Both the position numbers and the translations under genes were made by a program. The notes under the pieces are model-generated. The model ran no database searches. It saw only the letters and a list, made by a program, of their open reading frames with translations, and had not been told where the DNA came from. A stretch of 64,000 nt of DNA, taken from the NCBI GenBank assembly GCA_022823505.1, contig JAJEIA010000090.1:24036-88035 (forward strand). Direction: 5' to 3'. The DNA comes from Dehalococcoidia bacterium. GTDB taxonomy: Bacteria; Chloroflexota; Dehalococcoidia; Lucifugimonadales; UBA3495. Below are positions 1 to 64,000 of this stretch, one piece after another (within the stretch, counting starts at the first letter, position 1; every line of letters begins with the position of its first letter).

Positions 1-488
1 GGAGTCTGCACCGCCCCGCCCATGACGAGCACCCGCTTCGCCAGCGGCAAAGCCGTTGGGTGGTCCCGGTGCAGCCGGGCCAAGTTGGTCAGGGGACCGA
101 GAGCGATGACCGTGACCCGGCCCGGGTTCGCCCGAAGGGTTTGGGCCAGGAACCGCACGGCGCCGGTATCGGATGTACGCGAGGTCGGTGGGGGCAGCGG
201 GTGCGTCAGACCCTCGGCAGAATGGACGTGGCGGGCGTAGGCAAAGCGGCCACGCATCGGCCGGGCCGCTCCCCTGGCGACCGGAATGTCCGTGCGGCTG
301 ACGTTCTCCAACAGGGCAAGGGCGTTTCTGGTCGCCGGCCCTATCGGGACATTGCCGGCCGTGGTGGTCAGACCGACGACGTCCAGTTGAGGACACGACA
401 GGGCCATCAGCAGCGCGATGGCGTCATCGACCCCGGGATCGGTGTCGATCACCACCGCGTCCGGAGCCGCAACGTACGATGCCGTCAT
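1..488 (-). CDS. Inosine/uridine-preferring nucleoside hydrolase family protein (3' end outside window)
   Basis: Reading the minus strand from an ATG at 488 gives an open frame of about 162 codons that runs off the window edge, so it is absent from the ORF track. Residues ~13-20 read IDTDPGVDDA, the Ca2+-binding Asp signature of IUNH-family N-ribohydrolases, followed by a typical N-terminal half with ALGPLTNLA. Members cleave the N-glycosidic bond of ribonucleosides to a base and ribose. It begins 4 nt after the stop of the upstream SDR gene, so it is probably the tail of the hopanoid operon. A role in removing a base from a nucleoside intermediate is inference; purine or pyrimidine salvage is equally possible. 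Substrate preference cannot be read from the visible half. Confidence 0.88.
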   Translation of the reverse strand, partial: MTASYVAAPDAVVIDTDPGVDDAIALLMALSCPQLDVVGLTTTAGNVPIGPATRNALALLENVSRTDIPVARGAARPMRGRFAYARHVHSAEGLTHPLPPPTSRTSDTGAVRFLAQTLRANPGRVTVIALGPLTNLARLHRDHPTALPLAKRVLVMGGAVQT

Positions 489-492
489 GGGT

Positions 493-1527
493 TCAGGCCG
501 GTTCCAGGAGCACCGAATGGCAATACGCGCGTATGGCACGCGCCGACGAATACTTGAACCGGAAGTCCGCCGTCTGCTTGAACTTGGCTGAGCTGACGAT
601 CAGGGGGTGTTTCGATAACTGCCTTCCCGTGGAGTTGAGCGAAAGCGAGGAACCGGCGTGTCTGGGCAGTCCTGAAGACCGGCACCAGTCAAGGATGTTC
701 AGTGAATCCACCACTCCGTCACCGGCCACGTTGAACACTCCGTGCAGTCTCTTGCGTATCACCTGTTCTATCGCTCGCGCCAGGTCATGGTGATGCACGA
801 ATTGCAGCGGAAAGCTGCGCTTCCGGTTGGCGGTAATCGCAGGCAGCAGCAGTTCGTCAGTCGCGGGACTGGCGTGATCGGGGCTGACTGACATCGCGGC
901 GCGCAGAATCACCACCTTCATTTCTTCATCGGCGTCGCCGCCCGTCAACGCCCCGCCGTCCTCCGCTTGAGGCAAGGCTGGCTCAGCTTCGGCGAGATAG
1001 CGGTGTTGGCGGTTGGGATTGGTGGCGGTTCGCTCCGTGACGGGGATCGGGTTGTCGGCATTTGCGCCGTAGACGCGAACGTCCGACAGGTAGATGAACT
1101 GACGCACCCCCGCGATGCGGGCCGCGCGGAGCCAAAGCTGCGCGTCGGCGCAGAACTGTTCGGGGTTGGGTCCATCGTAATAGCTCCCGACGTGGATGAG
1201 GGAATCGACCCCTTCCAGCTGCAACACGTCCGGAATGTCGGCAATGGTGAGCTCGTGCCCCTCCAGGAACATGTCCCAGGCTTTCTGCTGCATGAAATCC
1301 GGAATGTCGGACATGGTGAGGATTCCGCCCACCCGGTTTTGCGCCAGGCGGTAGGTGGAGATCCGTTCCACGGGCCAGCGCAACGGGCGCTCGGCGATGG
1401 CGACCAGCCAGCAGTCCGGCCGCTCCCTCTCCAGGTACAGCAGCATCTGCGCGCCGAAACTGGAAGCGGCGCCGACCACGCCTATGGCGTGGGAGAAGTC
1501 GCGCGGGGTTCCAGTGTCGGTGCTCAT
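493..1527 (-). CDS. NAD(P)-dependent epimerase/dehydratase-like SDR
   Basis: This is a 344-residue protein with an N-terminal Rossmann segment (AIGVVGAASSFGAQ) and the extended-SDR landmarks HVGSYYDGPN, YLSDVRVYG and a downstream substrate-binding half. The glycine motif is a loose version of the usual GxxGxxG. Extended SDRs oxidise, epimerise or dehydrate nucleotide sugars and related alcohols with NAD(P). It starts at ATG 1527, 49 nt after the class II aldolase, and ends 4 nt before the nucleoside hydrolase. Its place in the hopanoid operon suggests it acts on a sugar-like side chain, but this is inferred only from position. It is distinct from hpnA, the second SDR of the same operon. Confidence 0.8.
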   Translation of the reverse strand: MSTDTGTPRDFSHAIGVVGAASSFGAQMLLYLERERPDCWLVAIAERPLRWPVERISTYRLAQNRVGGILTMSDIPDFMQQKAWDMFLEGHELTIADIPDVLQLEGVDSLIHVGSYYDGPNPEQFCADAQLWLRAARIAGVRQFIYLSDVRVYGANADNPIPVTERTATNPNRQHRYLAEAEPALPQAEDGGALTGGDADEEMKVVILRAAMSVSPDHASPATDELLLPAITANRKRSFPLQFVHHHDLARAIEQVIRKRLHGVFNVAGDGVVDSLNILDWCRSSGLPRHAGSSLSLNSTGRQLSKHPLIVSSAKFKQTADFRFKYSSARAIRAYCHSVLLEPA

Positions 1528-1576
1528 TTCTCAGCGTGTTCCGGTCGCCGGTGCGGCGGCATTGTCCAGCCTGGGA

Positions 1577-2245
1577 TCATGACTGGCGGCGGTCCTGGAA
1601 CATCTGCATCTCCGTTGCGACGGCGTCTTCCGGCAGGGAAGACGCGGCTCGCGGGCCGAAGTTGCGGGCCAGCACAAAAATCTGCGCCAGACGCTCCACC
1701 AGGTCACAGACTTCCAGCGCCTCCCAGATGTCCGGCCCGACGCCGACCGCGCCGTGGTTGCGCAGCAGCGCAGCGTTCCGGTCACCCAACGCGGCGTGAG
1801 CCTGCTCGGCCAGTTCCTGCGTTCCCGGGAAGGCGTACTTGCTGACCTTGATCGGCCCCCCGATGGTCATCAGCATTTCGTCGATCAGAGGCGGGATGTC
1901 GCGGCCGATGACCGCAGCCACCGACGCGTATATGGAGTGGGTATGCGCCACGGCTTTGACATCCGGTCGCTGGCGGTAAATCTCCAGGTGCAGGCGGGTT
2001 TCCGACGACGGCGGCATCGGAGCCGGGGACACCGGTTCGCCGTCGAGGTTCACCACCACCAGTTCGTCCGGCTTAAGCCGGTAGTAGGGATGATGCGTGG
2101 GCGTCACCAGCAGCAGGCTGTCATCCCCGGCGTCGGTCAAACGCAGGCTGGTGTTGCCCGAATACGCTCCCACGAGGCCGCGCCGGTACATTTCGCGGGT
2201 GGCCTCGGTGAGGTCGTTGCGCTGTTCAGACCATTGGTCGGCCAC
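1577..2245 (-). CDS. Class II aldolase/adducin family protein
   Basis: The ORF track starts at 2305, but a GTG at 2245 preceded by GGAGGAAA is the likely start, giving 222 residues and a 20-nt overlap with the end of hpnE. The protein has the family hallmarks: SGNTSLR near the N-terminus, HTHS (two zinc ligands) in the middle and LRNHGAV (third His) towards the C-terminus. Class II aldolases cleave sugar phosphates such as fuculose-1-P or ribulose-1-P using Zn2+; some members are dehydratases. The overlap with hpnE implies translational coupling inside the hopanoid operon. Which sugar it acts on is unknown, and it is not a recognised hopanoid enzyme. Confidence 0.85.
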   Translation of the reverse strand: MADQWSEQRNDLTEATREMYRRGLVGAYSGNTSLRLTDAGDDSLLLVTPTHHPYYRLKPDELVVVNLDGEPVSPAPMPPSSETRLHLEIYRQRPDVKAVAHTHSIYASVAAVIGRDIPPLIDEMLMTIGGPIKVSKYAFPGTQELAEQAHAALGDRNAALLRNHGAVGVGPDIWEALEVCDLVERLAQIFVLARNFGPRAASSLPEDAVATEMQMFQDRRQS

Positions 2246-3641
2246 TCTTTTCCTCCGCGGTACCTGGGGCGGCGCCGAAACGCGACATGACCGCTGCCGC
2301 AGCATTATATCCGCTGATGATGGCCCCCTCCATAGTCGAGGGCCATCCGGTGTCGGTCCATTCCCCGGCCAGGAAGAGATTGGGGGACGCGGTGACCGGG
2401 CCGGGTCGCATTCGCTGGGCTCCGGGCGTGCAGCGGAAAGTGGCGTTGCGCTGTTTCACCACAATCGACCGTACGAGCCGTGCCTGCCGCGCCCGGGGGA
2501 ACGCCGCTCGCATCTCTTCCGCGATGCGGTCCGCCAGTTCCGCACGGGGGAGGTCGATGTGATCCCAGGCCGCGCTGATCGAAACGGCAAGCAATTGGCC
2601 GTCGCGTCTCGGGTCACTCCCCCTGATCCGCGAGGTGTTGAAGACCCACTGCAGCGGGTTGTCCAGGAAGTAGCAGAAATCTCCGTCCATTACGGGGCGA
2701 TCATACTCGAGATGCACGTTGACGATGGGCGAGGCCCGCAGCCCGGTCAACGAATTGAACGGCGCCTGTTCCGCCAGGCGGTCCGGGATCAGGCCGGGCA
2801 GGACCCAGAATGGCGCCGCGCTGACGTATACGTCCGCCGACCATTCCCGGCCGCCGCCCGCCACGACGCGTTGCACCCGGCCGTCGGCGCTGGCCTCGAC
2901 TGCATGGGCCGGGCAGCCCAGGAGCGTGCGCACGCCCAGGTCATGCAGGTAGGCCTCGCAGGGCGCGCCGATCGCCTGCCCCAATGGCACAAGGGGGTGC
3001 CCGATGTTGATCTCCCGCCGCCCCTGCAACAGGCCATCCTGGGTGATCATCAGTCCCATCGCCGCGCTGACGTCGCGGATATTGTCGTTGAGCGTCCCCT
3101 CGATGATCACGTTCCAAAGGTTGTAGATGCACCGTTCCGACTGGCCATGGGCTCGCAGCCAGTCGTAGAACGAGGTTGTTTCCATCTCAGGCGCGGACCG
3201 GTTGGCCCGCATCGCGGCAATCACTCCTCGAACCGCGCGCAGCTTGTCGCCCAGGCTGAGGTGGCGGTAGGTGATGAAAGCCGCCAGCAGGTGGGCCGGG
3301 GCGGGACCGCCCAGCCCATACAGTTTGCCCCCGCGCCCAGCGCGGTCATAGACGTCGACGTTCAGCCTGGGCTGCACATGCCACAGGTCGCTGACCCCAA
3401 TGCGCTCCAAGAACTCCATAAGGTTGCGACACGCACCCACGATCACGTGTTGGCCGTTGTCCAGCTCGACACCGCTCTCGCGGTCCGCGAACGAAAAGGC
3501 CCGGCCTCCCAGAGAGGTTCGAGCCTCCAGCAACGTCACCCGCCAACCGGACTCGGCAAGTCGGCCGGCCGCAGCGATACCCGCCAGACCGCCGCCGATG
3601 ACCAGCGCCGACGGTTCGCTATCGCTGCCGTTGCCAGTCAC
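2226..3641 (-). CDS. hpnE: Hydroxysqualene dehydroxylase HpnE (phytoene desaturase-like FAD enzyme)
   Basis: This 471-residue flavoprotein has an N-terminal dinucleotide-binding motif (GGGLAGIAAAGRLAESG, ending in LLEA) and a C-terminal FAD motif (LFLAGEWTDTGWPSTMEGA). In the HpnCDE route it reductively converts hydroxysqualene to squalene. The start is GTG 3641, overlapping the hpnD stop by 4 nt (GTGA). It sits directly after hpnC and hpnD, the canonical order, which separates it from carotenoid desaturases with the same fold. Its 3' end overlaps the class II aldolase gene. Confidence 0.92.
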   Translation of the reverse strand: MTGNGSDSEPSALVIGGGLAGIAAAGRLAESGWRVTLLEARTSLGGRAFSFADRESGVELDNGQHVIVGACRNLMEFLERIGVSDLWHVQPRLNVDVYDRAGRGGKLYGLGGPAPAHLLAAFITYRHLSLGDKLRAVRGVIAAMRANRSAPEMETTSFYDWLRAHGQSERCIYNLWNVIIEGTLNDNIRDVSAAMGLMITQDGLLQGRREINIGHPLVPLGQAIGAPCEAYLHDLGVRTLLGCPAHAVEASADGRVQRVVAGGGREWSADVYVSAAPFWVLPGLIPDRLAEQAPFNSLTGLRASPIVNVHLEYDRPVMDGDFCYFLDNPLQWVFNTSRIRGSDPRRDGQLLAVSISAAWDHIDLPRAELADRIAEEMRAAFPRARQARLVRSIVVKQRNATFRCTPGAQRMRPGPVTASPNLFLAGEWTDTGWPSTMEGAIISGYNAAAAVMSRFGAAPGTAEEKSGRPMV

Positions 3642-4534
3642 TTCATCAGGGGGCCGGTGAGCCAGGCCCTGGCCATCAGCCCCAGTTTCGCGCCTTTGCT
3701 CAATCCGATGCGCTGGGAAAACACGTCGTACCCGGCGGCTTCGATCTTGTTCAGCACACCGCCGTAGATGAGGCCCAACGCGGCGGGGCAGGCGCGGGAC
3801 CGCGGTGAGAGTTGGGGCAGCAGACGCCGGCCGCTGGCGAAGTACTGCCGGGCGCGATCTATCTGGAACTGCATCAGATTGGCGAACCCCTCGGTCACCG
3901 CGCGATTTCGCAGATCATCTTCGGTGACTCCGAACCGGTCCAACTCGTCCTGGGGCAGATAGACCCTGCCGAACTCCCAGTCCTCGAGCACGTCCCGGCA
4001 GATGTTGGTCAGCTGCATCGCCAATCCCAGGTCGATGGCGCCCTGCCGCGCCTGTTCGCCGCCGCGATATCCGAATATATGGATACAAATGAGACCCACC
4101 ACCGAGGCCACCTGGTAACAGTAGGCTCGCAATTCTTCGAAATTGGCGTACCTGGTCTTCACCAGGTCGGATTCAACGCCGCTCAGGACTTCCTGGAAGT
4201 ACTCCTCGGGTATGTTGTAGGTTGCCGCCACGTCCGACAGGCCGATGAACAGCGGCTCATCGGCGTTCCCGGCGTAGGATTGGGACAACTTGCCGCGCAG
4301 ATACTCGATCCGCTGCAGCTTCTCCCCGTGTGTCCCCTCGGCGTCTACCGAATCGTCGCAGTACCGGCAGAACGTGTAGGCGACGTAGATGGCCCGCCGC
4401 TGCCGGGCCGGCAACGTCAGGAAAGCGAAATAAAAGTTGCGCGCTTCGCGCCGGGTTACCTGGCGGCACTCCTCGTAGGCTGCCGCCAATGCTTCGGGTG
4501 ACGGTGAGGGCGCTGTCGGCGACGGGGTCGTCAT
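3638..4534 (-). CDS. hpnD: Presqualene diphosphate synthase HpnD
   Basis: This is a 298-residue trans-isoprenyl transferase of the squalene/phytoene synthase family. The two Asp-rich Mg2+/diphosphate motifs are present: DDSVD around residue 60 and NICRDVLED around residue 185, followed by GRVYLPQDEL. HpnD condenses two farnesyl diphosphates to presqualene diphosphate. It follows hpnC by 10 nt and overlaps hpnE by 4 nt, so the three squalene-forming genes are one translational unit. Phytoene synthase is the homologous alternative, but the paired hpnC and the downstream hpnE and cyclase settle the assignment. Confidence 0.92.
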   Translation of the reverse strand: MTTPSPTAPSPSPEALAAAYEECRQVTRREARNFYFAFLTLPARQRRAIYVAYTFCRYCDDSVDAEGTHGEKLQRIEYLRGKLSQSYAGNADEPLFIGLSDVAATYNIPEEYFQEVLSGVESDLVKTRYANFEELRAYCYQVASVVGLICIHIFGYRGGEQARQGAIDLGLAMQLTNICRDVLEDWEFGRVYLPQDELDRFGVTEDDLRNRAVTEGFANLMQFQIDRARQYFASGRRLLPQLSPRSRACPAALGLIYGGVLNKIEAAGYDVFSQRIGLSKGAKLGLMARAWLTGPLMK

Positions 4535-4544
4535 CTGGTCCGCC

Positions 4545-5570
4545 TCAGGGTTTGGGCAATCCGTACCCGGTTCCCATCTTGTTGCCCAGCCAGGCGGACG
4601 CCAACAGCCACGCTTTGCGCTGCTTTGATAACGCGGGGCGATGGCTCAGGACGTCGTGGTCCTGCCGGCGTATGGCGTGGAGAACGGCCACCCCGCCTCG
4701 CGTGAACAGCGCCACCGGCAACCGGGCCCGCCGATCCAGTGAGGCAACCAGCGGCGCACCCTGTCGGAACATGCGCATGGCGATCTCGCATTCGTACCGC
4801 AGCAGCGCGCGGAATGCTTCGGTGGGCGAGCGGTCCGCGATGTCGCGTTCGCTGACGCCGAAGCGTTGCATGTCGGATTGCGGCAGGTAGATCCGGCCGC
4901 GGTCCCGGTAGTCGCGGCTCACGTCCTGCCAGAAATTGGTGAGTTGAAGGGCGGTGCACGTGTTGTCGGCCAGGAGTTGCCGCCGGCGGTCCGAGTACCC
5001 GAACAGATAGAGGTACAGGTGCCCGACCGGGTTGGCGGAAAAGCGGCAGTATTCCAGCACGTCGTCCAGGGTTTCGAAACGGCCCGATCCCTGGTCCATC
5101 AAATTGGCCCGTATCAGGCGGTGGAAGGGTTCGGCCGGGATGTCGAACGAGCCGACGGTGTGCTGGACCGCAATCGATATCGGGTGCGTGGGCTGCCCGG
5201 AGTAAATCGCGTCCAGTTCCGCTTCCCACCACGCCAGCCGGCTGCGCCGGTGCGTGGTGATCGCCGCGTCGAGCTGGCCGTCTGCCACGGCGGCTTCGGT
5301 CAGCGCCGGCGGCAGCGATTCGTCGCCCAGGTCATCCACCATCCGGCACCAGGAATAGATGGCGTAGACGTGAGGCAGTTTGTCCCGGGGCGTAATCCAC
5401 CCGCCGACGTTGAAATTCTCATAATGGCTGCGGGCCAGCTTTTCGCAAAACCGGTACGCTTCGTCCAGCGTGACCGGCTCCGCGGATGCCAGCGCGGTCG
5501 CGTCCGCGGTGAGAGAGTTCCTCTCTTCGGTGGCGGTTGGCATGCTGCTGTGCGCCCGGGGCGCGCTCAC
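4545..5570 (-). CDS. hpnC: Hydroxysqualene synthase HpnC
   Basis: This is a 341-residue paralogue of HpnD in the squalene/phytoene synthase family. Motif 1 reads MVDDLGDE and motif 2 LTNFWQDVSRDY, followed by GRIYLPQSDM; Phe-Trp in place of the usual Ile-Cys in motif 2 is typical of HpnC. It hydrolyses presqualene diphosphate to hydroxysqualene, the substrate of HpnE. The likely start is GTG 5570, overlapping the yjbQ-like stop by 4 nt. An ATG at 5543 would shorten it by nine residues. Confidence 0.92.
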   Translation of the reverse strand: MSAPRAHSSMPTATEERNSLTADATALASAEPVTLDEAYRFCEKLARSHYENFNVGGWITPRDKLPHVYAIYSWCRMVDDLGDESLPPALTEAAVADGQLDAAITTHRRSRLAWWEAELDAIYSGQPTHPISIAVQHTVGSFDIPAEPFHRLIRANLMDQGSGRFETLDDVLEYCRFSANPVGHLYLYLFGYSDRRRQLLADNTCTALQLTNFWQDVSRDYRDRGRIYLPQSDMQRFGVSERDIADRSPTEAFRALLRYECEIAMRMFRQGAPLVASLDRRARLPVALFTRGGVAVLHAIRRQDHDVLSHRPALSKQRKAWLLASAWLGNKMGTGYGLPKP

Positions 5571-6010
5571 TCACCCACGATCTGGACCATCACCTCACGA
5601 GGCCTCGGATGGTCCAGTTCGATGAAGAAAATGCTCTGCCACTGGCCGAAGGGCATCTTCCCATCGATGAGCGGGATGGTCTCACTCGACCCAAGCATCA
5701 AGTGCTGGAGGTGCGCGTGACCGTTTGGAGATTCTTCTTCGGTCATATTGACCGTGCGTACCGAGAAATCATTGTGCCGGTATTCCCCGAAACGAGGGCA
5801 CATCTTCTCCAGAAACCGAGTCATGTCTTCGATCAGCAACGGTTCGTTTTCGTTGATGATCACGGCAGCGGTGGTATGGCGCGAGTACACCACAACAAAT
5901 CCGTTGCTGACGCTGGCCCGGCCGACGCATCCCTTCACCCAGTCGGTGATATCGATGAATTCGGGGGCGCCGGTGGTGTCGACTTTCAGGGAAAAATGTT
6001 CAGTTTTCAT
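5567..6010 (-). CDS. YjbQ/UPF0047 family protein
   Basis: This 147-residue protein belongs to the conserved YjbQ (UPF0047) family: SRHTTAAVIINENEP near residue 50 and GSSETIPLIDGKMPFGQWQ in the C-terminal half are its signature, with conserved His and Glu. Some homologues show weak thiamine-phosphate synthase activity, but the physiological role of the family is unsettled. I prefer ATG 6010 over the ORF-track GTG at 6019 because MKTEHFSLKV is the usual beginning. It is wedged between the cyclase and hpnC with a 4-nt overlap, so it is co-expressed with hopanoid synthesis; no functional link is known. Confidence 0.85.
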   Translation of the reverse strand: MKTEHFSLKVDTTGAPEFIDITDWVKGCVGRASVSNGFVVVYSRHTTAAVIINENEPLLIEDMTRFLEKMCPRFGEYRHNDFSVRTVNMTEEESPNGHAHLQHLMLGSSETIPLIDGKMPFGQWQSIFFIELDHPRPREVMVQIVGE

Positions 6011-6048
6011 GAGTTGCACTCGGTAGGGGAGTGTGATGAACGGAACAC

Positions 6049-8151
6049 TTATGTGGGGTGGGTTGAGCTGCGGGCCGCCGGCTCCATTGGCCGGTGGCCG
6101 TTGCCCTGGAAGTTGGCTAGCAGACCTCGCCGTGCCTGGAACGTCCGATAACGGGCTAAGGCTATCAGCGGCCAGGTGTTGCGGTAAAGGTGGTAGTTGA
6201 TCATGAAACCCGCTGATAGCTCAGCGCCCTGGAAACCCCGCTCTCCCGGCTGCGGGATGTGGTCCACCCGCTCGCCTTTCAGGTATCCGGGGAAACCGGT
6301 GCCGGTGAAGTACGGCTCGTCCCAGTTGCCCTCCGCAAGTTGTGATTCCAGCAGGTATGCAACGCCACGATGCGTAGCGCGGTCGTCGCCGTATCCGGCG
6401 GCCACCAGCGCAATGATAGCCCAGGCGGTCTGAGAGGCGGTGCTTGGCCCAACCCCGCGTTGTGTCGAATCTATGTACGACGCACACGATTCGCCCCAAC
6501 CTCCGTCAGGATTCTGGTGGTTGATGAGCCACTGGACCGCGCGGCGGACGTAGGGTTGACGCATGTCCTCGCCGGTTGCCTCCAGCGCCGGCAGGACGGC
6601 TCCCAGGCCGTAGACGTAGTTTACTCCCCAGCGCCCGAACCAACTACCGTCGTCCTCCTGCTCGCTTCGCAGGTAGCGATACGCCTGCTGCAGGAAACTC
6701 TGGTCGGTCTTGTACCCGAGTTTCCCGTACATTTCCAGGATATGGGCCGTTACGTCCGCGCTGGAGGGGTCAAGGACCTCGCCGAAATCGCTGAACGTAA
6801 GCGCCGTCACATAACCGTGATTGTTGTCCTTGTCGAACGAGGCCCACCCGCCGTCCTTGTTCTGCATCCCGCGTACCCAATCCAGGGCTCGAGAGATCGC
6901 GTCGTGACGCAAACGGTCCTCTGCGCCGGGCAGTTTGCCCAGGCGCAAAGCCAGTACCACCTCGGCGGTGTCATCGATGTCCGGATAGCAGTTGTTGTGG
7001 AATTCAAACGCCCACCCGCCCGGTTGCAACTGCGGCGCCTGTACCTGCCAGTCGCCGCCGACCAGTATCTGCTTGTCGACCAGCCACCGGGTGGCGGATT
7101 CGAGCATGGGGTCTGCTGTCGACAAACCGCTTTCGGCCAGCCCCTGAACAACCAGGCACGTGTCCCACACCGGCGAGATGCAGCCCTGGATGGTCCACCG
7201 ATCGCCCTTTTGGATTGCAAAACCGTCAAGACCGGCGAAACCGCGGGACATGGTGGGATGTTCATTGTCGAAGCCGCACACGCTGAGGGCGATGAGGCTG
7301 TACACCCAGGGCGGCTGAATGCCTCCCCAACTTCCGTCATCTTCCTGGTGTTCAAGGATCCAGCGAATGGCTTTGCGTTCCGCGATCCGGCGCAGCGGGT
7401 TCAAGGGAATGCGGCCGTAAATCTTTCCCAGCGCCTGCTCCGCGAGATGCACCAGCTTTGGCAGGTTGAACCCGGGAGGCGATGGCACCGAGTAGTCGGT
7501 ACCCGAACGACCGTCGGGGAACAGCTCGTCGATGGCGTGCTCCGGCGCGATGGCCCGGACCGGGCGGCGCGACAGCACGATGGACAACGGGACGATGCAC
7601 CCTCTTGCCCAACTGGCAAAGCGGTAGATACTCAGGGGCGCCCAATCAGGAAGCAATATCATTTCAATGGGCAGCCGGGGCGTACCGTCCCATTCCCATT
7701 GTCCGAACAATGCCAGCCAGATGCGGGTGAACATCCGGACGCGAGGCACTCCGCCCCGTTGCAGAACGAACTGCCGCGCCCGGCGCATATGGTCCGATTG
7801 CAGGTCTTCTCCGCACAGCTTCAGCGCGAAGTAGCACTCCACAGTGGTGGACAGATCGCCGGGGGCGCCGTAGTAGATCGCCCAGGACCCGTCGTCCAAT
7901 TGCTTGCTGCGGAGGTAATTGACGATGTGCCGTTCCCGCTCCGGGTTGTGGTGGCCAAGGAACCGGGACAGCATCACGTATTCCGCTTCCATGGTGTTGT
8001 TCGATTCCAGTTCACCCCACCAGTAACCGTCCGAGCCCTGGATCCGTCGGAAGTATTCCTGCAGCCGCGCGATCGATGCGTCCAGGGCGTCCGACGACGG
8101 CGTGTCGACGCGTACGCCGGTCCCGTTGCGAGTGATTTCCTGGATAGCCAT
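6049..8151 (-). CDS. shc: Squalene-hopene cyclase
   Basis: This is a 700-residue class II triterpene cyclase. The catalytic acid motif DIDDTA (DxDDTA) lies near residue 395, and several QW repeats are visible (QEDDGSWGG, QNKDGGWASF, QEDDGSWFG, QNPDGGWGES). The C-terminal GTGFPGYL segment is also conserved. It cyclises squalene to hopene/hopanol at the membrane. The first in-frame ATG (MAIQEITRNG) is used. It is downstream of hpnA and upstream of the squalene-forming genes, so a complete farnesyl-to-hopene pathway is encoded in one operon. An oxidosqualene/sterol cyclase is unlikely given the hpn neighbours and the DxDDTA motif. Confidence 0.96.
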   Translation of the reverse strand: MAIQEITRNGTGVRVDTPSSDALDASIARLQEYFRRIQGSDGYWWGELESNNTMEAEYVMLSRFLGHHNPERERHIVNYLRSKQLDDGSWAIYYGAPGDLSTTVECYFALKLCGEDLQSDHMRRARQFVLQRGGVPRVRMFTRIWLALFGQWEWDGTPRLPIEMILLPDWAPLSIYRFASWARGCIVPLSIVLSRRPVRAIAPEHAIDELFPDGRSGTDYSVPSPPGFNLPKLVHLAEQALGKIYGRIPLNPLRRIAERKAIRWILEHQEDDGSWGGIQPPWVYSLIALSVCGFDNEHPTMSRGFAGLDGFAIQKGDRWTIQGCISPVWDTCLVVQGLAESGLSTADPMLESATRWLVDKQILVGGDWQVQAPQLQPGGWAFEFHNNCYPDIDDTAEVVLALRLGKLPGAEDRLRHDAISRALDWVRGMQNKDGGWASFDKDNNHGYVTALTFSDFGEVLDPSSADVTAHILEMYGKLGYKTDQSFLQQAYRYLRSEQEDDGSWFGRWGVNYVYGLGAVLPALEATGEDMRQPYVRRAVQWLINHQNPDGGWGESCASYIDSTQRGVGPSTASQTAWAIIALVAAGYGDDRATHRGVAYLLESQLAEGNWDEPYFTGTGFPGYLKGERVDHIPQPGERGFQGAELSAGFMINYHLYRNTWPLIALARYRTFQARRGLLANFQGNGHRPMEPAARSSTHPT

Positions 8152-8178
8152 GACGCTTACCCTGCAAATCCTGAGGGG

Positions 8179-9183
8179 CTAAATGTAGCCGTGATCTCTA
8201 AACCAACGGATCGCCTTTTCCAGGGCCACTTCAACCGGACTCTGGGGCAGACCCAGTTCGGCTACCGCCTTTTTGCTGCTCACGTACATCGGGTGCCTAG
8301 TGATTTTGATTGCTTCGACGGGAACGCTAGGCGGGCGGCGGAGGAGGGTGCCTTCGATGAATTGGTCGAGGTGTGCGAACCCCAGAATGGCCCAGTGCGG
8401 AATCCGGATGTTGGGCGCGCTCCGCCCGGTGATCTGGGACAACATGTCGAAAATCTCTTTCAGGGTGAGATTGCGGCAACCCAGGATGTAGCGTTCTCCG
8501 GGGATCCCCCGCTCCATCGCCAGGATGTGACCCTCGGCGACGTCCGCCACGTCGATCAGGTTCATACCGGTCGCAATGTAGCCCGGAGCCTTGCCGCGGG
8601 CGAAAAACAGGGGAATCTGCCCGGTGGGCGTCGGCTTCACGTCCCACTCCCCCACCGGCGCGCAGGGGTTGACTACCACCACCTCCATCTCTTCGTCGTT
8701 GGCCGCCAAAGCGATTTGTTCGGTGGCATACTTGGACTGCTTGTAGTAACCGATGAGCAGAGCCGGACGAGGCGGCATATCTTCGGTGCCAAGGTGCACC
8801 GGGCGGTTCCCGGGACTGTTATCCGGTATGCCTATGGTCGCCACCGAGCTGGTGAAAACCACGCGGCGCACTCCCGCCTTTCGCGCCGCGTCGAGCAAAT
8901 TCACGGTGCCGACCACGTTCGAGCGATACATTTCACGCGGACGGGGCGACCAGAAGGAGTAGATGGCCGCACAGTGATAGACGGTCTCGCAGCCCTCGGC
9001 GGCGCGTCGTACCGAATCGCTGTCCAGGAGATCGCCCGTGACCTGGGCTACCCCGGTTTCGCGAATGGCCAGATCGTTGCCGGATGGCCGGACCAGCGCG
9101 CGAACGTCCTGGCCTCGCGCCCATAGCGCGCGGGCGAGGTTCCCGCCCACGAAGCCGGTGGCGCCCGTTACCAGCGTGGTCAT
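8179..9183 (-). CDS. hpnA: Hopanoid-associated sugar epimerase HpnA
   Basis: The ORF track extends to 9459, but the protein proper starts at ATG 9183 (MTTLVTGATGFVGGNLARAL), giving 334 residues and a 4-nt ATGA overlap with hpnG. It is an extended SDR: TGATGFVGGNLA binds NAD(P), VFTSSVATIG supplies the Ser region and YYKQSKYATEQ carries the YxxxK catalytic pair. HpnA proteins recur in hopanoid clusters, but the reaction is not firmly established; a role in side-chain sugar processing is assumed. The 92-residue upstream extension is arginine-rich and antisense-like, and is rejected. Confidence 0.9.
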   Translation of the reverse strand: MTTLVTGATGFVGGNLARALWARGQDVRALVRPSGNDLAIRETGVAQVTGDLLDSDSVRRAAEGCETVYHCAAIYSFWSPRPREMYRSNVVGTVNLLDAARKAGVRRVVFTSSVATIGIPDNSPGNRPVHLGTEDMPPRPALLIGYYKQSKYATEQIALAANDEEMEVVVVNPCAPVGEWDVKPTPTGQIPLFFARGKAPGYIATGMNLIDVADVAEGHILAMERGIPGERYILGCRNLTLKEIFDMLSQITGRSAPNIRIPHWAILGFAHLDQFIEGTLLRRPPSVPVEAIKITRHPMYVSSKKAVAELGLPQSPVEVALEKAIRWFRDHGYI

Positions 9184-9884
9184 GGCGCTGACGGGGCCGC
9201 TCGGGCGGAGGGTGCCGGCGTCACTTCCAACAGACCGGACACGCAATGTGCCAGGCGGTTCCGGGCGATTTGCGCCTTGCGGGACAGTCGTACCAGGCTG
9301 GGAATGCTGCCGGGATGTGCTGCCAACCCGCGCAGCACGTCGATGATTCCGTCGCCCGAAGCGCCCAGGTAAGCCGGAATCTCGTCCCCTGCGGCATCCA
9401 GCACCGCTCGAACCGACGCGAAGGGTATGCCGTAGCCGGCCGCGGCGCGGGCGGCCCAATAGTCTTCCATGTTGACCGACAACGCGCCGGCGGTCGTGTG
9501 CAGGGCGGACTTCACGTCAGCGCCGGCTACGGATCCGACCGTGACGGATGCACCGCCGGCCAGGCGGGTTTGACTGCGGGCGGCCCAGGCTCTCACTCTG
9601 GCGGTCAGTCCCGGATCGGCCGGGACAGGCTGGGGACAGTCAGTGGAGTGGAACTCGTCGGCCACGTGCAGATCGCCGGTACGGAGCCCCGGGTCCGCGC
9701 CGCCGCAAAAACCGATGGCCAAGATCCCCGCAGGCGATTCGGCCGCCACTGCCGCGATGCCCGCCTCGGCGCGCCGACGGCCCACACCGATGATGTGCAG
9801 GGTCGCGCTCCTTCCGTGCGGGTCGCCGATTGCCCGGCGCACGCCAGCTAGTTCCGTGGCCATGGGTGCAACTACGGCAAGCAT
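9180..9884 (-). CDS. hpnG: Adenosylhopane nucleosidase/phosphorylase HpnG
   Basis: This protein of about 234 residues belongs to the purine nucleoside phosphorylase/MTAN fold. AIGFCGGADPGLRTGDLHVADEF and SVNMEDYWAARAA are the ribose- and base-binding landmarks. HpnG removes adenine from adenosylhopane made by HpnH to give a ribosylhopane (phosphate). The ORF track starts at GTG 9911; ATG 9884 (MLAVVAPMATELAGV) fits the family N-terminus better, and neither has a strong ribosome-binding site. Its 3' end overlaps hpnA by 4 nt and hpnH precedes it, the canonical HpnH-HpnG pairing. Confidence 0.88.
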   Translation of the reverse strand: MLAVVAPMATELAGVRRAIGDPHGRSATLHIIGVGRRRAEAGIAAVAAESPAGILAIGFCGGADPGLRTGDLHVADEFHSTDCPQPVPADPGLTARVRAWAARSQTRLAGGASVTVGSVAGADVKSALHTTAGALSVNMEDYWAARAAAGYGIPFASVRAVLDAAGDEIPAYLGASGDGIIDVLRGLAAHPGSIPSLVRLSRKAQIARNRLAHCVSGLLEVTPAPSARAAPSAP

Positions 9885-9989
9885 AGGAATAACAATAGCG
9901 ACCAACCTCACCCAGCCGGTCAGCGTTCGTTTTATCGTCCCGATTGTCCGCCACGTGACTGGTCGAGCGGATTCGGTGCCAGGAACCGT

Positions 9990-11066
9990 CTATCCGACGC
10001 TGATGCCTCCTTTATGCGCCGCACCGGACTTGATGAATGTGACCCATTCCCTGGGTTTGCCAATTGCGTTGAATATCGTCGCGGATTCAAAACCGCAGTG
10101 CATCATGCAGTTGTTGCAGCGAGGGTCCCGGCCCACGCCGTATTTTTCTTCCCACAAATGGGGTTCGTAGAGTTCGTCGATGTCAGTGGCGTGTTCGTCC
10201 GCCAGTGGATAACAGGGCTTGCGCCAGCCCATCACCGTGTAGGTCGGATTGGACCACGCGGTGCACTGGTATTCCCGTTCTCCGCGGAGGAAATTCAGGT
10301 AGAGCGGGTTGTTATAAAACCGCATTCCCTCCATCCGGGTGGGGTCCAGCAGGTCCCGGAACACGTTCCTGGATTCCTGGCGCGTGAGGAACAGATCCTG
10401 GTCGGGAGCGTCTTCGAAGTCGTAACCCGGCGATATCATCGACCCTTCAACACCGAGGTCGCCGACGTAGCGGAACATCTCGCGCAGGTCCTCCACGTCG
10501 CTGTTGCGGAACACGGTCGTGTTCGTGCACACGCGATAGCCGCGCTCCACCGCCATTTGAATCCCGTCCACGGCGCGCTTGAACACGCCGGCCCGCGCCA
10601 CCGATTCGTCGTGCTTCTCCTCCATGCCGTCCATGTGGATGACCCAGCAGAAGTACTTGGACGGCGGTATCTTGTCCAGCATGCGCGGCAGGAGCAACGC
10701 GTTGGTGCAGCAGTAGACGAAGTACTTTTCAGCCACCAGGGTGTTGATGATCTCGTCGATTTTCGGGTGGATCGTCGGCTCGCCGCCGGCGATGGACACA
10801 ATGGGCGCACCCGAGCGGTGCACGGCGTCCAACGCCTCTTCCACCGGCATCATCTGGTCCAGTACGCCGCGGTATTCGCGTATACGCCCGCAACCGATGC
10901 ACGCCAGGTTGCACATCTCCAGCGGTTCCAGCATGGTGACCAGCGGGAAACGCTTGCGGCCGCGCAGCCGGTTTTTGAGGATGTACCAACCCATTCTCAC
11001 GCCAAGCTCAATCGGACGCTTGGCCGGCTTGACGGTGGTGGGTTCGTCTTTATGTGTCCGTACCAT
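9990..11066 (-). CDS. hpnH: Adenosyl-hopene transferase HpnH (radical SAM)
   Basis: This is a 358-residue radical SAM enzyme with the cluster motif CNLACIGC (Cys 52, 56 and 59) after the basic N-terminus LKNRLRGRKRFP typical of HpnH. Cysteines near the C-terminus (RCNNCMMHCGFE) match the family's C-terminal extension. It transfers a 5'-deoxyadenosyl group to hopene, the first step of bacteriohopanepolyol side-chain formation. It lies 33 nt after the polyprenyl synthase and 105 nt before hpnG. Its presence means the organism probably makes extended C35 hopanoids, not only diploptene. Confidence 0.94.
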   Translation of the reverse strand: MVRTHKDEPTTVKPAKRPIELGVRMGWYILKNRLRGRKRFPLVTMLEPLEMCNLACIGCGRIREYRGVLDQMMPVEEALDAVHRSGAPIVSIAGGEPTIHPKIDEIINTLVAEKYFVYCCTNALLLPRMLDKIPPSKYFCWVIHMDGMEEKHDESVARAGVFKRAVDGIQMAVERGYRVCTNTTVFRNSDVEDLREMFRYVGDLGVEGSMISPGYDFEDAPDQDLFLTRQESRNVFRDLLDPTRMEGMRFYNNPLYLNFLRGEREYQCTAWSNPTYTVMGWRKPCYPLADEHATDIDELYEPHLWEEKYGVGRDPRCNNCMMHCGFESATIFNAIGKPREWVTFIKSGAAHKGGISVG

Positions 11067-11099
11067 GCTCAGTATCCCCGCAACCTTTCGCCAGGGTCG

Positions 11100-12209
11100 T
11101 CAGAATAGGCGGTAAGCCATGAAATCAATCAGGTTTTGCGCATCCTCGGTGGCCCACGGCGGCAACTCCAGCATCGCCAGCGCGGCCCGGCCTTCCTCGG
11201 CGGTCGCCTCGGTGAGTTCGTCGGTCTGGTGATCGGCTCCCAGGTCATCCAGTATGTCCATGACGCGGTCCACGTCGGCTTCGTCGAGTGCCTCCTGGGA
11301 GTACAACCGCCGCAACTCTTCGCGATTGGCGCCGTCCGCGTGCTGGAAAGCGTACACGATGGGGTAGCTCTTCTTGCGCTGGACGATGTCACTATCCGTG
11401 GACTTTCCGGTGATGGCTTCGTCGCCCCAGATCCCCAGGTAATCGTCCCTGATCTGGAACAGGCGCCCGATGGCCCGGCCGAAACGGGCCACGCCCTCAA
11501 TGGTTTCGGCATCGTCCGTGGCGATGGTTGCCCCGATCACCATGCTGCTGCGGATCAGCGCTCCCGTCTTCAGGGCTATCATGTCCAGGTATTCTTCGGA
11601 CGCGATGACCTCGCGTTTTTCGAACTCCAGGTCACGGCACTGCCCTTCGATCATCTCCAGGTAGCTTTGGGTCAGGAGTTGAGAGACGCGTATTGTGGTG
11701 CCGGGCGGCACGCCGCCGTCCACGCTCAGAGTGCTCAGGTCGCCCAGCGACTGCATCGCATCACCGGCCACCAGCGCCTGTTCCGTGCCCCAGACCGCCC
11801 ACACCGTCGGTTGGTGCCGGCGTTCCATCCCCTGGTCCTGGATGTCGTCGTGGACCAGCGAAAAGTTGTGTATGAGCTCCAAAGCGGCGGCGGCCGGCGC
11901 CGCATGTTCGGGATCGCCCTGGAGTGCGTCACAGGCGAACATGCACAGCGTGGGCCGTAGCGCTTTCCCCTGGGAGGCGGGGGTGGCTGCCGGCGTTCCG
12001 GTCCGGTCCGACCATCCCAGGTGGTACCGCAACAGCGTGTTGACCGCGTGATCTTCCAGGGGCGGTACTGCTGCTGCCAGAGCATGTTCCAGGTACTCGC
12101 GGTACCGGTCAAACATGGCGGGCAGATCCGGAGCGTCTCTGCGCGCCCCGTCCTTATCCTGCCGACCCAACCGGCGAGCCTCCGCGGAGGCTGTTGGTGT
12201 TGTACCCAT
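11100..12209 (-). CDS. Polyprenyl diphosphate synthase (farnesyl/geranylgeranyl type)
   Basis: This 369-residue all-trans prenyltransferase has KALRP near residue 82, the first Asp-rich motif DDIQD at 121-125 (short DDxxD type) and the second motif RDDYLG near residue 255. It builds the C15-C20 allylic diphosphate that feeds HpnD. It is the first gene of the hopanoid operon, which suggests a dedicated farnesyl diphosphate supply, though chain length cannot be fixed from the sequence alone. The start at 12209 has a weak ribosome-binding site. The first ~31 residues are low-complexity, and MFDRYREYLEHAL (start 12116) is a plausible alternative. Confidence 0.9.
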   Translation of the reverse strand: MGTTPTASAEARRLGRQDKDGARRDAPDLPAMFDRYREYLEHALAAAVPPLEDHAVNTLLRYHLGWSDRTGTPAATPASQGKALRPTLCMFACDALQGDPEHAAPAAAALELIHNFSLVHDDIQDQGMERRHQPTVWAVWGTEQALVAGDAMQSLGDLSTLSVDGGVPPGTTIRVSQLLTQSYLEMIEGQCRDLEFEKREVIASEEYLDMIALKTGALIRSSMVIGATIATDDAETIEGVARFGRAIGRLFQIRDDYLGIWGDEAITGKSTDSDIVQRKKSYPIVYAFQHADGANREELRRLYSQEALDEADVDRVMDILDDLGADHQTDELTEATAEEGRAALAMLELPPWATEDAQNLIDFMAYRLF

Positions 12210-12295
12210 TGACGAAGCCTGCCGTGCGGTGAGAATAGCGGGGTAGGCGCGGCGCGCGGTTTCCGGGTAGGGCCCGTTCGTTCCAACGTGGTCAG

Positions 12296-12324
12296 AATGT
12301 AACGAACGCCGTCAGTCATGTCAA
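12296..12324 (-). promoter_or_regulatory. Predicted sigma70-type promoter of the hopanoid operon
   Basis: On the minus strand, TTGACA (12324-12319) is separated by exactly 17 nt from TACATT (12301-12296), placing transcription start near 12289, about 80 nt before the polyprenyl synthase start. The downstream genes are closely spaced or overlapping, so this promoter could serve the whole array. Experimental start sites are unknown. Confidence 0.6.
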
Positions 12325-12494
12325 GCAACGCGCTCCGGGCAGGCGCGGCGGGCCGCAACGGCCCGTATTCGAGCACCGGTGCGGAACGGTCTGACGATCA
12401 GATTACCGGGTCTCCGGCTGGAATCGGAACGAAATATGGTCGGCCGACTTGCCGGCCAGAGGGACGGCGTCGGCGGGTATCGGCAGGACTTGCC

Positions 12495-12529
12495 GAAAAA
12501 GCGACACCCCCGCACGTGCGGGAGTGTCG
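12495..12529 (-). terminator. Intrinsic terminator of the thrC-NIL-moaD operon
   Basis: A near-perfect hairpin with CGACAC/GTGTCG outer arms and a CCCGCACGTGCGGG core is followed on the minus strand by CTTTTTC. It lies about 30 nt downstream of the MoaD-like stop. The surrounding 12210-12559 gap contains this terminator and the hopanoid promoter; no gene is seen there. Confidence 0.75.
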
Positions 12530-12559
12530 GGTTTACGAGGATAAGGTCGCCCTACTTGA

Positions 12560-12841
12560 TCATTTCAGTCCGCCGGCGACCGCCGGGACAATGCTGATTT
12601 CGTCTCCGGATTTGATAGACGTCCGCAGCCCCTGGTCGAACCGGATATCTTCGCCATTCACGTAAATGTTCACGAAGTACCGCAGTTCGCCTTCTTCGTC
12701 CAGCAACCGCTCCTTGAAGCCGGGATAGTCATTCTCCAGCCGGTCGATCATTTGCGAAAGGTCGGCCACGTCCAGTTCAACTTTGTCCGCGCCGCCGGTC
12801 ATGCGTCGCAGCGGAGTGGGAATGCGTACCGTTACGCCCAT
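12560..12841 (-). CDS. MoaD/ThiS-like sulfur carrier protein
   Basis: The track ORF begins at 12928, but ATG 12841 (MGVTVRIPTPLRRMTGG) has a GGAGGA ribosome-binding site about 9 nt upstream, giving 93 residues. The beta-grasp sequence ends VPAVAGGLK: the di-glycine used for thiocarboxylation is followed by two extra residues. MoaD/ThiS-fold carriers deliver sulfide to cofactor or amino-acid pathways. It is the third gene after threonine synthase and the NIL protein, and no molybdopterin genes are near, which favours a role in amino-acid sulfur chemistry. The masked C-terminus would need trimming by a protease before activation, as in the CysO and QbsE systems. Confidence 0.85.
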   Translation of the reverse strand: MGVTVRIPTPLRRMTGGADKVELDVADLSQMIDRLENDYPGFKERLLDEEGELRYFVNIYVNGEDIRFDQGLRTSIKSGDEISIVPAVAGGLK

Positions 12842-12936
12842 TGGAATAGTTCCTCCTGCAATTTTGGGATTCCGTTTCGCGTCCGCCGCTGTGGCATGTT
12901 CGATATGACACCTGGGGTTGGCAGCCACCGGCGCGG

Positions 12937-13185
12937 TCAGCCTTCAATCACGTCTCCCGCGATGGGGTCAACCCTGACGCCCGTGTTGCCGACCCAGTCG
13001 AGGCCACGCTGGATCTCCTCCTCGGAACCCTCGAGTTCCAGCACCACCCAACCGACATCCGACCGGACATCGGCGCGCCTGATGTTGGTGACCACGTCGA
13101 AGTCGTGTCCCAGCCGGTAGATGATCGGCTCCCGCACCATCTCGGCCGAGAAGGTGAACCGCACGCGCTGTTTGGCCATGACCAT
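12937..13185 (-). CDS. NIL domain protein
   Basis: This 82-residue protein matches the ferredoxin-like NIL domain (RVRFTFSAEMVREPIIYRLGHDFDVVTNIRRADV), usually found at the C-terminus of methionine ABC transporter ATPases or next to Fe-S proteins and in homocysteine synthesis loci. Its ATG abuts the TAG of threonine synthase with no gap, indicating strict co-translation. The domain is thought to be a small-molecule or regulatory module. Stand-alone copies next to MoaD-like carriers suggest a sulfur amino-acid function, which is inference. Confidence 0.85.
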   Translation of the reverse strand: MVMAKQRVRFTFSAEMVREPIIYRLGHDFDVVTNIRRADVRSDVGWVVLELEGSEEEIQRGLDWVGNTGVRVDPIAGDVIEG

Positions 13186-14475
13186 CTACACCCGGGCCGC
13201 CGTCCGGTTTTCCAGGGCTTCTTCGAACGACCCCATCATGGGCTTGATTTGGAGGGGATTGACCACCTCTTCCACAGCTTCCTGGGTTTTCAGGCCGTTG
13301 CCGGTGATGTAGGCTACGGTGAGTTCGTCGGCGCCGATGGCGCCGGTATCGGCCAGGTATTTGAGCGTGGAAACGGTCACTCCGCCGGCGGTCTCGGTGA
13401 AGATGCCCTCGGTTTCCGCCAGCAGTTTGATGCCTTCCACCACCTGGGATTCCGGCACCGCGTAGCCGCTTCCGCCCGACTCCCGGATGACGCGCAGGCT
13501 GTAGATTCCGTCCGCCGGATTACCAATGGCCAACGACTTGGCGATGCTGTCGGGGCGCACGGGACGGATCTGATTCTGCTGGTTCTCCCACGCGGTCACG
13601 ATGGGGCAGCAACCGGCGGCCTGCGCCATGTGCATGCGCGTGGTGATGGCGGGATGATGCACCGTGTTCTGGTCGGCGCCGAAGGGTTGCGGGTCCACGC
13701 CGTCCAACAGTCCCAGGCACGCCAACTCGTTGAAACCCTTCCAGATCTTGGTGAACATCGCCCCGGAGGCCGACGGCACCACCACGTGGTCCGGCACTCT
13801 CCAGCCCAACTGCTCGGCAACTTCGTACCCGAGGGTCTTGCTGCCCTCGGCGTAGTAGGGCCGCATGTTGATGTTGACGAACGCCCAGGGGTAGTTGTCG
13901 CTAACCTCGCTGCACAGGCGGTTGACTTCGTCGTAGGTGCCCTCGACCGCCACGAGCGTCGGATTGTAGACGGCGGCGCCGATGACCTTGCCGCGTTCGA
14001 GGTCCGCCGGGATGAAGACCACCGCGTCGATCCCGGCCCGGGCGGCGTGAGCGGCCACGCTGCAGGCCAGGTTGCCAGTGCTGGCGCACGCCAGCGTCTC
14101 GTAACCGAATTCAACCGCCTTGGTCGCCGCCACCGACACGACGCGGTCCTTGAACGAGAAGGACGGGTTGACGCTGTCGTTCTTGATGTACAGGTTGTTC
14201 AGCCCCAGCTTTTTGCCCAGGTTCCTGGCCTTCAGCAACGGCGTGTAACCCGACATGATGTCGACGGGGTCGTCCGCCGAGGCCGGCAGCAGGTCCTGGT
14301 AGCGCCAGATACTCAACGGCCCGTCGGCGATGCGCTGGTGCGTGACCACCTCCGAGATGGTCACGTAGTCATAGATGACCTCCAGAGGGCCAAAACAGAA
14401 ATCGCAAACGTTCAGGGGCTCGCCCGGGTATTCCCGGCCGCATTCCCGGCATTTCAAACCTTTGACAAACGCCAC
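13186..14475 (-). CDS. thrC: Threonine synthase (PLP-dependent)
   Basis: This is a 429-residue fold-type II PLP enzyme. An N-terminal CxxC...CxxC zinc-ribbon-like segment (LKCRECGREYPG and NVCDFCFGP) precedes the PLP lysine motif NPSFSFKDR, and ASTGNLACS binds the phosphate. Threonine synthase converts O-phosphohomoserine to threonine. The start is GTG 14475 with GGAGGT about 9 nt upstream. It heads a three-gene operon with NIL and MoaD-like genes, so a paralogue that makes homocysteine from phosphohomoserine and a protein thiocarboxylate is a real alternative. Confidence 0.88.
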   Translation of the reverse strand: MAFVKGLKCRECGREYPGEPLNVCDFCFGPLEVIYDYVTISEVVTHQRIADGPLSIWRYQDLLPASADDPVDIMSGYTPLLKARNLGKKLGLNNLYIKNDSVNPSFSFKDRVVSVAATKAVEFGYETLACASTGNLACSVAAHAARAGIDAVVFIPADLERGKVIGAAVYNPTLVAVEGTYDEVNRLCSEVSDNYPWAFVNINMRPYYAEGSKTLGYEVAEQLGWRVPDHVVVPSASGAMFTKIWKGFNELACLGLLDGVDPQPFGADQNTVHHPAITTRMHMAQAAGCCPIVTAWENQQNQIRPVRPDSIAKSLAIGNPADGIYSLRVIRESGGSGYAVPESQVVEGIKLLAETEGIFTETAGGVTVSTLKYLADTGAIGADELTVAYITGNGLKTQEAVEEVVNPLQIKPMMGSFEEALENRTAARV

Positions 14476-14565
14476 CGGATGTTACCTCCGTGGTTCCTGA
14501 TGTACCAGTGCGCCGGTTTGCAACCCAACCGTTGACATGGATCAAAACACATACACCGGCCACCC

Positions 14566-14594
14566 ATTGTGCCAGAGGACGCCCGGACTATCAA
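14566..14594 (-). promoter_or_regulatory. Candidate promoter of the thrC operon
   Basis: TTGATA (14594-14589) and CACAAT (14571-14566) on the minus strand are 17 nt apart, about 90 nt upstream of the thrC GTG. The remaining part of the 14476-15237 gap shows no convincing gene or tRNA. I looked for T-box and SAM-riboswitch-like features and saw none. Confidence 0.35.
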
Positions 14595-14951
14595 CCGGAC
14601 ACCGCTTACGCGCCTCACGCGCACCTACTTTATGGAGGAAGAACAATTCGCATGGATGAACGGGATGGCATTAGTTGGATGGCGGGAACCGGATCGCTTT
14701 CGGCAACCAGGCCGTGGTCACAGTTAATGCTCCCGTTTGTGCCGCTTTGCCGCCATAGGGGTATCTCGGTTTCCTGCTCCAGGCCTCAACCGTTATAACT
14801 CAGCTCACCAATGCAATCCTTTCCATCCTGCGTATCCATGCAAATTCGCAGGTTCTGCCCAGGTGAGTATGCATGAGGACCCGCGTCCTCGTGCGTTCCT
14901 GCCTGGCCGCCCCGAATGGGGGTGCGGCGTGGTGCTCCGGGCAAGCGATTC

Positions 14952-14973
14952 ATCGTGCCGCCGGCAGCACGAT
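14952..14973. promoter_or_regulatory. Inverted repeat upstream of the peptide ABC operon
   Basis: ATCGTGC and GCACGAT flank an 8-nt spacer, with weaker GGGCAA/TTGCCC pairing outside. It sits in the long leader region 265 nt before the binding-protein gene. It could be an operator or an RNA hairpin; function unknown. Confidence 0.35.
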
Positions 14974-15237
14974 TGCCCCTGTTCGCGCCCAACGCCCGTT
15001 GGCGGGAGAGTGTATGCGCCCGAGGGACATGCCCTATTGACTCGTAGCGGATGTGCGTCTATGGTGCGTTCACAATTTCAGGGTAGCCTTGATTCTGCAC
15101 GTAGTCGCGCCGGCATACAAGCAACTTTATATCGGTGCCCGCGTGGCATACGACGGCACAGGCATCGGTCGACGCGGGATAAACCGCGAGATTGCATAGT
15201 GACCTGCCCTGTTTCTCGAATTCGGAGGTTCTGTAAT

Positions 15238-17133
15238 ATGAAGCATCGATGGATCCCATCGACCCGCCTGTTCGTTTTCGCTCCATTGGCTATTGCCCTG
15301 ATAGCCGCGGTAGCCTGCGGAACGGCGCAGGAAGCGCCCGCCGCTGCGCCGGCAGCGCCGGCGGCAGAAGCCACCGCGGCGCCCGCCGCGGCTATGGCGG
15401 AGAGCACTCCCGCCGCGAGTTCGGGAAGTTCCGGAGGAGCAGCGGTCGCGGCTACCGCCGTCCCACAAACGACAGCTATGCCGGAGTCCTCGGATGTGGC
15501 GGCGCCCAGAGGGACTTTGACCTTCGGACTGCCCCTGGTCGCTCCGTTCCACGTTTTCCCGACGGTGACGGAAGGAGCCGGGTATCACCATAACGGCTAC
15601 ACCACCGCCGAGACGCTCCTTTATATGAACGAAGACAAGGAAATTGTTCCCTGGCTGTTCCGGGAATGGAGCGTTGCCGATGACGGGGTCACCTGGACGT
15701 TCAAGCTGCAGGAAGGCGCCCAGTTCCACAAGGGCTACGGCGAACTGGACGCGGAAGGCGTCCTCTGGAGCCTGATGATCAGCGGCGGCGAAAGCTCCCG
15801 CGTGGCGTTCAACACCCATATCCGCCGGATCTGGGGGCTTGGCGGAGACGTCAAGGAAGGCAATGTTGTCACCGGCATCATCGACGAAGGCCGGGCCAAG
15901 GCCATCGACAGGTACACCATTGAGGTGAACACCGGGACGCCGCAGTACGACACCCTGGGTCTCCTTGCTCGTCCCCACGTCAACATCATCAGCAAGGCAC
16001 AACTTGAAGAGGTGGGCGTCGACGAGGCCAGCCGGAACATCGCCGGGACCAGCCCGTGGTCATTTGCCGAGCACCAGAGCGACCAGTTCACCCGGTGGGA
16101 AGCGGTCGAAAACCACTGGCGCAAGACCCCCGAGTTCGCCGAACTGAGGTGGCTGCACATTCCCGAGGAATCCACCCGCGTGGCCAACTTCCTCACCGAC
16201 GGACTCACGGCAATGGAAATGAACTTGGACTCCATCGCCGCAGTGGCGGACCACCCAGGCACCGACTTCGTCAGGATCGCTGGCGGCAGCGGCGTGAGCA
16301 TGGCTTTCTATGGCAACTACTACGTCGGGGTCAACCCTGACGGTTCGCGTACGCCGGAACACGAAGAGAGAGTCCCCGGCTTCGATCCTTCCTTGCCCTG
16401 GATTTCCGGCAACCCGGACCCCGCATCGGAGGAATGGCAGAACGCGGCCAAGGTGCGCACCGCTCTGTCCATTGCCATCGACCGCCAGACCATCTCGGAC
16501 ACGCTGCTGAGCAGCGAGGCCATCCCGGACTCCCTACCGGCGTGGGCGTTCCACCTGGACAAGCTGCCGGCGGAGTACCGTCAGTGGGAGTACAATCCCG
16601 AGAAATCCAGGCAGTTGCTTGCCGAGGCGGGCTATCCCGACGGGTTTGAGATCACTCTCACTCCCCTGGGCGGCTCGAACTACCTCGAAGTGACTTCCGC
16701 CATCGCCCAGATGTGGGACCAGATCGGCGTGAAGGCCAACCAGCAGAACCTGCCCTACAAGACCTTCCGCCCGGGCATCGTGACCCGCACCTACAACCAG
16801 GCGTACCAGCACACCCACGTGGCGGTTGACCCACTGGACCGCTGGTCCACCGCTTTCAACCATGAGAGTGCCTGGAACTTCGGCATGGATCATCCGATCC
16901 TTACCGATTTGATGAACGAAGCCCAGGGCACCGTTGACGACGCCGCGCGGTACGAGATCATGGTTGAGGCTGCCAAGTTCGTGTACGACAACGCTCTGTC
17001 GGTCGGCCTCTATGCCCAGAACCAGGTCTTTGCCGTAAACGGGGACACGGCCCCCTGGAACGATCACCTGAACTACGCCGAAACGCGGGACCTGACCGGG
17101 TTCGAGTACGCTCCCAACCTCACCACTCAGTAA
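15238..17133 (+). CDS. ABC transporter solute-binding lipoprotein (family 5, peptide type)
   Basis: The track ORF starts far upstream, but ATG 15238 has GGAGG about 9 nt before it and begins a clear lipoprotein signal (MKHRWIPSTRLFVF, then a hydrophobic stretch ending AAVAC with Cys 27). An Ala/Pro/Ser-rich linker runs to about residue 85, followed by a family 5 extracellular solute-binding domain (YTTAETLLYM, EWSVADDGVTWTFKLQEGAQFHKG, VRTALSIAIDRQ). Mature length is about 605 residues, large for the family. It captures oligopeptides, nickel or similar solutes outside the membrane for the two permeases downstream. The ligand is not predictable. Confidence 0.93.
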   Translation: MKHRWIPSTRLFVFAPLAIALIAAVACGTAQEAPAAAPAAPAAEATAAPAAAMAESTPAASSGSSGGAAVAATAVPQTTAMPESSDVAAPRGTLTFGLPLVAPFHVFPTVTEGAGYHHNGYTTAETLLYMNEDKEIVPWLFREWSVADDGVTWTFKLQEGAQFHKGYGELDAEGVLWSLMISGGESSRVAFNTHIRRIWGLGGDVKEGNVVTGIIDEGRAKAIDRYTIEVNTGTPQYDTLGLLARPHVNIISKAQLEEVGVDEASRNIAGTSPWSFAEHQSDQFTRWEAVENHWRKTPEFAELRWLHIPEESTRVANFLTDGLTAMEMNLDSIAAVADHPGTDFVRIAGGSGVSMAFYGNYYVGVNPDGSRTPEHEERVPGFDPSLPWISGNPDPASEEWQNAAKVRTALSIAIDRQTISDTLLSSEAIPDSLPAWAFHLDKLPAEYRQWEYNPEKSRQLLAEAGYPDGFEITLTPLGGSNYLEVTSAIAQMWDQIGVKANQQNLPYKTFRPGIVTRTYNQAYQHTHVAVDPLDRWSTAFNHESAWNFGMDHPILTDLMNEAQGTVDDAARYEIMVEAAKFVYDNALSVGLYAQNQVFAVNGDTAPWNDHLNYAETRDLTGFEYAPNLTTQ

Positions 17134-17183
17134 GGTCGGGAAGGTTTCGGAGAGTATCCGGATGGCTCCGGCCGTAAGTTAGC

Positions 17184-17618
17184 TTGGCGGCAAGCATCCT
17201 CACAATCGCTGGGCGCGCAGGGCTCGGACTGCTCCTGGCCCTCGTGCTCAGCTATATTGGCGTATGGGTCGCATGGGGCCTGTATTATTTCTTCACCGAC
17301 ACCTCATCCAAGCTGCTACGGGATGTGATGTTCTTGGGAGGAGCAGCATTGGGGGCCGGACTTGGCGGGTCTCTGACGTGGCTGCGCATAGACGGCAACA
17401 CTTTGCCGACAGTCCTGATGATCGGAGCCGTTGGACTGGCGGGGGGGATCGTCGGATCCTGGATTGGGTTCGACCACGCGTTGAACCGCGAGATCAAGTG
17501 CTGCTCTGATCCTCCCATCAACGCCTTCACCTACGCGACGGCCGGCGCAACCGTGGTGGCCAACCTGGCAACGTTGCTGCTCGGCGTAGTGAGAGAAATC
17601 GTCACCTTCAGGCGATAA
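17184..17618 (+). CDS. Small four-helix membrane protein of unknown function
   Basis: This 144-residue hydrophobic protein has about four predicted membrane helices: residues ~10-37, ~46-66, ~75-95 and ~115-140. A charged, cysteine-containing loop (REIKCCSDPP) precedes the last helix. The track start is TTG 17184 without a strong ribosome-binding site, so the exact N-terminus is uncertain. It lies between the binding protein (50 nt) and the first permease (44 nt), in the same direction, and is probably co-transcribed. I do not recognise the family; an accessory subunit of the transporter is possible. Confidence 0.65.
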   Translation: MAASILTIAGRAGLGLLLALVLSYIGVWVAWGLYYFFTDTSSKLLRDVMFLGGAALGAGLGGSLTWLRIDGNTLPTVLMIGAVGLAGGIVGSWIGFDHALNREIKCCSDPPINAFTYATAGATVVANLATLLLGVVREIVTFRR

Positions 17619-17662
17619 GATCGGGTTGAATGTACCTGACCATTTGATGCTGGGACCTTGAC

Positions 17663-18583
17663 ATGCAACGGTTTTTGATACGCCGATTTTTCCTGATGAT
17701 AATCACACTGCTCGCGGTGTCGATGATCATCTTCGTCATGGCTCGGGTGGGCGGGGACCCAAGATCACTGCTCCTGGACGATCACGCCACCCAGGAGCAA
17801 TGGGAGTTGCTGGGGGAGGAGCTGGGACTGGATAAGCCCCTCTATCACCAGTACGCAATTTTCATGGGTGGGGTGCTGCGCGGCGATTTCGGCGAGTCAA
17901 TCAGCCAGCGCCGGCCGGTGCTGGAGGTAGTCGCCGAGAAAATCCCGGCGACGCTCCAGCTTGGCGGGGCCGCCTTCATGCTCGCGCTCATTGTAGGGAT
18001 ACCCCTGGGTGTCATGTCGGCGGTCCTGCGGGGCAGCGTTCTGGACCAGGTCGGTAGGGCCGTGGCCCTGATTGGGCAGGCGGCGCCGTCCTTCTGGCTT
18101 GGCATCATGTTCATCTTCTTCTTTGCGGTGTACCTGGGCTGGGTCCCGCCTTCCGGAAGGCAGGACTGGAACAGCTTTATCCTGCCAACCATCACCCTGG
18201 CATGGGGCGGGTTCCTGGCCGGCAGCCTGCGGTTGATGCGCTCGGCGATGCTGGACACGCTGGACACGGAATACATCAAGCTGGCCCGGGCAAAAGGGTT
18301 GCCCGGCCGGGCGATCATCTGGAAGCATGCATTTCGTAATGCACTGATACCGCCACTGACGCTGGCGGGCGTGTCCATGCCTGCCATCCTCACGGGCTCC
18401 ATCACCACCGAACTGGTATTCGCGTGGCCGGGAATGGGTCAGTTGGCAGTGCAGGCCCTCTGGTCGTCCGACTACCCGCTGATCCAGGGGCTGACCATCA
18501 TGTTCACGCTGGGGTATGTGTTCATAGCGTTGCTGGTGGACATACTCTACGCTTACATCGACCCCAGAATCCGATACCTGTAG
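17663..18583 (+). CDS. ABC transporter permease (DppB/OppB type)
   Basis: This 306-residue inner-membrane permease begins MQRFLIRRFFLMIITLLAVSMIIFVMARVGGDP, the typical DppB/OppB N-terminus, and carries the cytoplasmic EAA-like loop EYIKLARAKGLPGRAIIWKHAFRNALIP for ATPase contact. Six transmembrane helices are expected. It pairs with the DppC-type permease 80 nt downstream to form the channel for the solute delivered by the upstream lipoprotein. The operon lacks ATPase genes. Confidence 0.94.
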   Translation: MQRFLIRRFFLMIITLLAVSMIIFVMARVGGDPRSLLLDDHATQEQWELLGEELGLDKPLYHQYAIFMGGVLRGDFGESISQRRPVLEVVAEKIPATLQLGGAAFMLALIVGIPLGVMSAVLRGSVLDQVGRAVALIGQAAPSFWLGIMFIFFFAVYLGWVPPSGRQDWNSFILPTITLAWGGFLAGSLRLMRSAMLDTLDTEYIKLARAKGLPGRAIIWKHAFRNALIPPLTLAGVSMPAILTGSITTELVFAWPGMGQLAVQALWSSDYPLIQGLTIMFTLGYVFIALLVDILYAYIDPRIRYL

Positions 18584-18662
18584 GAGATACGGATCCTCGA
18601 CGAGTGAAGCGGTTACCGCCGCATCGAGAATTCACGTTTCCAGAGAAGGCCTGGAGAAGCCA

Positions 18663-19718
18663 ATGGCCAACGCTACAGTTCTCACTCCCTCTCAACCCGT
18701 CATCGTGCGGGCGCTCCGGGCGATCTCGCGCTGGCGCCGCCCGGTCCTGATCATTCCGGTGTTCATCCTGACATTGGTGGTGGTGGCCGGAATCACCGCC
18801 GACTGGATATCCCCGTATGACCCGAACGTGGGAGACCCGAACCACCGTCTTCAACCCGGGTTCTGGGCGTACGAGCCGGTCCCACCCGTGATAGTGACCA
18901 AAGAGGTGGTGGCGGTAATCAGTCCCAGCGACATCGAAAAACAAAAAACGCAGATCACCGAATTCAACGCCAAGCAGATAGACCCCAATGCGGTGATCGG
19001 CGACAAACTGGATGTAGTTGTCCGGGAAGGTATCGATACGCTGTACATTCTGGGCACCGACCATCTGGGGCGGGACCTGTTCACCCGGATCATCCACGGC
19101 GCGCGAGTTTCCCTGGTGATGGCCGGCCTGACGCTGGCCGTTGGCGGCACGATGGGCACAGTCCTCGGTCTGACCGCCGGCTGGCACGGCGGGTGGGTCG
19201 ACGAAGCCGTGATGCGCATGGTGGACATCATCCTTGCGCTCCCTCTCATCCTGGTCGCCCTCGTGTTGGTTGTGGCGCTTGGGCCATCCTTCCAGCTGAT
19301 CATCGTGATCATGGCGATAGCTATCTGGCCACTCTTCACCCGCGTCACGCGGGGGGAGGTGCTGCGCGTCAAGACCGCGGACTATGTCGCGTTGGCCCGC
19401 GTGGCCGGGGCCGGGACCATTCGCATCATGATCGTCCACATCCTGCCGGGGATCGCCAACAGCGTGATTGTGGTGGCAACCCTGCTGGTGGGCGTGGTCA
19501 TCCTGCTGGAGGCCGCCCTGAGCTTCCTGGGCGCGGGTGTGCCGCCGCCGACTCCGGCCTGGGGGTCCATGCTCTCGGAGGGCCGCGATAGGATCGCGAT
19601 TGCATGGTGGATTTCGACGCTGCCGGGACTGGCAATCTTCCTGACGGTGCTGTCGCTGAACCTGTTCGGCGACTGGCTGAGGGATGCCCTGGACCCGAGG
19701 CTGCGGCAATTGGAGTAG
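18663..19718 (+). CDS. ABC transporter permease (DppC/OppC type)
   Basis: This 351-residue permease has a DppC-type N-terminus (cytoplasmic tail, then a helix at ~36-55 and DWISPYDPN), a long periplasmic insert (~residues 65-135) and the core LGTDHLGRDLFTRIIHGARVSL. The EAA loop reads DYVALARVAGAGTIRIMIVHILPG. The insert between the first helix and the LGTDHLGRD motif is longer than usual. It completes the membrane part of the peptide-type importer and is followed by a terminator. Confidence 0.93.
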   Translation: MANATVLTPSQPVIVRALRAISRWRRPVLIIPVFILTLVVVAGITADWISPYDPNVGDPNHRLQPGFWAYEPVPPVIVTKEVVAVISPSDIEKQKTQITEFNAKQIDPNAVIGDKLDVVVREGIDTLYILGTDHLGRDLFTRIIHGARVSLVMAGLTLAVGGTMGTVLGLTAGWHGGWVDEAVMRMVDIILALPLILVALVLVVALGPSFQLIIVIMAIAIWPLFTRVTRGEVLRVKTADYVALARVAGAGTIRIMIVHILPGIANSVIVVATLLVGVVILLEAALSFLGAGVPPPTPAWGSMLSEGRDRIAIAWWISTLPGLAIFLTVLSLNLFGDWLRDALDPRLRQLE

Positions 19719-19752
19719 CCCAGGTCCCACATACATGCGCCGTGAAACCGGC

Positions 19753-19806
19753 AAGGGCCGACGCTTGGGTGAGAGTTGCAAACTGACCCGAAAGCGCCGG
19801 CCCTTT
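19753..19806 (+). terminator. Terminator hairpin of the peptide ABC operon
   Basis: AAGGGCCG and CGGCCCTT, with inner CGCTT/AAGCG pairing, form a long hairpin followed by TTTTCG, about 35 nt after the second permease stop. Confidence 0.65.
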
Positions 19807-19990
19807 TCGATGTAGGTTGTTGGCGCCGAAGGTCAGACTCCGAAGGGCGCCGGACCCGGAGTGTCCCGGAATGTTTTGGCGCCCATCCCGATTGCCGGGT
19901 GAAAACTCGCGGGCCTTCGCGGGCAACCAGCTTGGCTGCCCGTCTGAGGATTGGGTCTCGTTGTTGATGGGAGCGTGTCGTCGGGACGGT

Positions 19991-20138
19991 TTACGCAGTT
20001 CGAAGTCATTCCCGCGGAAGCGGGAATCCAGTGGCCGAAATCGCTAACAGTGTTCCAGATTCGCTCACTGTTAAGTCAATGGATTCCTGCTTTTGCAGGA
20101 GTGACGGTTTTTGTAATTTCAAGGGCGTGACTCCCATG
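19991..20138 (-). mobile_element. MITE/REP-like element A, copy 1
   Basis: This ~148-bp non-coding unit holds two GC hairpins (CCCGCGGAAGCGGG and CCTGCTTTTGCAGG) separated by a conserved spacer with CAGTGTTCC, AAGTCAATGGATTCC and TAATTTCAAG. It matches element A copy 2 (22149-22298) at roughly four of five bases, in the opposite orientation. Its ends are degenerate versions of the ACTTACGCGCTT terminal repeat seen in copy 2. No transposase is present, so it would be mobilised in trans. The rest of the 19807-20421 gap holds nothing else I recognise, apart from a fragment of element B's right end near 20137-20168. Confidence 0.7.
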
Positions 20139-20168
20139 ACAGTTCCAACGATAGTGGGTACGCGTGAG
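20137..20168 (+). repeat. Remnant of element B right end
   Basis: GACAGTTC followed by TGGGTACGCGTGAG aligns with the right end of element B at 22301-22331 and 29731-29760. It directly abuts element A copy 1, the same A-next-to-B arrangement as at 22.3 kb. Confidence 0.5.
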
Positions 20169-20421
20169 TCCGGTGGTGTGGGTGGTGTGGGTTGGTCCAT
20201 CCTCACCTCGTCGTACAGTGGCCATGACCATGGTCGCCAACGCCCGGCCGGGATCGGATTGCCAATGTGATGTTATCGTCGCGAGCGACACGCGGTATAT
20301 ATTGGTTTTGCAGTGCAGATGGGCGATATGATGGACGGCGTAGCCTCAATGTCCGGGGTCAACCGGGTTTGACGACGTATGGGCCAGGAGCTCGATACAG
20401 GTGGTGGCCAGGCTTGTTCCC

Positions 20422-21297
20422 ATGAATACTCCGATGCAGGGGAAAATCTGTCTCATAACCGGCGGCAGCGACGGCATCGGCTACGCGGCCTCCCGCGAAC
20501 TGGCCCGCATGGGAGCCAGGGTGGTCATCGTGGGCCGCAACGCCGCCAAGACCGAAGGCGCAGTCCGGCAGATCATCGCCGCTACGGGCAACCCGGCGGT
20601 GCAGTACCTGCTGGCCGACCTTTCGTCCCAACGTGAAGTGCGCCGCGTCGCCGCCGAGGCGATGGAGTTGACGCCCCATCTGGACGTGCTGCTGAACAAT
20701 GCCGGGGCCATCTTCCTGTCCGACCGGCGCAGCGCCGAGGGTTTCGAGATGACCTTCGCATTGAACCACCTGAGCTACTTCCTGCTGACCGGCCTGCTGC
20801 TGGAACACCTGCGAAAAGCGCCACGGGCCCGGATTGTCAACGTGTCCTCCTGCGCGCACAAGTCGCCGGGCCGGTTCCGGCTGGAAGACCTGCCCAAGCC
20901 TTCGGGCAATGGGGGATACGGAGCCTACAAACGCTCCAAGCTGTGCAACATTCTGTTCACCTACGAGCTGGCGCGGCGACTGGAAGGCGAGAACATCACG
21001 GCCAACGCCCTGCATCCCGGCCTGGTGCGGACCAACATCGCCCGCAACAACGGGTTGCTGGGTCGCGTGGTCAACTTCTTCATTGGAGTTCGCGGCATTG
21101 CCCCGGACAGGGGAGCGGAGACGCCGGTGTACCTGGCCGCGTCACCGGAGGTGGAAGGTGTGACCGGCAGGTATTTCGTGGACTGCCGCCCGGTGCCGTC
21201 TTCCAGCATCAGCTACGATGCGGAGCTGGCCGCCAGGCTGTGGGACATGAGCGCGTCCCTCACTCCCGCCGGCGATGCAGCGGCGCCGGCGTGCTGA
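20422..21297 (+). CDS. SDR family oxidoreductase (retinol dehydrogenase-like)
   Basis: This classical short-chain dehydrogenase of 291 residues starts at ATG 20422 (the track GTG at 20401 adds seven residues). It has TGGSDGIG for cofactor binding, NNAGAIF, catalytic Ser in VNVSSCAH and YKRSK (YxxxK). The long C-terminal half and NGGYGAYKRSKLCNILFTYELARRL resemble retinol dehydrogenase/WW-oxidoreductase-like SDRs. The basic residue in VGRNAAK after strand two suggests NADP(H). Substrate unknown. It is bracketed by mobile repeats, so its context is accessory. Confidence 0.9.
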   Translation: MNTPMQGKICLITGGSDGIGYAASRELARMGARVVIVGRNAAKTEGAVRQIIAATGNPAVQYLLADLSSQREVRRVAAEAMELTPHLDVLLNNAGAIFLSDRRSAEGFEMTFALNHLSYFLLTGLLLEHLRKAPRARIVNVSSCAHKSPGRFRLEDLPKPSGNGGYGAYKRSKLCNILFTYELARRLEGENITANALHPGLVRTNIARNNGLLGRVVNFFIGVRGIAPDRGAETPVYLAASPEVEGVTGRYFVDCRPVPSSSISYDAELAARLWDMSASLTPAGDAAAPAC

Positions 21298-21465
21298 TAG
21301 TTTCGGGGAGGGCCGTCGGTATAGCCGCGTTGTCTGCTGAACCCACCATTATGCCTCTGACCATGCGGCTGTTGGGAGGAAGTGAATCGGACTCCTTTCC
21401 GCTATCATTCGTTCGGTATCTTTATGCACGGCATCGCAGACCCGAGAGTCTACAGGAGGAATACC

Positions 21466-21885
21466 TTGGGAACATTGAACCCAGCAGAAGTGGATGAATT
21501 TCTGTCCCAGCCCCGAACGGCGCAGTTGGTCACCATGTATGCCACCGGCACTCCCCACGTGGCGCCGGTCTGGTTCCTTTGGGATAACGGTCGGGCTTTG
21601 GTGATGGCCGACAGATCGGCGGTCAAGGTGCGAAACATTCGCCGGAATTCCGCCGTGGCCCTATGCGTCCCCACCGCGGATCACCCCTATTCGTTTGTCA
21701 CCATCGAGGGCACGGCCGAGGTCACCGACGGCGGGCTGGATGACATGGTGCGCCGGACGTGCGTCCTGTACGAGGGCGAAGAGCGAGGCGCCGAGTTCGC
21801 TGCGGAACTTCTGGCGGACGAACGGTTGACCCTGATCGTCATTTCCCCGGGTCGTTTCCTGTCCTGGAAAGAGGATGAGGAGTGA
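21466..21885 (+). CDS. Pyridoxamine 5'-phosphate oxidase-fold protein (FMN/F420 type)
   Basis: The track ORF starts at 21382, but GGAGGA at 21455-21460 followed by TTG 21466 is the best start, giving 139 residues (GTLNPAEVDEFLSQPRTAQL). The split-barrel features are TMYATGTPHVAPVWFLW, ADRSAVKVRNIRRN and TIEGTAEV. Such proteins bind FMN or F420 and reduce or oxidise small substrates. An F420 role is suggested by cofE elsewhere in the window. ATG 21424 would add 14 residues. It follows the SDR gene by 168 nt. Confidence 0.87.
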   Translation: MGTLNPAEVDEFLSQPRTAQLVTMYATGTPHVAPVWFLWDNGRALVMADRSAVKVRNIRRNSAVALCVPTADHPYSFVTIEGTAEVTDGGLDDMVRRTCVLYEGEERGAEFAAELLADERLTLIVISPGRFLSWKEDEE

Positions 21886-22012
21886 GAAAGTATCCCAAGA
21901 CCCGGGCGTCATCCAATCCATCATTTCCCGGCCATGCCTACCCGACGCCCCCGGCTCGGCCTGCCCAGACCCTACAGCCCCTTGCGGCGTCCCGCGCCAA
22001 CACCCCGAAAGG

Positions 22013-22331
22013 CTGACGGGTACCCAGTTTGTCATCGCGAGGAGCGTAGCGACGTGGCGATCTCGTTCACGTGGCGGTGTCCGTTGCCCTGACGAGATTG
22101 CCGCCCCCATATCAAGTACGGGGTGACGCTGCTTCGCTGGCAATGACATAGGACTTACGCGCTTGAAATTACATACCTGTCATTCCTGCGAAAGCAGGAA
22201 TCCATTGACTTTATGGTGAACGAATCCGGAACACTGCTAAAGAATACGGCCGCTGGATTCCCGCTTCCGCGGGCATGACTTCGAAGCGCGTAAGTCTGAT
22301 GACAGTTCGTGTGAAACTGGATACGCGCGAG
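22013..22331 (+). mobile_element. MITE-like element B, interrupted by element A
   Basis: Left end CTGACGGGTACCCAGTTT (22013-22030) and right end AAACTGGATACGCGCGAG (22314-22331) are imperfect inverted repeats. The left interior carries GTCATCGCGAGGAGCG and GACGTGGCGATCTCG, matching the intact copy at 29624-29760. The interior is split by element A at 22149-22298. The 21886-22707 gap between genes contains only these elements and the palindrome at 22385-22496. Confidence 0.7.
22149..22298 (+). mobile_element. MITE-like element A, copy 2, nested in element B
   Basis: Perfect 13-bp terminal inverted repeats GACTTACGCGCTT (22152-22164) and AAGCGCGTAAGTC (22284-22296) bound a ~145-bp core with two hairpins. 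The sequence ATGACA occurs directly on both sides (22143-22148 and 22299-22304), consistent with a target duplication inside element B. No coding capacity. Confidence 0.75.
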
Positions 22332-22384
22332 TTGGGGATGATGTGGCGAGGGCCATCGAGGGTACCCGGTTTGCGGCGGGGAAA

Positions 22385-22496
22385 CGTCAGAGGAGGGATT
22401 TTCTGGATTTGGGGATTACCAGGATTGGAACCGTACCGCGCTGGGGCTCTCCCAATCCTGTCAAATCGTAAAATCCCGTGAAACCCGTTTCTGACG
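22385..22496. repeat. Long imperfect palindrome (REP-like)
   Basis: CGTCAGA at the left edge pairs with TCTGACG at the right. Inside, GGATTTTC...GGATTTG...CAGGATTGG pairs with CCAATCCTG...CAAATC...AAAATCC around a ~17-nt loop. It is non-coding and lies between the nested MITEs and the MFS gene. Confidence 0.6.
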
Positions 22497-22707
22497 ATTC
22501 ACGAAAGCGCGTACGCATGAGGCGTCAGCCCGCTGCCCTTGCAAAGGGCATTCTGGTTAGCGCTGCCGGATCCATTTGCCGCCTGACCCTGGCGTGGTTA
22601 CAATGCCTCAATCGCGGATGCCCTGCTTTGCGCCCGTCGTCTCCGACGACTTTCCGCCCGGCGCGCACCCACCCAACCTGATTACCGTCAATGGAGAGTG
22701 ATTCGGT

Positions 22708-24081
22708 TTGAATACCGGCGTTTCGGACCTGACGACGTACCTGCGGGAGCAGTATCACTACGCCTGGCTCGTGGTCGGAATGGGCACCATGCTCCGGGTC
22801 ACCGCCAATTTCGTCAGCCAGGCTTTCGCCGTCATCCTCGTCGTCCTCCAGACCGACTTCGCCTGGGGCGTCACCGCCATCGTGCTGGCCCAGGTCTTCC
22901 GGAGCCTCGCCAGCGCTCTTTTGTCCCCGGCCTCCGGATGGGTCGGCGACCGCTATGGAGCGCGCAAGTCCCTGTTTGTTGCCGCCGCCCTCTATGTGGT
23001 CGGGATGCTGCTCCTCAGCACCGTGGAACAGATCTGGCAGCTGTACCTCTACTACAGCTTTGTATTGGGCCTGGCCCAGGCACTCTTCACGGTCAACATC
23101 CCCACCACCGTCGCCGCCTGGTTCAAGCGGAAACTGGGCGTTGCCGTCGGCATCCAGCAGTCCATCGGAGGCATGGGAGCATCGGTCACCGCCCCGGCCC
23201 TGGCGCTGCTGGTGGCCCTGACGGGCTGGCAGGTCGGTTTCTGGATCATCGCCGGCGTGGGCGGAGTAATCCTGTTCTCCCTGTTATTCTTCTTCCACAG
23301 CGAGCCCGCCGATCGCGGCCTGAAACCGCTGGGAGCCACCGACGACGAGCCGGCGCCGGCGCCGGTCAATGCCGCAACGGCGAAGTTGCGCAGCAAGGTC
23401 TTCCTGCAGCACGCCCGCCGGACCCGCGCCTTCTGGAACCTTCCCTTCATCCACTTCCTCGGCTGCATGGGCCACGCCATCGTCATCTGGCACGTGGTGT
23501 TCTTCGCAACCGAGCAGGGATTGTCCCTCACCGCGGCGGCCTGGACCGTTACCATCTACACCATGGCCAGCGTCAGCAGCCGCCTGTTCATACCGATCCT
23601 GGCCGACCGGTGGGGCGCCAAGGTAACGATGATTCTGCCCTATTTCCTGCAGGGCGTCACGGTCATAATGCTCTTCTGGGCCCAGAGCGTGTGGGAGTTC
23701 TATCTCTTCGCGGTCCTCTTCGGCATCGGGTTTGGCGGGGAGATGTCCGCCTTCCTCATCGCCAACCGCCAGTACTATGGCATGGGACCGGTGCGGTCGA
23801 TCTTCGGATTCCAGCATCTCGGGTCCGGCTTCGGCATGGCGCTCGGAGGACTCGTCGGCGGCGTGATCTATGACTTCAGGAATGCCGAAGTACCCGTGCG
23901 GTATCTTGGTTTCATCGACGTCGGCGGGGGCTCCTACGACCTCGCCTGGACCATCTCCATCGCCGCCAGTCTCGCCGGAGTGATCTTCATCCTGCTGTTG
24001 GAATCGTCCTCCCGCGTCCTCATCCCCGACTGGGAAGAGTCCTTGCCGGCCGAGGGCCAGACCTCGCCCGCGGCTACGTGA
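22708..24081 (+). CDS. MFS transporter
   Basis: This 457-residue protein has about twelve membrane helices. The start is TTG 22708 with GGAGAG about 9 nt upstream. A motif-A-like loop is seen in the first half (GWVGDRYGARKSLFV) and again in the second (ADRWGAKVTMIL), the usual duplication of the 6+6 fold. The N-terminal arrangement and the AVGIQQSIGGMGASVTAP helix resemble monocarboxylate/oxalate-formate type MFS carriers. It is convergent with a second MFS gene, 13 nt apart. Substrate unknown. Confidence 0.92.
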   Translation: MNTGVSDLTTYLREQYHYAWLVVGMGTMLRVTANFVSQAFAVILVVLQTDFAWGVTAIVLAQVFRSLASALLSPASGWVGDRYGARKSLFVAAALYVVGMLLLSTVEQIWQLYLYYSFVLGLAQALFTVNIPTTVAAWFKRKLGVAVGIQQSIGGMGASVTAPALALLVALTGWQVGFWIIAGVGGVILFSLLFFFHSEPADRGLKPLGATDDEPAPAPVNAATAKLRSKVFLQHARRTRAFWNLPFIHFLGCMGHAIVIWHVVFFATEQGLSLTAAAWTVTIYTMASVSSRLFIPILADRWGAKVTMILPYFLQGVTVIMLFWAQSVWEFYLFAVLFGIGFGGEMSAFLIANRQYYGMGPVRSIFGFQHLGSGFGMALGGLVGGVIYDFRNAEVPVRYLGFIDVGGGSYDLAWTISIAASLAGVIFILLLESSSRVLIPDWEESLPAEGQTSPAAT

Positions 24082-24094
24082 CCGGTGGTCGGGG

Positions 24095-25432
24095 TCAGCC
24101 CGAGACCCCGGCCGGTTCCCGGGAATGCGTCGGAGACGGCGCCCGCGGCGGTTTGGCGGCCAGCGCCAGGATCCCGGCCAGGAACACGGCCACGGCGAAG
24201 AACGTGAACGGGATCCGGTAGCTGTCGAAATAGTCGAACATGAACCCGGCGATAACCGGCCCCAGCGCCTGTCCGCCCACCTGCACCGACATGGTCAGCC
24301 CCCGGATCGTTCCCAGGTTCTGGCGTCCGTAGTAGTCCGCCCACACCAGCCGTATCAGCAGGTGCAGGCCGCCGACGCCGAACCCGACCCCCGCCGCCGA
24401 GATTATCTCCGGCAGCAGCCAGTCGCTCATCACCGTTCCCGCCGTGGCCAGCGCCACGACGAACGCGGCGGACATCATGAGGAACCGGATGGGCATCCGC
24501 CGCGCCAGGGCCGCCCAGAACAGGCTCGCCGGCATTTGCGCCAGGGCGAACGTGCTCGCGCTCATCGCGGCAAATCGGGGGTCAACTCCCTGGTTGATGT
24601 AGTGGGAGACCTGGTGCAGACTCACCCCCGCCTGGACCATCATCCCGGCGCCGGAAAAGATCGCCAGGATCCAAAACGCCTGGGTTCGCAGCGCCTGCCC
24701 CACCGTGAAGTTGATCTCGGTAAAGCCGCCCGGGTTGCCGGAACCCGGGGCGGCGTCGGCACCCTGGCCGGCCGGGTCTCCGCGGGCCGGCGCCGGGTCG
24801 GGTTCCAACCCCATGTCCTCCGGGCGCCGCGCCAGAAGCAGCAGCGATGGAACAACCCCCAGCGCCAGCGTGAGTACGCCCAGGGTGACCCACGCCGTGC
24901 GCCAGTCGTACCCGGTGATGATCAGCTGCATCGCCCAGGGCACGATGGCCAGGCCGGCCCCCTTGGCGACCGCGTCCACGGCCAGCCCCAGGGGACGCCG
25001 CCGGATGAACCAGTTGCTGACCGCCGTGGGCAGCCCGATCTCCATCGGCCCGGAGAAGATCATCCGCCCGGGAACGTACAGGAAATAAAAGGCCAGTGGA
25101 TGGGTGACGAAGGCCAGCCCGATGGCCAGGACCCCGGTGGCGAGCGAACCCATCCCCAGGATGACTCCGGCTCCGTACCGGTCCAGCCATCTGCCCACGA
25201 TGGGCGAGATGAAGACCGCGACCAGTCCGCCCAGGCTGACCGCGCCGGAGAACATCCCCACTGACCAGCCCATGGACTGGGTCATGGGAACCACGAACAC
25301 CGAAAGGGTCGCCACCGCCATCACGGTCCGGGTGGACAGGCTCAGCGCCACCCCGTTCCCGGCGATAACCCAGCCGTAGTAGAAGGGCAGGGCGTGGGCC
25401 AGCCGCGTCCGCAAGACGGTGGCACCGGTCAT
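24095..25432 (-). CDS. MFS transporter (monocarboxylate porter-like)
   Basis: This 445-residue carrier has twelve predicted helices. The N-terminus (PFYYGWVIAGNGVALSLS) and GRWLDRYGAGVILGMGSLATG match the monocarboxylate-type MFS group. A central hydrophilic loop (~residues 200-230) is rich in Pro/Gly/Asp. It is related to but distinct from the neighbouring MFS gene, with which it converges. The 25433-25721 gap upstream shows no gene. Confidence 0.92.
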   Translation of the reverse strand: MTGATVLRTRLAHALPFYYGWVIAGNGVALSLSTRTVMAVATLSVFVVPMTQSMGWSVGMFSGAVSLGGLVAVFISPIVGRWLDRYGAGVILGMGSLATGVLAIGLAFVTHPLAFYFLYVPGRMIFSGPMEIGLPTAVSNWFIRRRPLGLAVDAVAKGAGLAIVPWAMQLIITGYDWRTAWVTLGVLTLALGVVPSLLLLARRPEDMGLEPDPAPARGDPAGQGADAAPGSGNPGGFTEINFTVGQALRTQAFWILAIFSGAGMMVQAGVSLHQVSHYINQGVDPRFAAMSASTFALAQMPASLFWAALARRMPIRFLMMSAAFVVALATAGTVMSDWLLPEIISAAGVGFGVGGLHLLIRLVWADYYGRQNLGTIRGLTMSVQVGGQALGPVIAGFMFDYFDSYRIPFTFFAVAVFLAGILALAAKPPRAPSPTHSREPAGVSG

Positions 25433-25721
25433 CGCACGACCCCGTGATCTGGCCGTTTCACGGCAGTGCGACGCACGGCGGGGCCGGGCCAGCGCCGGTC
25501 TTCCCGGCTATTGATACAAACACCTCCGGTTGCAGCCCGTGTCCCAACCGGACTTCACTGGGCCGCTTCGCTGGGGCGTGTTGCGCCAGCGAACTGAAAA
25601 ACCCCGTTTGCTGAGCATCCCATCACGCGTACCTGCTTCGTGTTGAGGGGTTGAACAAGGCCGTTCTCTCCGGGTGGCGATTGGGTTATCCGTCACATTC
25701 CGGCCTTTGGGACAATTCAAC

Positions 25722-25919
25722 TCACCGGGCATCAATGGTCGCAACGGTCACCGCCGCCCCGGCTGGCGGGTCGGGCGCGATGGAGACCGACGCGGGGCCC
25801 AGCCCCGATGGAGCGTGGCCCACCGGACGGTTCAGCCAGCCCGACCACAGGAATACGATGAAGATCAGCAACGCCATGGCGACCACCACCGACAGCGCCA
25901 GGCAACCGAAGCGTGCCAT
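25722..25919 (-). CDS. Small single-pass membrane protein (hypothetical)
   Basis: This is a 65-residue reading frame with one strong hydrophobic helix at residues ~6-26 followed by a Pro/Ala-rich tail. It starts 27 nt after the CocE-type hydrolase stop on the same strand, so co-transcription is plausible. No family recognised. The coding status rests on position and the membrane segment. Confidence 0.4.
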   Translation of the reverse strand: MARFGCLALSVVVAMALLIFIVFLWSGWLNRPVGHAPSGLGPASVSIAPDPPAGAAVTVATIDAR

Positions 25920-25946
25920 TGATCGTTGGGAATTACGGGGACGGGG

Positions 25947-27704
25947 CTACGAAGCCGGAATGACGGGCAGCCGCACCCGCGACGGATACTGCTCGTTGTG
26001 CATGATGGTCTGGATCGCCGGCACACACTCCGTGGCCGCCCAGGGGTCGCCGCCGGTGTTGAAGTTGCGGTCGAATCTGGGGAAGTTGCTGCTGCTGATG
26101 TCCAGCCGGATCCGGTGCCCGGCCTTGAACACGTTGCTGGTCGCCACCAGGTCGATGGTGTATTCCTCCACCGCCCCCGGGGTGACCGGCACCGCCTCAT
26201 CCGTGCCCTTCCGGTAGCGGCCCCGCATGATGCCGTCGGTGAGCGCCCGGGCTGCGCCGCACGGCTCCACGTCCACCAGCTTGGCCGTGAAGTCCGTATC
26301 CGCGCCGGTGGTCGCCGCGAACAGCGTCACCGTCACCGGGCCGGTCACCTCCTGGTCCTCGGCCAGCGGCGGCGTGGTGTAGCACAACACGTCGCTGCGC
26401 CCCTCGATAAGCTGCTGGTCGTATGCGCCCCCGGGCACAAAGGACGGCCCGCAGCACAGGGCCCCTCCCCGGGTGGGCACCGGGTCTCGCGGGTCGTACA
26501 GGAACACGTCCGGCGCCTGGTCGCCCGGCGCCTCCGCCGACAGCGCGCCGTCTCCCGACGACGTGTTGGCCTTGCCCGCGCTGTGCAGGTAGTAGTCCGT
26601 GTACTGCGCCCGCGCCGGCGGCCATTCCTGCTCGTCCCGCCACTCGTTGGCGCCCATCACGAAGATGCGGACCGGCGCTCCGTCGTTGGCGCCGTTCGCC
26701 TCGCCCTTCAGCCAGTGGTCGAACCACTTCAGCTGGATGCCGTCGGTGTCGATGGCCGGCCCGGCCGCGCCCAGCCCGAAAAAGAACTCGCCGGAGATCT
26801 CGCCGAATGGCCCGTGGTGCCACGGCCCGACGATCAATCGCTGTCCGTCCCGCACGGTCGCATCTGCCGCCTTGTCCCGCATCCCCACGAAGTTGCGCAA
26901 CGTGCCCAGCAGGAAGATGTCGTGCCAGCCGCCGATGTGCAGCGCCGGCGTGGTGATGTGCGGGTAGTGGTCCTCGATGCGCCAGCGCTTCCAGTACTCG
27001 TCGCTGCTGGAGTGCTTGATCCAGTCATAGAAGTACCCGGCCAGCGGCTCCTTCAGGTGCGGCAGGTCCACGATGGGCTGGTGGCGGAAGGCGCAATCCA
27101 ACTCGTTGAACGCCGCCAGCAGACCCTCGCGAGTCCCGTCGGGAACGTCGTGGCGGCTGCTGATCGCGTTCATGTTGGCCATGGTCAGCTGACGCATGGT
27201 CCACGACAGGGCGAAGCCCCAGGCCAGCGCGCCGCCCTGGTAGGTCCAGCCCTCGTAGTAGTCCGAGGCAGTGATTCCCGGAGCGATGCAGGTCAGGGCC
27301 GGCGGGTTGGTGATGGCGCACAACCACTGGGTCGCGCCGACGTAGGAGCGCCCGAACATGCCGACCTTGCCCGTGCTCCAGGGCTGGTCCGCGCACCAGG
27401 CCACGGTGTCGTAGCCGTCGTTGGGTTCGTCCAGGAACGGGTAGAACTCGCCCTCCGAGGCGTAGCGGCCGCGCGTGTCCTGGATCACCACCGCGTAACC
27501 GTGGGACACGGCCCGCATCACGTCCAGGCCGCCGCCCACCCCCTGGAACTTGTCGTATGGCGTGCGCTGCAGCAGCACGGGCATCGGATCGGCCACGTCC
27601 GGGCGGTACACGTCGGCGTAGAGGGTGACGCCGTCCCGCATCCTGACCGGCACGCCGAATTCGCTGCGGAGCGCGGTGTAAGGGCCCATCAACTCAGCTG
27701 GCAT
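25947..27704 (-). CDS. CocE/NonD family hydrolase (X-Pro dipeptidyl-peptidase-like)
   Basis: This 585-residue serine hydrolase has the alpha/beta core first: RMRDGVTLYADVYRP, VVIQDTRGRYASEGE for the oxyanion region, and the nucleophile elbow GRSYVGATQ (Ser 120). A catalytic His is likely in HIGGWHDIF. The C-terminal jelly-roll typical of the X-Pro dipeptidyl-peptidase C domain follows (VTLFAATTGADTDFTAKLVDVEP, IRLDISSSNFPRFDRN). The family hydrolyses acyl esters, amides or proline dipeptides; the substrate is open. No signal peptide, so it is probably cytoplasmic. Confidence 0.93.
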   Translation of the reverse strand: MPAELMGPYTALRSEFGVPVRMRDGVTLYADVYRPDVADPMPVLLQRTPYDKFQGVGGGLDVMRAVSHGYAVVIQDTRGRYASEGEFYPFLDEPNDGYDTVAWCADQPWSTGKVGMFGRSYVGATQWLCAITNPPALTCIAPGITASDYYEGWTYQGGALAWGFALSWTMRQLTMANMNAISSRHDVPDGTREGLLAAFNELDCAFRHQPIVDLPHLKEPLAGYFYDWIKHSSSDEYWKRWRIEDHYPHITTPALHIGGWHDIFLLGTLRNFVGMRDKAADATVRDGQRLIVGPWHHGPFGEISGEFFFGLGAAGPAIDTDGIQLKWFDHWLKGEANGANDGAPVRIFVMGANEWRDEQEWPPARAQYTDYYLHSAGKANTSSGDGALSAEAPGDQAPDVFLYDPRDPVPTRGGALCCGPSFVPGGAYDQQLIEGRSDVLCYTTPPLAEDQEVTGPVTVTLFAATTGADTDFTAKLVDVEPCGAARALTDGIMRGRYRKGTDEAVPVTPGAVEEYTIDLVATSNVFKAGHRIRLDISSSNFPRFDRNFNTGGDPWAATECVPAIQTIMHNEQYPSRVRLPVIPAS

Positions 27705-27814
27705 AACGTCACCTCCTGTTTGGCGACATTATACACAGCGAGACCGCACGCTCCGCGATCCGTCATCGCCCTCTCGAGTATTCGGACGCGCCGGGTTTCT
27801 TCGTAGAGAACACG

Positions 27815-27915
27815 TGGTTCCTGCGAAAGCAGGACCCAGAAGCCCCGGCCGACGGGAACGGTGAGAACCGGCAGGGAGTTCCTGGATACCGGCTTTCGCC
27901 GGTATGACGGTTTCG
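27815..27915. repeat. REP-like double-hairpin repeat
   Basis: GTTCCTGCGAAAGCAGGA and CCGGCTTTCGCCGG hairpins are separated by ~60 bp, the same two-hairpin layout as element A, but the spacer sequence is not conserved. It fills most of the gap between the CocE and MBL genes. Confidence 0.5.
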
Positions 27916-27945
27916 GTGTTGAGCGGCTGCCTGGCAGATCTGCGC

Positions 27946-28632
27946 TTACTGCGTCCGGAACTGGGGAGCCATCAGTCCCACCTGCAGCGAAGGCGGCAGG
28001 TTGTTGCGCGTCACCTGCATCCGGCCCTGGGCCTGCAGACTTCCCTCGGCGACTCCCAACTCCCGCAGGAACGTCTCCGGCCCTTCCGGCTCCACGGCCG
28101 AGGGTTCTCGCTCGGCCCGGTAGTGCATGGGGATGAGCCAGCGCGCGTCAAGCTGCTGCGCCATCTGGTTGATCGCCCGGTACGACAGCAGGTTGTGGTC
28201 GGAGCCGCCGGCCGGCGCCAGCACCACCTCCGCCGGCCCGATCAGGTCGATCTGCTGCGCCGTCAGCGGCTGGGTGATGTTCCCCAGGTGGCACACGTTG
28301 ATCCCGTCCAGCGCGATGGCGAACGCCACGTTGCGTTTGCTGCGCGGCGTGCCCTCGGGGAGCGGAGTCATAACCGCGCGGATGGTGATCCCCTGGAACT
28401 CGTACTCGCCCGGGGTGTCGAACACGCGCGGCTGCCCGACAACCTCGCCGGCGCTGTTGTGCATGGGGTCGTCGTGGCTCACCGTGACGCCCACCGCGTC
28501 CACCATCTGTCTCGGGTCGATCTGCACACCCAGGCCGCCCACGCCGGAGGCGTAGGGATCGGTGATGATCGACAGCCCGGCGTTTGTCGACCGCAGCCTG
28601 AAGCAGGCGTGTCCCAGCCAGTAGATGTCCAT
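27946..28632 (-). CDS. MBL-fold metal-dependent hydrolase (UlaG-like)
   Basis: This 228-residue protein starts MDIYWLGHACFRLRS, the usual beginning of UlaG-like metallo-beta-lactamase-fold hydrolases. TVSHDDPMHN stands where the canonical metal motif HxHxDH occurs and is degenerate here (SHDDPMH), while CHLGN and HYR supply later ligands. Members hydrolyse ester, lactone or phosphate bonds with one or two metal ions. It is 12 nt downstream of bioY on the same strand, but no functional link is evident. Confidence 0.87.
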   Translation of the reverse strand: MDIYWLGHACFRLRSTNAGLSIITDPYASGVGGLGVQIDPRQMVDAVGVTVSHDDPMHNSAGEVVGQPRVFDTPGEYEFQGITIRAVMTPLPEGTPRSKRNVAFAIALDGINVCHLGNITQPLTAQQIDLIGPAEVVLAPAGGSDHNLLSYRAINQMAQQLDARWLIPMHYRAEREPSAVEPEGPETFLRELGVAEGSLQAQGRMQVTRNNLPPSLQVGLMAPQFRTQ

Positions 28633-28644
28633 GGATTCCTGTGG

Positions 28645-29301
28645 TTACTCGTCGTCCGGGTCAGTTTTCAATGTGAACCGGTCCAGCAGCGCCCATCCGG
28701 CCGGCACCGCCAGGCTCGCCACGATGAGCTTTGCGAGGTCGCCGGCGACGAAGGGGAGCAGGCCGCACTGCCACAGGTTGGCGCAGCCCCAGGCCTCTGC
28801 CACGTTGGCCGGCAGGAAGAGGTTCAGCTGGATCAGGCCCGGCACGTAGAGCACGGCGTTGCCCAGCAGCATGGCCGCCAGGATCCAGGGACGGCGGTTC
28901 CATCCGCGCTGGCACAGCCAGCCCACCAACGCCGCCGCGGGTATGAAGCCGACGATGTATCCGCCGGACGGGAGGAGCCAGAACCAGCCGGAAGCTCCGC
29001 CGGCGAAGAACGGTAGGAACGCTCCTTCAATCGCGTAGAGCGCCAGCGCCAACCCGCCGCGCCAGCCACCCAGCATCGCGCCCACCAACAGGACGGCGAA
29101 GGTCTGCCCGGTGATGGGAACGGGAGTGAACCCCAGCGGTATCTTGATCTGCGCGAACAGCGCCACCAGCAGGCTGCCGGCAACGATCAGGGCCACATCC
29201 CTGGCGATACGGCGGGCGCCGACCGATTGGGGCAGGATGAGGTCCGCCAGGGTGCCCGGCAGCGGCGTGGATGGGAGGGGAACGGCGGTTCGCGTTTGCA
29301 T
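28645..29301 (-). CDS. bioY: BioY biotin transporter S component
   Basis: This 218-residue membrane protein has the BioY pattern of about six helices: AQIKIPLGFTPVPITGQTFAVLLVGAMLG is the family signature, followed by GGASGWFWLLPSGGYIVGFIPAA. It imports biotin, alone or with an ECF module; no ecfA/ecfT genes are in the window. The N-terminal ~30 residues are an extra proline-rich stretch. It is transcribed with the MBL hydrolase. Confidence 0.92.
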   Translation of the reverse strand: MQTRTAVPLPSTPLPGTLADLILPQSVGARRIARDVALIVAGSLLVALFAQIKIPLGFTPVPITGQTFAVLLVGAMLGGWRGGLALALYAIEGAFLPFFAGGASGWFWLLPSGGYIVGFIPAAALVGWLCQRGWNRRPWILAAMLLGNAVLYVPGLIQLNLFLPANVAEAWGCANLWQCGLLPFVAGDLAKLIVASLAVPAGWALLDRFTLKTDPDDE

Positions 29302-29613
29302 TGCCCTAATATCGTACCACCAGCCCCGTGCTCCTCAAACGGAAGGGCCGGCGCGTATCATTCCATTTTCCGGCACGCATGACTGTTGCACCCGGGGTCC
29401 GGCAGTGGCCGCAGGGCAATTGCGTCTCAATCAGCGATGGCGTCGGAGCCGAAATTGGCAGCAACGAACGGTGAATTTTACCGGGATAAACAGGATACAC
29501 GGGATGGACAGGATGATTCGATGCGGAGGTTTTGAGTGATGGGAGGGTTCCCGGGAATTCTAGGCGCGGAGAAGTCTGCGCGTTATCGCCCACCAGGATA
29601 CAGTCCGGGCGAT

Positions 29614-29770
29614 GGTACCGAATCTCACGCGTACCCGGTTTGTCATCGTGAGGAGCGCAGCGACGTGGCGATCTCGTTCCCGCGGCGGCGCTTGTTGCCC
29701 TGACGCGATTGCCGCGCCGCGCTCGCAATCGCAGTTCGTGTGAAACTGGGTACGCGCGAGGGTACCGAAT
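29614..29770 (+). mobile_element. Intact MITE-like element B with 10-bp target duplication
   Basis: The element (29624-29760, 137 bp) has imperfect 18-bp terminal inverted repeats, CTCACGCGTACCCGGTTT and AAACTGGGTACGCGCGAG. It is flanked immediately on both sides by the perfect direct repeat GGTACCGAAT (29614-29623 and 29761-29770). The interior includes GTCATCGTGAGGAGCGCAGCGACGTGG-like sequence shared with the copy at 22 kb. It has no ORF of its own. The 29302-29920 gap otherwise contains only a short GGATAAACAGGAT-type repeat near 29480. Confidence 0.8.
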
Positions 29771-29920
29771 TTGTTGAAGATTCGATTGCCCTGGTTGCCG
29801 CCGTACCTTCTCGCGTAGTCCGACAATACGTTGCGCGCAATCGCTGTGCGCTGGAAAGTGTCTGGAATATAATTGCGTGTATCTGTCACAACCACCAGGT
29901 CAAATAAAAGGCAATAGGCG

Positions 29921-31588
29921 ATGAGATTTCTTCTCAACCGGTGGCGTCAAATCGGAACACGCCTCTACCTGGCCCTCGTCTTCGCGGTGATTCTGACCCT
30001 CCTGTCCAGCGCAGTTGGCATCTACTATTTCGAGCGCAGCGGCGACCTCAGCTACCGGATCCGCGCCGAGTCCGCGCCGGCCGTCGACGCGGCGTGGGCT
30101 GCGGCGTTGGCCGCCGAGAAGCTGCGGTCCCACGGCCGGGAAGTCATTGCCGGCTCGGGGTCAACTTCCGCAACGGTCAGCCAGACGGACGTCGGGGACA
30201 TTCTGAACCAGTTGGATGACTCGCTGAGCCAACTGGTCGCGCTGGAGGACATGGAATTCCTCGCGCTGGCAGTCCAGGAAGACGCGTATGAAATGGCCGG
30301 GGTCATCGACCGCCTGGAGGCCGCCTCCCAGGCGTCGGAGAGGCCGGCCCTGGTGGCGGAGTTTGACGAACACAGCGGCGCGCTCGATCAATCGGTTGGC
30401 CTCCTGGTGGATAGCACCGGCCAGTACGCCGAGATGAACCTCACCGCAACAGTGGGCAGTTTCGACCAGGGGCGCGTGCTGCTGGCAACCATCTGCGCGA
30501 TCAGCGTGGTGGTTGCCACGCTGACGGCGTGGATCTGGGTGGGCAACGGTGTGTTGCGCCGCCTGTCCCGCGTGTCGGACCGGATGCGCAGCATGGCCCA
30601 GGGAGACCTGGAGACGCCGGTGCCCGAGGTCAGCCGCGACGAAATTGGCGAGCTTGCCCGCGCGCTGGAGGTCTTCCGGCAACACGCTCGGGAGGTGCAG
30701 CGGCTGAACCTGGTGGAACAGCTCTACGAAGAACTGCGGGAAGCGAACAACGAGCTCCAGACCATGCAGGCGCGCCTGGTGGCGCAGGAGAAACTGGCGG
30801 CCCTGGGCGAACTGGTCTCGGGTGTCGCCCACGAGATCAGCAACCCGCTGAACTTCGTCAAGAACTTCAGCCAGGGCGCCACCGAGCTCCACGGCGAACT
30901 CACCGAGATGCTGGATACCTACCGCGACGGCATGAAGTCCGAGGACGTTGCCCTGCTGGACGATATCACCAACGAGATCAGCGACAGCCTGGGACGGGTG
31001 ATCACCAACGGAGGCCGGGCGCTGGCCATCGTCGAACGGATGCAGGGCTTGAGCGTCGACACCAGGCCCCCGCAGGTGGTGGACCTCAACTCGGAATTGC
31101 AGGACGCTGCGGTATCGGCGTGCGAGGGTTTTGACTACACTCCGGCGTTCGCTCTCGATGACGATATCGGTTCGATGCCCATCGTCGTTGAGGAATTCAA
31201 GGAGGCGGTGGGCAACCTGGTCACCAACGCGTGCCATGCGATGGACCTGAAAAAGACGGAACTGGGCGAGGAATACGAACCGTCGCTGGCCGTGTCCAGT
31301 CGCCTGGCCAACGGCGAGGTACAGATCCGGGTCCGGGACAATGGGCCGGGGATCGCCGACGACGTGGTGGACCGGATATTCAACCCGTTCTTCACCACGC
31401 AGGACGGCGTCATGGGCGCCGGTCTGGGCCTCACCATCGCGGCCGACGTGGCGCGCCGCGCCGGCGGCGACCTGCAGGTCGCGACCGCATACGGCGATTA
31501 CGCCGAGTTCCTGATGACGATGCCGGTCCCCGAGACCGCGAATGTGGATATGGACGATCTGGGTGACGACGACGAGGACTGGTGCTAG
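29921..31588 (+). CDS. Membrane sensor histidine kinase
   Basis: This is a 555-residue two-component kinase with helix 1 at ~14-35, an extracytoplasmic sensor region of ~150 residues, helix 2 at ~185-208 and a HAMP linker (RMRSMAQGDLETPVPEVSRDEIGELARALEVF). A coiled-coil (~265-290) precedes the H-box VSGVAHEISNPLNF with phospho-acceptor His 304. The ATPase N box (VTNACHAMD) and G boxes (VRDNGPGIAD and GAGLGLTIA) are intact. The sensor domain resembles a four-helix bundle. No response regulator is adjacent, so it is an orphan kinase. A short acidic C-terminal tail (MDDLGDDDEDW) is unusual. Confidence 0.93.
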   Translation: MRFLLNRWRQIGTRLYLALVFAVILTLLSSAVGIYYFERSGDLSYRIRAESAPAVDAAWAAALAAEKLRSHGREVIAGSGSTSATVSQTDVGDILNQLDDSLSQLVALEDMEFLALAVQEDAYEMAGVIDRLEAASQASERPALVAEFDEHSGALDQSVGLLVDSTGQYAEMNLTATVGSFDQGRVLLATICAISVVVATLTAWIWVGNGVLRRLSRVSDRMRSMAQGDLETPVPEVSRDEIGELARALEVFRQHAREVQRLNLVEQLYEELREANNELQTMQARLVAQEKLAALGELVSGVAHEISNPLNFVKNFSQGATELHGELTEMLDTYRDGMKSEDVALLDDITNEISDSLGRVITNGGRALAIVERMQGLSVDTRPPQVVDLNSELQDAAVSACEGFDYTPAFALDDDIGSMPIVVEEFKEAVGNLVTNACHAMDLKKTELGEEYEPSLAVSSRLANGEVQIRVRDNGPGIADDVVDRIFNPFFTTQDGVMGAGLGLTIAADVARRAGGDLQVATAYGDYAEFLMTMPVPETANVDMDDLGDDDEDWC

Positions 31589-31639
31589 GGTTTCGGTTCG
31601 CGGCAACGCGGAGGGTGAATGTACGCGGTCTGGGACGCG

Positions 31640-34600
31640 TTACCTCCAGTCATGCCCGGAGCTCGCGTGAAATTCCATATCGGCCCGCAGCGGCCAGGCC
31701 CGTTCCGCGATCACGTTGAGCGTGTTGTCCCGTCGTGAAACCTCGCCTTCGATGACGACCAGCGGCTGCCGCAGCACGTGCTTGAGCGTCTCCCAGCGCT
31801 GTTCCCAGACGGCCACCGGTATCAACCCGAATTCGTCCTCCAGGGTCAGGAACACCGCGCGGGCCAGGGGACGCTGCCGCCTGACGACCCGGCCCGCCAC
31901 CCGGACCACGTCACCTTCCCCGCAACCCGGCAGTGTGTCACTGCTGTGCACTCCTCTCAGGTCGTGGCGCGCCAGTTCCATGATGTGGCCATCCGGGCAG
32001 AGGCCCAGCATATCGTATTCGTCCAGCATCAGCATCGATCGCTCCTTTGATGCCACCGCCGCCGGGGCCTCGGCCACCGCCATCGGCAACGCCAACTGGC
32101 CGCGGCGCGCGTCGGGCACGTAGCCGGCGCCGATCTGCCACAGCGCGCTGCCCCGGTCGGTGACGTCCGGCAGGCTGTCCATTGCGCCGGCGCGGGCCAG
32201 GTTCTCCAACGCCTGGCGCGGCAGGCCGGAGCGCGCCAGCACGTCCGCCAGACTCTGGAACTCGCCGGCCTCACGGGCGCGCAGGAGGATCTCGCCAAGG
32301 CGCCGGTCCACGCCCTTTACAAGGGTCAGGCCCAGCCGCAGGGTGCGCTCACCTTCGGCGGTGCACAGCAGCCCGGAACGGTTGATGTCGGGGTGGGCCA
32401 CCCGCAGGTTGATCCGGCGCGCGTCCTGTTTCAGTGTGTCCAGGTCCCAGAACCCCATGGGCTGCTCGTTGAACAGCGCGACGTAAAACTCCAGCGGGTA
32501 ATGCCGGCGCAGCCAGGCCATCTGGTAGGCGGTGAAAGCGAAGGCCAGGGCGTGCCCCTCGGGAAACATATAGTGGGGATTGAACTTCCCGAAGATCGCC
32601 TCGGCGGCCTTTTCCGGCACGCCGCGCTCGCTTGCCCCCTGCAGGAAACGCTGCCGGTACTCTGCCACCAGGGCCTGGCCGTTGCGGCGACCGAACGCGC
32701 GTCGCATCCGGTCCGCCTCGGCAGCCGTGAAGCCGCCCACGTCCATGCCCAGCTGCACCACCTGGTCCTGGAACATGATCACCCCCATCGACCGCTCCAG
32801 GGCCCCCTGCTCCAGCGGGTGGGCATAGTCCCAATCAGACCCCTTGCGCCGGCGCAGGAACTCCGCCACGCCGTCATGCGCCCCCACGCCGGGACGCACC
32901 GCCGCGATTTCCAGGGCCAGCTCGTAGATGTCCTGGGGATGCATCCGCACGATGGTCTGCATCTGCGCCGCCGACTCCACCTGGAAGACGCCCACGGTGT
33001 CGCCCCGTCCCAGGTCGTCGAAAACGTCCTGCTCCCGGTAATCGATCCGGCTCAGGTCGGGCTCAATGCCGGTGCGGTTCCGGACCAGGCGCACCGCCTG
33101 CTGCAACTGGGAGAGGGCGCCCAGGGCCAGCAGGTCGATCTTCACCATGCCGGCGTCGTCCACGCTCTCCTTGTCCCACTGGCCGATATAGCGTCCCGCG
33201 ATGGCGGCCGGCTGCACGGGCATGAAGTCCGTGAGGGCCGTGGAACTCAGCAGCATTCCGCCCGGATGCTGCGCCACCCCCTTGGGGAAGCCCTGGAGGC
33301 TGTCGGCAAGGGCGAACAGGCGGTCCCAACCCGGTCGCTTCACCAGTTCCCCGTAGCCCGGCAGCATGGGCAACTCCGAGACGGAGTTGGAATCCAGCCG
33401 GCGGGCCACCGCGCCCACCTCGTCAGGCGGCAACCCCAGGGCCTTGCCCAGACCCCGCACCACCCCCCGCGCCTTGTACGTGGGGAACATTCCCGTCAGC
33501 ACGGCGTGGTCCCAACCCCATTCCTCGATGATGCGCAGTATGAGACTTTCACGTATGTCCCGGGGAAAGTCCAGGTCGATATCCGGCATCGACGTGCTCT
33601 CGGACGACAGGAAACGGTCCAGGGCCAGGCCGTAATCCAGCGGATCAACGTGAGACAGTCCGATCAGGTATCCCACCAGCATCGACACCGAGGAGCCGCG
33701 CCCCCGCCCGGGAGGAAGCCACTCCAGGGGCGTTTCCTGGTGTCCCCACCCCAGTTCCAGCATGACCTCGCGCGCCAGTTCCACCACCCGGTGATAGACC
33801 AGGAAGAATCCCGCCAAACCGTGCTTGCGAATGAGCTCAAACTCTTCGTCCAGGCGCTCTCGCACCCGTCGGTCGATGCTGCCGTAGCGTCGTGCGGCCG
33901 ACTCCTCGCAGAGCCGCTTCAGCCACGACTGGGCGTCGTATCCTGGCGGCGTGGGCACATCGGGGAAGCGGTAGCTGCCGGTTACAAAATCCAGCGCGCT
34001 GAAATCGGAACACCGCTCCGCCAGGGCAAGTGTGTTGACAAGCGCGTCCGGGTATTTGCGGAGACGTTGCTCCATCACATCTCTTGACAGCAGGTCATAG
34101 TTACAATTGACCTTGAGACTGTTGCGTATCTCACTCAGTGAAGAGTTTAACCGCATGGCCGTAAGCGAGTCGTGCAGCCGTGCGCGGGAGGCATCGTGAT
34201 ACCAGGGGGCATTGGTAGCGACGCAACCCAGGCCGCTCCGCTCCGCCAACTGTGACATCCGCCGGTTGCGGACGGTGTCGCCATGGGCCAGGTGTTGCCG
34301 CAGCCCGAGAAACACCGAACCGGCGCCGAACCAGCCGGCGTATCGCTTCGCCCGACTCTCGGCCGCACTCCAGCGGCCGGCGGCAATGTCCTCCACCAGG
34401 AGGCCATCCGGGTCCCCCAACAGCGCGATGAGACCCTCGGCGTGGGGATCCAGGAAGCGCACGTCCAGGACCGGGGTGGTCCGTCCGCCCGTTATGTGCG
34501 CCAGGGAGATCAGTCGGCACAGATTGGAGTAACCGGCGCCGTTCTCCGCGATAAAGGTCACCGGTCCGGTCCGGTCGCCCTCCCGGACGGTCAGGTCGGC

Positions 34601-34798
34601 GCCCAGTATCGCCTGTATGCCGGCGGAGTCGCACGCCTGCACGAAGTCCAGCGCGCCGCACAGATTGCTCGCATCGGTCAGGCCCAGGGCCGGATAGCCG
34701 TAACAACCGGCCCGTTCCACCAGCTCTGCCGGAGACGAAGCGCCGGCGCCGAAGGAGTACCAGGAGTGAGCGCACAGCTCGATGAAGCCGGTGGACAA
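31640..34798 (-). CDS. dnaE2: Error-prone DNA polymerase III alpha subunit DnaE2
   Basis: This is a 1052-residue C-family polymerase of DnaE2 size. The order is PHP domain (FIELCAHSWYSFGAGASSPAELVERA), palm with catalytic PDIDLDFPRDIRE, the fingers region, a helix-hairpin-helix (~LPRQALENLARAGAMDSL) and an OB fold (VRVAGRVVRRQRPLARAVFLTLED). The first PHP motif has Cys where the usual HxH has its first His, so the metal site is altered. DnaE2 carries out mutagenic translesion synthesis with ImuB. It starts 1 nt after the imuB stop. Confidence 0.93.
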   Translation of the reverse strand: MSTGFIELCAHSWYSFGAGASSPAELVERAGCYGYPALGLTDASNLCGALDFVQACDSAGIQAILGADLTVREGDRTGPVTFIAENGAGYSNLCRLISLAHITGGRTTPVLDVRFLDPHAEGLIALLGDPDGLLVEDIAAGRWSAAESRAKRYAGWFGAGSVFLGLRQHLAHGDTVRNRRMSQLAERSGLGCVATNAPWYHDASRARLHDSLTAMRLNSSLSEIRNSLKVNCNYDLLSRDVMEQRLRKYPDALVNTLALAERCSDFSALDFVTGSYRFPDVPTPPGYDAQSWLKRLCEESAARRYGSIDRRVRERLDEEFELIRKHGLAGFFLVYHRVVELAREVMLELGWGHQETPLEWLPPGRGRGSSVSMLVGYLIGLSHVDPLDYGLALDRFLSSESTSMPDIDLDFPRDIRESLILRIIEEWGWDHAVLTGMFPTYKARGVVRGLGKALGLPPDEVGAVARRLDSNSVSELPMLPGYGELVKRPGWDRLFALADSLQGFPKGVAQHPGGMLLSSTALTDFMPVQPAAIAGRYIGQWDKESVDDAGMVKIDLLALGALSQLQQAVRLVRNRTGIEPDLSRIDYREQDVFDDLGRGDTVGVFQVESAAQMQTIVRMHPQDIYELALEIAAVRPGVGAHDGVAEFLRRRKGSDWDYAHPLEQGALERSMGVIMFQDQVVQLGMDVGGFTAAEADRMRRAFGRRNGQALVAEYRQRFLQGASERGVPEKAAEAIFGKFNPHYMFPEGHALAFAFTAYQMAWLRRHYPLEFYVALFNEQPMGFWDLDTLKQDARRINLRVAHPDINRSGLLCTAEGERTLRLGLTLVKGVDRRLGEILLRAREAGEFQSLADVLARSGLPRQALENLARAGAMDSLPDVTDRGSALWQIGAGYVPDARRGQLALPMAVAEAPAAVASKERSMLMLDEYDMLGLCPDGHIMELARHDLRGVHSSDTLPGCGEGDVVRVAGRVVRRQRPLARAVFLTLEDEFGLIPVAVWEQRWETLKHVLRQPLVVIEGEVSRRDNTLNVIAERAWPLRADMEFHASSGHDWR

Positions 34799-34799
34799 G

Positions 34800-36200
34800 T
34801 CAGTAACCCTGCTGATACCACTCGCCGGTGGTGAGGTCGCGGTACACCGTGATCAACCTGCCTCCATCCGTCACCAGGCGCCAGTACCGCCGGCGCGCCG
34901 GCTCCGGCATCCACCACTCGGTATCCACCTCCCACAGGTCAACCACCTTCCGAACCGAATGCGCCTCGACTGCCCGGGGCACGCTTTGGGTCTCAGTGAC
35001 GGCCACGGCAGCGACCCGGCCCAGCGGAAGCAGCTCGGAACCCAGGGCCCACCGTCGCTCCGGCAGGGGAGATCCGAGAGCCAGCGCCACCGGACGGTCA
35101 ACCCCGTCAATCGTGGGGACGGCCACGCCCCGGCGTTCCGCCAGCCACAGGCCCATTTGCCGGCCGGTCAAACGGACCAGGCCGGACGCCGTGAGCGACA
35201 GGTCCGTCAACGCCGCGTCAGGCCAGCGACCGTGACCACGACCGTCCTGGGCGTTCAACGCAGCCAGCACGGCTGAAGCCAGACTGTCCGACGAGCCGGC
35301 GGGAGTGCGCAGCCGCCGGTCAAACTGCCAGACGCCGTTGGGCGAGAGCTCGCCTTCGATCGATACTTCGGTTATCCCTCTCCCCCGAAGGCCGGGAGTG
35401 TTCCAGATGCGTTCGGACAACAGGCGAACGCCCGCCTCCCAACCTGAAACCGTATCCACCGGAAATGGGAACTCCATGCGCTCGTGAAGCACCTCGGGTA
35501 ACGCGGCCGGAACCACCGGGTCGTCATCAATGCCCTGGGCCAGCTTCCAGGTTCGATATCCAACGACGCCCAGGAAATCCGCCAGGACGTGCGGCGCCAT
35601 CGCTGCCACGTCGCCCATGGTGGCGATGCCAAAGCCGCGCAACCGCGCCGCGGTCTCCGGGTCCAGCGGAAGCCACGACACCGGCCAGGCTGCCAGCCAT
35701 CGGGCAACGTTGCCCGGGGCGGTAAACCCCTTCCCCGGCTCGGCGCTGGCCGCCGCGCAGTACGAGGGCAACTTGCCCGACGCCAGTCCCAGCCGGGGTT
35801 GCAGACCGGCATCAATCGCAGACAGTATCGCCGACTCCAGACCGGACGCTCCGCCGTGCATGGCCGCCATCCCGGCCAGATCCAGATAGAAACGACCGTA
35901 ACCGTCCGGCTCCACTCGGTCCACAACCTGGAACAGCGAGAGCGTCAGATCATCGTTGAACGACGATAGATACTGGTCATCCACGGCCAGGACCACCGCC
36001 TCGGCGCACCAGGACAGGGCCTCGGTCAACGTCTGTCCGGCCCGAACGCCCCCGGCTTCCGGCGAGGCGTCCACCACCAGGCGACGGCCGGAGTTCCCGG
36101 TGGCCACAACCACGGGGCGGCCAGCCAGATCAGGCCGTCGCGCCAGTTCGGCCTTCACGGGAAAGTGCGTAACCAGCAGGCATCCGACTGCGGTGTCCAT
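34800..36200 (-). CDS. imuB: ImuB-like Y-family polymerase homologue
   Basis: This 466-residue DinB-like protein keeps the Y-family fold (VVATGNSGRRLVVDASPEAGGVRAGQTLTEA) but lacks the catalytic Asp at the start (LLVTHFP replaces the DxD region) and the SxDE acidic pair (FYLDLAG). This is the hallmark of ImuB, a non-catalytic scaffold that bridges DnaE2 to the clamp. A ~100-residue C-terminal extension is present. It is directly upstream of dnaE2. No imuA/imuA' or lexA gene is visible next to it. Confidence 0.9.
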   Translation of the reverse strand: MDTAVGCLLVTHFPVKAELARRPDLAGRPVVVATGNSGRRLVVDASPEAGGVRAGQTLTEALSWCAEAVVLAVDDQYLSSFNDDLTLSLFQVVDRVEPDGYGRFYLDLAGMAAMHGGASGLESAILSAIDAGLQPRLGLASGKLPSYCAAASAEPGKGFTAPGNVARWLAAWPVSWLPLDPETAARLRGFGIATMGDVAAMAPHVLADFLGVVGYRTWKLAQGIDDDPVVPAALPEVLHERMEFPFPVDTVSGWEAGVRLLSERIWNTPGLRGRGITEVSIEGELSPNGVWQFDRRLRTPAGSSDSLASAVLAALNAQDGRGHGRWPDAALTDLSLTASGLVRLTGRQMGLWLAERRGVAVPTIDGVDRPVALALGSPLPERRWALGSELLPLGRVAAVAVTETQSVPRAVEAHSVRKVVDLWEVDTEWWMPEPARRRYWRLVTDGGRLITVYRDLTTGEWYQQGY

Positions 36201-36251
36201 GCGTCACAAGATAACAGCACAGACGTTCTTATGGTGCGTCAGGGTGTCATG

Positions 36252-36296
36252 AAAAATCCCGCACGGGTCCCGGCCTGGCTCGTCGACACGTGCGGG
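36252..36296 (-). terminator. Terminator downstream of the HTH-membrane gene
   Basis: On the minus strand CCCGCACG and CGTGCGGG bracket a 23-nt loop, followed by ATTTTTC. It separates the HTH-membrane gene (stop 36381) from imuB on the same strand. It shares the CCCGCACGTG core with the terminator at 12.5 kb. Confidence 0.6.
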
Positions 36297-36380
36297 AAGC
36301 GCCGCACGAAGATCATCTGCAATGCCTACCGGGCCTGCAACAGGCCGCAACGGAGCGCCAGGAGAGCGCTCCGAGGCTCT

Positions 36381-37841
36381 TTATGCTGCCCGAGCGCTGT
36401 CCGGTCGGCTTCGAAAAAGCCTGGGGATAAAGAGGGATTTCACTTGCGGGGGCTGGGAAGGCCGCTCGGATGACCCCGGAGGGGAAAACTCCGAGATGAC
36501 AACAGCGGGCTGGGGACCGGTCCCACTGCCACGCCTGTAGATGGCAACGATGAGGTTGCCTCCAACAACGACCACTATGTAAACGAAGTTGGACAGCGCG
36601 ATCCAGATAAATCCGAGATGCAGCCTTTCCATCAACTCATCCTGGGAGTATCCCAGCGCAGCGAAATCAATATCCCAGGAATACAGGAGGTTGTGGTCCG
36701 GCTGGGGCAGCGAACTGGGCGCCAGGTAGAGCGTCAGGATGCCGGCGCCGCCCAGGGCGGACAGCACGATGATGGCCGTCACCACCGCCCAGAGCAGGAA
36801 CCTCAGGTCACGTTCTTTCGGTGTGACGGCCGGGTCGCGCAGCACCAACAGGGTGATAAACACGACGCCCAAAACGGGCAGAACGACCGTAAGGTGGATC
36901 CAGGACCCGACGTTGGAGATAACCATGACGCAACAGTAGACGAAAGCCAGCGGCAGAAGCGCAACCCAGGCCGCTCTCTGCGGAGCCTTTCTCTCGCTCC
37001 CTGCCTTGGAATACTGCCATTTCCACAAGAAATCGAACATCAGCCCTGCAACCAGAGCCAGAGCCAGGTTCACCATCAGGGCCAGCAGGCAGGGAATCGG
37101 CGTGCCGGCGAAGTCGGCGATGGTGTAGAGGCCGTAGTTGTCCATGCGGATCAGGGGCATCTGCAACAAGGGGGTGCTCAGGAGGAAAAACAGCGACACG
37201 AAGAAGAACTCGCGTAGCTGATCCCCCTTGCGCATACGCAGAAAACCCTGGGTCAGAACCAGCCACATCACGACGGCCATGAAGAAGGTCAGTATCCAGT
37301 CTGCGGTCCAGCCAAGGGATGACAGGGCGTACCCGCCGCCGGCAACGCACAGGCCCGGCAACAGGAAGCGCGAGAGGCAGAAACGGATGGCGCCGGAGAG
37401 ATTGGATGAAGTGGCCAATCTGTCCCCGGCCGGAGGAGCGGCAACTCCCACATTCGCCAGCTCATCCCCAGGGTCGCCGGCAACGGCAACGCTGGAACTT
37501 CCCGAAGAAACCGCCTGCTGAAGGTCACCGGCCCGCTCGTGGCCGTCCAGGCCCGCCAGGGTTATCAACCCTTCGACCTCCACCGACGAGAGTTCGAGGG
37601 CTTTGCCAAAGGCAGCCAGCCGTTGCCTGGTGGGGCGCGTTGCACCAGATTCCCAGCGGGACACGGTGCTGTGGCTGTACCGTTCCCCGTACTGACCGTC
37701 AACGTCCGCCATGCGGCCGAGCAACTCTTCCTGAGTAAGACCCTTGCGGCCGTCCGGGTGTGAGAAGGACTCGCGGTAGGCCCGCATCAGCATGCCCACC
37801 TGGGCAGCTCTCAACCGGCGGTCCTCGCGTTCCAGTCCCAT
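36381..37841 (-). CDS. XRE-type HTH protein with C-terminal membrane domain
   Basis: This is a 486-residue fusion. Residues ~10-95 form a helix-turn-helix of the XRE/Cro type (KGLTQEELLGRMA and YSHSTVSRWESGATRPTRQRLAAFGKALEL). A linker to ~150 is Ala/Ser/Gly-rich, and the remainder has about eight hydrophobic helices. This resembles membrane-tethered transcription regulators that sense a membrane signal, but I do not recognise the membrane family. It is divergent from the 38024 gene across 182 nt with a clear palindrome, so it probably controls itself or that gene. Confidence 0.85.
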   Translation of the reverse strand: MGLEREDRRLRAAQVGMLMRAYRESFSHPDGRKGLTQEELLGRMADVDGQYGERYSHSTVSRWESGATRPTRQRLAAFGKALELSSVEVEGLITLAGLDGHERAGDLQQAVSSGSSSVAVAGDPGDELANVGVAAPPAGDRLATSSNLSGAIRFCLSRFLLPGLCVAGGGYALSSLGWTADWILTFFMAVVMWLVLTQGFLRMRKGDQLREFFFVSLFFLLSTPLLQMPLIRMDNYGLYTIADFAGTPIPCLLALMVNLALALVAGLMFDFLWKWQYSKAGSERKAPQRAAWVALLPLAFVYCCVMVISNVGSWIHLTVVLPVLGVVFITLLVLRDPAVTPKERDLRFLLWAVVTAIIVLSALGGAGILTLYLAPSSLPQPDHNLLYSWDIDFAALGYSQDELMERLHLGFIWIALSNFVYIVVVVGGNLIVAIYRRGSGTGPQPAVVISEFSPPGSSERPSQPPQVKSLFIPRLFRSRPDSARAA

Positions 37842-37867
37842 GTTTTCTGCACGCTATGACAGTGACA

Positions 37868-37889
37868 TGTGCAATTTGGCTTTTGCACA
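37868..37889. promoter_or_regulatory. Palindromic candidate operator between divergent genes
   Basis: TGTGCAA-N8-TTGCACA is a perfect 7-bp inverted repeat with one-helical-turn geometry, 27 nt upstream of the HTH-membrane gene and 135 nt upstream of the divergent gene. Such spacing suits a dimeric HTH regulator. Confidence 0.5.
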
Positions 37890-38023
37890 GACTTTCGGCA
37901 ATCTCGTGCTTATTATCCCGCACGGCCCAATTAGTGGCAAGCCAGAGTTATAGGATGTTCACACCATGATCGTGCAACATCAAGCCATTACTTTGCTCAT
38001 TCCAAACACTTTTTGACGAAGTC

Positions 38024-39067
38024 ATGCAATTTCACCTTATGAAACATCAAAACGCGTCGCACAGAGAACTAATTTTCATTCGCTTGCTCTGGGTTCATAT
38101 CGCCATTGCTGTGTTGGCGGCACTGGTTTTCTGGCTATGGAATGGATCTCCGGCAGAATCCAGTGAGGCCGGCGTCGGCGCCGTAACCGTTTGGGACCTG
38201 GCCGAGCCGAGGGATTTTGCCACCTCCCAGAGCGACGATACCACGGCCTTTCGGGAAGAGGACGCAGGCTTTTCCGCACATCACCGGGTACCCGACCACT
38301 TTGAGACAGATGGGGACAATGACCTTCGGCCGCGACTCAATGTGTTGGCCATCACCAATGCCCTGCTGGACGACCCGGACGAATCGAACGGCAACCGCCA
38401 GGCGGCCGGCCGACACGTGGATTCCGGGGGCAATTTCGGCATAGTTGAGTTGCCGATGTCCGTGGCGCGGAGCCTCGGCAGCGTGGTGCCACCCAGGACC
38501 GTCACGGTCTACTACGATGATCGAGGATGGGTCGTGGCCTACCTGCCGGCCGACGCTCCGGCCGCCGGCATCTGGCGGTACGACCAGCTGGAACGGGATG
38601 CCAACGATTTGGAACAGAACCTGCTGGTGCTGGCCATCAACGAAGTGCTGGCGGTTGCCCGGGAGGACATTCCGGAAATCGTCGATGCAGACGAAGACAC
38701 GGTTGGCTATTACCACTGGCAGCATCCGGAGCACAATTCCTTCTTGTTGTTCAGACATGAGTCCAGCGAAGAAACCTCCGACCCGGTCAGGTTCGTGGTA
38801 CCGCCAACCATCGAAAACATCCTGGCCTCAGCAGCGGTTTTGCTCACAAGTGTCCCACCACAGAATCAGTCCCCGGCCACCGCGGGATTGATGGTGGACG
38901 GCAATGCGGCCGTCACGGTCCGGCTGCCGGACCGGTTCGCTGTGTCCGGGTTTGCATTGGAACGTACCGACGACGCCACCCGGCTCTACGAGGTTGCCAT
39001 CGTCGTTGATGCCGATACGACCGCGACCGGTGCGGTCATGTTGGTGTACACCAAGCCGAGCTCCTGA
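38024..39067 (+). CDS. Membrane-anchored protein of unknown function
   Basis: This 347-residue protein has a short cytoplasmic start, one N-terminal helix at ~22-42 (LLWVHIAIAVLAALVFWLW) and an extracytoplasmic region rich in Asp/Glu/Ala. No cysteines or catalytic motifs stand out. The exported part appears to be mixed alpha/beta with two halves, and I do not recognise a family. It is 39 nt upstream of the CARDB giant on the same strand, so the two are likely co-expressed and both exposed outside. No strong ribosome-binding site precedes ATG 38024; ATG 38039 is an alternative. Confidence 0.75.
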   Translation: MQFHLMKHQNASHRELIFIRLLWVHIAIAVLAALVFWLWNGSPAESSEAGVGAVTVWDLAEPRDFATSQSDDTTAFREEDAGFSAHHRVPDHFETDGDNDLRPRLNVLAITNALLDDPDESNGNRQAAGRHVDSGGNFGIVELPMSVARSLGSVVPPRTVTVYYDDRGWVVAYLPADAPAAGIWRYDQLERDANDLEQNLLVLAINEVLAVAREDIPEIVDADEDTVGYYHWQHPEHNSFLLFRHESSEETSDPVRFVVPPTIENILASAAVLLTSVPPQNQSPATAGLMVDGNAAVTVRLPDRFAVSGFALERTDDATRLYEVAIVVDADTTATGAVMLVYTKPSS

Positions 39068-39106
39068 CGCTGAAGGTCCGACCCGCGATTACCCGCATTG
39101 GGTTCG

Positions 39107-42100
39107 ATGGTGCGCGCTTCCCGCCCGGCAGCCTTGATCCTGGCCGCGCTGATCGGTTGCGTGGTGTTGGTGACCTCCTGGTCTGATCCCGCCAGCCTGA
39201 CCTCCCTGCGCCACGCTGACATTGCGGAGGGCGCGCCCGCGCAGCAGTCTTGCGTCGAGGACGTCGGCGTCGTGGTTAATGGAGTGTGGGAAGGCTTCAC
39301 CTACACGTTGGCCGACCCTCCCGACTACTCCGAAGGCGACGCCATCTGGATCGCTTATACCGTGACCAACAGTAGCTGCGACGATGTTACCGTCACCGTG
39401 GCCCTGACGGGATCCAAAAGCAAGGCGACAATTCACGACGCCGATGGCTCCACTGCGCCTTGTGCGGACGGGTGCACCATCTCATCGGGGTCTGACGAAT
39501 ACGGAACCGTTCAATGGGATCTGGGCAAGCACCCCAACGCCACCGGCGAAAAGGTTGTCGCAACCATAACAATCGACGCACCGTCGGACTTCAGTGACTC
39601 GAATATCAGCAATAACAGCGCTACCTCGTCTGCGGCCATAAACATTGTCAATGAAGTGTCGACGGCAGACATCGGCGTCAAATCGGTCACGGCGTCCCGG
39701 ACGGCGGCGCCAATCGGAGACGACATCGATTTCACCGTGACCATCAGAAATGACGGCGACGCGGAGGCTGACGCCACGGTCACCCTCGACCACGGCGCTG
39801 ACACGGACGAACTGGATTCAGCCTCCGTTTCCGATCTCGCCGCCGGTGCAGAAAGCACCGTGACCCTCTCCTGGGACACTGACGGCGCAACGGCGGGAGT
39901 ACACAGTCTGCGCGTACTGGCCGCAACCGAAGGAGACGGCAACTCGAGCAATGACAGCAAGACGGTCACTGTGACCCTCCGCACGCCCTCCACGGACGTC
40001 GCAGTCGCCGGAGTCAAGGCATCGGCGACCGTAGCGATAATTGGGGATGCGGTGGACTTCACCGTTTCACTCAAGAATGACGGCGACCTCGCGATTGCTC
40101 CCTCCGTTTCGTTATACAAAGGCGAAGATACGGAAGCGGTGGGCTCCGCCACCGCAGCGACGATCGCGGCAGGAGGGACGGATGCCGTCACCATCTCGTG
40201 GGATACCGACGGTGCGGAAGCCGGGACGTACAGTCTGCGTGCGGTTGCCACGGTTGCTGGCGACGACGACTCAAGCAACGACAGCGCGACTGCGTCGCTC
40301 ACCCTGCATGACCCGGTGGACGTGGAGCTGAAATTGACCAACCCCATCGCATCGTCGGTGATCAGGGGAAGCTCTGTAAATGTGCCGTTCACCGTGACAA
40401 ATAATGGCGACAACGACGCACAGGACACATTAATCAGTTTGTACGTCACCGAAGACGACAACAATCAGACTGCATCAGAGGAACCCGCGGCGACCGCAAG
40501 CGTAGCGGCCCTGACCGTCGGCGAAACGTCATCGGGCGTGCTGGCGTGGGACACGACTGACGCGAATGTCGGCGACTATAACCTATTGCTGGCGGCAACC
40601 ACCGATGGCGATACGGATCAAACGAACAACTCAGTCTCGGCAACCATCGAAATACGTAACTGGTTGGCGCTCCGGAACGTCGCTCCGCAAATTGCCGTCG
40701 CGATATTCGGGGAGACGGTCGAGTTCGCAGCGCAAGTCGAAAACGTCGGGCCGGAAGAACTGACCAACCTGACGGTTGGCTTGTACGAATCCCTGGTTTC
40801 CACCCCGCTCGGCCTCGCGCCGATTGATTCCATAATCGCCGGCGCTACGGCCAACGTGGCTATTCAGTGGGACACGGCTGGTCGGGACCCGGGACTGGTC
40901 GAACTGTTCGTGCTCGCCCGGGCGCACGGACAGTCTCCCGATCGAGACGACAGCCAGTCGGTCAATGTGACTATTCGCAACCCCATCGCGTTGTTGTCAG
41001 CGAGCCCGGCGTCGAGTGACAACGTGGCCGGGTTGCCCGTAACGATCAACGCCAGAGTCCTCAACGAGAGCCACGCCGAGGTCACCGACGTAACGGTGGA
41101 CCTGTTTGTCGGGGATTCTGAGACGGCGGACGATACCACAACGATCGAGTCGATCGCGGCTGGCGAAACCGTGGAGAGCAGCCTGACGTGGGATGCCGAC
41201 GACGCCGAACCCGGTGAGCACCGTCTGAAGGTCGTCGCCAGCTTGCCGGACCACAACGGGGATGCCAACGATACGGCATCGCTTGCGGTGACCCTCCGTG
41301 CGCCGGCGCTGAACGTGGCGCTCACGGCAGCGACGATCAATCGCAGCGTGGCCGCCATCGGTCAAACTCTGGACACGGTTGCCACGATCACCAACCGCGG
41401 TGAGGTTCCCGTTGCGGCGCCGGTGAGCCTGTACCTGGTCGGAGCGTTGCAGCAGACGACGGCTGCGGCAACAGGAACTTCTTCCCTCATCGAACCCGGG
41501 TCCAGCGAAAGCGTCACGCTGCAATGGGACACCACCGGAGAGAGCGCCGGGTCCCATAGCCTGAAAATGGTCGTGGAGCTTCCCGGTGACACCACCACCG
41601 ACGATAACGAAGTACTTCTGGAGGCCAAGCTCTTCCCGTCGGCTTTCGACAGTGCTTATGGAGTCGAAGAATGTGTTGACGATGTCCGCATCAAAGTGAC
41701 CGACATCAGGGACCTGAGTGGTCAAGCGCGATCTCCTTCCGACTACCAGGTCGGCGAGCGATTGAAAGCCTTCTACCGGGTCTACAATTTCAGCTGCGAA
41801 ACGGACGTCACGCTTTCTTTGGCGATGAGCGGGCCCCAGGGCCACCCGATCAGCGATGCCTCGGCCCTCTGTTTTGCGAACTGCGTCGTTCCTTTTGGCG
41901 GCAAGGCAGAGGACGATACCGCGTGGACCATCCCGACGCTGCCGGCTCTGGCCGATCAGCCCATCGAGGCCGGGGTAACCATCGTAGGTCCGAGCGACTT
42001 CGTGGACACCGACGAAACCAACAACTCCAACTCGTCAACGGACCGGATCAACATCGTGCATCCCGAGGACGTTGTTGTGCGGCTCGAGGAACAGGCCGGT

Positions 42101-45100
42101 AACAAGGTCAGCACAGGTCGATTTTTGACGGAGCCGGATTTCGGGGAGGCGGACGTGCGGCTGGTGTCGGTTCAGCCGGTACTGACTAACCTGCCGTTCG
42201 CCGCCGAAACCATCGAGGTTGTCGTTGAGGTGGCCAATGACGGGCCGGCAGCCGAACCTGCCAGCCTGGTGTTCGACCTGGTATCGCGGGACGGAACAGA
42301 ACCGCAACCGCTGTTCCGCCATACGATGGTCATACCGGCTGGCCGGACGGACACCGAAACCCTTGAAGTGCCGCTGCGGGATGTACTGCCCGGCGTCCAT
42401 ACCGTCGAAGTCCTGCTTGCGGCGGCGGTCGACCGGTCCCTGGAAAACAACGCTGCACTCTTTGAGTTCGCCCGCATGAGCCCGATGGTCGAGGTTGAGA
42501 TGTCGGACATCTCCATTTCGCCTGAGGTGCTGGTGCTGGGCGACGACGCCAGCGTATCCCTGGCGATACATAACAGAAGCGAGGTGGCCCTTCCGCTGAC
42601 GTTGGATTTGTACGTGGGGGACGAATCGGAGCCAGCCGTCACAAAATTCCTCGCCGAGTTGGCTCCGGGCGGTCAATCACAAGCGCAGATCGACTGGCGA
42701 GTCCCGTCCTCAACCGGGATGCTGGGGCAACGCACGCTGAGGTTGGCGGTGTCCGCGCCGGACTTCGGCCTCGTCGCCGTCAGCAATCCGGAAATCACGG
42801 TCCACATTGACGCCGAAATCGTGAACATCGGCGCAACCCCGGCGGACACGGCCATGCAGGGCGAAGAGGTTGTGGTCGAGGTTGAGGTGCGGAACAACGG
42901 GCCGGCCACCGTCAACGTACCGGTAACCCTGAACTTCCCGTCCGAGACCAAGAGCCCCCAGACCCGCCGCCCTCCGGTTCCCGCCGGGTCGACCGAAACC
43001 ACGCGTTTCTCCTGGAAGACCCGAGACTACGCCGTGGGCGATCACACGCTGACCCTGACGCTGCCCGAACAGCACAACATCGCCGCCGGCGCCACATCAA
43101 CCGATCTGCCGTTCCAGCTCACGCCTTTGACCATCACCGCCACCATTGTCGACGTGGCCGTGGTTCCGCAGACCCCTTCGGTTGGCGAACCGGTCGCGAT
43201 CACGGTGACGGTGCGCAACGACGGGCCGGTCGCCGCCAATATCCCGGTCACTCTCCATTTCCCGTCAGCCGACAAGCGGCCGGTGACCAGACACCCGCGC
43301 GTGGATGCGGGCCAAACTGGAGCGGCGACGTTCGAATGGCTGACCGGCAACTACCGAGCAGGCATTCACCGGTTCCTTGTCGAGCTCGATGCGGTCGGCG
43401 ATCCTTTTCAGCGTTTCGCGGTGGACCTGTTGCCGGCCATAGAAAACGTTTCGATTGTAGCCATGGGCACATACCCGGCGGAAACCGCAATGGTGGGCGA
43501 ACCGGTGGAGGTCTGGGTTGAGGTGCGCAACGACGGGCCGGTCACCCTGAACGTTCCGGTCGGGTTGACGTTTCCATCCGCTGGCAAGCGCCCGGGGGTA
43601 CAATCACCGCGGGTGGGGCCGGGTGAAACAGCAACAGTCTTTTTCGAGTGGAAGACTTCGAACTACGAGCCCGGCATGCACACTTTGCGGGCAACGATCC
43701 TGCTCGACAACAACGTTACATTCGGGCAAACCTCCGGGGAACTCCGGTTTGTACTCACCCCTTTGGTCATATATGCCACAATTTTGGACGTGTCGGTGAG
43801 TCCCGAAACCCCACGAGTCGGTGAGCCGGTCACCATCACCGTGGCCATACGCAACGACGGCCGGATCCCCACCATCATCCCCGTAACTGTGCATTTCCCT
43901 TCCGACGAAAAACAGCCCGAAACCCGAAAGCCTCGGTTGGCGCCCGGAGAAGTTGGCACGGCCGCCTTCACGTGGCGCACCGGCCACTACGAACCGGGGA
44001 TGCACGAATTGCGGATGGACGTGCCAAGTGATCCGCCAATATCGCACCGCTTCACGGTCGAATTACTCCCGCCCGTCGTCGACGTCGCCATCGTGGGCAT
44101 GGGCTCCGTCCCCAGCGAGATGGCAGTTCAGGGCGAGGAGGTGAATATCTGGGTCGACGTGATCAACAACGGCCCGTCAGCCCTGAACGTCCCGGTGCAG
44201 CTGACTTTCCCGTCGGACGAGAAGCAGGCGGAGCGCCGGAGCCCGCGGATCGAACCGGGTGAGATCGAGCGCGTGGAGTTTACGTGGAAGACCGCCAACT
44301 ACGACGTCGGCGACTACCTGCTCACGGCAACCCTGTTGGCGGACTACAACATCACGGAGCTGGACACGTCGGCAACAATTCAGATCGCACTGGTTCCCGC
44401 CCAATTGATGGCGTCCATCCTGGATATTTCGTGGAGCCCCGGGTCCCCGGTGGTGGGCGAACCGGTGCGCATCACGGTAACGGTTCGCAACGATGGGATC
44501 ATCGCGGCCAACATACCAGTCACCCTGCACTTCCCTTCCGGGGACAGGCAACCGGAAACGCGGCGTCCTCGCGTGGCGCCCGGAGAAGTTGGCACAGCCG
44601 CCTTCACGTGGCGCACCGGCCGCTACGAGCCTGGCGACCATGTGTTCCGGGTACAGATCCCCGGCGTGGCCGGTGCGGCAAGAACGTTCGAGATAGAACT
44701 GCGGCCGCCCGAGGTCGATTTTGCCGTTGCCGATTTCCTGGCGCCGGACCCGCTGCACCCGTTCGTCAAGGGCGATTGGGTCGAAATGACCGTCGTCGTA
44801 CAGAACCGGGGGCAGTACGCCGGCCGGGGCGCGGTCTACCTGGTGAACGCAGCCAATCACGTCACGATGTACGAACAAAGCGCAAGCCTGGAGCCGGGCG
44901 AATCCAGGAACGTTGAGTTCACCTGGAAGACACTGCGGTACCCGGTGGGCGGTTACGAATTACTGGCTCGCGTCGACGCAGAGCATGACACCGACCCTGA
45001 CAACGATGAGTCGGATCGGGCACGAGTTCACCTGCTGACCGACCGCGATATCACGGTCGGATTTGGCAGCGACCGCCTCCCGGTGATCTTTGCGGAGCCG

Positions 45101-45382
45101 GCATCGGGGGCTACCCTGTCGCTGATTCCCCGGTACCGGAATGCCATTTTGGTCGTCGGCAACGGCCATGCGCCGATTGACCAGGCAGTTGCTCCCGCGT
45201 CGGGTACGGCAACGGGCGTATCTCCCAAGCCAACGGGCGGGAACCACGATCCGGCCCTGATGTACTGGCGGTGGCGTTCGGCCCAGCTTTCGCCGTGGGA
45301 GTGCGCGCGATACCAGAAGGTCATTGGGGAGAGCCGGCCGCGCGCGACCATCTGCCCGAAAGCGCCGGCGCTGGTCCGTTAG
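39107..45382 (+). CDS. Giant CARDB-repeat surface protein
   Basis: This secreted protein is about 2,091 residues long. I use ATG 39107 (MVRASRPAALILAALIGC); the track TTG at 39098 adds three residues. The N-terminal hydrophobic stretch ends LIGC, so a lipoprotein anchor at Cys 18 is possible. The body is some 16-18 beta-sandwich repeats of ~100 residues of the CARDB/DUF11-like adhesion type (VxNxG...WDTDG...H.L). A Cys-bearing domain (CxDDV...C...C..C) occurs twice, near the start and near residue 850. From ~1,240 to ~1,860 two repeat types alternate with a 212-residue period. The C-terminal ~110 residues are unrelated, with no LPxTG or porin-type sorting signal. Likely adhesion or matrix function. 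Confidence 0.88.
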   Translation: MVRASRPAALILAALIGCVVLVTSWSDPASLTSLRHADIAEGAPAQQSCVEDVGVVVNGVWEGFTYTLADPPDYSEGDAIWIAYTVTNSSCDDVTVTVALTGSKSKATIHDADGSTAPCADGCTISSGSDEYGTVQWDLGKHPNATGEKVVATITIDAPSDFSDSNISNNSATSSAAINIVNEVSTADIGVKSVTASRTAAPIGDDIDFTVTIRNDGDAEADATVTLDHGADTDELDSASVSDLAAGAESTVTLSWDTDGATAGVHSLRVLAATEGDGNSSNDSKTVTVTLRTPSTDVAVAGVKASATVAIIGDAVDFTVSLKNDGDLAIAPSVSLYKGEDTEAVGSATAATIAAGGTDAVTISWDTDGAEAGTYSLRAVATVAGDDDSSNDSATASLTLHDPVDVELKLTNPIASSVIRGSSVNVPFTVTNNGDNDAQDTLISLYVTEDDNNQTASEEPAATASVAALTVGETSSGVLAWDTTDANVGDYNLLLAATTDGDTDQTNNSVSATIEIRNWLALRNVAPQIAVAIFGETVEFAAQVENVGPEELTNLTVGLYESLVSTPLGLAPIDSIIAGATANVAIQWDTAGRDPGLVELFVLARAHGQSPDRDDSQSVNVTIRNPIALLSASPASSDNVAGLPVTINARVLNESHAEVTDVTVDLFVGDSETADDTTTIESIAAGETVESSLTWDADDAEPGEHRLKVVASLPDHNGDANDTASLAVTLRAPALNVALTAATINRSVAAIGQTLDTVATITNRGEVPVAAPVSLYLVGALQQTTAAATGTSSLIEPGSSESVTLQWDTTGESAGSHSLKMVVELPGDTTTDDNEVLLEAKLFPSAFDSAYGVEECVDDVRIKVTDIRDLSGQARSPSDYQVGERLKAFYRVYNFSCETDVTLSLAMSGPQGHPISDASALCFANCVVPFGGKAEDDTAWTIPTLPALADQPIEAGVTIVGPSDFVDTDETNNSNSSTDRINIVHPEDVVVRLEEQAGNKVSTGRFLTEPDFGEADVRLVSVQPVLTNLPFAAETIEVVVEVANDGPAAEPASLVFDLVSRDGTEPQPLFRHTMVIPAGRTDTETLEVPLRDVLPGVHTVEVLLAAAVDRSLENNAALFEFARMSPMVEVEMSDISISPEVLVLGDDASVSLAIHNRSEVALPLTLDLYVGDESEPAVTKFLAELAPGGQSQAQIDWRVPSSTGMLGQRTLRLAVSAPDFGLVAVSNPEITVHIDAEIVNIGATPADTAMQGEEVVVEVEVRNNGPATVNVPVTLNFPSETKSPQTRRPPVPAGSTETTRFSWKTRDYAVGDHTLTLTLPEQHNIAAGATSTDLPFQLTPLTITATIVDVAVVPQTPSVGEPVAITVTVRNDGPVAANIPVTLHFPSADKRPVTRHPRVDAGQTGAATFEWLTGNYRAGIHRFLVELDAVGDPFQRFAVDLLPAIENVSIVAMGTYPAETAMVGEPVEVWVEVRNDGPVTLNVPVGLTFPSAGKRPGVQSPRVGPGETATVFFEWKTSNYEPGMHTLRATILLDNNVTFGQTSGELRFVLTPLVIYATILDVSVSPETPRVGEPVTITVAIRNDGRIPTIIPVTVHFPSDEKQPETRKPRLAPGEVGTAAFTWRTGHYEPGMHELRMDVPSDPPISHRFTVELLPPVVDVAIVGMGSVPSEMAVQGEEVNIWVDVINNGPSALNVPVQLTFPSDEKQAERRSPRIEPGEIERVEFTWKTANYDVGDYLLTATLLADYNITELDTSATIQIALVPAQLMASILDISWSPGSPVVGEPVRITVTVRNDGIIAANIPVTLHFPSGDRQPETRRPRVAPGEVGTAAFTWRTGRYEPGDHVFRVQIPGVAGAARTFEIELRPPEVDFAVADFLAPDPLHPFVKGDWVEMTVVVQNRGQYAGRGAVYLVNAANHVTMYEQSASLEPGESRNVEFTWKTLRYPVGGYELLARVDAEHDTDPDNDESDRARVHLLTDRDITVGFGSDRLPVIFAEPASGATLSLIPRYRNAILVVGNGHAPIDQAVAPASGTATGVSPKPTGGNHDPALMYWRWRSAQLSPWECARYQKVIGESRPRATICPKAPALVR

Positions 45383-48309
45383 CCCGACGGCGTCACCACC
45401 GCGTCCCGCAGCACCTCGACCAGGTGCCGCGCCCGGCGGCCGGCGCCGTGCTCCACCTGCTGGCGGCAGGAGACGCCCATGACCGCGACCTCCGCGTCCG
45501 GCTTGGCGGCGATGGCCGGGAAGAGGGACAACCCGCCGATCTGCATGGAGATGTCGTAGTGCTCCTTCTCGAAGCCGAAGGAGCCGGCCATGCCGCAGCA
45601 GCCGGCGTTGATCAGCTCCGCGCTATAGCCCGACGGCATGTTCAGCACGGTGAGCGAGGTGGCGGTGCCCACCATCGCCTTCTGGTGGCAGTGGCCGTGG
45701 AACAGCACCTGCTTTTGCAGGCCGGAGAACTGGAGGTCCAGCCGGCCCTCGGAGCCGGCGTTGGCGAGGAACTCGTCGATGAGGAACGCGTTTTCGGCGA
45801 CGGTCCGGGCACGGTCGTCGGCCACGAACTCGGGATACTCGTCGCGGAGGGTGAGCAGGCAACTGGGCTCGCACCCGACGATGGGGATGCCGTGGCTGGC
45901 GTAGGCGTACAGGGCGTCGATGTTGGCGCGGGCCTGGTCGCGGGCCTGATCCAGCAGGCCCTTCGAAATCATGGGCCGGCCGCAGCAACCGCCGTTGATC
46001 AATTCCACGTGATAGCCCGCAGCCTCCAGCACCTCCACAGCGGCGATGCCGATCTCGGGGTAGTTGTAGTTCATGAAGGTGTCGTTGTAGAGCGCCACCG
46101 TGCCGTATTTGGCCTCGCCGTGGCCGTTCCGGCTCCGGCGGGCGAACCAGTCGGGCAGCGACATCGACGCAAAGGCCGGCTGCTGGCGCTGCGGCGCGAT
46201 GCCCAGGAACCTCGACGTCAGGGACTTGCCCAGGGCCGATCCCGCCAGCCAGTTGGTGACCGGCGCGTACCGGCTGCCCAGCCGGTTCAGCCCGTTGATG
46301 TTGGCGAAGAAGCGGGAGCGCAGCGGCACGCCGTGTTCCTTGTGATAGTGGTCCAGGAACTCGTACTTGAGCTTGGCCATGTCCACGCCCGACTCGCACT
46401 CGGCCTTGCACGCCTTGCACTCCAGGCACAGGTCCAGCGCCTGGTGCAGGCGGTGGTCAGTGATGGAACTCTCCGCGCCGTCGGGCATCCGACCGGATAG
46501 GGCGGCGCGGAGCAGGTTGGCCCGGCCCCGGGTGGAATGCTCCTCGTCGCGGGTGGCCATGAAGGACGGGCACATGGTGCCGTCCAGCTTGCGGCAGGCG
46601 CCCATGCCGTTGCACATCTCCACGGCGCCGGCGTAGCCGAAGTCCTGGGAGAAGTCCAGCGTGGTGTCCAGCGCCTGCGGCTGGTAGGCGACGCCGTAAC
46701 GCAGGTTTTCGGTCATGGGCGGCGTGTCGATGATCTTGCCCGGGTTCATGATGCCCTGGGGGTCCCAGGTCTGCTTGAGCTCACGGAAGGCATTGTAGAT
46801 CTGGTCGCCGAACATCTTGCGGGTCCAGACGCCGCGCACGATGCCGTCGCCGTGCTCGCCGCTCATGGAGCCGCCGAACTCCTTGATCAGGTCGGACACG
46901 GCCTCGCCGATGGAGACCATCTTGTCGATGCCGTCCTGGTTCTTCAGGCTGACCAGGGGTCGGATGTGGAGGCAGCCAACGGAGGCGTGGCCGTAGTAGC
47001 CGGCGGTGGTGCCGTGCTCGGTGACGATCTCGTCGAAGCGGCGCACGAACTCGCCCATGACCGACGGGTCGACGGCGGGGTCTTCCACGAAGGGTATGGG
47101 CTTGGCGTCGCCGCGAGTGCTCATCAGCAGGCCCAGCCCGCCCTTGCGCAGGTTCCAGACCGCAGCCTGCCCGGCCCGGTCCAGGATGTTGACACAGGCG
47201 TAGGCGAGGCCGATGTCAGCCTTCAGGCCGTCCATCTTCATGGTGAGCTCGTGCTCCGACTCGCCGTAGAACTCCACCACCAGCATTGCGCCGGGATCGC
47301 CCTCCACGAACCCGGGGAGCCGCGCCGTGCCCATGGCTTCCCGGGAACGGTCGAGGACCATCTTGTCGATCAGCTCGATGGACGAGGGCTCGTGCCGCAG
47401 CACCCGCGTCGTCGCCTCACTGGCGTCGTAGATGGTGCGGAAGTGCAGGACGGACAGGGACGTCATGGTGGGCCGGGGCACAAGGTTCACCTTGGCCTCG
47501 GTGACCACGCACAGCGTCCCCTCGGAGCCGACGACCATACGGGCCAGGTTCACGGGGCCGCCCCGGTGGGCGTCGTCCAGGATGAACTCGTCCAGGTTGT
47601 ACCCGCTGACCCGGCGCTGGATCTTGGCGTAGGTGCGGTCGATCTCGTCCTTCTGCTCGCGGGCGATGCGCAGCACGCCGCGGTAGATGTCGCCCTCCAG
47701 GCCGGACGCGCTCAGGCGGGATTCCAGATCGGCCGGGGAAAGCTCGCCGAAGTGGGCGGTGGAGCCGTCGGAGAGGATTACATCCAGCTCCTGGATGTGG
47801 TCCAGCGTCTTGCCGTAGATGACGGAGTGGGCGCCGCAGGTGTTGTTGCCAATGCCACCGCCCACGCAGGCGCGGTTGGCGGTGGTCGGATCCGGAGCGT
47901 ACTGCAATCCGTGGGGACCCATCTGGCGGGTCAGTTGGTCCAGGATGATGCCGGGCTGGACGCGCGCCCACTGCTCCTCGGCGTTCACCTCCAGCACGTT
48001 GTTCAGGTACTTGCTGAAGTCCATCACGATGGCGTGGTTGACGGTCTGGCCGGCCAGGCTGGTGCCGCCGGAACGGGGCAGCACGGGAATGCCCTCACGG
48101 GCGGCGAACTCGACGACGGCCTGCACATCGGCGGATGAGCGGGGAATGACCACGCCCACCGGTTCCATCTGGTAGATGCTGGCGTCGGTACTGTAGAGCA
48201 GGCGGGAGTGGGGGTCGAAACGGACCTCGCCGTCCACGCGCCGGCCGAGTTCGTCGGCGATCTCCTGGCGTTCGCGGCCGCGAATCCTGCGCTCCATTAC
48301 CGTTGCCAT
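45379..48309 (-). CDS. FAD-linked oxidase/Fe-S protein (D-lactate dehydrogenase or glycolate oxidase type)
   Basis: This is a 976-residue fusion. ATG 48309, with GGGAGGA about 7 nt upstream, is preferred over 48333. The N-terminal half is an FAD-binding oxidase (PRSGGTSLAGQTVNHAIVMD, GGGIGNNTCGAHS) with a C-terminal FAD-oxidase domain (YYGHASVGCLHIRP). Two 4Fe-4S motifs follow (CNGMGACRKLDGTMCPS and CLECKACKAECESGVD), then two CCG heterodisulfide-reductase-like domains (GGCCGRPM and AGCCGMAGSFG). It likely oxidises a 2-hydroxyacid and passes electrons to the respiratory chain. It is convergent with the CARDB gene with a 4-nt overlap of 3' ends. Confidence 0.92.
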   Translation of the reverse strand: MATVMERRIRGRERQEIADELGRRVDGEVRFDPHSRLLYSTDASIYQMEPVGVVIPRSSADVQAVVEFAAREGIPVLPRSGGTSLAGQTVNHAIVMDFSKYLNNVLEVNAEEQWARVQPGIILDQLTRQMGPHGLQYAPDPTTANRACVGGGIGNNTCGAHSVIYGKTLDHIQELDVILSDGSTAHFGELSPADLESRLSASGLEGDIYRGVLRIAREQKDEIDRTYAKIQRRVSGYNLDEFILDDAHRGGPVNLARMVVGSEGTLCVVTEAKVNLVPRPTMTSLSVLHFRTIYDASEATTRVLRHEPSSIELIDKMVLDRSREAMGTARLPGFVEGDPGAMLVVEFYGESEHELTMKMDGLKADIGLAYACVNILDRAGQAAVWNLRKGGLGLLMSTRGDAKPIPFVEDPAVDPSVMGEFVRRFDEIVTEHGTTAGYYGHASVGCLHIRPLVSLKNQDGIDKMVSIGEAVSDLIKEFGGSMSGEHGDGIVRGVWTRKMFGDQIYNAFRELKQTWDPQGIMNPGKIIDTPPMTENLRYGVAYQPQALDTTLDFSQDFGYAGAVEMCNGMGACRKLDGTMCPSFMATRDEEHSTRGRANLLRAALSGRMPDGAESSITDHRLHQALDLCLECKACKAECESGVDMAKLKYEFLDHYHKEHGVPLRSRFFANINGLNRLGSRYAPVTNWLAGSALGKSLTSRFLGIAPQRQQPAFASMSLPDWFARRSRNGHGEAKYGTVALYNDTFMNYNYPEIGIAAVEVLEAAGYHVELINGGCCGRPMISKGLLDQARDQARANIDALYAYASHGIPIVGCEPSCLLTLRDEYPEFVADDRARTVAENAFLIDEFLANAGSEGRLDLQFSGLQKQVLFHGHCHQKAMVGTATSLTVLNMPSGYSAELINAGCCGMAGSFGFEKEHYDISMQIGGLSLFPAIAAKPDAEVAVMGVSCRQQVEHGAGRRARHLVEVLRDAVVTPSG

Positions 48310-48499
48310 CTGTGGTCCTCCCAAGTGATCCAAACCGCCCCGTCGCGGACGATTTGGAGTAGAAAAGCACGGCGCAAGCGCCTCGTCGGCAGTATAGCAC
48401 GCGCATTCTGTCCGCCTGGTCCGCGACGTCGTCCGGCCGTTCCCCGCGAGGTGACCGTGTTATATTGGCGCAACCAATCGACCCACGAAAGGCGGCGAT

Positions 48500-49207
48500 A
48501 TGTCCACTCAATCCGGATCCGGCGAGCAGCCGACGGAAAACCGCATCGGGATGATGATCGAGAAGGTCATGGTCGGCCCGCCCCACGAGGGAGAGAACGG
48601 GCAGGGCCTGCTGATCTGCACCAACCGGGGCGACATCCCGGCCATTCTGCACGCCGCCGAGGAGACCACCAGGGCCGTGGTCTGGGTCTGTGGAGCGCGG
48701 GGCGGGTTCGGCGGCCCGGGCAGCGGCCTGTACGCCGAACTTGCCGAGGAGATGACCGGCCAGGGCATCACGTCGCTCCGCATGGACTACCGGCATCCGA
48801 ACCACATCCAGGAGTGCGCCCTGGACCTGGTGGCCGGCTGCAACTTCCTGCGGGCGACGGGACACGGACCGGCAATAGTCGTTGGACATTCCTTCGGCGG
48901 CGCCGTCGTAATCGCCGCCGGCGCGGTCAGCGACAACATCGCCGGCGTGGTTTCGCTCTCGCCGCAGACCTACGGAGCGCAGGGCGCCGCCATGATCTCG
49001 CCCAAGCCGTTGCTGGTGGTGCACGGCAAGGCCGACACGCGGCTGCCCTTTTCCTGCGCCGTGGCCATCCACGACTGGGCGAAGGAGCCCAAGGAACTGG
49101 TGCTCTACGAGGGCGCGGAGCACCGGCTGGACGAGTGCCGTGAAGAACTGGGCGACCTGCTGCGCACCTGGATACCGGACCACCTGCCGGCGGCGGTCAC
49201 CGAATAA
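48500..49207 (+). CDS. Alpha/beta hydrolase
   Basis: This 235-residue serine hydrolase has the nucleophile elbow GHSFGG (Ser 131), a likely acid in HGKADTRLP (~residue 178) and His in GAEHRLDE (~208), a complete catalytic triad. The compact length and DYRHPN segment fit dienelactone-hydrolase-like or peptidase S9-type small hydrolases. It has no signal peptide. It is divergent from the FAD/Fe-S gene. Substrate unknown. Confidence 0.88.
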   Translation: MSTQSGSGEQPTENRIGMMIEKVMVGPPHEGENGQGLLICTNRGDIPAILHAAEETTRAVVWVCGARGGFGGPGSGLYAELAEEMTGQGITSLRMDYRHPNHIQECALDLVAGCNFLRATGHGPAIVVGHSFGGAVVIAAGAVSDNIAGVVSLSPQTYGAQGAAMISPKPLLVVHGKADTRLPFSCAVAIHDWAKEPKELVLYEGAEHRLDECREELGDLLRTWIPDHLPAAVTE

Positions 49208-49252
49208 ACCGGTCAGGACTGAACACCCCCGCTCGACCAGCAGAATAATCCT

Positions 49253-49318
49253 ACATCGATAGACAGGATGAACAGGATGCTGGCCGCATCTGATCCTGTT
49301 CATCCTGTGCATCGATGT
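49253..49318. repeat. Long near-perfect inverted repeat
   Basis: ACATCGAT-ACAGGATGAACAGGAT pairs with its complement ATCCTGTTCATCCTGT-ATCGATGT, a ~26-bp stem with a two-base mismatch and a ~14-nt loop. It lies between two plus-strand genes 148 nt apart. The AGGATGAACAGGATG core resembles a short repeat near 29480-29513. It may act as a REP element or terminator. Confidence 0.65.
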
Positions 49319-49355
49319 CAAACTCGTCCCAAATGCGGCAGAAAGGACTGGTGTT

Positions 49356-50162
49356 ATGGACTTCATCGACCGCATCGGCTATGACAGCGGCGCGACACCT
49401 CTTGAGGAGTCGCTGGCCTTCGCCGCGGAGCACGACATTCACTACCTGGACTTCTCCGCCGAGACCGGCGCGAACCGGGTGGACAACTGGCCCGACGACC
49501 GCCTGCACGCCGTGCGCACGGTGATGGACCAGAACGAGATCGCCGTCACGGTGCACACGGCGTCATCTGTCAACGTGGCCGAATTCGCGCCCCACGTGAG
49601 CGACGGCGTGGATGCCTACCTGCGGGGCAACATCGACCTGGCCCGTCGGATCACCGCGCACGGGGTCGTCGTGCACGGCGGAATGCACTTCAGCTCGGCT
49701 ATCCCCCAGCGCATGGAGGCCGCCCGGGACCGCCTGCTGCGGGCGGTGGACTACGCCGAAAGCAGCGGTGTATCGCTCTTCTTCGAGAACCTGAACTGGG
49801 AGCCGGACAACGCCGAGGTGCACTACCTGGGGCACACGGTTGAGGAGTGCCGGTACTTCTTCGACGCCATTCAGTCGGACCGGTTCGGGTGGGCCTTCAC
49901 GGTGAACCACGCCAACCTGGTTCCGGAAGGGATCAACGGGTTCATCGACTCCCTGGATGTGGCGCGCATCGGGGAGGTTCGGCTGGCCGATAACACGGGC
50001 GAGGTCGAGGTACACATGCTTCCCGGCCAGGGCAACATCGACTTCCCCGCGACGTTCAGGCGTCTGGAAGACGCCGGCTACCGCGGGTACTACACCATGG
50101 CCTTCGGATCGCTGGACGACAAGCTGGCCGCGCGGGAGCTATTCCGGGGATACGGCATCTAG
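49356..50162 (+). CDS. Sugar phosphate isomerase/epimerase (AP endonuclease 2-type TIM barrel)
   Basis: This is a 268-residue TIM-barrel protein of the xylose isomerase-like family. Metal-ligand positions look intact: HGGMHF, FENLNWEP (Glu), FTVNHANL (His) and MLPGQGNIDF. The family isomerises or epimerises sugars and inositols, or cleaves DNA at abasic sites; the lack of DNA-binding basic patches favours a sugar role. It starts MDFIDRIGYDSG with AGAAAGG upstream. No sugar-pathway neighbours are visible. Confidence 0.87.
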   Translation: MDFIDRIGYDSGATPLEESLAFAAEHDIHYLDFSAETGANRVDNWPDDRLHAVRTVMDQNEIAVTVHTASSVNVAEFAPHVSDGVDAYLRGNIDLARRITAHGVVVHGGMHFSSAIPQRMEAARDRLLRAVDYAESSGVSLFFENLNWEPDNAEVHYLGHTVEECRYFFDAIQSDRFGWAFTVNHANLVPEGINGFIDSLDVARIGEVRLADNTGEVEVHMLPGQGNIDFPATFRRLEDAGYRGYYTMAFGSLDDKLAARELFRGYGI

Positions 50163-50316
50163 CCACGCCGGCGGATCCGGGATCAGGGTGCGTCGAAAGG
50201 CCCGATCCGCCAGCCGCCCGGCCTCGGTGGGCGAGTTTCGACGCCGGCGGGCCCGGCCTTGTGCGCCACAAAACGCCTCCGCCTGTTAGACTGCGCCCGG
50301 TCGCACCGGTTTTGGC

Positions 50317-50351
50317 GGGTCCGTAAAGCGCCCTGCGGCGGAAACGGACCC
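50317..50351 (+). promoter_or_regulatory. Structured leader hairpin before the CDF-like gene
   Basis: GGGTCCGT and ACGGACCC form a perfect 8-bp stem enclosing a smaller CGCC/GGCG stem. It ends next to the ribosome-binding site CGGAGGG and 17 nt before ATG 50369. It does not match a riboswitch consensus I know. Confidence 0.35.
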
Positions 50352-50368
50352 CGGAGGGAAGCATCCAA

Positions 50369-51082
50369 ATGGTGCAAGCCGATGACCTGCGCCGAACGGC
50401 GCTGGTTCTTGTGTCCATCGGTCTGGCGTGGAACCTGGTGGAAGCCGGGGTCGCATTCTGGGCCGGCGCCCGGGTCGGCAGCGTTGCCCTCATCGCCTTC
50501 GGGTTGGACAGCGTTATCGAGCTTTTCGCCGGCGGCGTCTTGGTGTGGCGATTGCGGCAGGAGGGCGACGAGCACGAGAATGAGGGCGCGGAAAGACGGG
50601 CACAGCGGCTGATCGCCCTTTCCTTCTTCGTGCTGGCGGCCTACGTGGCCCTGCACTCTGCGGCCAGCCTCGCCGGGTTGTTGCCCGAGCCGGAACCGAG
50701 CCTGGTGGGCATCGGGATCGCGGTAGCCAGCGCCCTGGTGATGAGTGTCCTCTACGTATCCAAGATGCGCGTCGCCGCGCGGATGCAGTCCCCCGCGCTC
50801 CGGGCGGAGGCGGTGGAAAGCCTGTTCTGCGACCTCCAGGACCTGGCCATCCTGGTGGGGCTGGGCTTCAACGCGCTGTTCGCCTGGTGGTGGGCCGACC
50901 CGGTAGCGGCCCTGGTGCTGATCCCCTTCTTCATCAAGGAAGGCCTGGAGAACTTCTCCGGCCACCACGACCACGATGATGAACACGCGGATGAGCGTGG
51001 GGTCCGATCAGCGCTGGTCTGCTTCTGCCTGAGATGCTGGTATGGCCTATCGACGTGTCGAGCGGCCTGCTGCCGGGCATAA
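50369..51082 (+). CDS. Cation diffusion facilitator-like membrane protein
   Basis: This 237-residue protein has about six membrane helices with the CDF signature region ALIAFGLDSVIELFAGGVLVWRL, where the Asp of helix two would bind metal, and LRAEAVESLFCDLQDLAILVGLG repeating an acidic pattern in helix five. A His/Asp-rich tail (GHHDHDDEHAD) follows the last helix. The usual C-terminal ferredoxin-like domain is missing, replaced by a Cys-rich end (CFCLRCWYG...CCRA) that may be spurious read-through. It probably moves divalent cations, but this truncated subfamily is poorly characterised. Confidence 0.8.
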   Translation: MVQADDLRRTALVLVSIGLAWNLVEAGVAFWAGARVGSVALIAFGLDSVIELFAGGVLVWRLRQEGDEHENEGAERRAQRLIALSFFVLAAYVALHSAASLAGLLPEPEPSLVGIGIAVASALVMSVLYVSKMRVAARMQSPALRAEAVESLFCDLQDLAILVGLGFNALFAWWWADPVAALVLIPFFIKEGLENFSGHHDHDDEHADERGVRSALVCFCLRCWYGLSTCRAACCRA

Positions 51083-51189
51083 TCCCAAGTTGGCCGGAAA
51101 CTCGCTCCGAGCGCCTGCCCGAGATCCCGCCGGTTGGCGCTGCCGCCGGTTGGCGTGCGGGTAGGAGGCGATCACTCCGCTAGACAGTG

Positions 51190-51223
51190 CCTGCGCCGTC
51201 GGATAATATGGCGCAGGTTTTTT
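51190..51223 (+). terminator. Intrinsic terminator after the CDF-like gene
   Basis: A perfect 8-bp stem CCTGCGCC/GGCGCAGG with a 12-nt loop is followed by six T. It lies 107 nt after the CDF stop and ~120 nt before the TRAP gene, so the TRAP gene needs its own promoter. Confidence 0.8.
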
Positions 51224-51341
51224 CACCCCGTTGCTGCGGCGCCATTACCGGAGGCTCCGTGCCAGATCGGTAAAAACGGGCCGCACGGCGGGGTTTTTGC
51301 GTGCCTGAAACACCCCGACCAGCGAGACATTCGACAGACCC

Positions 51342-52844
51342 ATGCTCATCGCCGTCGCATTCGTCCTGATGGGGGTCATGTTCCTGGCCGGCATGTACGT
51401 GGCCGGGGCGCTGGGATCGCTGGCGCTGATCCTGCTCAACCTGTTTTCGGACAACCCGGTCTGGAACATCATGGGCAACCGGGCCTGGGAGACCAACACC
51501 AACGTCAACCTGGTGGCGATCCCCCTTTTCATCCTCATGGGCGAGATCGTGCTGCGGGGCGGGTTCGCCGACCTGATGTACCGCGCCCTGTCGCGCTGGG
51601 TGGACTTCATCCCGGGCGGGCTGATGCACACCAACATCGCCTCGTGCGCGGTGTTCGCGGCCTGCGCCGGCTCGAGCATCGCCACCGCGGCGACGGTGAG
51701 CCGGGTGGCGCTGCCCTCATTTCGGGCACAGGGTTACCAGGAGCGGCTGGTGGTCGGGTCGCTTGCGGCCGGCGGGACGCTGGGCATACTGATTCCGCCG
51801 AGCATCCTGCTGGTGCTTTACGGGCTCACGGTGGGCGAGTCCATCGGGCGGTTGTTCCTGGCCGGTTTCATTCCCGGGATCCTGCTGGCGCTGGTGTTCA
51901 TGCTGATGATCGGCCTGGCGTCGGTGATCTGGCCGGCCATCGCGCCCCGCCAACAGCAGGGACGGTTCTGGACGTGGGAAGGCTGGACGGAGCGGCTGCT
52001 GTTCACGGTGCTGATGGTGCCGGTGATGGCGCTGATCTTCATCGTGCTGGGCAGCATATACTTCGGGTGGGCGACCCCTTCCGAGGCGGCCGGGTTCGGC
52101 GTGGCGGGCGCCATGGCGCTGGCGATCATCTACAACTTCGTCCGGCTGTTCGCCGGGGACATCGCGGGAATGCTGCTGGGAAGCGGCATCGCAGAGCGGT
52201 TGTCGCCCGAGGTACGGGGCACGCTGGAGGGCTGGCGCGAGCAGTATCGGTTCGACGGCCAGAGTTTCCGCAACTACTGCCGGTTCATGGGCACGATGAC
52301 CCTGGAGTCGTGCGGCTCGGCGGCGCGTTCCTCGGCGATGATCCTGTTCATCCTGATGGCGGCGTTCACCCTGCAGTTCGCCTTCGCGTACCTGCGCATC
52401 TCCATCACCATGGCGGAGTGGGTGGCCAGCTTCAACCTGACCACGGTGCAGCTGGTGTTGTTCCTGGTTGTCTTCTACTTGCTGCTGGGTACGTTCATGG
52501 AAGCGTATTCCATGATGCTCACCACGCTGCCGATAATATCCCCGGTGCTGCGGGCCGCCGAGGTGGACCTGCTGTGGTTCGGGATCATCATGATCATCCT
52601 GCTGGAGGCGGCGCAGATCAGCCCGCCGCAGGGGCTGAGCCTGTACGTGCTGCAGGGGGCCCGCCACGACGTGGCCCAACAGGAGGTGGACGGCACGGGC
52701 CGGGTGGCTCAAACGGGCACCATCAACGACGTGTACATCGGGGTGCTGCCCTTCATGGCCTGCATGGCGGTGGTGATCGGGTTGATCATCGCCTTTCCCG
52801 ACCTTGCCCTGTGGCTGCCGGACCAGATCAAGGGGCCGAGGTAA
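51342..52844 (+). CDS. TRAP transporter large permease (DctM type)
   Basis: This 500-residue integral membrane protein has the DctM hallmarks: NVNLVAIPLFILMGEIVLRGGF, CAGSSIATAATVSRVALP, GTLGILIPPSILLVLYGLTVGESIGRLFLAGFIPGI and LLEAAQISPPQGL. A ~50-residue hydrophilic insert lies at ~285-330, and the total is longer than the usual ~430. TRAP systems import carboxylates or amino acids with a small DctQ subunit and a DctP binding protein; neither is in the window. The start is ATG 51342 without a clear ribosome-binding site. Confidence 0.9.
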   Translation: MLIAVAFVLMGVMFLAGMYVAGALGSLALILLNLFSDNPVWNIMGNRAWETNTNVNLVAIPLFILMGEIVLRGGFADLMYRALSRWVDFIPGGLMHTNIASCAVFAACAGSSIATAATVSRVALPSFRAQGYQERLVVGSLAAGGTLGILIPPSILLVLYGLTVGESIGRLFLAGFIPGILLALVFMLMIGLASVIWPAIAPRQQQGRFWTWEGWTERLLFTVLMVPVMALIFIVLGSIYFGWATPSEAAGFGVAGAMALAIIYNFVRLFAGDIAGMLLGSGIAERLSPEVRGTLEGWREQYRFDGQSFRNYCRFMGTMTLESCGSAARSSAMILFILMAAFTLQFAFAYLRISITMAEWVASFNLTTVQLVLFLVVFYLLLGTFMEAYSMMLTTLPIISPVLRAAEVDLLWFGIIMIILLEAAQISPPQGLSLYVLQGARHDVAQQEVDGTGRVAQTGTINDVYIGVLPFMACMAVVIGLIIAFPDLALWLPDQIKGPR

Positions 52845-52890
52845 AGTCCTGGACTGGTAGAATGGGGCTGCATATTTCGGGGAGATACTC

Positions 52891-53277
52891 ATGGCTTCCA
52901 CATCGATCCAGGACGTAGTGCGGGCGATATTCGATGATGCGCGGCAGATGCAGGCGCAGGCCGTAGAGCGCTTCGAGGCGGGTGACATCAGAGACGCCGC
53001 AGAGAAAGCCTGGTGCGCGACCAAGCGTGCCACCGACGGCCTACTGCTCGCCCGGATTGGCGAGGAGCCTGGCCCCACCGGCCTTACGAGCGACGGCCTC
53101 GATGCTCTGGCCCGTACCGAACCTCGGGCCACGGCCCTGCAGGGCCGGTACTACAGCCGCTTGAGCCAGCTGCACGGATCGTGCTTCTACATCGGCGCCT
53201 GCAACCAGGAAACCGAGCGGCGCATACGCGAGACGGCGCAATACATTGACGACGCGGAGGCTCTCGCCGGCGGGTAG
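52891..53277 (+). CDS. HEPN/PaREP1-like small helical protein
   Basis: This is a 128-residue, mostly alpha-helical protein with FEAGDIRDAAEKAWCATKRATDGLLLAR, close to the GDxxxAxEKAW motif of PaREP1/HEPN-fold proteins. A good ribosome-binding site (GGGGAGA) precedes ATG 52891. HEPN proteins are often RNases or nucleotide-binding partners in toxin systems, but the RxxxxH catalytic motif is not evident. It lies 46 nt after the TRAP permease. Function unresolved. Confidence 0.7.
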   Translation: MASTSIQDVVRAIFDDARQMQAQAVERFEAGDIRDAAEKAWCATKRATDGLLLARIGEEPGPTGLTSDGLDALARTEPRATALQGRYYSRLSQLHGSCFYIGACNQETERRIRETAQYIDDAEALAGG

Positions 53278-53388
53278 GCGGCGCGCATTGCCCGACGAAC
53301 CGCATCGCCGGACCGGATCAAGGGGCCGCGCTGATCTGACGGCCGTCCGGGGACGTATAGTAGGTAGTCCCCGGAGGTTCGCGTCGAC

Positions 53389-54813
53389 ATGACAGACCAA
53401 TTCGATATCGCCGTGATCGGAGCCGGTTCGGCCGGGCTGACGGCGGCGCGGTTCGCGGCACGGCTGGGCAAGCGCGTGGCGCTCATTGAGGCCAGCCGGG
53501 TGGGCGGCGACTGCACCTGGACGGGTTGTGTCCCGAGCAAAGCGTTGCTGCACGCCGCGAAGGCGGCACACACCGTCCGGAACGCAAACCGGTACGGCAT
53601 CACCGTCAGGGATCAGCAGGTCGATTTCGGCGCCGTGATTGGCCGCGTGAAGCAAGCCATCAAGGCGGTGTTCGCCGAGGAATCCCCGGAGACGCTGCGG
53701 TCGGAAGGGATCGAGGTTCTGGAAGGACGCGCCGAGTTCCAGGACGCGCGCACTCTGATAGTCGGCGGCCGGACAATATCCGCGCGGCACATCCTCATCT
53801 GCACCGGCGCCGGGCCGTTCGTGCCGCCGATACCCGGGCTGGCAGACACGCCGCACCTGACCTACGAGACGTTCTGGGATCTGGGAGCGCTGCCGGAACG
53901 CCTGGTTGTCATCGGGGGCGGCCCCATCGGGTGCGAACTGGCGCAGGCGTGCCAGCGCCTGGGATCACGGGTAACGCTGGTGGAAGCGGCGGACCGGCTG
54001 CTGCCCAACGATGAGCCGGAAGCGAGCCAGGCCGTGGCACAGGTGCTGCGGCGAGACGGGATCGACCTGCGGTTGTCGTCGCCGGTGGAGTCGGTGGAGC
54101 GCAGCGGCCACGGGCCCTGCGTGCTGGTCAGCGCCGGCGGGGTGTCGGTCAAGGGCGATGCGGTGCTGGTCGCGGTGGGGCGTCGGGCCAAGGTGGACCG
54201 CCTGGGGCTGGACCGGGCCGGGATCGAACACAGCCCACAGGGGATCACGGTGGATGACCACCTGCGCACCAGCGTGAAGCATGTCTACGCGGCCGGCGAC
54301 TGCGCCGGCGGCTACCAGTTCACCCACTACGCGGGTTTCCAGGGGGCGATGGCGGTGCGGAACGTGTTGCTGCCCGGACGCTCGCGGGCGCGGCCACAGC
54401 ATCCGCCGTGGGCGACGTTCACCGACCCGGAGGTGGCGCACTCGGGTTACACCGAAGAACAGGCCCGGCGACGGTTTGGCGATAAGGTGCGGGTGTCGAT
54501 CCTGCCGATGGCGCAGGTGGACCGGGCGGTGACCGAGGACGCCACCGAGGGTTTCATCAAGGTGGTGCAGCGGAGCAACGGAGAAGCGATAGGCGCGACG
54601 ATCGTCGGCCAACGGGCGGCGGAGGCGCTGCAGGCCTGGACGTTGGCCGGCGACCATGGCCTCAAGATGGGGGACGTCGCCCGGACGATGCAGGCGTATC
54701 CTTCCCTGGCGACGGGGAACCAGCAGGTGGCGTGGGACGCGCACCTCGATACTCTGACGACGGGGATCACCGGGAAGCTGGTGAGGTGGTTAGCGGGTTC
54801 CGGCAGGGGATGA
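53389..54813 (+). CDS. Pyridine nucleotide-disulfide oxidoreductase (mercuric reductase/lipoamide dehydrogenase-like)
   Basis: This is a 474-residue flavoprotein. FAD motif GAGSAGLTAA, redox disulfide GGDCTWTGCVPSKAL (Cys 42 and 47), NAD(P) motif VVIGGGPIGCELAQ and the second FAD motif VYAAGDCAGGYQFTHYA are all present. The C-terminal dimerisation domain has MQAYPSLATGN where lipoamide dehydrogenase has the catalytic His-x4-Glu, so it is not a standard E3 subunit. No 2-oxoacid dehydrogenase genes are adjacent. A reductase for another disulfide, quinone or metal is more likely. A terminator follows. Confidence 0.9.
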   Translation: MTDQFDIAVIGAGSAGLTAARFAARLGKRVALIEASRVGGDCTWTGCVPSKALLHAAKAAHTVRNANRYGITVRDQQVDFGAVIGRVKQAIKAVFAEESPETLRSEGIEVLEGRAEFQDARTLIVGGRTISARHILICTGAGPFVPPIPGLADTPHLTYETFWDLGALPERLVVIGGGPIGCELAQACQRLGSRVTLVEAADRLLPNDEPEASQAVAQVLRRDGIDLRLSSPVESVERSGHGPCVLVSAGGVSVKGDAVLVAVGRRAKVDRLGLDRAGIEHSPQGITVDDHLRTSVKHVYAAGDCAGGYQFTHYAGFQGAMAVRNVLLPGRSRARPQHPPWATFTDPEVAHSGYTEEQARRRFGDKVRVSILPMAQVDRAVTEDATEGFIKVVQRSNGEAIGATIVGQRAAEALQAWTLAGDHGLKMGDVARTMQAYPSLATGNQQVAWDAHLDTLTTGITGKLVRWLAGSGRG

Positions 54814-54834
54814 CGCCGGACGGCGAAAAACGCG

Positions 54835-54868
54835 AAGGGCGCCCGCCAACGGCAAGCGCCCTTTCTTG
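54835..54868 (+). terminator. Terminator of the disulfide oxidoreductase gene
   Basis: AAGGGCGC/GCGCCCTT stem with a ~13-nt loop, followed by TCTT, 21 nt after the stop. Confidence 0.65.
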
Positions 54869-54993
54869 GGGGTACCCACGGCACCGTGCGCCCTCCTGGT
54901 TGCCAAGTTATATGCTCAACAATCGTCGCACGGCCTCGGCCTCAGCAATGCTGAGGATGCGAATGACGTTGAACGAACGAACGTCCGTCGCGG

Positions 54994-55149
54994 CTACGGG
55001 GTGGCCCCTATCCTGAATTTCTTGGTGCCGCAGTCGACGCAAATCGCCTGGGTTGCGGGGCGTCCGTTCTTCATGGTCACGCCCTGAACGTCACGCGAGT
55101 CGGTCTTCGACTTGCACTTGACACAGTAGATCTGAACCTGAGTCGTCAT
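54994..55149 (-). CDS. Small zinc-ribbon protein (DUF5679-like)
   Basis: This 51-residue frame was below the ORF-track cutoff. ATG 55149 is preceded by GGAGGT about 9 nt upstream. The sequence has two CxxC knuckles (YCVKCK and CVDCG) around VTMKNGRPATQAI and ends KKFRIGATP, the pattern of DUF5679 zinc ribbons found in many Chloroflexota and Actinobacteria, similar to the C-terminal zinc fingers of topoisomerase I. It probably binds nucleic acid or a partner protein. The 250-nt gap upstream shows no gene. Confidence 0.85.
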   Translation of the reverse strand: MTTQVQIYCVKCKSKTDSRDVQGVTMKNGRPATQAICVDCGTKKFRIGATP

Positions 55150-55399
55150 TGATGATAACCTCCGATGTTTGCTGGGCTCCTATCGTGGGCCCGTGTTGAG
55201 TAATACCCTAACGCCGCACCAGTGTCAATGGAACCGGCCGGCGTTTGGGGAACATTTTCGTGCCGCGACCCAAATCCATCCGCCGCCGAGGCTTCCGGAG
55301 GCTGCAACGGGTCCCGGATTGAGATAGATGAAAAGCGGCTTTCCGGTGCAAGTTTGATCAACGGGTCAGGCGACCGGCCTTGTCCGCGCCGGTTGACGG

Positions 55400-56353
55400 C
55401 TAGAAAACCGCAACCGGGTTGACGGGAGAGCCGGTGGTGTTCTGGAGTCGCAGCGGATTGATGCTGACCATGAAGGTCCAGCGGTTGCGTTCGCGGCAGG
55501 CCTCGGCGACCTCCTCCAGATTGGCGTTATCCAGGATCCACAGGCCCATGGCGCAGATGGACACCTGGTGCACCGGATTGGTGAGCTGGCCGGGATATTG
55601 GGGCGGGCTGACGTCGTTGCCGGTGTCCGAGCCGAGGACGGCGATGTCCCGTTCCCGGAAGAGGGGGAGACAGGCCGCCTGGCAGGCGGTGGAGCCGGCT
55701 TCGCGGGGCACGGGGCCCTCGACCATGCGGCGGCGCAGCTGACCGGTTCGCACCAGCAGCACGTCGCCCGGTTCGATGCGGAAGCCGCAGCGCTCCTCAG
55801 CGGCCAGGATGTCGTCCGGCATGACGCCCTCGCCGCGTTCCACCCAGTCGATGCCGCGGACGAAAGGCACGTCCACGAGCACGCCGCGGGTGATGAAGCC
55901 GTTCCTGGCCTGCTCCACGGAGCACACGGTGGCGCCGAGGCTGGTGGACACCATGTGGGCCGGCTTCCCGTTGTAGGTCTTGCCGTTCCAGAAGAAGTGG
56001 GCCAGGCTGTCCACGTGGGTGACGGACACGCCGTGGAAGATCATGCCGATGTAGTCCATGGCCACGGCGGACGCGCGGTTGGACACCTTGTCGCCGGTGG
56101 CCCAGCCCTCGCCGCTTTCGACCATGTAGTGCACCGGCGGCGCCGGAACGTCCGGTGCCGGGTCCCAGGTCACGTCCCGCGACAGGGAGACGCAGAGACC
56201 CTCCTGAACGGTTGCCAGAGCCTGTCGAGTCTTCTCGGGCGTTATCAGATTGGGTGTGCCCAGCTCGTCGTCATCGCCCCATCTGCCCCAGTTGGACAGG
56301 CTGTCGAACCAGCCGAGGACTTCCTGCTCCGACGGAATACCGGCTTGCGGCAT
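55400..56353 (-). CDS. Cyclase family protein (kynurenine formamidase-like metal hydrolase)
   Basis: The track ORF begins at 56503; ATG 56353 with GGAGGG about 8 nt upstream is better, giving 317 residues. The family metal site is seen as FHGVSVTHVDSLAHFFW, with DVLLVRTGQL and GSDTGNDV further on. These Mn/Zn-dependent enzymes hydrolyse formamides, lactams or cyclic amides. The N-terminal ~80 residues (WGRWGDDDELGTPNLITPEKTRQAL) mark the longer subgroup, distinct from true kynurenine formamidase of ~210 residues. Substrate unknown. Confidence 0.9.
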   Translation of the reverse strand: MPQAGIPSEQEVLGWFDSLSNWGRWGDDDELGTPNLITPEKTRQALATVQEGLCVSLSRDVTWDPAPDVPAPPVHYMVESGEGWATGDKVSNRASAVAMDYIGMIFHGVSVTHVDSLAHFFWNGKTYNGKPAHMVSTSLGATVCSVEQARNGFITRGVLVDVPFVRGIDWVERGEGVMPDDILAAEERCGFRIEPGDVLLVRTGQLRRRMVEGPVPREAGSTACQAACLPLFRERDIAVLGSDTGNDVSPPQYPGQLTNPVHQVSICAMGLWILDNANLEEVAEACRERNRWTFMVSINPLRLQNTTGSPVNPVAVF

Positions 56354-56538
56354 AAGATTCCCTCCATTCTTGTCGGCATACGATGCGCAACAAGTGTGAC
56401 GAATTATGACGCAGGGCGGGAGACGGCGCAACATGGACGCGCCGGGAGACGCAATCATGCGGGTCACAGACCGCGGTAGGCTAACAGCACGAACCCCGGC
56501 CATCGTGGGACAGCCGGAGACCGTGCAATGGACCGATG

Positions 56539-56579
56539 GAAAAAGACCGGAGGCAGGGAAAGAATCCCGCCTCCGGTCC
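56539..56579 (-). terminator. Terminator of hsp20
   Basis: On the minus strand a ~14-bp stem (GGACCGGAGGC with GCCTCCGGTC) is followed by TTTTTCC, about 26 nt after the hsp20 stop. Confidence 0.75.
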
Positions 56580-56604
56580 AGGACGCGTGGCGTTGCGCCG
56601 GCTT

Positions 56605-57075
56605 TTACGCGTCGGCAGCGCCGGAGATCTGCAGGCGCCGGGTCTGGGCGGCCTCGGCGACGGGCACCTTGACGGTGAGCACGCCGTGTTCCAGGGCGAC
56701 GGAGGCGTCGTCCAGGTTGAGGTCGCTGGGGAGCCTGATGGCGCGGGAGAAGCTGCCCATGCGACGCTCGCGCATCAGGAACTCCTCGCCCTCGTGGGTG
56801 ACCTCAGACTTGCGCGAGGCCTTGACGGAGAGCACGCGGTCCGGGCTGATGGACACGTCCACGTCATCGGCGGCGAAACCGGGGAGCGAGGCATTCACGG
56901 TGAGCTGCTGCTCGTTGCGGCTCACGTCCATGGGTATGGACCAGGATTCGCTGGCGCTTTCCACGTCCTGCTCCAGGGGGTCGCCCCAGCGGTTGGCGGC
57001 CCACAGGGGGCTGTTCATCAGGCGGGTGAAATGGCGCATCTCGCGGAAGGGGTCAAATCGCTGCATGGTCGTCAT
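56605..57075 (-). CDS. Hsp20/alpha-crystallin family small heat-shock protein
   Basis: This 156-residue chaperone has an N-terminal MTTMQRFDPFREMRHFTRLMN and an alpha-crystallin domain from ~45 to ~140 with LPGFAADDVDVSI and the C-terminal VEHGVLTVKVPVAE. A short tail carries the QI-type residues of the oligomerisation motif. It binds unfolded proteins without ATP. It is divergent from dnaJ-hspR-clpC across a 191-nt control region, and its predicted promoter is overlapped by a HAIR-like operator. Confidence 0.94.
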   Translation of the reverse strand: MTTMQRFDPFREMRHFTRLMNSPLWAANRWGDPLEQDVESASESWSIPMDVSRNEQQLTVNASLPGFAADDVDVSISPDRVLSVKASRKSEVTHEGEEFLMRERRMGSFSRAIRLPSDLNLDDASVALEHGVLTVKVPVAEAAQTRRLQISGAADA

Positions 57076-57145
57076 AATCTATCCTCCAAAGGCACCGGCA
57101 CGCTGGCCGGGGATTTCGTTGGCCGCTGTGTTGGCCGGTGATGTC

Positions 57146-57174
57146 ACTATACAAACTTGATGGGATCATGTCAA
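57146..57174 (-). promoter_or_regulatory. hsp20 promoter
   Basis: TTGACA (57174-57169) and TATAGT (57151-57146) on the minus strand are 17 nt apart, a near-consensus sigma70 promoter ~70 nt from the hsp20 start. The -35 lies within the HAIR-like repeat, so repressor binding would block it. Confidence 0.7.
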
Positions 57175-57176
57175 GT
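57155..57176. promoter_or_regulatory. HAIR-like HspR operator
   Basis: ACTTGA-N10-TCAAGT matches the inverted repeat recognised by HspR (CTTGA...TCAAG) with a spacer one base shorter than the classical HAIR. hspR is encoded in the divergent operon, so feedback control is expected. Confidence 0.65.
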
Positions 57177-57191
57177 ATATGGATCATATAC
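57175..57191. promoter_or_regulatory. Second palindrome in the heat-shock control region
   Basis: GTATATG-GAT-CATATAC is a perfect 7-bp inverted repeat immediately next to the HAIR-like site. It may be a separate operator; the owner is unknown. Confidence 0.45.
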
Positions 57192-57202
57192 CATCAGATT
57201 AT

Positions 57203-57230
57203 TGAATATCACCGCATCCTTTGATATGAT
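57203..57230 (+). promoter_or_regulatory. dnaJ-hspR-clpC promoter
   Basis: TTGAAT and TATGAT are 16 nt apart, about 37 nt before the dnaJ ATG. An ATATCA-N10-TGATAT inverted repeat (57206-57227) sits between and over the two boxes. Confidence 0.5.
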
Positions 57231-57266
57231 GGCTGTACGACCATTTTAATGCAGGCAGGCGCCGCA

Positions 57267-58166
57267 ATGGCTGACTATTACGACATACTGGGCGTACCGC
57301 GCAGCGCCGACGAAAAGGAGATCCGGCAGGCGTACCGCCGGCTGGCCCGGCAGCACCATCCGGACGTGAACCCCGGGGACGAAGCAGCGGCCGAGCGGTT
57401 CAAGACCATCAACGCCGCCTACGAGGTGCTGTCGGACGCTGACAAGCGGGAAAAGTACGACCGCTACGGCGACCGCTGGGAGCAGGCCGAGCACTTTGAC
57501 CGGCAGAGGTTCGGTCAGCAGGGCAACCCGGACTTCTCCCGGTTCTTCCGGGGCGGCAACTTCGGCGGAGGCTCCGGTGGCTTCAATTTTTCCACCGGCG
57601 GGGCGACGCTTGCGGACCTGCTGGGCGGGTTGGGCGGCTTCGGCTCGGACCCGGGAGGCAGAAGCGAGCGGTTCCGGCCGCGGCCGGCCGACGTGCCGGT
57701 GGAGATCACGCTGGAGGAGGCCGACCACGGGACAACCCGGCTGGTGAACCTGCCCGACGGGCGGCGGCTGGAGGTCAAGATCCCGGCCGGCATCGCCGAC
57801 GGTGGACGGGTGCACATCGCGGCGGGCAACAGCGCCGGCGGCGAGTTCAACCTGCTGGTCACGGTGCTACCCCACGCCCGGTTCGAGCGGAAGGGCGACG
57901 ACCTGCACACCACGGTGGACGTGCCGCTGGTGGATGCGGTGCTGGGCGGGTCGGCGACGGTGCAGACGCTGCGGGGGCAGATCGAGCTGACGCTGCCGCC
58001 GGAGACGCAGAACGGCCGTCGGTTCCGGCTGGCCGGCCAGGGTATGGCCCGGCTGAGCGATCCTGAGCAGCGGGGCAACCTGTACGCGGCGGTCAATGTG
58101 ACCCTGCCCACCAACCTGACCGACGAGCAGCGCCAACTCTTCGAGCAGTTGCGCGACGCGGAATAA
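57267..58166 (+). CDS. DnaJ-type co-chaperone (CbpA-like)
   Basis: This is a 299-residue protein beginning [17 protein letters not shown] at ATG 57267, with GGCAGG upstream; ATG 57249 adds six residues but has no ribosome-binding site. The J domain has the HPD motif ([10 protein letters not shown]), then a Gly/Phe-rich linker (~residues 95-130) and DnaJ C-terminal beta domains. The zinc-finger cysteines of full DnaJ are absent, so it is of the CbpA class. It stimulates DnaK ATPase. It is first in the dnaJ-hspR-clpC operon; dnaK is not in the window. Confidence 0.93.
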
Positions 58167-58182
58167 CGAGGGAGGAAGCGAG

Positions 58183-58566
58183 ATGACGACGGACAACAAC
58201 TTCCCCACCGAGCCCTGCTTCGTCATCAGCGTGGCCGCCCGCATGGTGGGGCTGCACGCGCAGACCCTGCGCTACTACGAGCGCGTTGGGCTGGTGATGC
58301 CCTCCCGCTCCGGTGGACGGCAGCGGCTGTACTCCATGGCCGACGTGGAGCGGCTGCGCCGTATCAAGACCTTTGTCGACGAAATGGGTGTAAACCTGGC
58401 CGGCGCCGAGGTGGCGTTGAGGCTGACGGAGCAGATAATTGATCTACAAAACCAGGTGGAAGCGCTGACCAACGAGGTGGAACGACTGCGCGCCGCACGC
58501 AATGCGTCTGGCGGCGACAGTCCCCGCAATACTTCAACCCGCAGGAATAACTCAACCAGGAGGTAA
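58183..58566 (+). CDS. hspR: MerR-family heat-shock repressor HspR
   Basis: This 127-residue regulator has the MerR winged HTH at the N-terminus (FVISVAARMVGLHAQTLRYYERVGLVMPSRSGGRQRLYSMADVERL) and a C-terminal coiled-coil (LTEQIIDLQNQVEALTNEVERLRAA). The phrase QTLRYYERxGL with HaqTLR is the HspR form. It represses heat-shock promoters by binding HAIR repeats, often with DnaK as co-repressor. It starts 16 nt after dnaJ and precedes clpC by 5 nt. Confidence 0.92.
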   Translation: MTTDNNFPTEPCFVISVAARMVGLHAQTLRYYERVGLVMPSRSGGRQRLYSMADVERLRRIKTFVDEMGVNLAGAEVALRLTEQIIDLQNQVEALTNEVERLRAARNASGGDSPRNTSTRRNNSTRR

Positions 58567-58571
58567 CCGAT

Positions 58572-61058
58572 ATGGTGATGACCGCGGACAAATTCACGAG
58601 ACAGGCCCAGGAGGCGCTGCAACGCTCCCAGGAGCTGGTGCGCAACTACCAGCACAGCCAGTGGGACGTGGAGCACGTGCTGCTCGCCCTGGTGGCGCTG
58701 GAGGACGGGCTGCCGGAGCGCATCTTCCGGGAGCTGGGCGTTGACCCCGAGGCGGTGAAGAGCCGGCTGCACCAGACGCTGGACTCCGCGCCCAAGGTGG
58801 TGTCGGGCACCCAGCAGATCTTCATCACGCCCCGTCTGCAGCGGATGCTGCAGGTGGCGGACGAGGAAGCGCAGCGGCTGAAGGACCAGTTCATCAGCGT
58901 GGAGCACCTGCTGGTGACGGCGGCCCGGGAGGAGGCCGGCGACTCGGCGCGGCTGTTCCGGGACCTGGGCGTCAACCAGGAGATGATGTACCAGGCGATG
59001 CAGAAGCTGCGCGGCTCGCACCGGGTGGACGACCAGAACGCCGAGCAGCGGTACCGCTCCCTGGAGAAGTACAGCGTCGACCTCACGGAGCTGGCGCGCA
59101 TCGGCAAGCTGGACCCGGTGGTCGGCCGTGAGCAGGAAATCCGCCAGGTCATGCAGACGCTGACCCGGCGTACCAAGAACAACCCGGTGCTGATCGGCGA
59201 GGCCGGCGTGGGCAAGACGGCCATCGCCGAGGGACTGGCCAGCAAGATTATCTGCGACGACGTGCCCGACTCGCTGCACAACAAGCGGGTGATGGCGCTG
59301 GACATGGGCCGGCTGGTGGCCGGGGCGAAGTTCCGCGGCGAGTTCGAGGAACGGTTGAAGTCGGTCATCGACGAGGTGACGTCGTCCAACGGCGAGGTGA
59401 TCATCTTCCTGGACGAGATGCACACGCTGGTGGGCGCGGGGGCCGGCGAGGGTAGCCTGGACGCCAGCAACATGCTCAAGCCGGCCCTGGCCCGCGGCAA
59501 GCTGCAGGCCATCGGCTCGACCACGCTGGACGAGTACCGCAAGCACATCGAGCGGGACCCGGCGCTGGCGCGGCGGTTCCAGCCGGTGTACGTGGAGGAG
59601 CCGACGCCGGAGCAGGCGCTGGACATCCTCATGGCGCTGAAGCCCCGCTACGAGGCCCACCACAAGGTGACGCTCACCGACGGGGCCATCCAGGCGGCGG
59701 TGCGCCTCAGCGACCGGTACATCACCGACCGCAAACTGCCGGACAAGGCCATCGACTTCATCGACGAGGCGGGCAGCAAGGTGCGCATCGATGCCGGGAT
59801 GCTGCCGCCCAAGCTGCAGGAAATGGAGAACCGGCGGCGGGAGCTGACCGACCTGGAGGAGCGGGCCAACCAGATGTCCGACTACGAACGCGCGGCCCAG
59901 CACCGGACGGAGCGGCTGCGCCTCGAGGAGGAACTGAGCGCCGAGCACGAGGCCATCGAGCACACCACCGGGCCCGACCTGGTAGTCAACGAGAAGGATA
60001 TCGCTGAGCTGGTGTCCAACTGGACGGGCATCCCAGTGGGCCAGCTCATGGAGGGCGAGGCGGAGCGCCTGCTGCACATGGAGGAGCACCTGCACCGGCG
60101 GGTGATCGGGCAGGACGAGGCCATCGGCGCGGTGGCGGACACCATCCGCCGGGCGCGGTCGGGACTCAACGACCCCAAACGCCCCTTCGGCAGCTTCATC
60201 TTCCTGGGTCCCACGGGCGTGGGCAAGACCGAGCTGAGCCGGGCGCTGGCCGAGTTCCTGTTCAACGACGAGGACAGCATGGTCCGTCTGGACATGTCCG
60301 AGTACGGCGAGCGGCACACGGTGTCGCGGCTGATCGGCGCGCCTCCCGGCTACGTGGGGTACGACGACGCCGGCCAGCTGACCGAGGCGGTGCGGCGGCG
60401 GCCCCACCGGGTGATCCTGTTCGACGAGATCGAAAAGGCGCATCCGGACGTGTTCAACCTGCTGCTCCAGATCCTGGAGGACGGACGGCTCACCGACGGT
60501 CAGGGTCGCACGGTGGACTTCCGCAACACGGTGATCATCATGACCAGTAACCTGGGCACCGGGGACCTGTCCCACCGTCCCTTCGGGCTTGGCCCCACCG
60601 CCGACCGCGAGTTGGGTGCCGGCAGGGTGACGCCGGAGCTGTCCCGGTCGGTCCACGAGGCATTGCAGCGGGCGTTCCGTCCGGAGCTGCTGAACCGCAT
60701 CGACGAGACCATCGTGTTCCACCCGCTGAGCCGGACGCAGATCGGCGAGATCGTCGGGCTGATGGTGGGCGAGGTGCAGAAGCGGCTGGCGGAGCGGGAC
60801 ATCACCTGCGAGCTGACCGAGGCCGGCTGCGACTGGCTGGTGAACGAGGGGTTCAACGTGACCTACGGGGCGCGTCCCCTGCGCCGCGCCATCCAGCGCC
60901 ACCTGGAAAACCGGCTGGCCCAGGGCGTCCTCTCCGGCGAGTTCAACGAGCACGACCACGTCATCGCCGACGTGAACGAGGCGAAGGACAGGCTGACGCT
61001 GCGGGTGGCGTCCGGTGCGGAGGCCGAGGGCGAGCGGGAGCTGGCGGGGGTGGTGTAG
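58572..61058 (+). CDS. clpC: Clp ATPase, ClpC-type AAA+ unfoldase
   Basis: This 828-residue protein has the Clp N domain (1-145), AAA1 with Walker A GEAGVGKT and a second AAA with GPTGVGKT. The middle region is short ([27 protein letters not shown]), as in ClpC, not the ~120-residue ClpB coiled coil. The segment RPFGLGPT before the sensor region resembles the ClpP-binding loop of ClpC1 (VGLGF). ClpC feeds proteins to ClpP. An annotation of ClpB is common for this position in HspR operons, so the identity is likely but not certain. AGGAGG precedes ATG 58572. Confidence 0.9.
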
Positions 61059-61155
61059 GAGCGCCGGGTAGTCCGGGATTTAGTCGCGGCTCCGTTCTTG
61101 AGGACGTGGCCGCGTGAATTAACGTAACCACGGAGTGACGGGTTCAGGGACAACC

Positions 61156-61674
61156 CTACCCAGTCTGTTGCCATTCAAACCGGGTGCCGAGTTCTCGAAG
61201 CATTTCGAACGTGTTGACGCAAGGAACACCGAACTGGCGGCAAAGGTCGGGGAGCTTCACACTGCTTTGGGACTGGGGAGCTGAAACCTCGTTGGTGACA
61301 ACGACCGTCCCGGTGGCCATGGCGTAGGCGGCCAGCCATCCGTCGGCGACGCGAGCAAAATGGGCGCGCGCACCAGGGGTGAACTGGGGATTGTCCTGAA
61401 CCCAATCGATCAGTTGACGATACGCGTCAACGACGGGCTGAGTACTCGTGGTCGCGTACGAGTGACCGGTTGCGCGTTCGGTCCATTCAACAAGCGCCGT
61501 TGGCGAGATGATCTCCTCGAAAACGCGGTCGATGATCAAGAGTCTTCCGGAGACCATGTGATGGAGCAAGGAGTCCCAGAAGCCGGGGCATATATCAGGC
61601 GCATAGTAGTGATGATAAGCCGCCACCAAAACATTCGTATCGGGCACACATATGCGTTCAACGGGGAACGTCAT
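61156..61674 (-). CDS. PIN-like nuclease, DUF4411 family (toxin-like)
   Basis: This 172-residue protein has the PIN-fold acid VPDTNVLVAAYHHYYAPD and a C-terminal VVTNE followed by KLPDLCRQFGVPCVNTFEMLRELG, as in DUF4411 PIN-like proteins. Its ATG overlaps the stop of the upstream ImmA/IrrE gene by 4 nt. In this family the toxin usually follows its XRE-ImmA partner. An RNase activity is expected from the fold, not shown. Confidence 0.88.
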   Translation of the reverse strand: MTFPVERICVPDTNVLVAAYHHYYAPDICPGFWDSLLHHMVSGRLLIIDRVFEEIISPTALVEWTERATGHSYATTSTQPVVDAYRQLIDWVQDNPQFTPGARAHFARVADGWLAAYAMATGTVVVTNEVSAPQSQSSVKLPDLCRQFGVPCVNTFEMLRELGTRFEWQQTG

Positions 61675-62837
61675 AGGTCAATACCCAGTTTGGTGGGCAT
61701 GGCATCAAAAGTGTCTCCCTTCAACCCGGTTAGGGCGTACGCTTCACGGTGGGACAGCCGGCCCGCCGCGAGGGCGCGAAGCACGGCAGAGGCGAAAGGA
61801 ATGCCGATGCGCCAACGCTGCGTATTCCAGAAGTTCCCTCCCTCGGAGTTTGCCCGGTTGGGGCTGCCCTGAGCTTTGTTTTGCGCGTAAAACTCGAAGA
61901 ATGTGTCCCGGTCGATCATCTCCAGATCCAAAGCTCGGCGGGCAGCCACGACCCTGCTGACTTTGAAGTGTGTGGCCGTCTGCTGGAAACGGTCGTTGCG
62001 GCTCGAAATGCGCGGCCAAAACTCCCGCATTTCTGCTTCCGGCACCAGGAACTCAGCGGCTATCCGGTCGCAAAGGGTTTCAACCTCATGATCGGTTGGC
62101 AGCAAGGCCTCCGAAGCGGATACCCCTTCTTCACCCACGAAAACATGGGCAAGTTCGTGGGCGACGGTGAACATTTGGGCCGCCTTGTAGTCGGCATTGT
62201 TCACGAAAATCAGCGGGGCGTAGTCGTCGACGAGGGCGAACCCCTGGAACTCGTCGGGGTTGAGCTTTCGGCTGGTATCGTTGCCCACTACCCCGTTGAC
62301 AACGATTGCCACGCCCGCGGCTTCAATGTGGTCACGAAGAAGACCCAGGGCGTCGGACCATGACTGGGAGTCGGACGCCCAATCGCTGGCCAGCGCCAAC
62401 GTAGAACGCATAGCGGCCGCGGAGTCGGCAACGCTTGCGCCGTCATGGTAGGCGCCGACCAATCGCACCGGCTCTGCGCCGGTATCGATCAGTTCGTCGC
62501 GCAGCCACGCGCTGCGCCGCTGCATGGCGTGCACGGTTTCCAGCAGGTCGATGCTGACTTTTGGCGGCGTCTTTCCGGCTCGTGTACGGAAGTCGTTTAT
62601 CGGCAGCGTCTCGTGTGGAGGAAACGACAGGAACAGGAAACCCAACGGGCTATGGGTCGCGTCGGCCAGCCGCTCGGCCCACGTCATGCTGATTTCGCCG
62701 GACTGCTCCCACTGCTGTACACGCTCGGCTTTCAGCCTGACCTTGCGGGCCAAATCCTCCTCGGTAAGATTGGCCCGCTCACGCGCCCAACGCAATACGT
62801 CAGGCCGGAGTTTGAGAGTTTCGGGCTGCGTAGTCAT
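61671..62837 (-). CDS. XRE HTH plus ImmA/IrrE metallopeptidase (antitoxin-like)
   Basis: This 388-residue protein has an N-terminal XRE helix-turn-helix (ARERANLTEEDLARKVRLKAERVQQWEQSG) and a C-terminal ImmA/IrrE-type zinc peptidase domain with VAHELAHVFVGEEG (HExxH). Such proteins cleave or bind a partner regulator and often pair with DUF4411/PIN toxins. The 4-nt overlap with the downstream PIN gene supports a toxin-antitoxin-like unit. The start ATG 62837 (MTTQPETLKLRPDVL) is well placed. Confidence 0.92.
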   Translation of the reverse strand: MTTQPETLKLRPDVLRWARERANLTEEDLARKVRLKAERVQQWEQSGEISMTWAERLADATHSPLGFLFLSFPPHETLPINDFRTRAGKTPPKVSIDLLETVHAMQRRSAWLRDELIDTGAEPVRLVGAYHDGASVADSAAAMRSTLALASDWASDSQSWSDALGLLRDHIEAAGVAIVVNGVVGNDTSRKLNPDEFQGFALVDDYAPLIFVNNADYKAAQMFTVAHELAHVFVGEEGVSASEALLPTDHEVETLCDRIAAEFLVPEAEMREFWPRISSRNDRFQQTATHFKVSRVVAARRALDLEMIDRDTFFEFYAQNKAQGSPNRANSEGGNFWNTQRWRIGIPFASAVLRALAAGRLSHREAYALTGLKGDTFDAMPTKLGIDL

Positions 62838-62894
62838 TGGCGGAGCCCAACCAGCGTGATGTCAGCCATCGGGCCGCTGTGGGTAGAATGAAGG

Positions 62895-63653
62895 TCAGCG
62901 GAACAAATCCTTGTCCGGCTCCCGCACTATGGCGCGGCTGTCGGCATCTTCGAGGGGTTCGTAGGGGTAGCCCTTGACGAGGGCTACGGGGACGCCCAGG
63001 AGCTTGCCGGTGACCAGCTCGGCGGTGGCGGCCAGCTCGTCGGCGACGGCGATGGTGGTGGTGTGCAGCTCGTTGCCGTGGGGGTCGAACTCGCCGACGT
63101 AGCTGATCACGGGGTTGAAGCCGGCCACTCCGATGGATACGTTGATGGCCCCGTTGCGCCAGGGACGGCCGAAGGTGTCGGACACGAGCACGGCCACGTC
63201 CACGCCCAGACGCTGGCGGATGCTGTCGCGGATGCGGCGCGCCGAGGCGTCGGGGTCCACGGGCAGCAGGCAGATGGAATTGGAGCCCGGGATGTTGGAG
63301 GCGTCGATGCCGGCGTTGGCGCAGATGTAGCCGTGGTAGGTCTCGCTGATGATGACGCCCCGGTCCATGCGGACGACGCGGCGGCTCTCGCGGAGGATCA
63401 TCTCGGTGTGACGCGGGTCGCGGCGGTGGCCCTCGGTGATGGCGACGGCCAGGGGAGAGGCCTCGACCTCGTCGATGGTCATGACGCGGCCCTCGGCCTT
63501 GCTGACGATCTTCTGGGTGACCACCACCACGTCGCCCTGCTCGATTGGCGTGCCCTGGGCGGCGGCGGCGTCCATGATCTGGGCGGCCAGGTCGTCACCG
63601 GCCTGGACCTCGGGCAGACCCTCAATTCCTACGGCGCGAATTTCCGGCGGCAT
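62895..63653 (-). CDS. cofE: Coenzyme F420-0:L-glutamate ligase CofE
   Basis: This 252-residue protein matches CofE throughout: EGLPEVQAGDDLA, VVVTQKIVSKAEGR, VSDTFGRPWRNGAINVSIGVAG and GKLLGVPVALVKG. It adds gamma-linked glutamates to F420-0, the last steps of F420 synthesis. The nitroreductase-like gene that begins 215 nt away on the other strand may be a partner, since FbiB fuses CofE with a nitroreductase domain. No other F420 genes are in the window. Confidence 0.93.
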   Translation of the reverse strand: MPPEIRAVGIEGLPEVQAGDDLAAQIMDAAAAQGTPIEQGDVVVVTQKIVSKAEGRVMTIDEVEASPLAVAITEGHRRDPRHTEMILRESRRVVRMDRGVIISETYHGYICANAGIDASNIPGSNSICLLPVDPDASARRIRDSIRQRLGVDVAVLVSDTFGRPWRNGAINVSIGVAGFNPVISYVGEFDPHGNELHTTTIAVADELAATAELVTGKLLGVPVALVKGYPYEPLEDADSRAIVREPDKDLFR

Positions 63654-63868
63654 GGCGCACCTCCCGTTGTGGCGAAATGGCGGCGGGCGTGGGATGGTTC
63701 TGGTCGCGATGGTTCCAGTTTATCACTGCGCCGCTTCGCTTCCGGCGGTGACGAACTGGGTTGCCGTAAGCGGCGGCATTCTGGCACAACCCCGTTTGCG
63801 TGGGTATGATAGCGGCACGCAGGATCGGCAGCGTCCGGTAGCGTAGCAATCGGCTTTGGCGGGGGCGG

Positions 63869-64000
63869 ATGGAACAACAAAGTAAGCAACCAGACCACAT
63901 TTCCGTGAACGGGGCACCCGTGGACGGGGCGCCGGTGAACGGGTCATCGCTCGCGTTTCCGGAGGCGGAGCGACAGGCGGTGTATCGGGCGATCTACCAG
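63869..64000 (+). CDS. Nitroreductase/BluB-like protein (3' end outside window)
   Basis: From ATG 63869 the plus frame is open for 44 codons to the window edge. After a Gly/Pro/Val/Asn-rich start, residues ~31-44 read FPEAERQAVYRAIYQ, the N-terminal helix of BluB-type flavin nitroreductases, which precedes the RRDxR flavin contact that would follow here. BluB makes the lower ligand of cobalamin from reduced FMN; a general nitroreductase or an F420-linked one is also possible. The divergent cofE supports the nitroreductase reading. Confidence 0.6.
   Translation, partial: MEQQSKQPDHISVNGAPVDGAPVNGSSLAFPEAERQAVYRAIYQ

Follow-up and report, generated by a model that had tools for sequence, protein, structure and literature searches.

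Function of a Carbohydrate-Gene Tail in an hpn Operon

In a genome that, among named relatives, is closest to Dehalococcoidia/SAR202 MAGs (phylum Chloroflexota), the hopanoid genes are followed on the same strand by genes for a class II aldolase, an extended SDR and a nucleoside hydrolase. This raises the question of whether these carbohydrate-type genes are a functional part of the hpn operon and, in particular, whether they remodel the hopanoid side chain. The window, i.e., the whole stretch of 64,000 nucleotides that was analyzed, covers positions 24036–88035 of contig C144 in a genome of 3.7 Mb. In the papers found on hopanoids together with SAR202/Dehalococcoidia or with an aldolase, a carbohydrate tail of the hpn operon is not described.

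Organization of the hpn Operon

The operon is located on the minus strand with the gene order idsA-hpnH-hpnG-hpnA-shc-yjbQ-hpnC-hpnD-hpnE-aldolase-SDR-nucleoside hydrolase (Table 1). All twelve same-strand genes listed by the first-pass annotation were found and belong to the expected families. That list ended in the nucleoside hydrolase, which is present, but is cut at the window edge and followed by a phosphodiesterase gene, whose start lies approximately 15 nt past the hydrolase gene and is preceded by GGAGG. Past the phosphodiesterase, the 3′ end of the operon is marked by convergent genes encoding GDYXXLXY and DUF2157 proteins. Overlaps of 4 nt were found for YjbQ/HpnC, HpnD/HpnE and HpnG/HpnA (ATGA), and one of 20 nt for HpnE and the aldolase, if the latter starts at the GTG at 2245. 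The overlaps of 4–20 nt that had been described are therefore present for several pairs, but not for SDR/hydrolase and aldolase/SDR, which are separated by gaps of 4 and 49 nt, respectively. A promoter and terminator scan gave no signal above shuffles. The idsA-like gene opens the operon in most related loci. Upstream of the operon, genes for a threonine synthase, a NIL-domain protein and a MoaD/SAMP1-like protein are located on the same strand (window positions 12560–14475).

Table 1. Genes of the hpn operon and its tail in operon order (positions in the window unless locus L002 is given).
Gene	Product	Position	Strand	Evidence
idsA-like	Polyprenyl diphosphate synthase, first gene of the operon	11100..12209	-	PF00348, E 4e-60
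hpnH	Adenosyl-hopene transferase (radical SAM)	9990..11066	-	TIGR03470, 430 bits (cut-off 225)
hpnG	Adenosylhopane phosphorylase	9180..9911	-	PF01048; TIGR03468, 98 bits (cut-off 187)
hpnA	Hopanoid-associated epimerase	8179..9183	-	TIGR03466, 393 bits (cut-off 368)
shc	Squalene-hopene cyclase (SHC)	6049..8151	-	TIGR01507, 761 bits
yjbQ	UPF0047 protein	5567..6019	-	TIGR00149, 119 bits; 27 loci
hpnC	Squalene synthase	4545..5570	-	TIGR03464, 297 bits
hpnD	Presqualene diphosphate synthase	3638..4534	-	TIGR03465, 267 bits (cut-off 279)
hpnE	Hydroxysqualene dehydroxylase	2226..3641	-	TIGR03467, 414 bits
Tail gene 1	Class II aldolase	1577..2245	-	PF00596
Tail gene 2	Extended SDR	493..1527	-	Pfam epimerase match marginal, E 1.4e-4
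Tail gene 3	Nucleoside hydrolase, cut by the window edge	1..488; whole gene L002:9529-10488	-	PF01156, E 6e-71
Tail gene 4	Type I phosphodiesterase/nucleotide pyrophosphatase, beyond the window	about L002:8075-9513		PF01663, E 2e-36

The set of genes for hopene formation is present, with SHC, HpnC and HpnE scoring above their NCBIfam cut-offs and HpnD at 267 of 279 bits. The first step toward the C35 side chain is represented by HpnH, which lies clearly above its cut-off. HpnG matches the HpnG family best and its position is conserved, yet its score remains below the family cut-off. In the genus, it also evolves faster than any other protein of the operon, with a dN/dS of 0.27–0.38. YjbQ, a UPF0047 protein of uncertain native function, is found repeatedly in the hpn operons of this class, in most cases with shc on one side and hpnC on the other (L068-L070, L075, and others). 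A second SHC, 54% identical to the operon copy and with no hpn neighbors detected, was identified in a single-contig member of the genus (L139, G411:C1:1591234-1593183).

Conservation of the Tail Within the Genus

The same gene order was found in eight of the eight genus genomes examined, as far as their contigs reach. The comparison included the genomes G371, G395, G399, G403, G407, G411, and G415 as well as the loci L033-L036, some of which derive from the same genomes. Common to the genus members is the order from hpnH to hpnE given above, followed by aldolase, SDR, hydrolase and phosphodiesterase. This bears out the view of the tail as a true part of the hpn operon, and chance neighbors are ruled out, since both gene order and linkage are conserved. 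Pairwise dN/dS values in the genus are 0.05–0.10 for the aldolase, 0.13–0.23 for the SDR, 0.14–0.30 for the hydrolase and 0.10–0.15 for the phosphodiesterase. Purifying selection thus acts on all tail genes, and strongly on the aldolase, whose values are near those of HpnH (0.03–0.05).

Predicted Functions of the Tail Proteins

The best PDB match of the aldolase, by sequence as well as by fold, is DrdA (6btd/6btg), followed by FucA (model pLDDT 92), and in both respects the lead of DrdA over the fuculose aldolases is small. None of the NCBIfam equivalog cut-offs was reached by the protein. The catalytic glutamate and the three metal-binding histidines (Glu82, His101, His103, and His164) do not vary among 20 loci and align with those of DrdA. 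DrdA, in which Glu76 serves in proton transfer, cleaves 5-deoxyribulose 1-phosphate into DHAP and acetaldehyde (PMC6079011). From these matches, the tail enzyme is most likely a DHAP-forming aldolase of the DrdA/Ald2 type, which would act on a 5-substituted ribulose 1-phosphate. In AraD (L-ribulose-5-phosphate 4-epimerase), an aspartate replaces the aldolase glutamate, and an assignment as AraD epimerase is ruled out by the invariant Glu82. An MtnB dehydratase is disfavored by its lower score, but Glu123, beside the invariant Asp122, takes the place of FucA Tyr113 in the alignment, which leaves some room for this assignment.

None of the eight genus genomes encodes a PF00596 (class II aldolase) protein other than the tail aldolase, and hence none has a further protein that could be MtnB. 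MtnA is encoded elsewhere in all eight of them, and MtnP is found near MtnA in both genomes examined for it. A DrdA-type cluster with MtnK-/MtnP-like and MtnA-like genes is absent from the window genome, where MtnA and MtnP are located on another contig. As the sole PF00596 protein in genomes with MtnA and MtnP, the aldolase would be the one enzyme left to close a DHAP shunt, if the substrate fits.

The window SDR is too divergent in sequence for a match to any NCBIfam family. In the genus, GxxGxxG is replaced by a GAASSFG-type loop, SS by SD, and YxxxK by YLAEA, HLCSA or FILDA, while the predicted structure retains the extended-SDR fold. In outgroup families, the Ser-Tyr-Lys set and the motif are intact. 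The genus SDR, having lost the catalytic Ser-Tyr-Lys, is probably a pseudoenzyme. An activity on sugars, as proposed in the first-pass annotation, can therefore not be assumed and is not borne out for the genus.

The nucleoside hydrolases share the DTDPGxDD calcium motif and the C-terminal aspartate in all 10 sequences compared, and the window protein retains DTDPGVDD as well as the ribose-side residues. In inosine-uridine nucleoside hydrolases, an acid histidine (His241 type) is located before the C-terminal aspartate. This position is occupied by tyrosine, cysteine or alanine in the hydrolases studied here, with tyrosine in the window protein.

A Longer Tail in Other Families

The arrangement typical of the order has, downstream of hpnE, genes for a D-2-hydroxyacid dehydrogenase, an FGGY kinase, the aldolase, a protein of about 120 amino acids, the SDR and sometimes the hydrolase. 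The tail dehydrogenase, the FGGY kinase and the small protein are missing from the window genus. In other genera of the window's family, the aldolase is gone from the spot after hpnE, and the SDR still adjoins hpnE. No FGGY kinase was found by profile search in 13 genomes of this family, including two single-contig genus members. The same profile finds kinases in 56 of 294 genomes, which shows that the search works; the idea of an overlooked kinase gene at another site was therefore rejected for these 13 genomes.

Judged by gene content, the window tail is what is left of a conserved carbohydrate-phosphate module after reduction, with the phosphodiesterase added. The longer tail would be the ancestral form, as suggested by its spread rather than by a rooted reconstruction. 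The locus would illustrate how a lipid operon can take up a carbohydrate module that is later trimmed to an aldolase and an SDR with a degenerate catalytic site.

Several other arrangements were observed. In three class-level genomes (G011, G028, and G035), kinase and aldolase follow SHC, with no hpnCDE between. In family f90 the set is split, with hpnH-hpnG-shc at one locus and idsA-dehydrogenase-kinase-aldolase-small protein-SDR-hydrolase at another (L096, L132, and L133). A NUDIX hydrolase gene lies between hpnE and the dehydrogenase gene in L057 and L094, and a UbiE-like methyltransferase gene follows the SDR in family f9.

Distribution of the Tail Genes and Hopanoid Capacity

The SDR is present in 66 of the 73 SHC-positive genomes vs. 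7 of the 74 SHC-negative ones (order sample, n = 147), counts which are uncorrected for shared ancestry and in which SHC-positive genomes may be larger. In 38 of the 66 double-positive genomes, its best match lies 4.7–11.8 kb from SHC. The aldolase occurs in 26 of 80 SHC-positive vs. 31 of 214 SHC-negative genomes (class sample, n = 294; Fisher p = 8.5e-4, likewise uncorrected for shared ancestry and subject to the same possible size bias). In this sample, 12 genomes from 10 families have the aldolase at most 20 kb from SHC.

Furthermore, all 31 SHC-negative carriers of the aldolase also lack HpnH. The dehydrogenase-kinase-aldolase set, whole or in part, stands free among unrelated genes in the families f29, f54, f58, and f26. 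In f125, a family of another class, the module is found with an HpnA-like SDR, away from hpnH. In G028 (95% complete), SHC adjoins kinase and aldolase, and HpnH is absent. In the decaying hpn operons L114-L116, in which SHC, HpnH or HpnA is absent or fragmented, the aldolase or the kinase is intact. L115 contains fragments of hpnA and L116 of SHC and HpnH, with idsA and hpnG intact, so that the loss of hopanoid synthesis is seen here while under way. In the unrooted aldolase tree, a single clade unites the free copies of f23, f29, f54, and f58, next to hpn-linked copies of f22 and f45, so that a single escape of the aldolase from the hpn operon is possible for this clade.

The survey of the trio in related genomes, as suggested in the first-pass annotation, therefore gave a divided result: the SDR tracks SHC and the aldolase is SHC-linked in 10 families, but the latter also occurs in genomes without SHC and HpnH. 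Occurrence in relatives without hpn genes had been named in the first-pass annotation as refuting a hopanoid role, and for the aldolase it is observed: with these orthologues in 31 class genomes, and with aldolases intact in decaying operons, a role of the aldolase in hopanoid synthesis alone is not supported. The tail is conserved, yet it probably does not encode a new lipid side-chain pathway, as it is also found in relatives without hopanoid synthesis. For the proposed alternative route of side-chain remodeling or salvage, the conserved tail and the SDR tracking SHC speak in favor, whereas the aldolase in hopanoid-less genomes and the lost SDR residues speak against it.

Possible Roles of the Tail

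We tentatively favor the explanation that the aldolase recycles or disposes of SAM-derived 5-deoxypentose phosphates via DHAP while riding in the hpn operon. Its substrate would be a 5-substituted ribulose 1-phosphate, and its products would be DHAP and an aldehyde. In the genus, the isomerase MtnA and a phosphorylase, either MtnP or HpnG, would supply this substrate instead of a kinase, and the source nucleosides could be 5′-deoxyadenosine from radical SAM enzymes such as HpnH, or MTA. Hydrolase and phosphodiesterase may supply nucleosides to this route, and the genus SDR may now bind or stabilize without catalysis. That the genes lie in the hpn operon would be due to a common adenosyl/ribosyl chemistry and to co-expression, with no new lipid formed. 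The deep module that is syntenic with hpn, and the dehydrogenase-kinase-aldolase set that also stands alone in hopanoid-negative genomes, are consistent with this disposal. Against it, MtnA and MtnP are encoded outside the operon, the kinase of the ancestral tail resembles LsrK/XylB and not MtnK, and related family members retain MtnA but lack a window-type aldolase.

Alternatively, the module could degrade an unrelated environmental ketose through its kinase and then its aldolase and have been fused to hpn once or a few times, its synteny being neutral. The kinase is closest to LsrK, xylulokinase and fuculokinase, and the module stands free in several families, in f125 among sugar-type genes. 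However, strong selection on the aldolase persists after the loss of the kinase, linkage is retained across 10 families in different operon arrangements, and the SDR is nearly absent where SHC is absent, so that such a passenger is possible but unlikely. The last observation, together with the SDR that still adjoins hpnE in family members without the aldolase and its intact catalytic motif outside the window family, would also fit a hopanoid relation of the SDR alone, being HpnA-like in the order and a regulatory or scaffold pseudoenzyme in the window family, with aldolase, hydrolase and phosphodiesterase serving independent salvage. We consider this somewhat less likely still, and in outgroups that have the aldolase and the small protein, the SDR lies downstream of them, which suggests one unit.

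A truncation of the side chain appears improbable. Here, phosphorolysis of adenosylhopane by HpnG would give a hopanyl ribose 1-phosphate, which would be isomerized and then cut by the aldolase between C3′ and C4′. One product would be DHAP, and the other, a C32 hopanyl acetaldehyde, would be reduced to a C32 hopanol. The linkage of the aldolase to SHC, the distribution of the SDR and the operon shared with hpnH and hpnG agree with this; what becomes of ribosylhopane after HpnG has yet to be settled in hopanoid biosynthesis, and hpnA awaits characterization (PMC12583986). However, the module occurs in 31 genomes without SHC and HpnH and is linked to SHC in the HpnH-less genome G028, and many HpnH-positive relatives lack the aldolase. 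In addition, the genus tail has no obvious reductase, because the catalytic residues of the SDR are lost. It is very unlikely that the operon shortens the side chain enzymatically, with C32 hopanoids as a biological product and the ribosyl carbons recycled as DHAP. Independently of this, the hpn tail gives named, testable candidates for the open ribosylhopane and HpnA steps, above all the SHC-tracking SDR, in a clade that is largely uncultured.

Comparison With Known Systems

Like the canonical hpn cluster, the window contains shc, hpnC, hpnD, hpnE, hpnH, hpnG, and hpnA, but it adds idsA and yjbQ inside the operon as well as the carbohydrate-gene tail. With the DrdK-DrdI-DrdA/DHAP shunt, it shares the aldolase glutamate and histidine set, the best match in sequence and fold (6btd/6btg) and the presence of MtnP and MtnA in the genome; however, isomerase and phosphorylase are unlinked in the window genome, and the ancestral kinase is of the FGGY type and was lost in the family. 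The small tail protein of the outgroups shows weak matches to CGDB/DUF6379, the beta subunit of C-glycoside deglycosidase (Pfam, PDB), but it matches PF25653 better, no alpha subunit was recognized in the hpn loci, and the window genus has lost this beta-like protein. Finally, FucA and its fuculokinase are resembled in the fold and metal site of the aldolase and in the pairing of a ketose kinase with an aldolase in the outgroups, whereas the window locus carries no fucose genes and has Glu123 at the position of FucA Tyr113.

Follow-up and report, generated by a model that had tools for sequence, protein, structure and literature searches.

The 64,000-nucleotide stretch of DNA analysed here (the window) carries a 137-bp unit directly adjoined on both sides by perfect 10-bp repeats; the locus lies between what we take, from the open reading frames, to be a BioY-like gene and a histidine-kinase gene. 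The two ends of the unit, 18 nt each, form an inverted repeat, and because the next bases outward differ on both sides, the duplication measures exactly 10 bp. The insertion flanks are themselves parts of another repeat, a 235-bp MITE. The features are as follows:

29412..29793, no strand assigned: host element, a 235-bp MITE with ends CAGGGCAATTGCGTCT.. / ..AGATTCGATTGCCCTG, split by a 147-bp insertion (137 + 10)
29614..29623, no strand assigned: left 10-bp target-site duplication GGTACCGAAT, single copy in uninterrupted host-repeat paralogues
29624..29641, plus strand: left terminal inverted repeat CTCACGCGTACCCGGTTT; the MITE consensus and the left end of the insertion sequence (IS) described below read CTCACGCGTACCCAGTTT
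29642..29742, plus strand: MITE core (GTCATCGYGAGGAGCG..), a non-coding, imperfect palindrome that bears no relation to the interior of the IS
29743..29760, plus strand: right terminal inverted repeat AAACTGGGTACGCGCGAG, complementary to the left end at 16 of 18 positions
29761..29770, no strand assigned: right 10-bp target-site duplication GGTACCGAAT, an exact repeat of the left one
22013..22331, plus strand: second, composite copy of the 137-bp MITE family, carrying a further, nested MITE of ~150 bp towards its right side; no recognisable duplication

The MITE nested in the 22013–22331 copy has ends TAGGACTTACGCG.. and a duplication of likely about 5–6 bp, TGACA. At least three other copies (L015, L021 and L027) carry an insert of this kind at the corresponding position, and 19986–20168 is a probable truncated right portion of a composite copy, ending GGGTACGCGTGAG.

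We scanned the whole window for 10/10 duplications around units of 60–399 bp whose ends are complementary at 14 or more of 18 positions. The site at 29614–29770 was the sole one found, and 10 first-order Markov resamplings of the window yielded no such duplication-flanked unit. The MITE lacks a transposase ORF: several short ORFs overlap it, but no ORF of 60 aa or more lies wholly within it.

Because the MITE landed within another multicopy element, this genome also preserves the site in its empty form. The host repeat has five uninterrupted paralogues (on C5, C139, C135, C88 and C40) that align across the junction, so the insertion added 147 bases, the 137-bp unit plus the 10-bp duplication. 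At the pre-insertion site, two of the five carry a single GGTACCGAAT, one carries GGAACCGAAT and the two more distant paralogues have a diverged site. This is direct evidence of insertion. A relative with the empty site was also sought; in one genome (G001), a single contig matches the two flanking regions and not the insertion-bearing stretch. The host repeat has ends CAGGGCAAT.. and duplications of 7–9/10 in several copies, and the duplication of the interrupted element itself has decayed to 6/10. An IS of 1228 bp on contigs C58 and C60 has ends CAGGGCAATCGCATTT and perfect 10-bp duplications, and the transposase of the C58 copy belongs to the ISAs1 family (E = 3.7e-130). Judged by the match of its ends to this IS, the host repeat is an ISAs1-type MITE.

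The same genome contains ~40 related copies of the 137-bp MITE (E < 1e-14), and the end motif CTCACGCGTACCC matches 82 times in it vs 6 for the reversed control, counts that come from searches scoring a limited number of candidates. Among 25 own-genome copies with both ends, the flanks agree at 47% of positions at a length of 10 bp, compared with 29% across copies, and none of 10,000 permutations reached 47%; flank matching at 8, 9, 11 and 12 bp gave no significant signal in these copies. A partly overlapping set, 37 copies drawn from this genome and its relatives, matched at 57% vs 28% at 10 bp, exceeding all 5,000 permutations. The best duplication in 50 MITE-sized copies was 10 bp in 19, 9 bp in 5 and 8 bp in 1, and was unrecognisable in the remaining 25. 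The earlier note, which had called for such a collection, had named copies lacking 10-bp duplications as evidence against its claim; many decayed copies and a few with 9 bp do lack them, yet 10 bp is the sole significant register. With the other copies and the empty site, its description of an intact MITE, comprising a 137-bp unit, 18-bp ends and a perfect 10-bp duplication, is borne out, and 29614–29770 is confirmed as a real MITE with a true target-site duplication. In a survey of 98 other genomes in which the best candidates were scored (cut-off 1e-6), the MITE was present in 10 of the 13 same-genus genomes (Dehalococcoidia/SAR202-like) and in 0 of 85 others.

A full-length IS of 1182 bp lies elsewhere in this genome, at G000:C102:3973–5154, with ends CTCACGCGTACCCAGTTT / AAACCGGGTACGCGTGAG, a 9-bp duplication (AATGCTCAC) and one 360-aa ORF in intact frame. 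Its left end is identical to that of the MITE consensus (18/18). The C102 transposase matches Pfam PF01609 (3.8e-12) and NCBIfam IS4_2 (NF033591; E 7e-43, 147 bits, just under the curated cut-off of 152). Its DDE residues are D100, D164 and E271, with spacers of 63 and 106, and it carries the motif Y(2)R(3)E(6)K as YRKRMQPEQYFKDGK. The IS4 family is defined by a single ORF with D(60–110)D(100–150)E and Y(2)R(3)E(6)K motifs (PMC2266710), and the C102 IS agrees in motif spacing, YREK and single ORF; its duplications and those of its relatives, 9 or 10 bp, likewise agree with the ~10 bp of the family. Such relatives occur in named Dehalococcoidia genomes; they share the C102-type ends, and their duplications are perfect at 9 or 10 bp. 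The C102 IS and these relatives are 1181–1188 bp long. The genome, G000, was obtained by binning and has 7% contamination, but the C102-type IS recurs in same-genus genomes. In L059 (3964–5302), the full-length IS is separated by 9 bp from a MITE copy; these 9 bp, AATGCTCAC, are the duplication of the IS and adjoin the MITE end.

The closest known group of the C102 IS appears to be the IS10 subgroup of the IS4 family. IS10 and ISTth2 resemble it in having a YREK DDE transposase, a single ORF, 5′-CT ends (CTCACGCG in the C102-type IS) and a duplication near one helix turn, and ISTth2 is the best plasmid-record match of the C102 transposase, at 34% identity over 317 aligned positions; a PDB sequence search with this transposase returned no transposase. 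ISTth2, classed in the IS10 subgroup of the IS4 family in a Thermus survey, is 1176 bp long with a 9-bp duplication (PMC6352166), and the tabulated values for the subgroup are 9-bp duplications and 1200–1350 bp (PMC2266710). The elements described here differ in mixing 9 and 10 bp, with 10 dominant in the MITEs, in the 1182-bp length of the IS, in the end sequence CTCACGCGTACCC and in the sub-cut-off NCBIfam score.

The assignment of the MITE to a transposase family is made, from sequence, by terminal repeats matching a full-length IS and not by the length of the duplication. The match to a full-length IS that the earlier note had asked for was found in the C102 element; its statement that 10 bp is unusually long and diagnostic of the transposase family was half right. 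A 10-bp duplication, about one helix turn, is normal for the IS4 family (PMC2266710), and the IS4-type partner varies between 9 and 10 bp. Moreover, the perfect 10-bp duplications of the ISAs1-type IS on C58 and C60 mean that duplications of this length come from two different mobile families in the genome, so length by itself is not diagnostic.

Taken together, the sequence evidence suggests that the 137-bp unit is a non-autonomous MITE mobilised in trans by the IS4-family (IS10-like) DDE transposase of a resident IS, a reading to which we assign a probability of roughly 93%. Copy number, common ends, duplication register, a full-length IS with an intact transposase frame and the empty site form its demonstrated base. 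Counting against it are the sub-cut-off NCBIfam score, the departures from the IS10 subgroup in duplication length and IS size, the restriction of the similarity between MITE and IS to the ends, the negative transposase searches in the MITE-rich relatives G004 and G013, and the contamination of the binned genome. IS10 and IS50 move by cut-and-paste transposition with a staggered target cut, and by analogy the same chemistry is likely for the MITE. The resident transposase would recognise the common 18-bp ends CTCACGCGTACCCRGTTT and excise the MITE, whose 3′ ends would be joined to a target cut with a stagger of 10 or, at times, 9 bp, in this case at a site within the older ISAs1-type MITE; gap repair would then produce the target-site duplication. 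The C102 IS is the likely mobiliser, and we infer that its transposase moved the 29624–29760 copy.

A refinement compatible with the IS4 part of this reading is that the family is IS4-driven and the mover of this copy was not the C102 IS but a related one that has since been lost or is missing from the assembly; we consider this possible, if somewhat doubtful. Same-genome copies are mostly 77–85% identical to the 29624–29760 MITE, so that activity is probably old, and the genome's other copy of the IS, on C71, is decayed. The MITE-rich relatives G004 and G013 have close MITE copies, with many first-look candidates, and gave no transposase match at 1e-30. The 18-bp identity between the left ends of the MITE consensus and the C102 IS argues against this refinement. 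One further genome, G005, presents the reverse of the G004/G013 pattern.

An ISAs1-family transposase is also resident, and the IS of that type on C58 and C60 have perfect 10-bp duplications, but mobilisation of the 137-bp MITE by it is very improbable, as the ISAs1-type ends (CAGGGCAATCGCATTT, CAGGG..) are unlike CTCACGCGTACCC and match the host repeat rather than this MITE. The IS4-type partner has a transposase of another family. Equally improbable is a non-mobile palindromic intergenic repeat, a regulatory or RNA hairpin with coincidental flanking repeats: the 137-nt strand does fold strongly (z = −4.4), but this reading is contradicted by the empty site in the host-repeat paralogues, the register-specific duplications across many copies and the ends common to the MITE and a full-length IS. 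An Rfam search of the region gave one sub-threshold match, outside the MITE, and consensus folding of 39 copies found little covariation (2 double changes in 585 cells), which makes no case for a conserved RNA. A secondary regulatory effect of the MITE is possible.

Returning to the IS4-mobilised MITE, we found no convincing similarity to the C102 IS beyond the 18-bp ends; with only the ends in common, the MITE is not a simple internal deletion. The same IS4-type ends also enclose unrelated interiors in a 170-bp element and in a 174–191-bp group that includes two copies with duplications of 9/10 or 10/10. We tentatively suggest that one end sequence has come to enclose unrelated palindromic cores time and again (the 137-bp, 174–191-bp and 170-bp families), so that MITEs here may originate when hairpin repeats already present are captured between transposase ends, rather than through deletion of the IS, with a stagger that can be either 9 or 10 bp. 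A third interior family under these ends is probably represented by a degenerate copy at 22356–22520 (compare L046).

Like other bacterial MITEs of IS elements, these are short, non-coding and multicopy, with resident-IS terminal repeats and target-site duplications; they differ in that their interiors are not IS-derived and, under the same ends, are unrelated to one another. The MITE is well explained and ordinary in kind. The MITE/IS pair is apparently undescribed for Dehalococcoidia (SAR202-like) bacteria, as a narrow open-access literature search turned up no publication on MITEs from SAR202 or Dehalococcoid genomes. Its useful points are the clean empty site nested within another repeat and the two families of equal duplication length, which caution that length by itself names no transposase. 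Finally, CAGGGCAATCGCGTCT occurs ~100–150 bp from many G000 contig ends (e.g., C65:104521, C71:90973 and C149:148), which suggests a multicopy element that broke the assembly.
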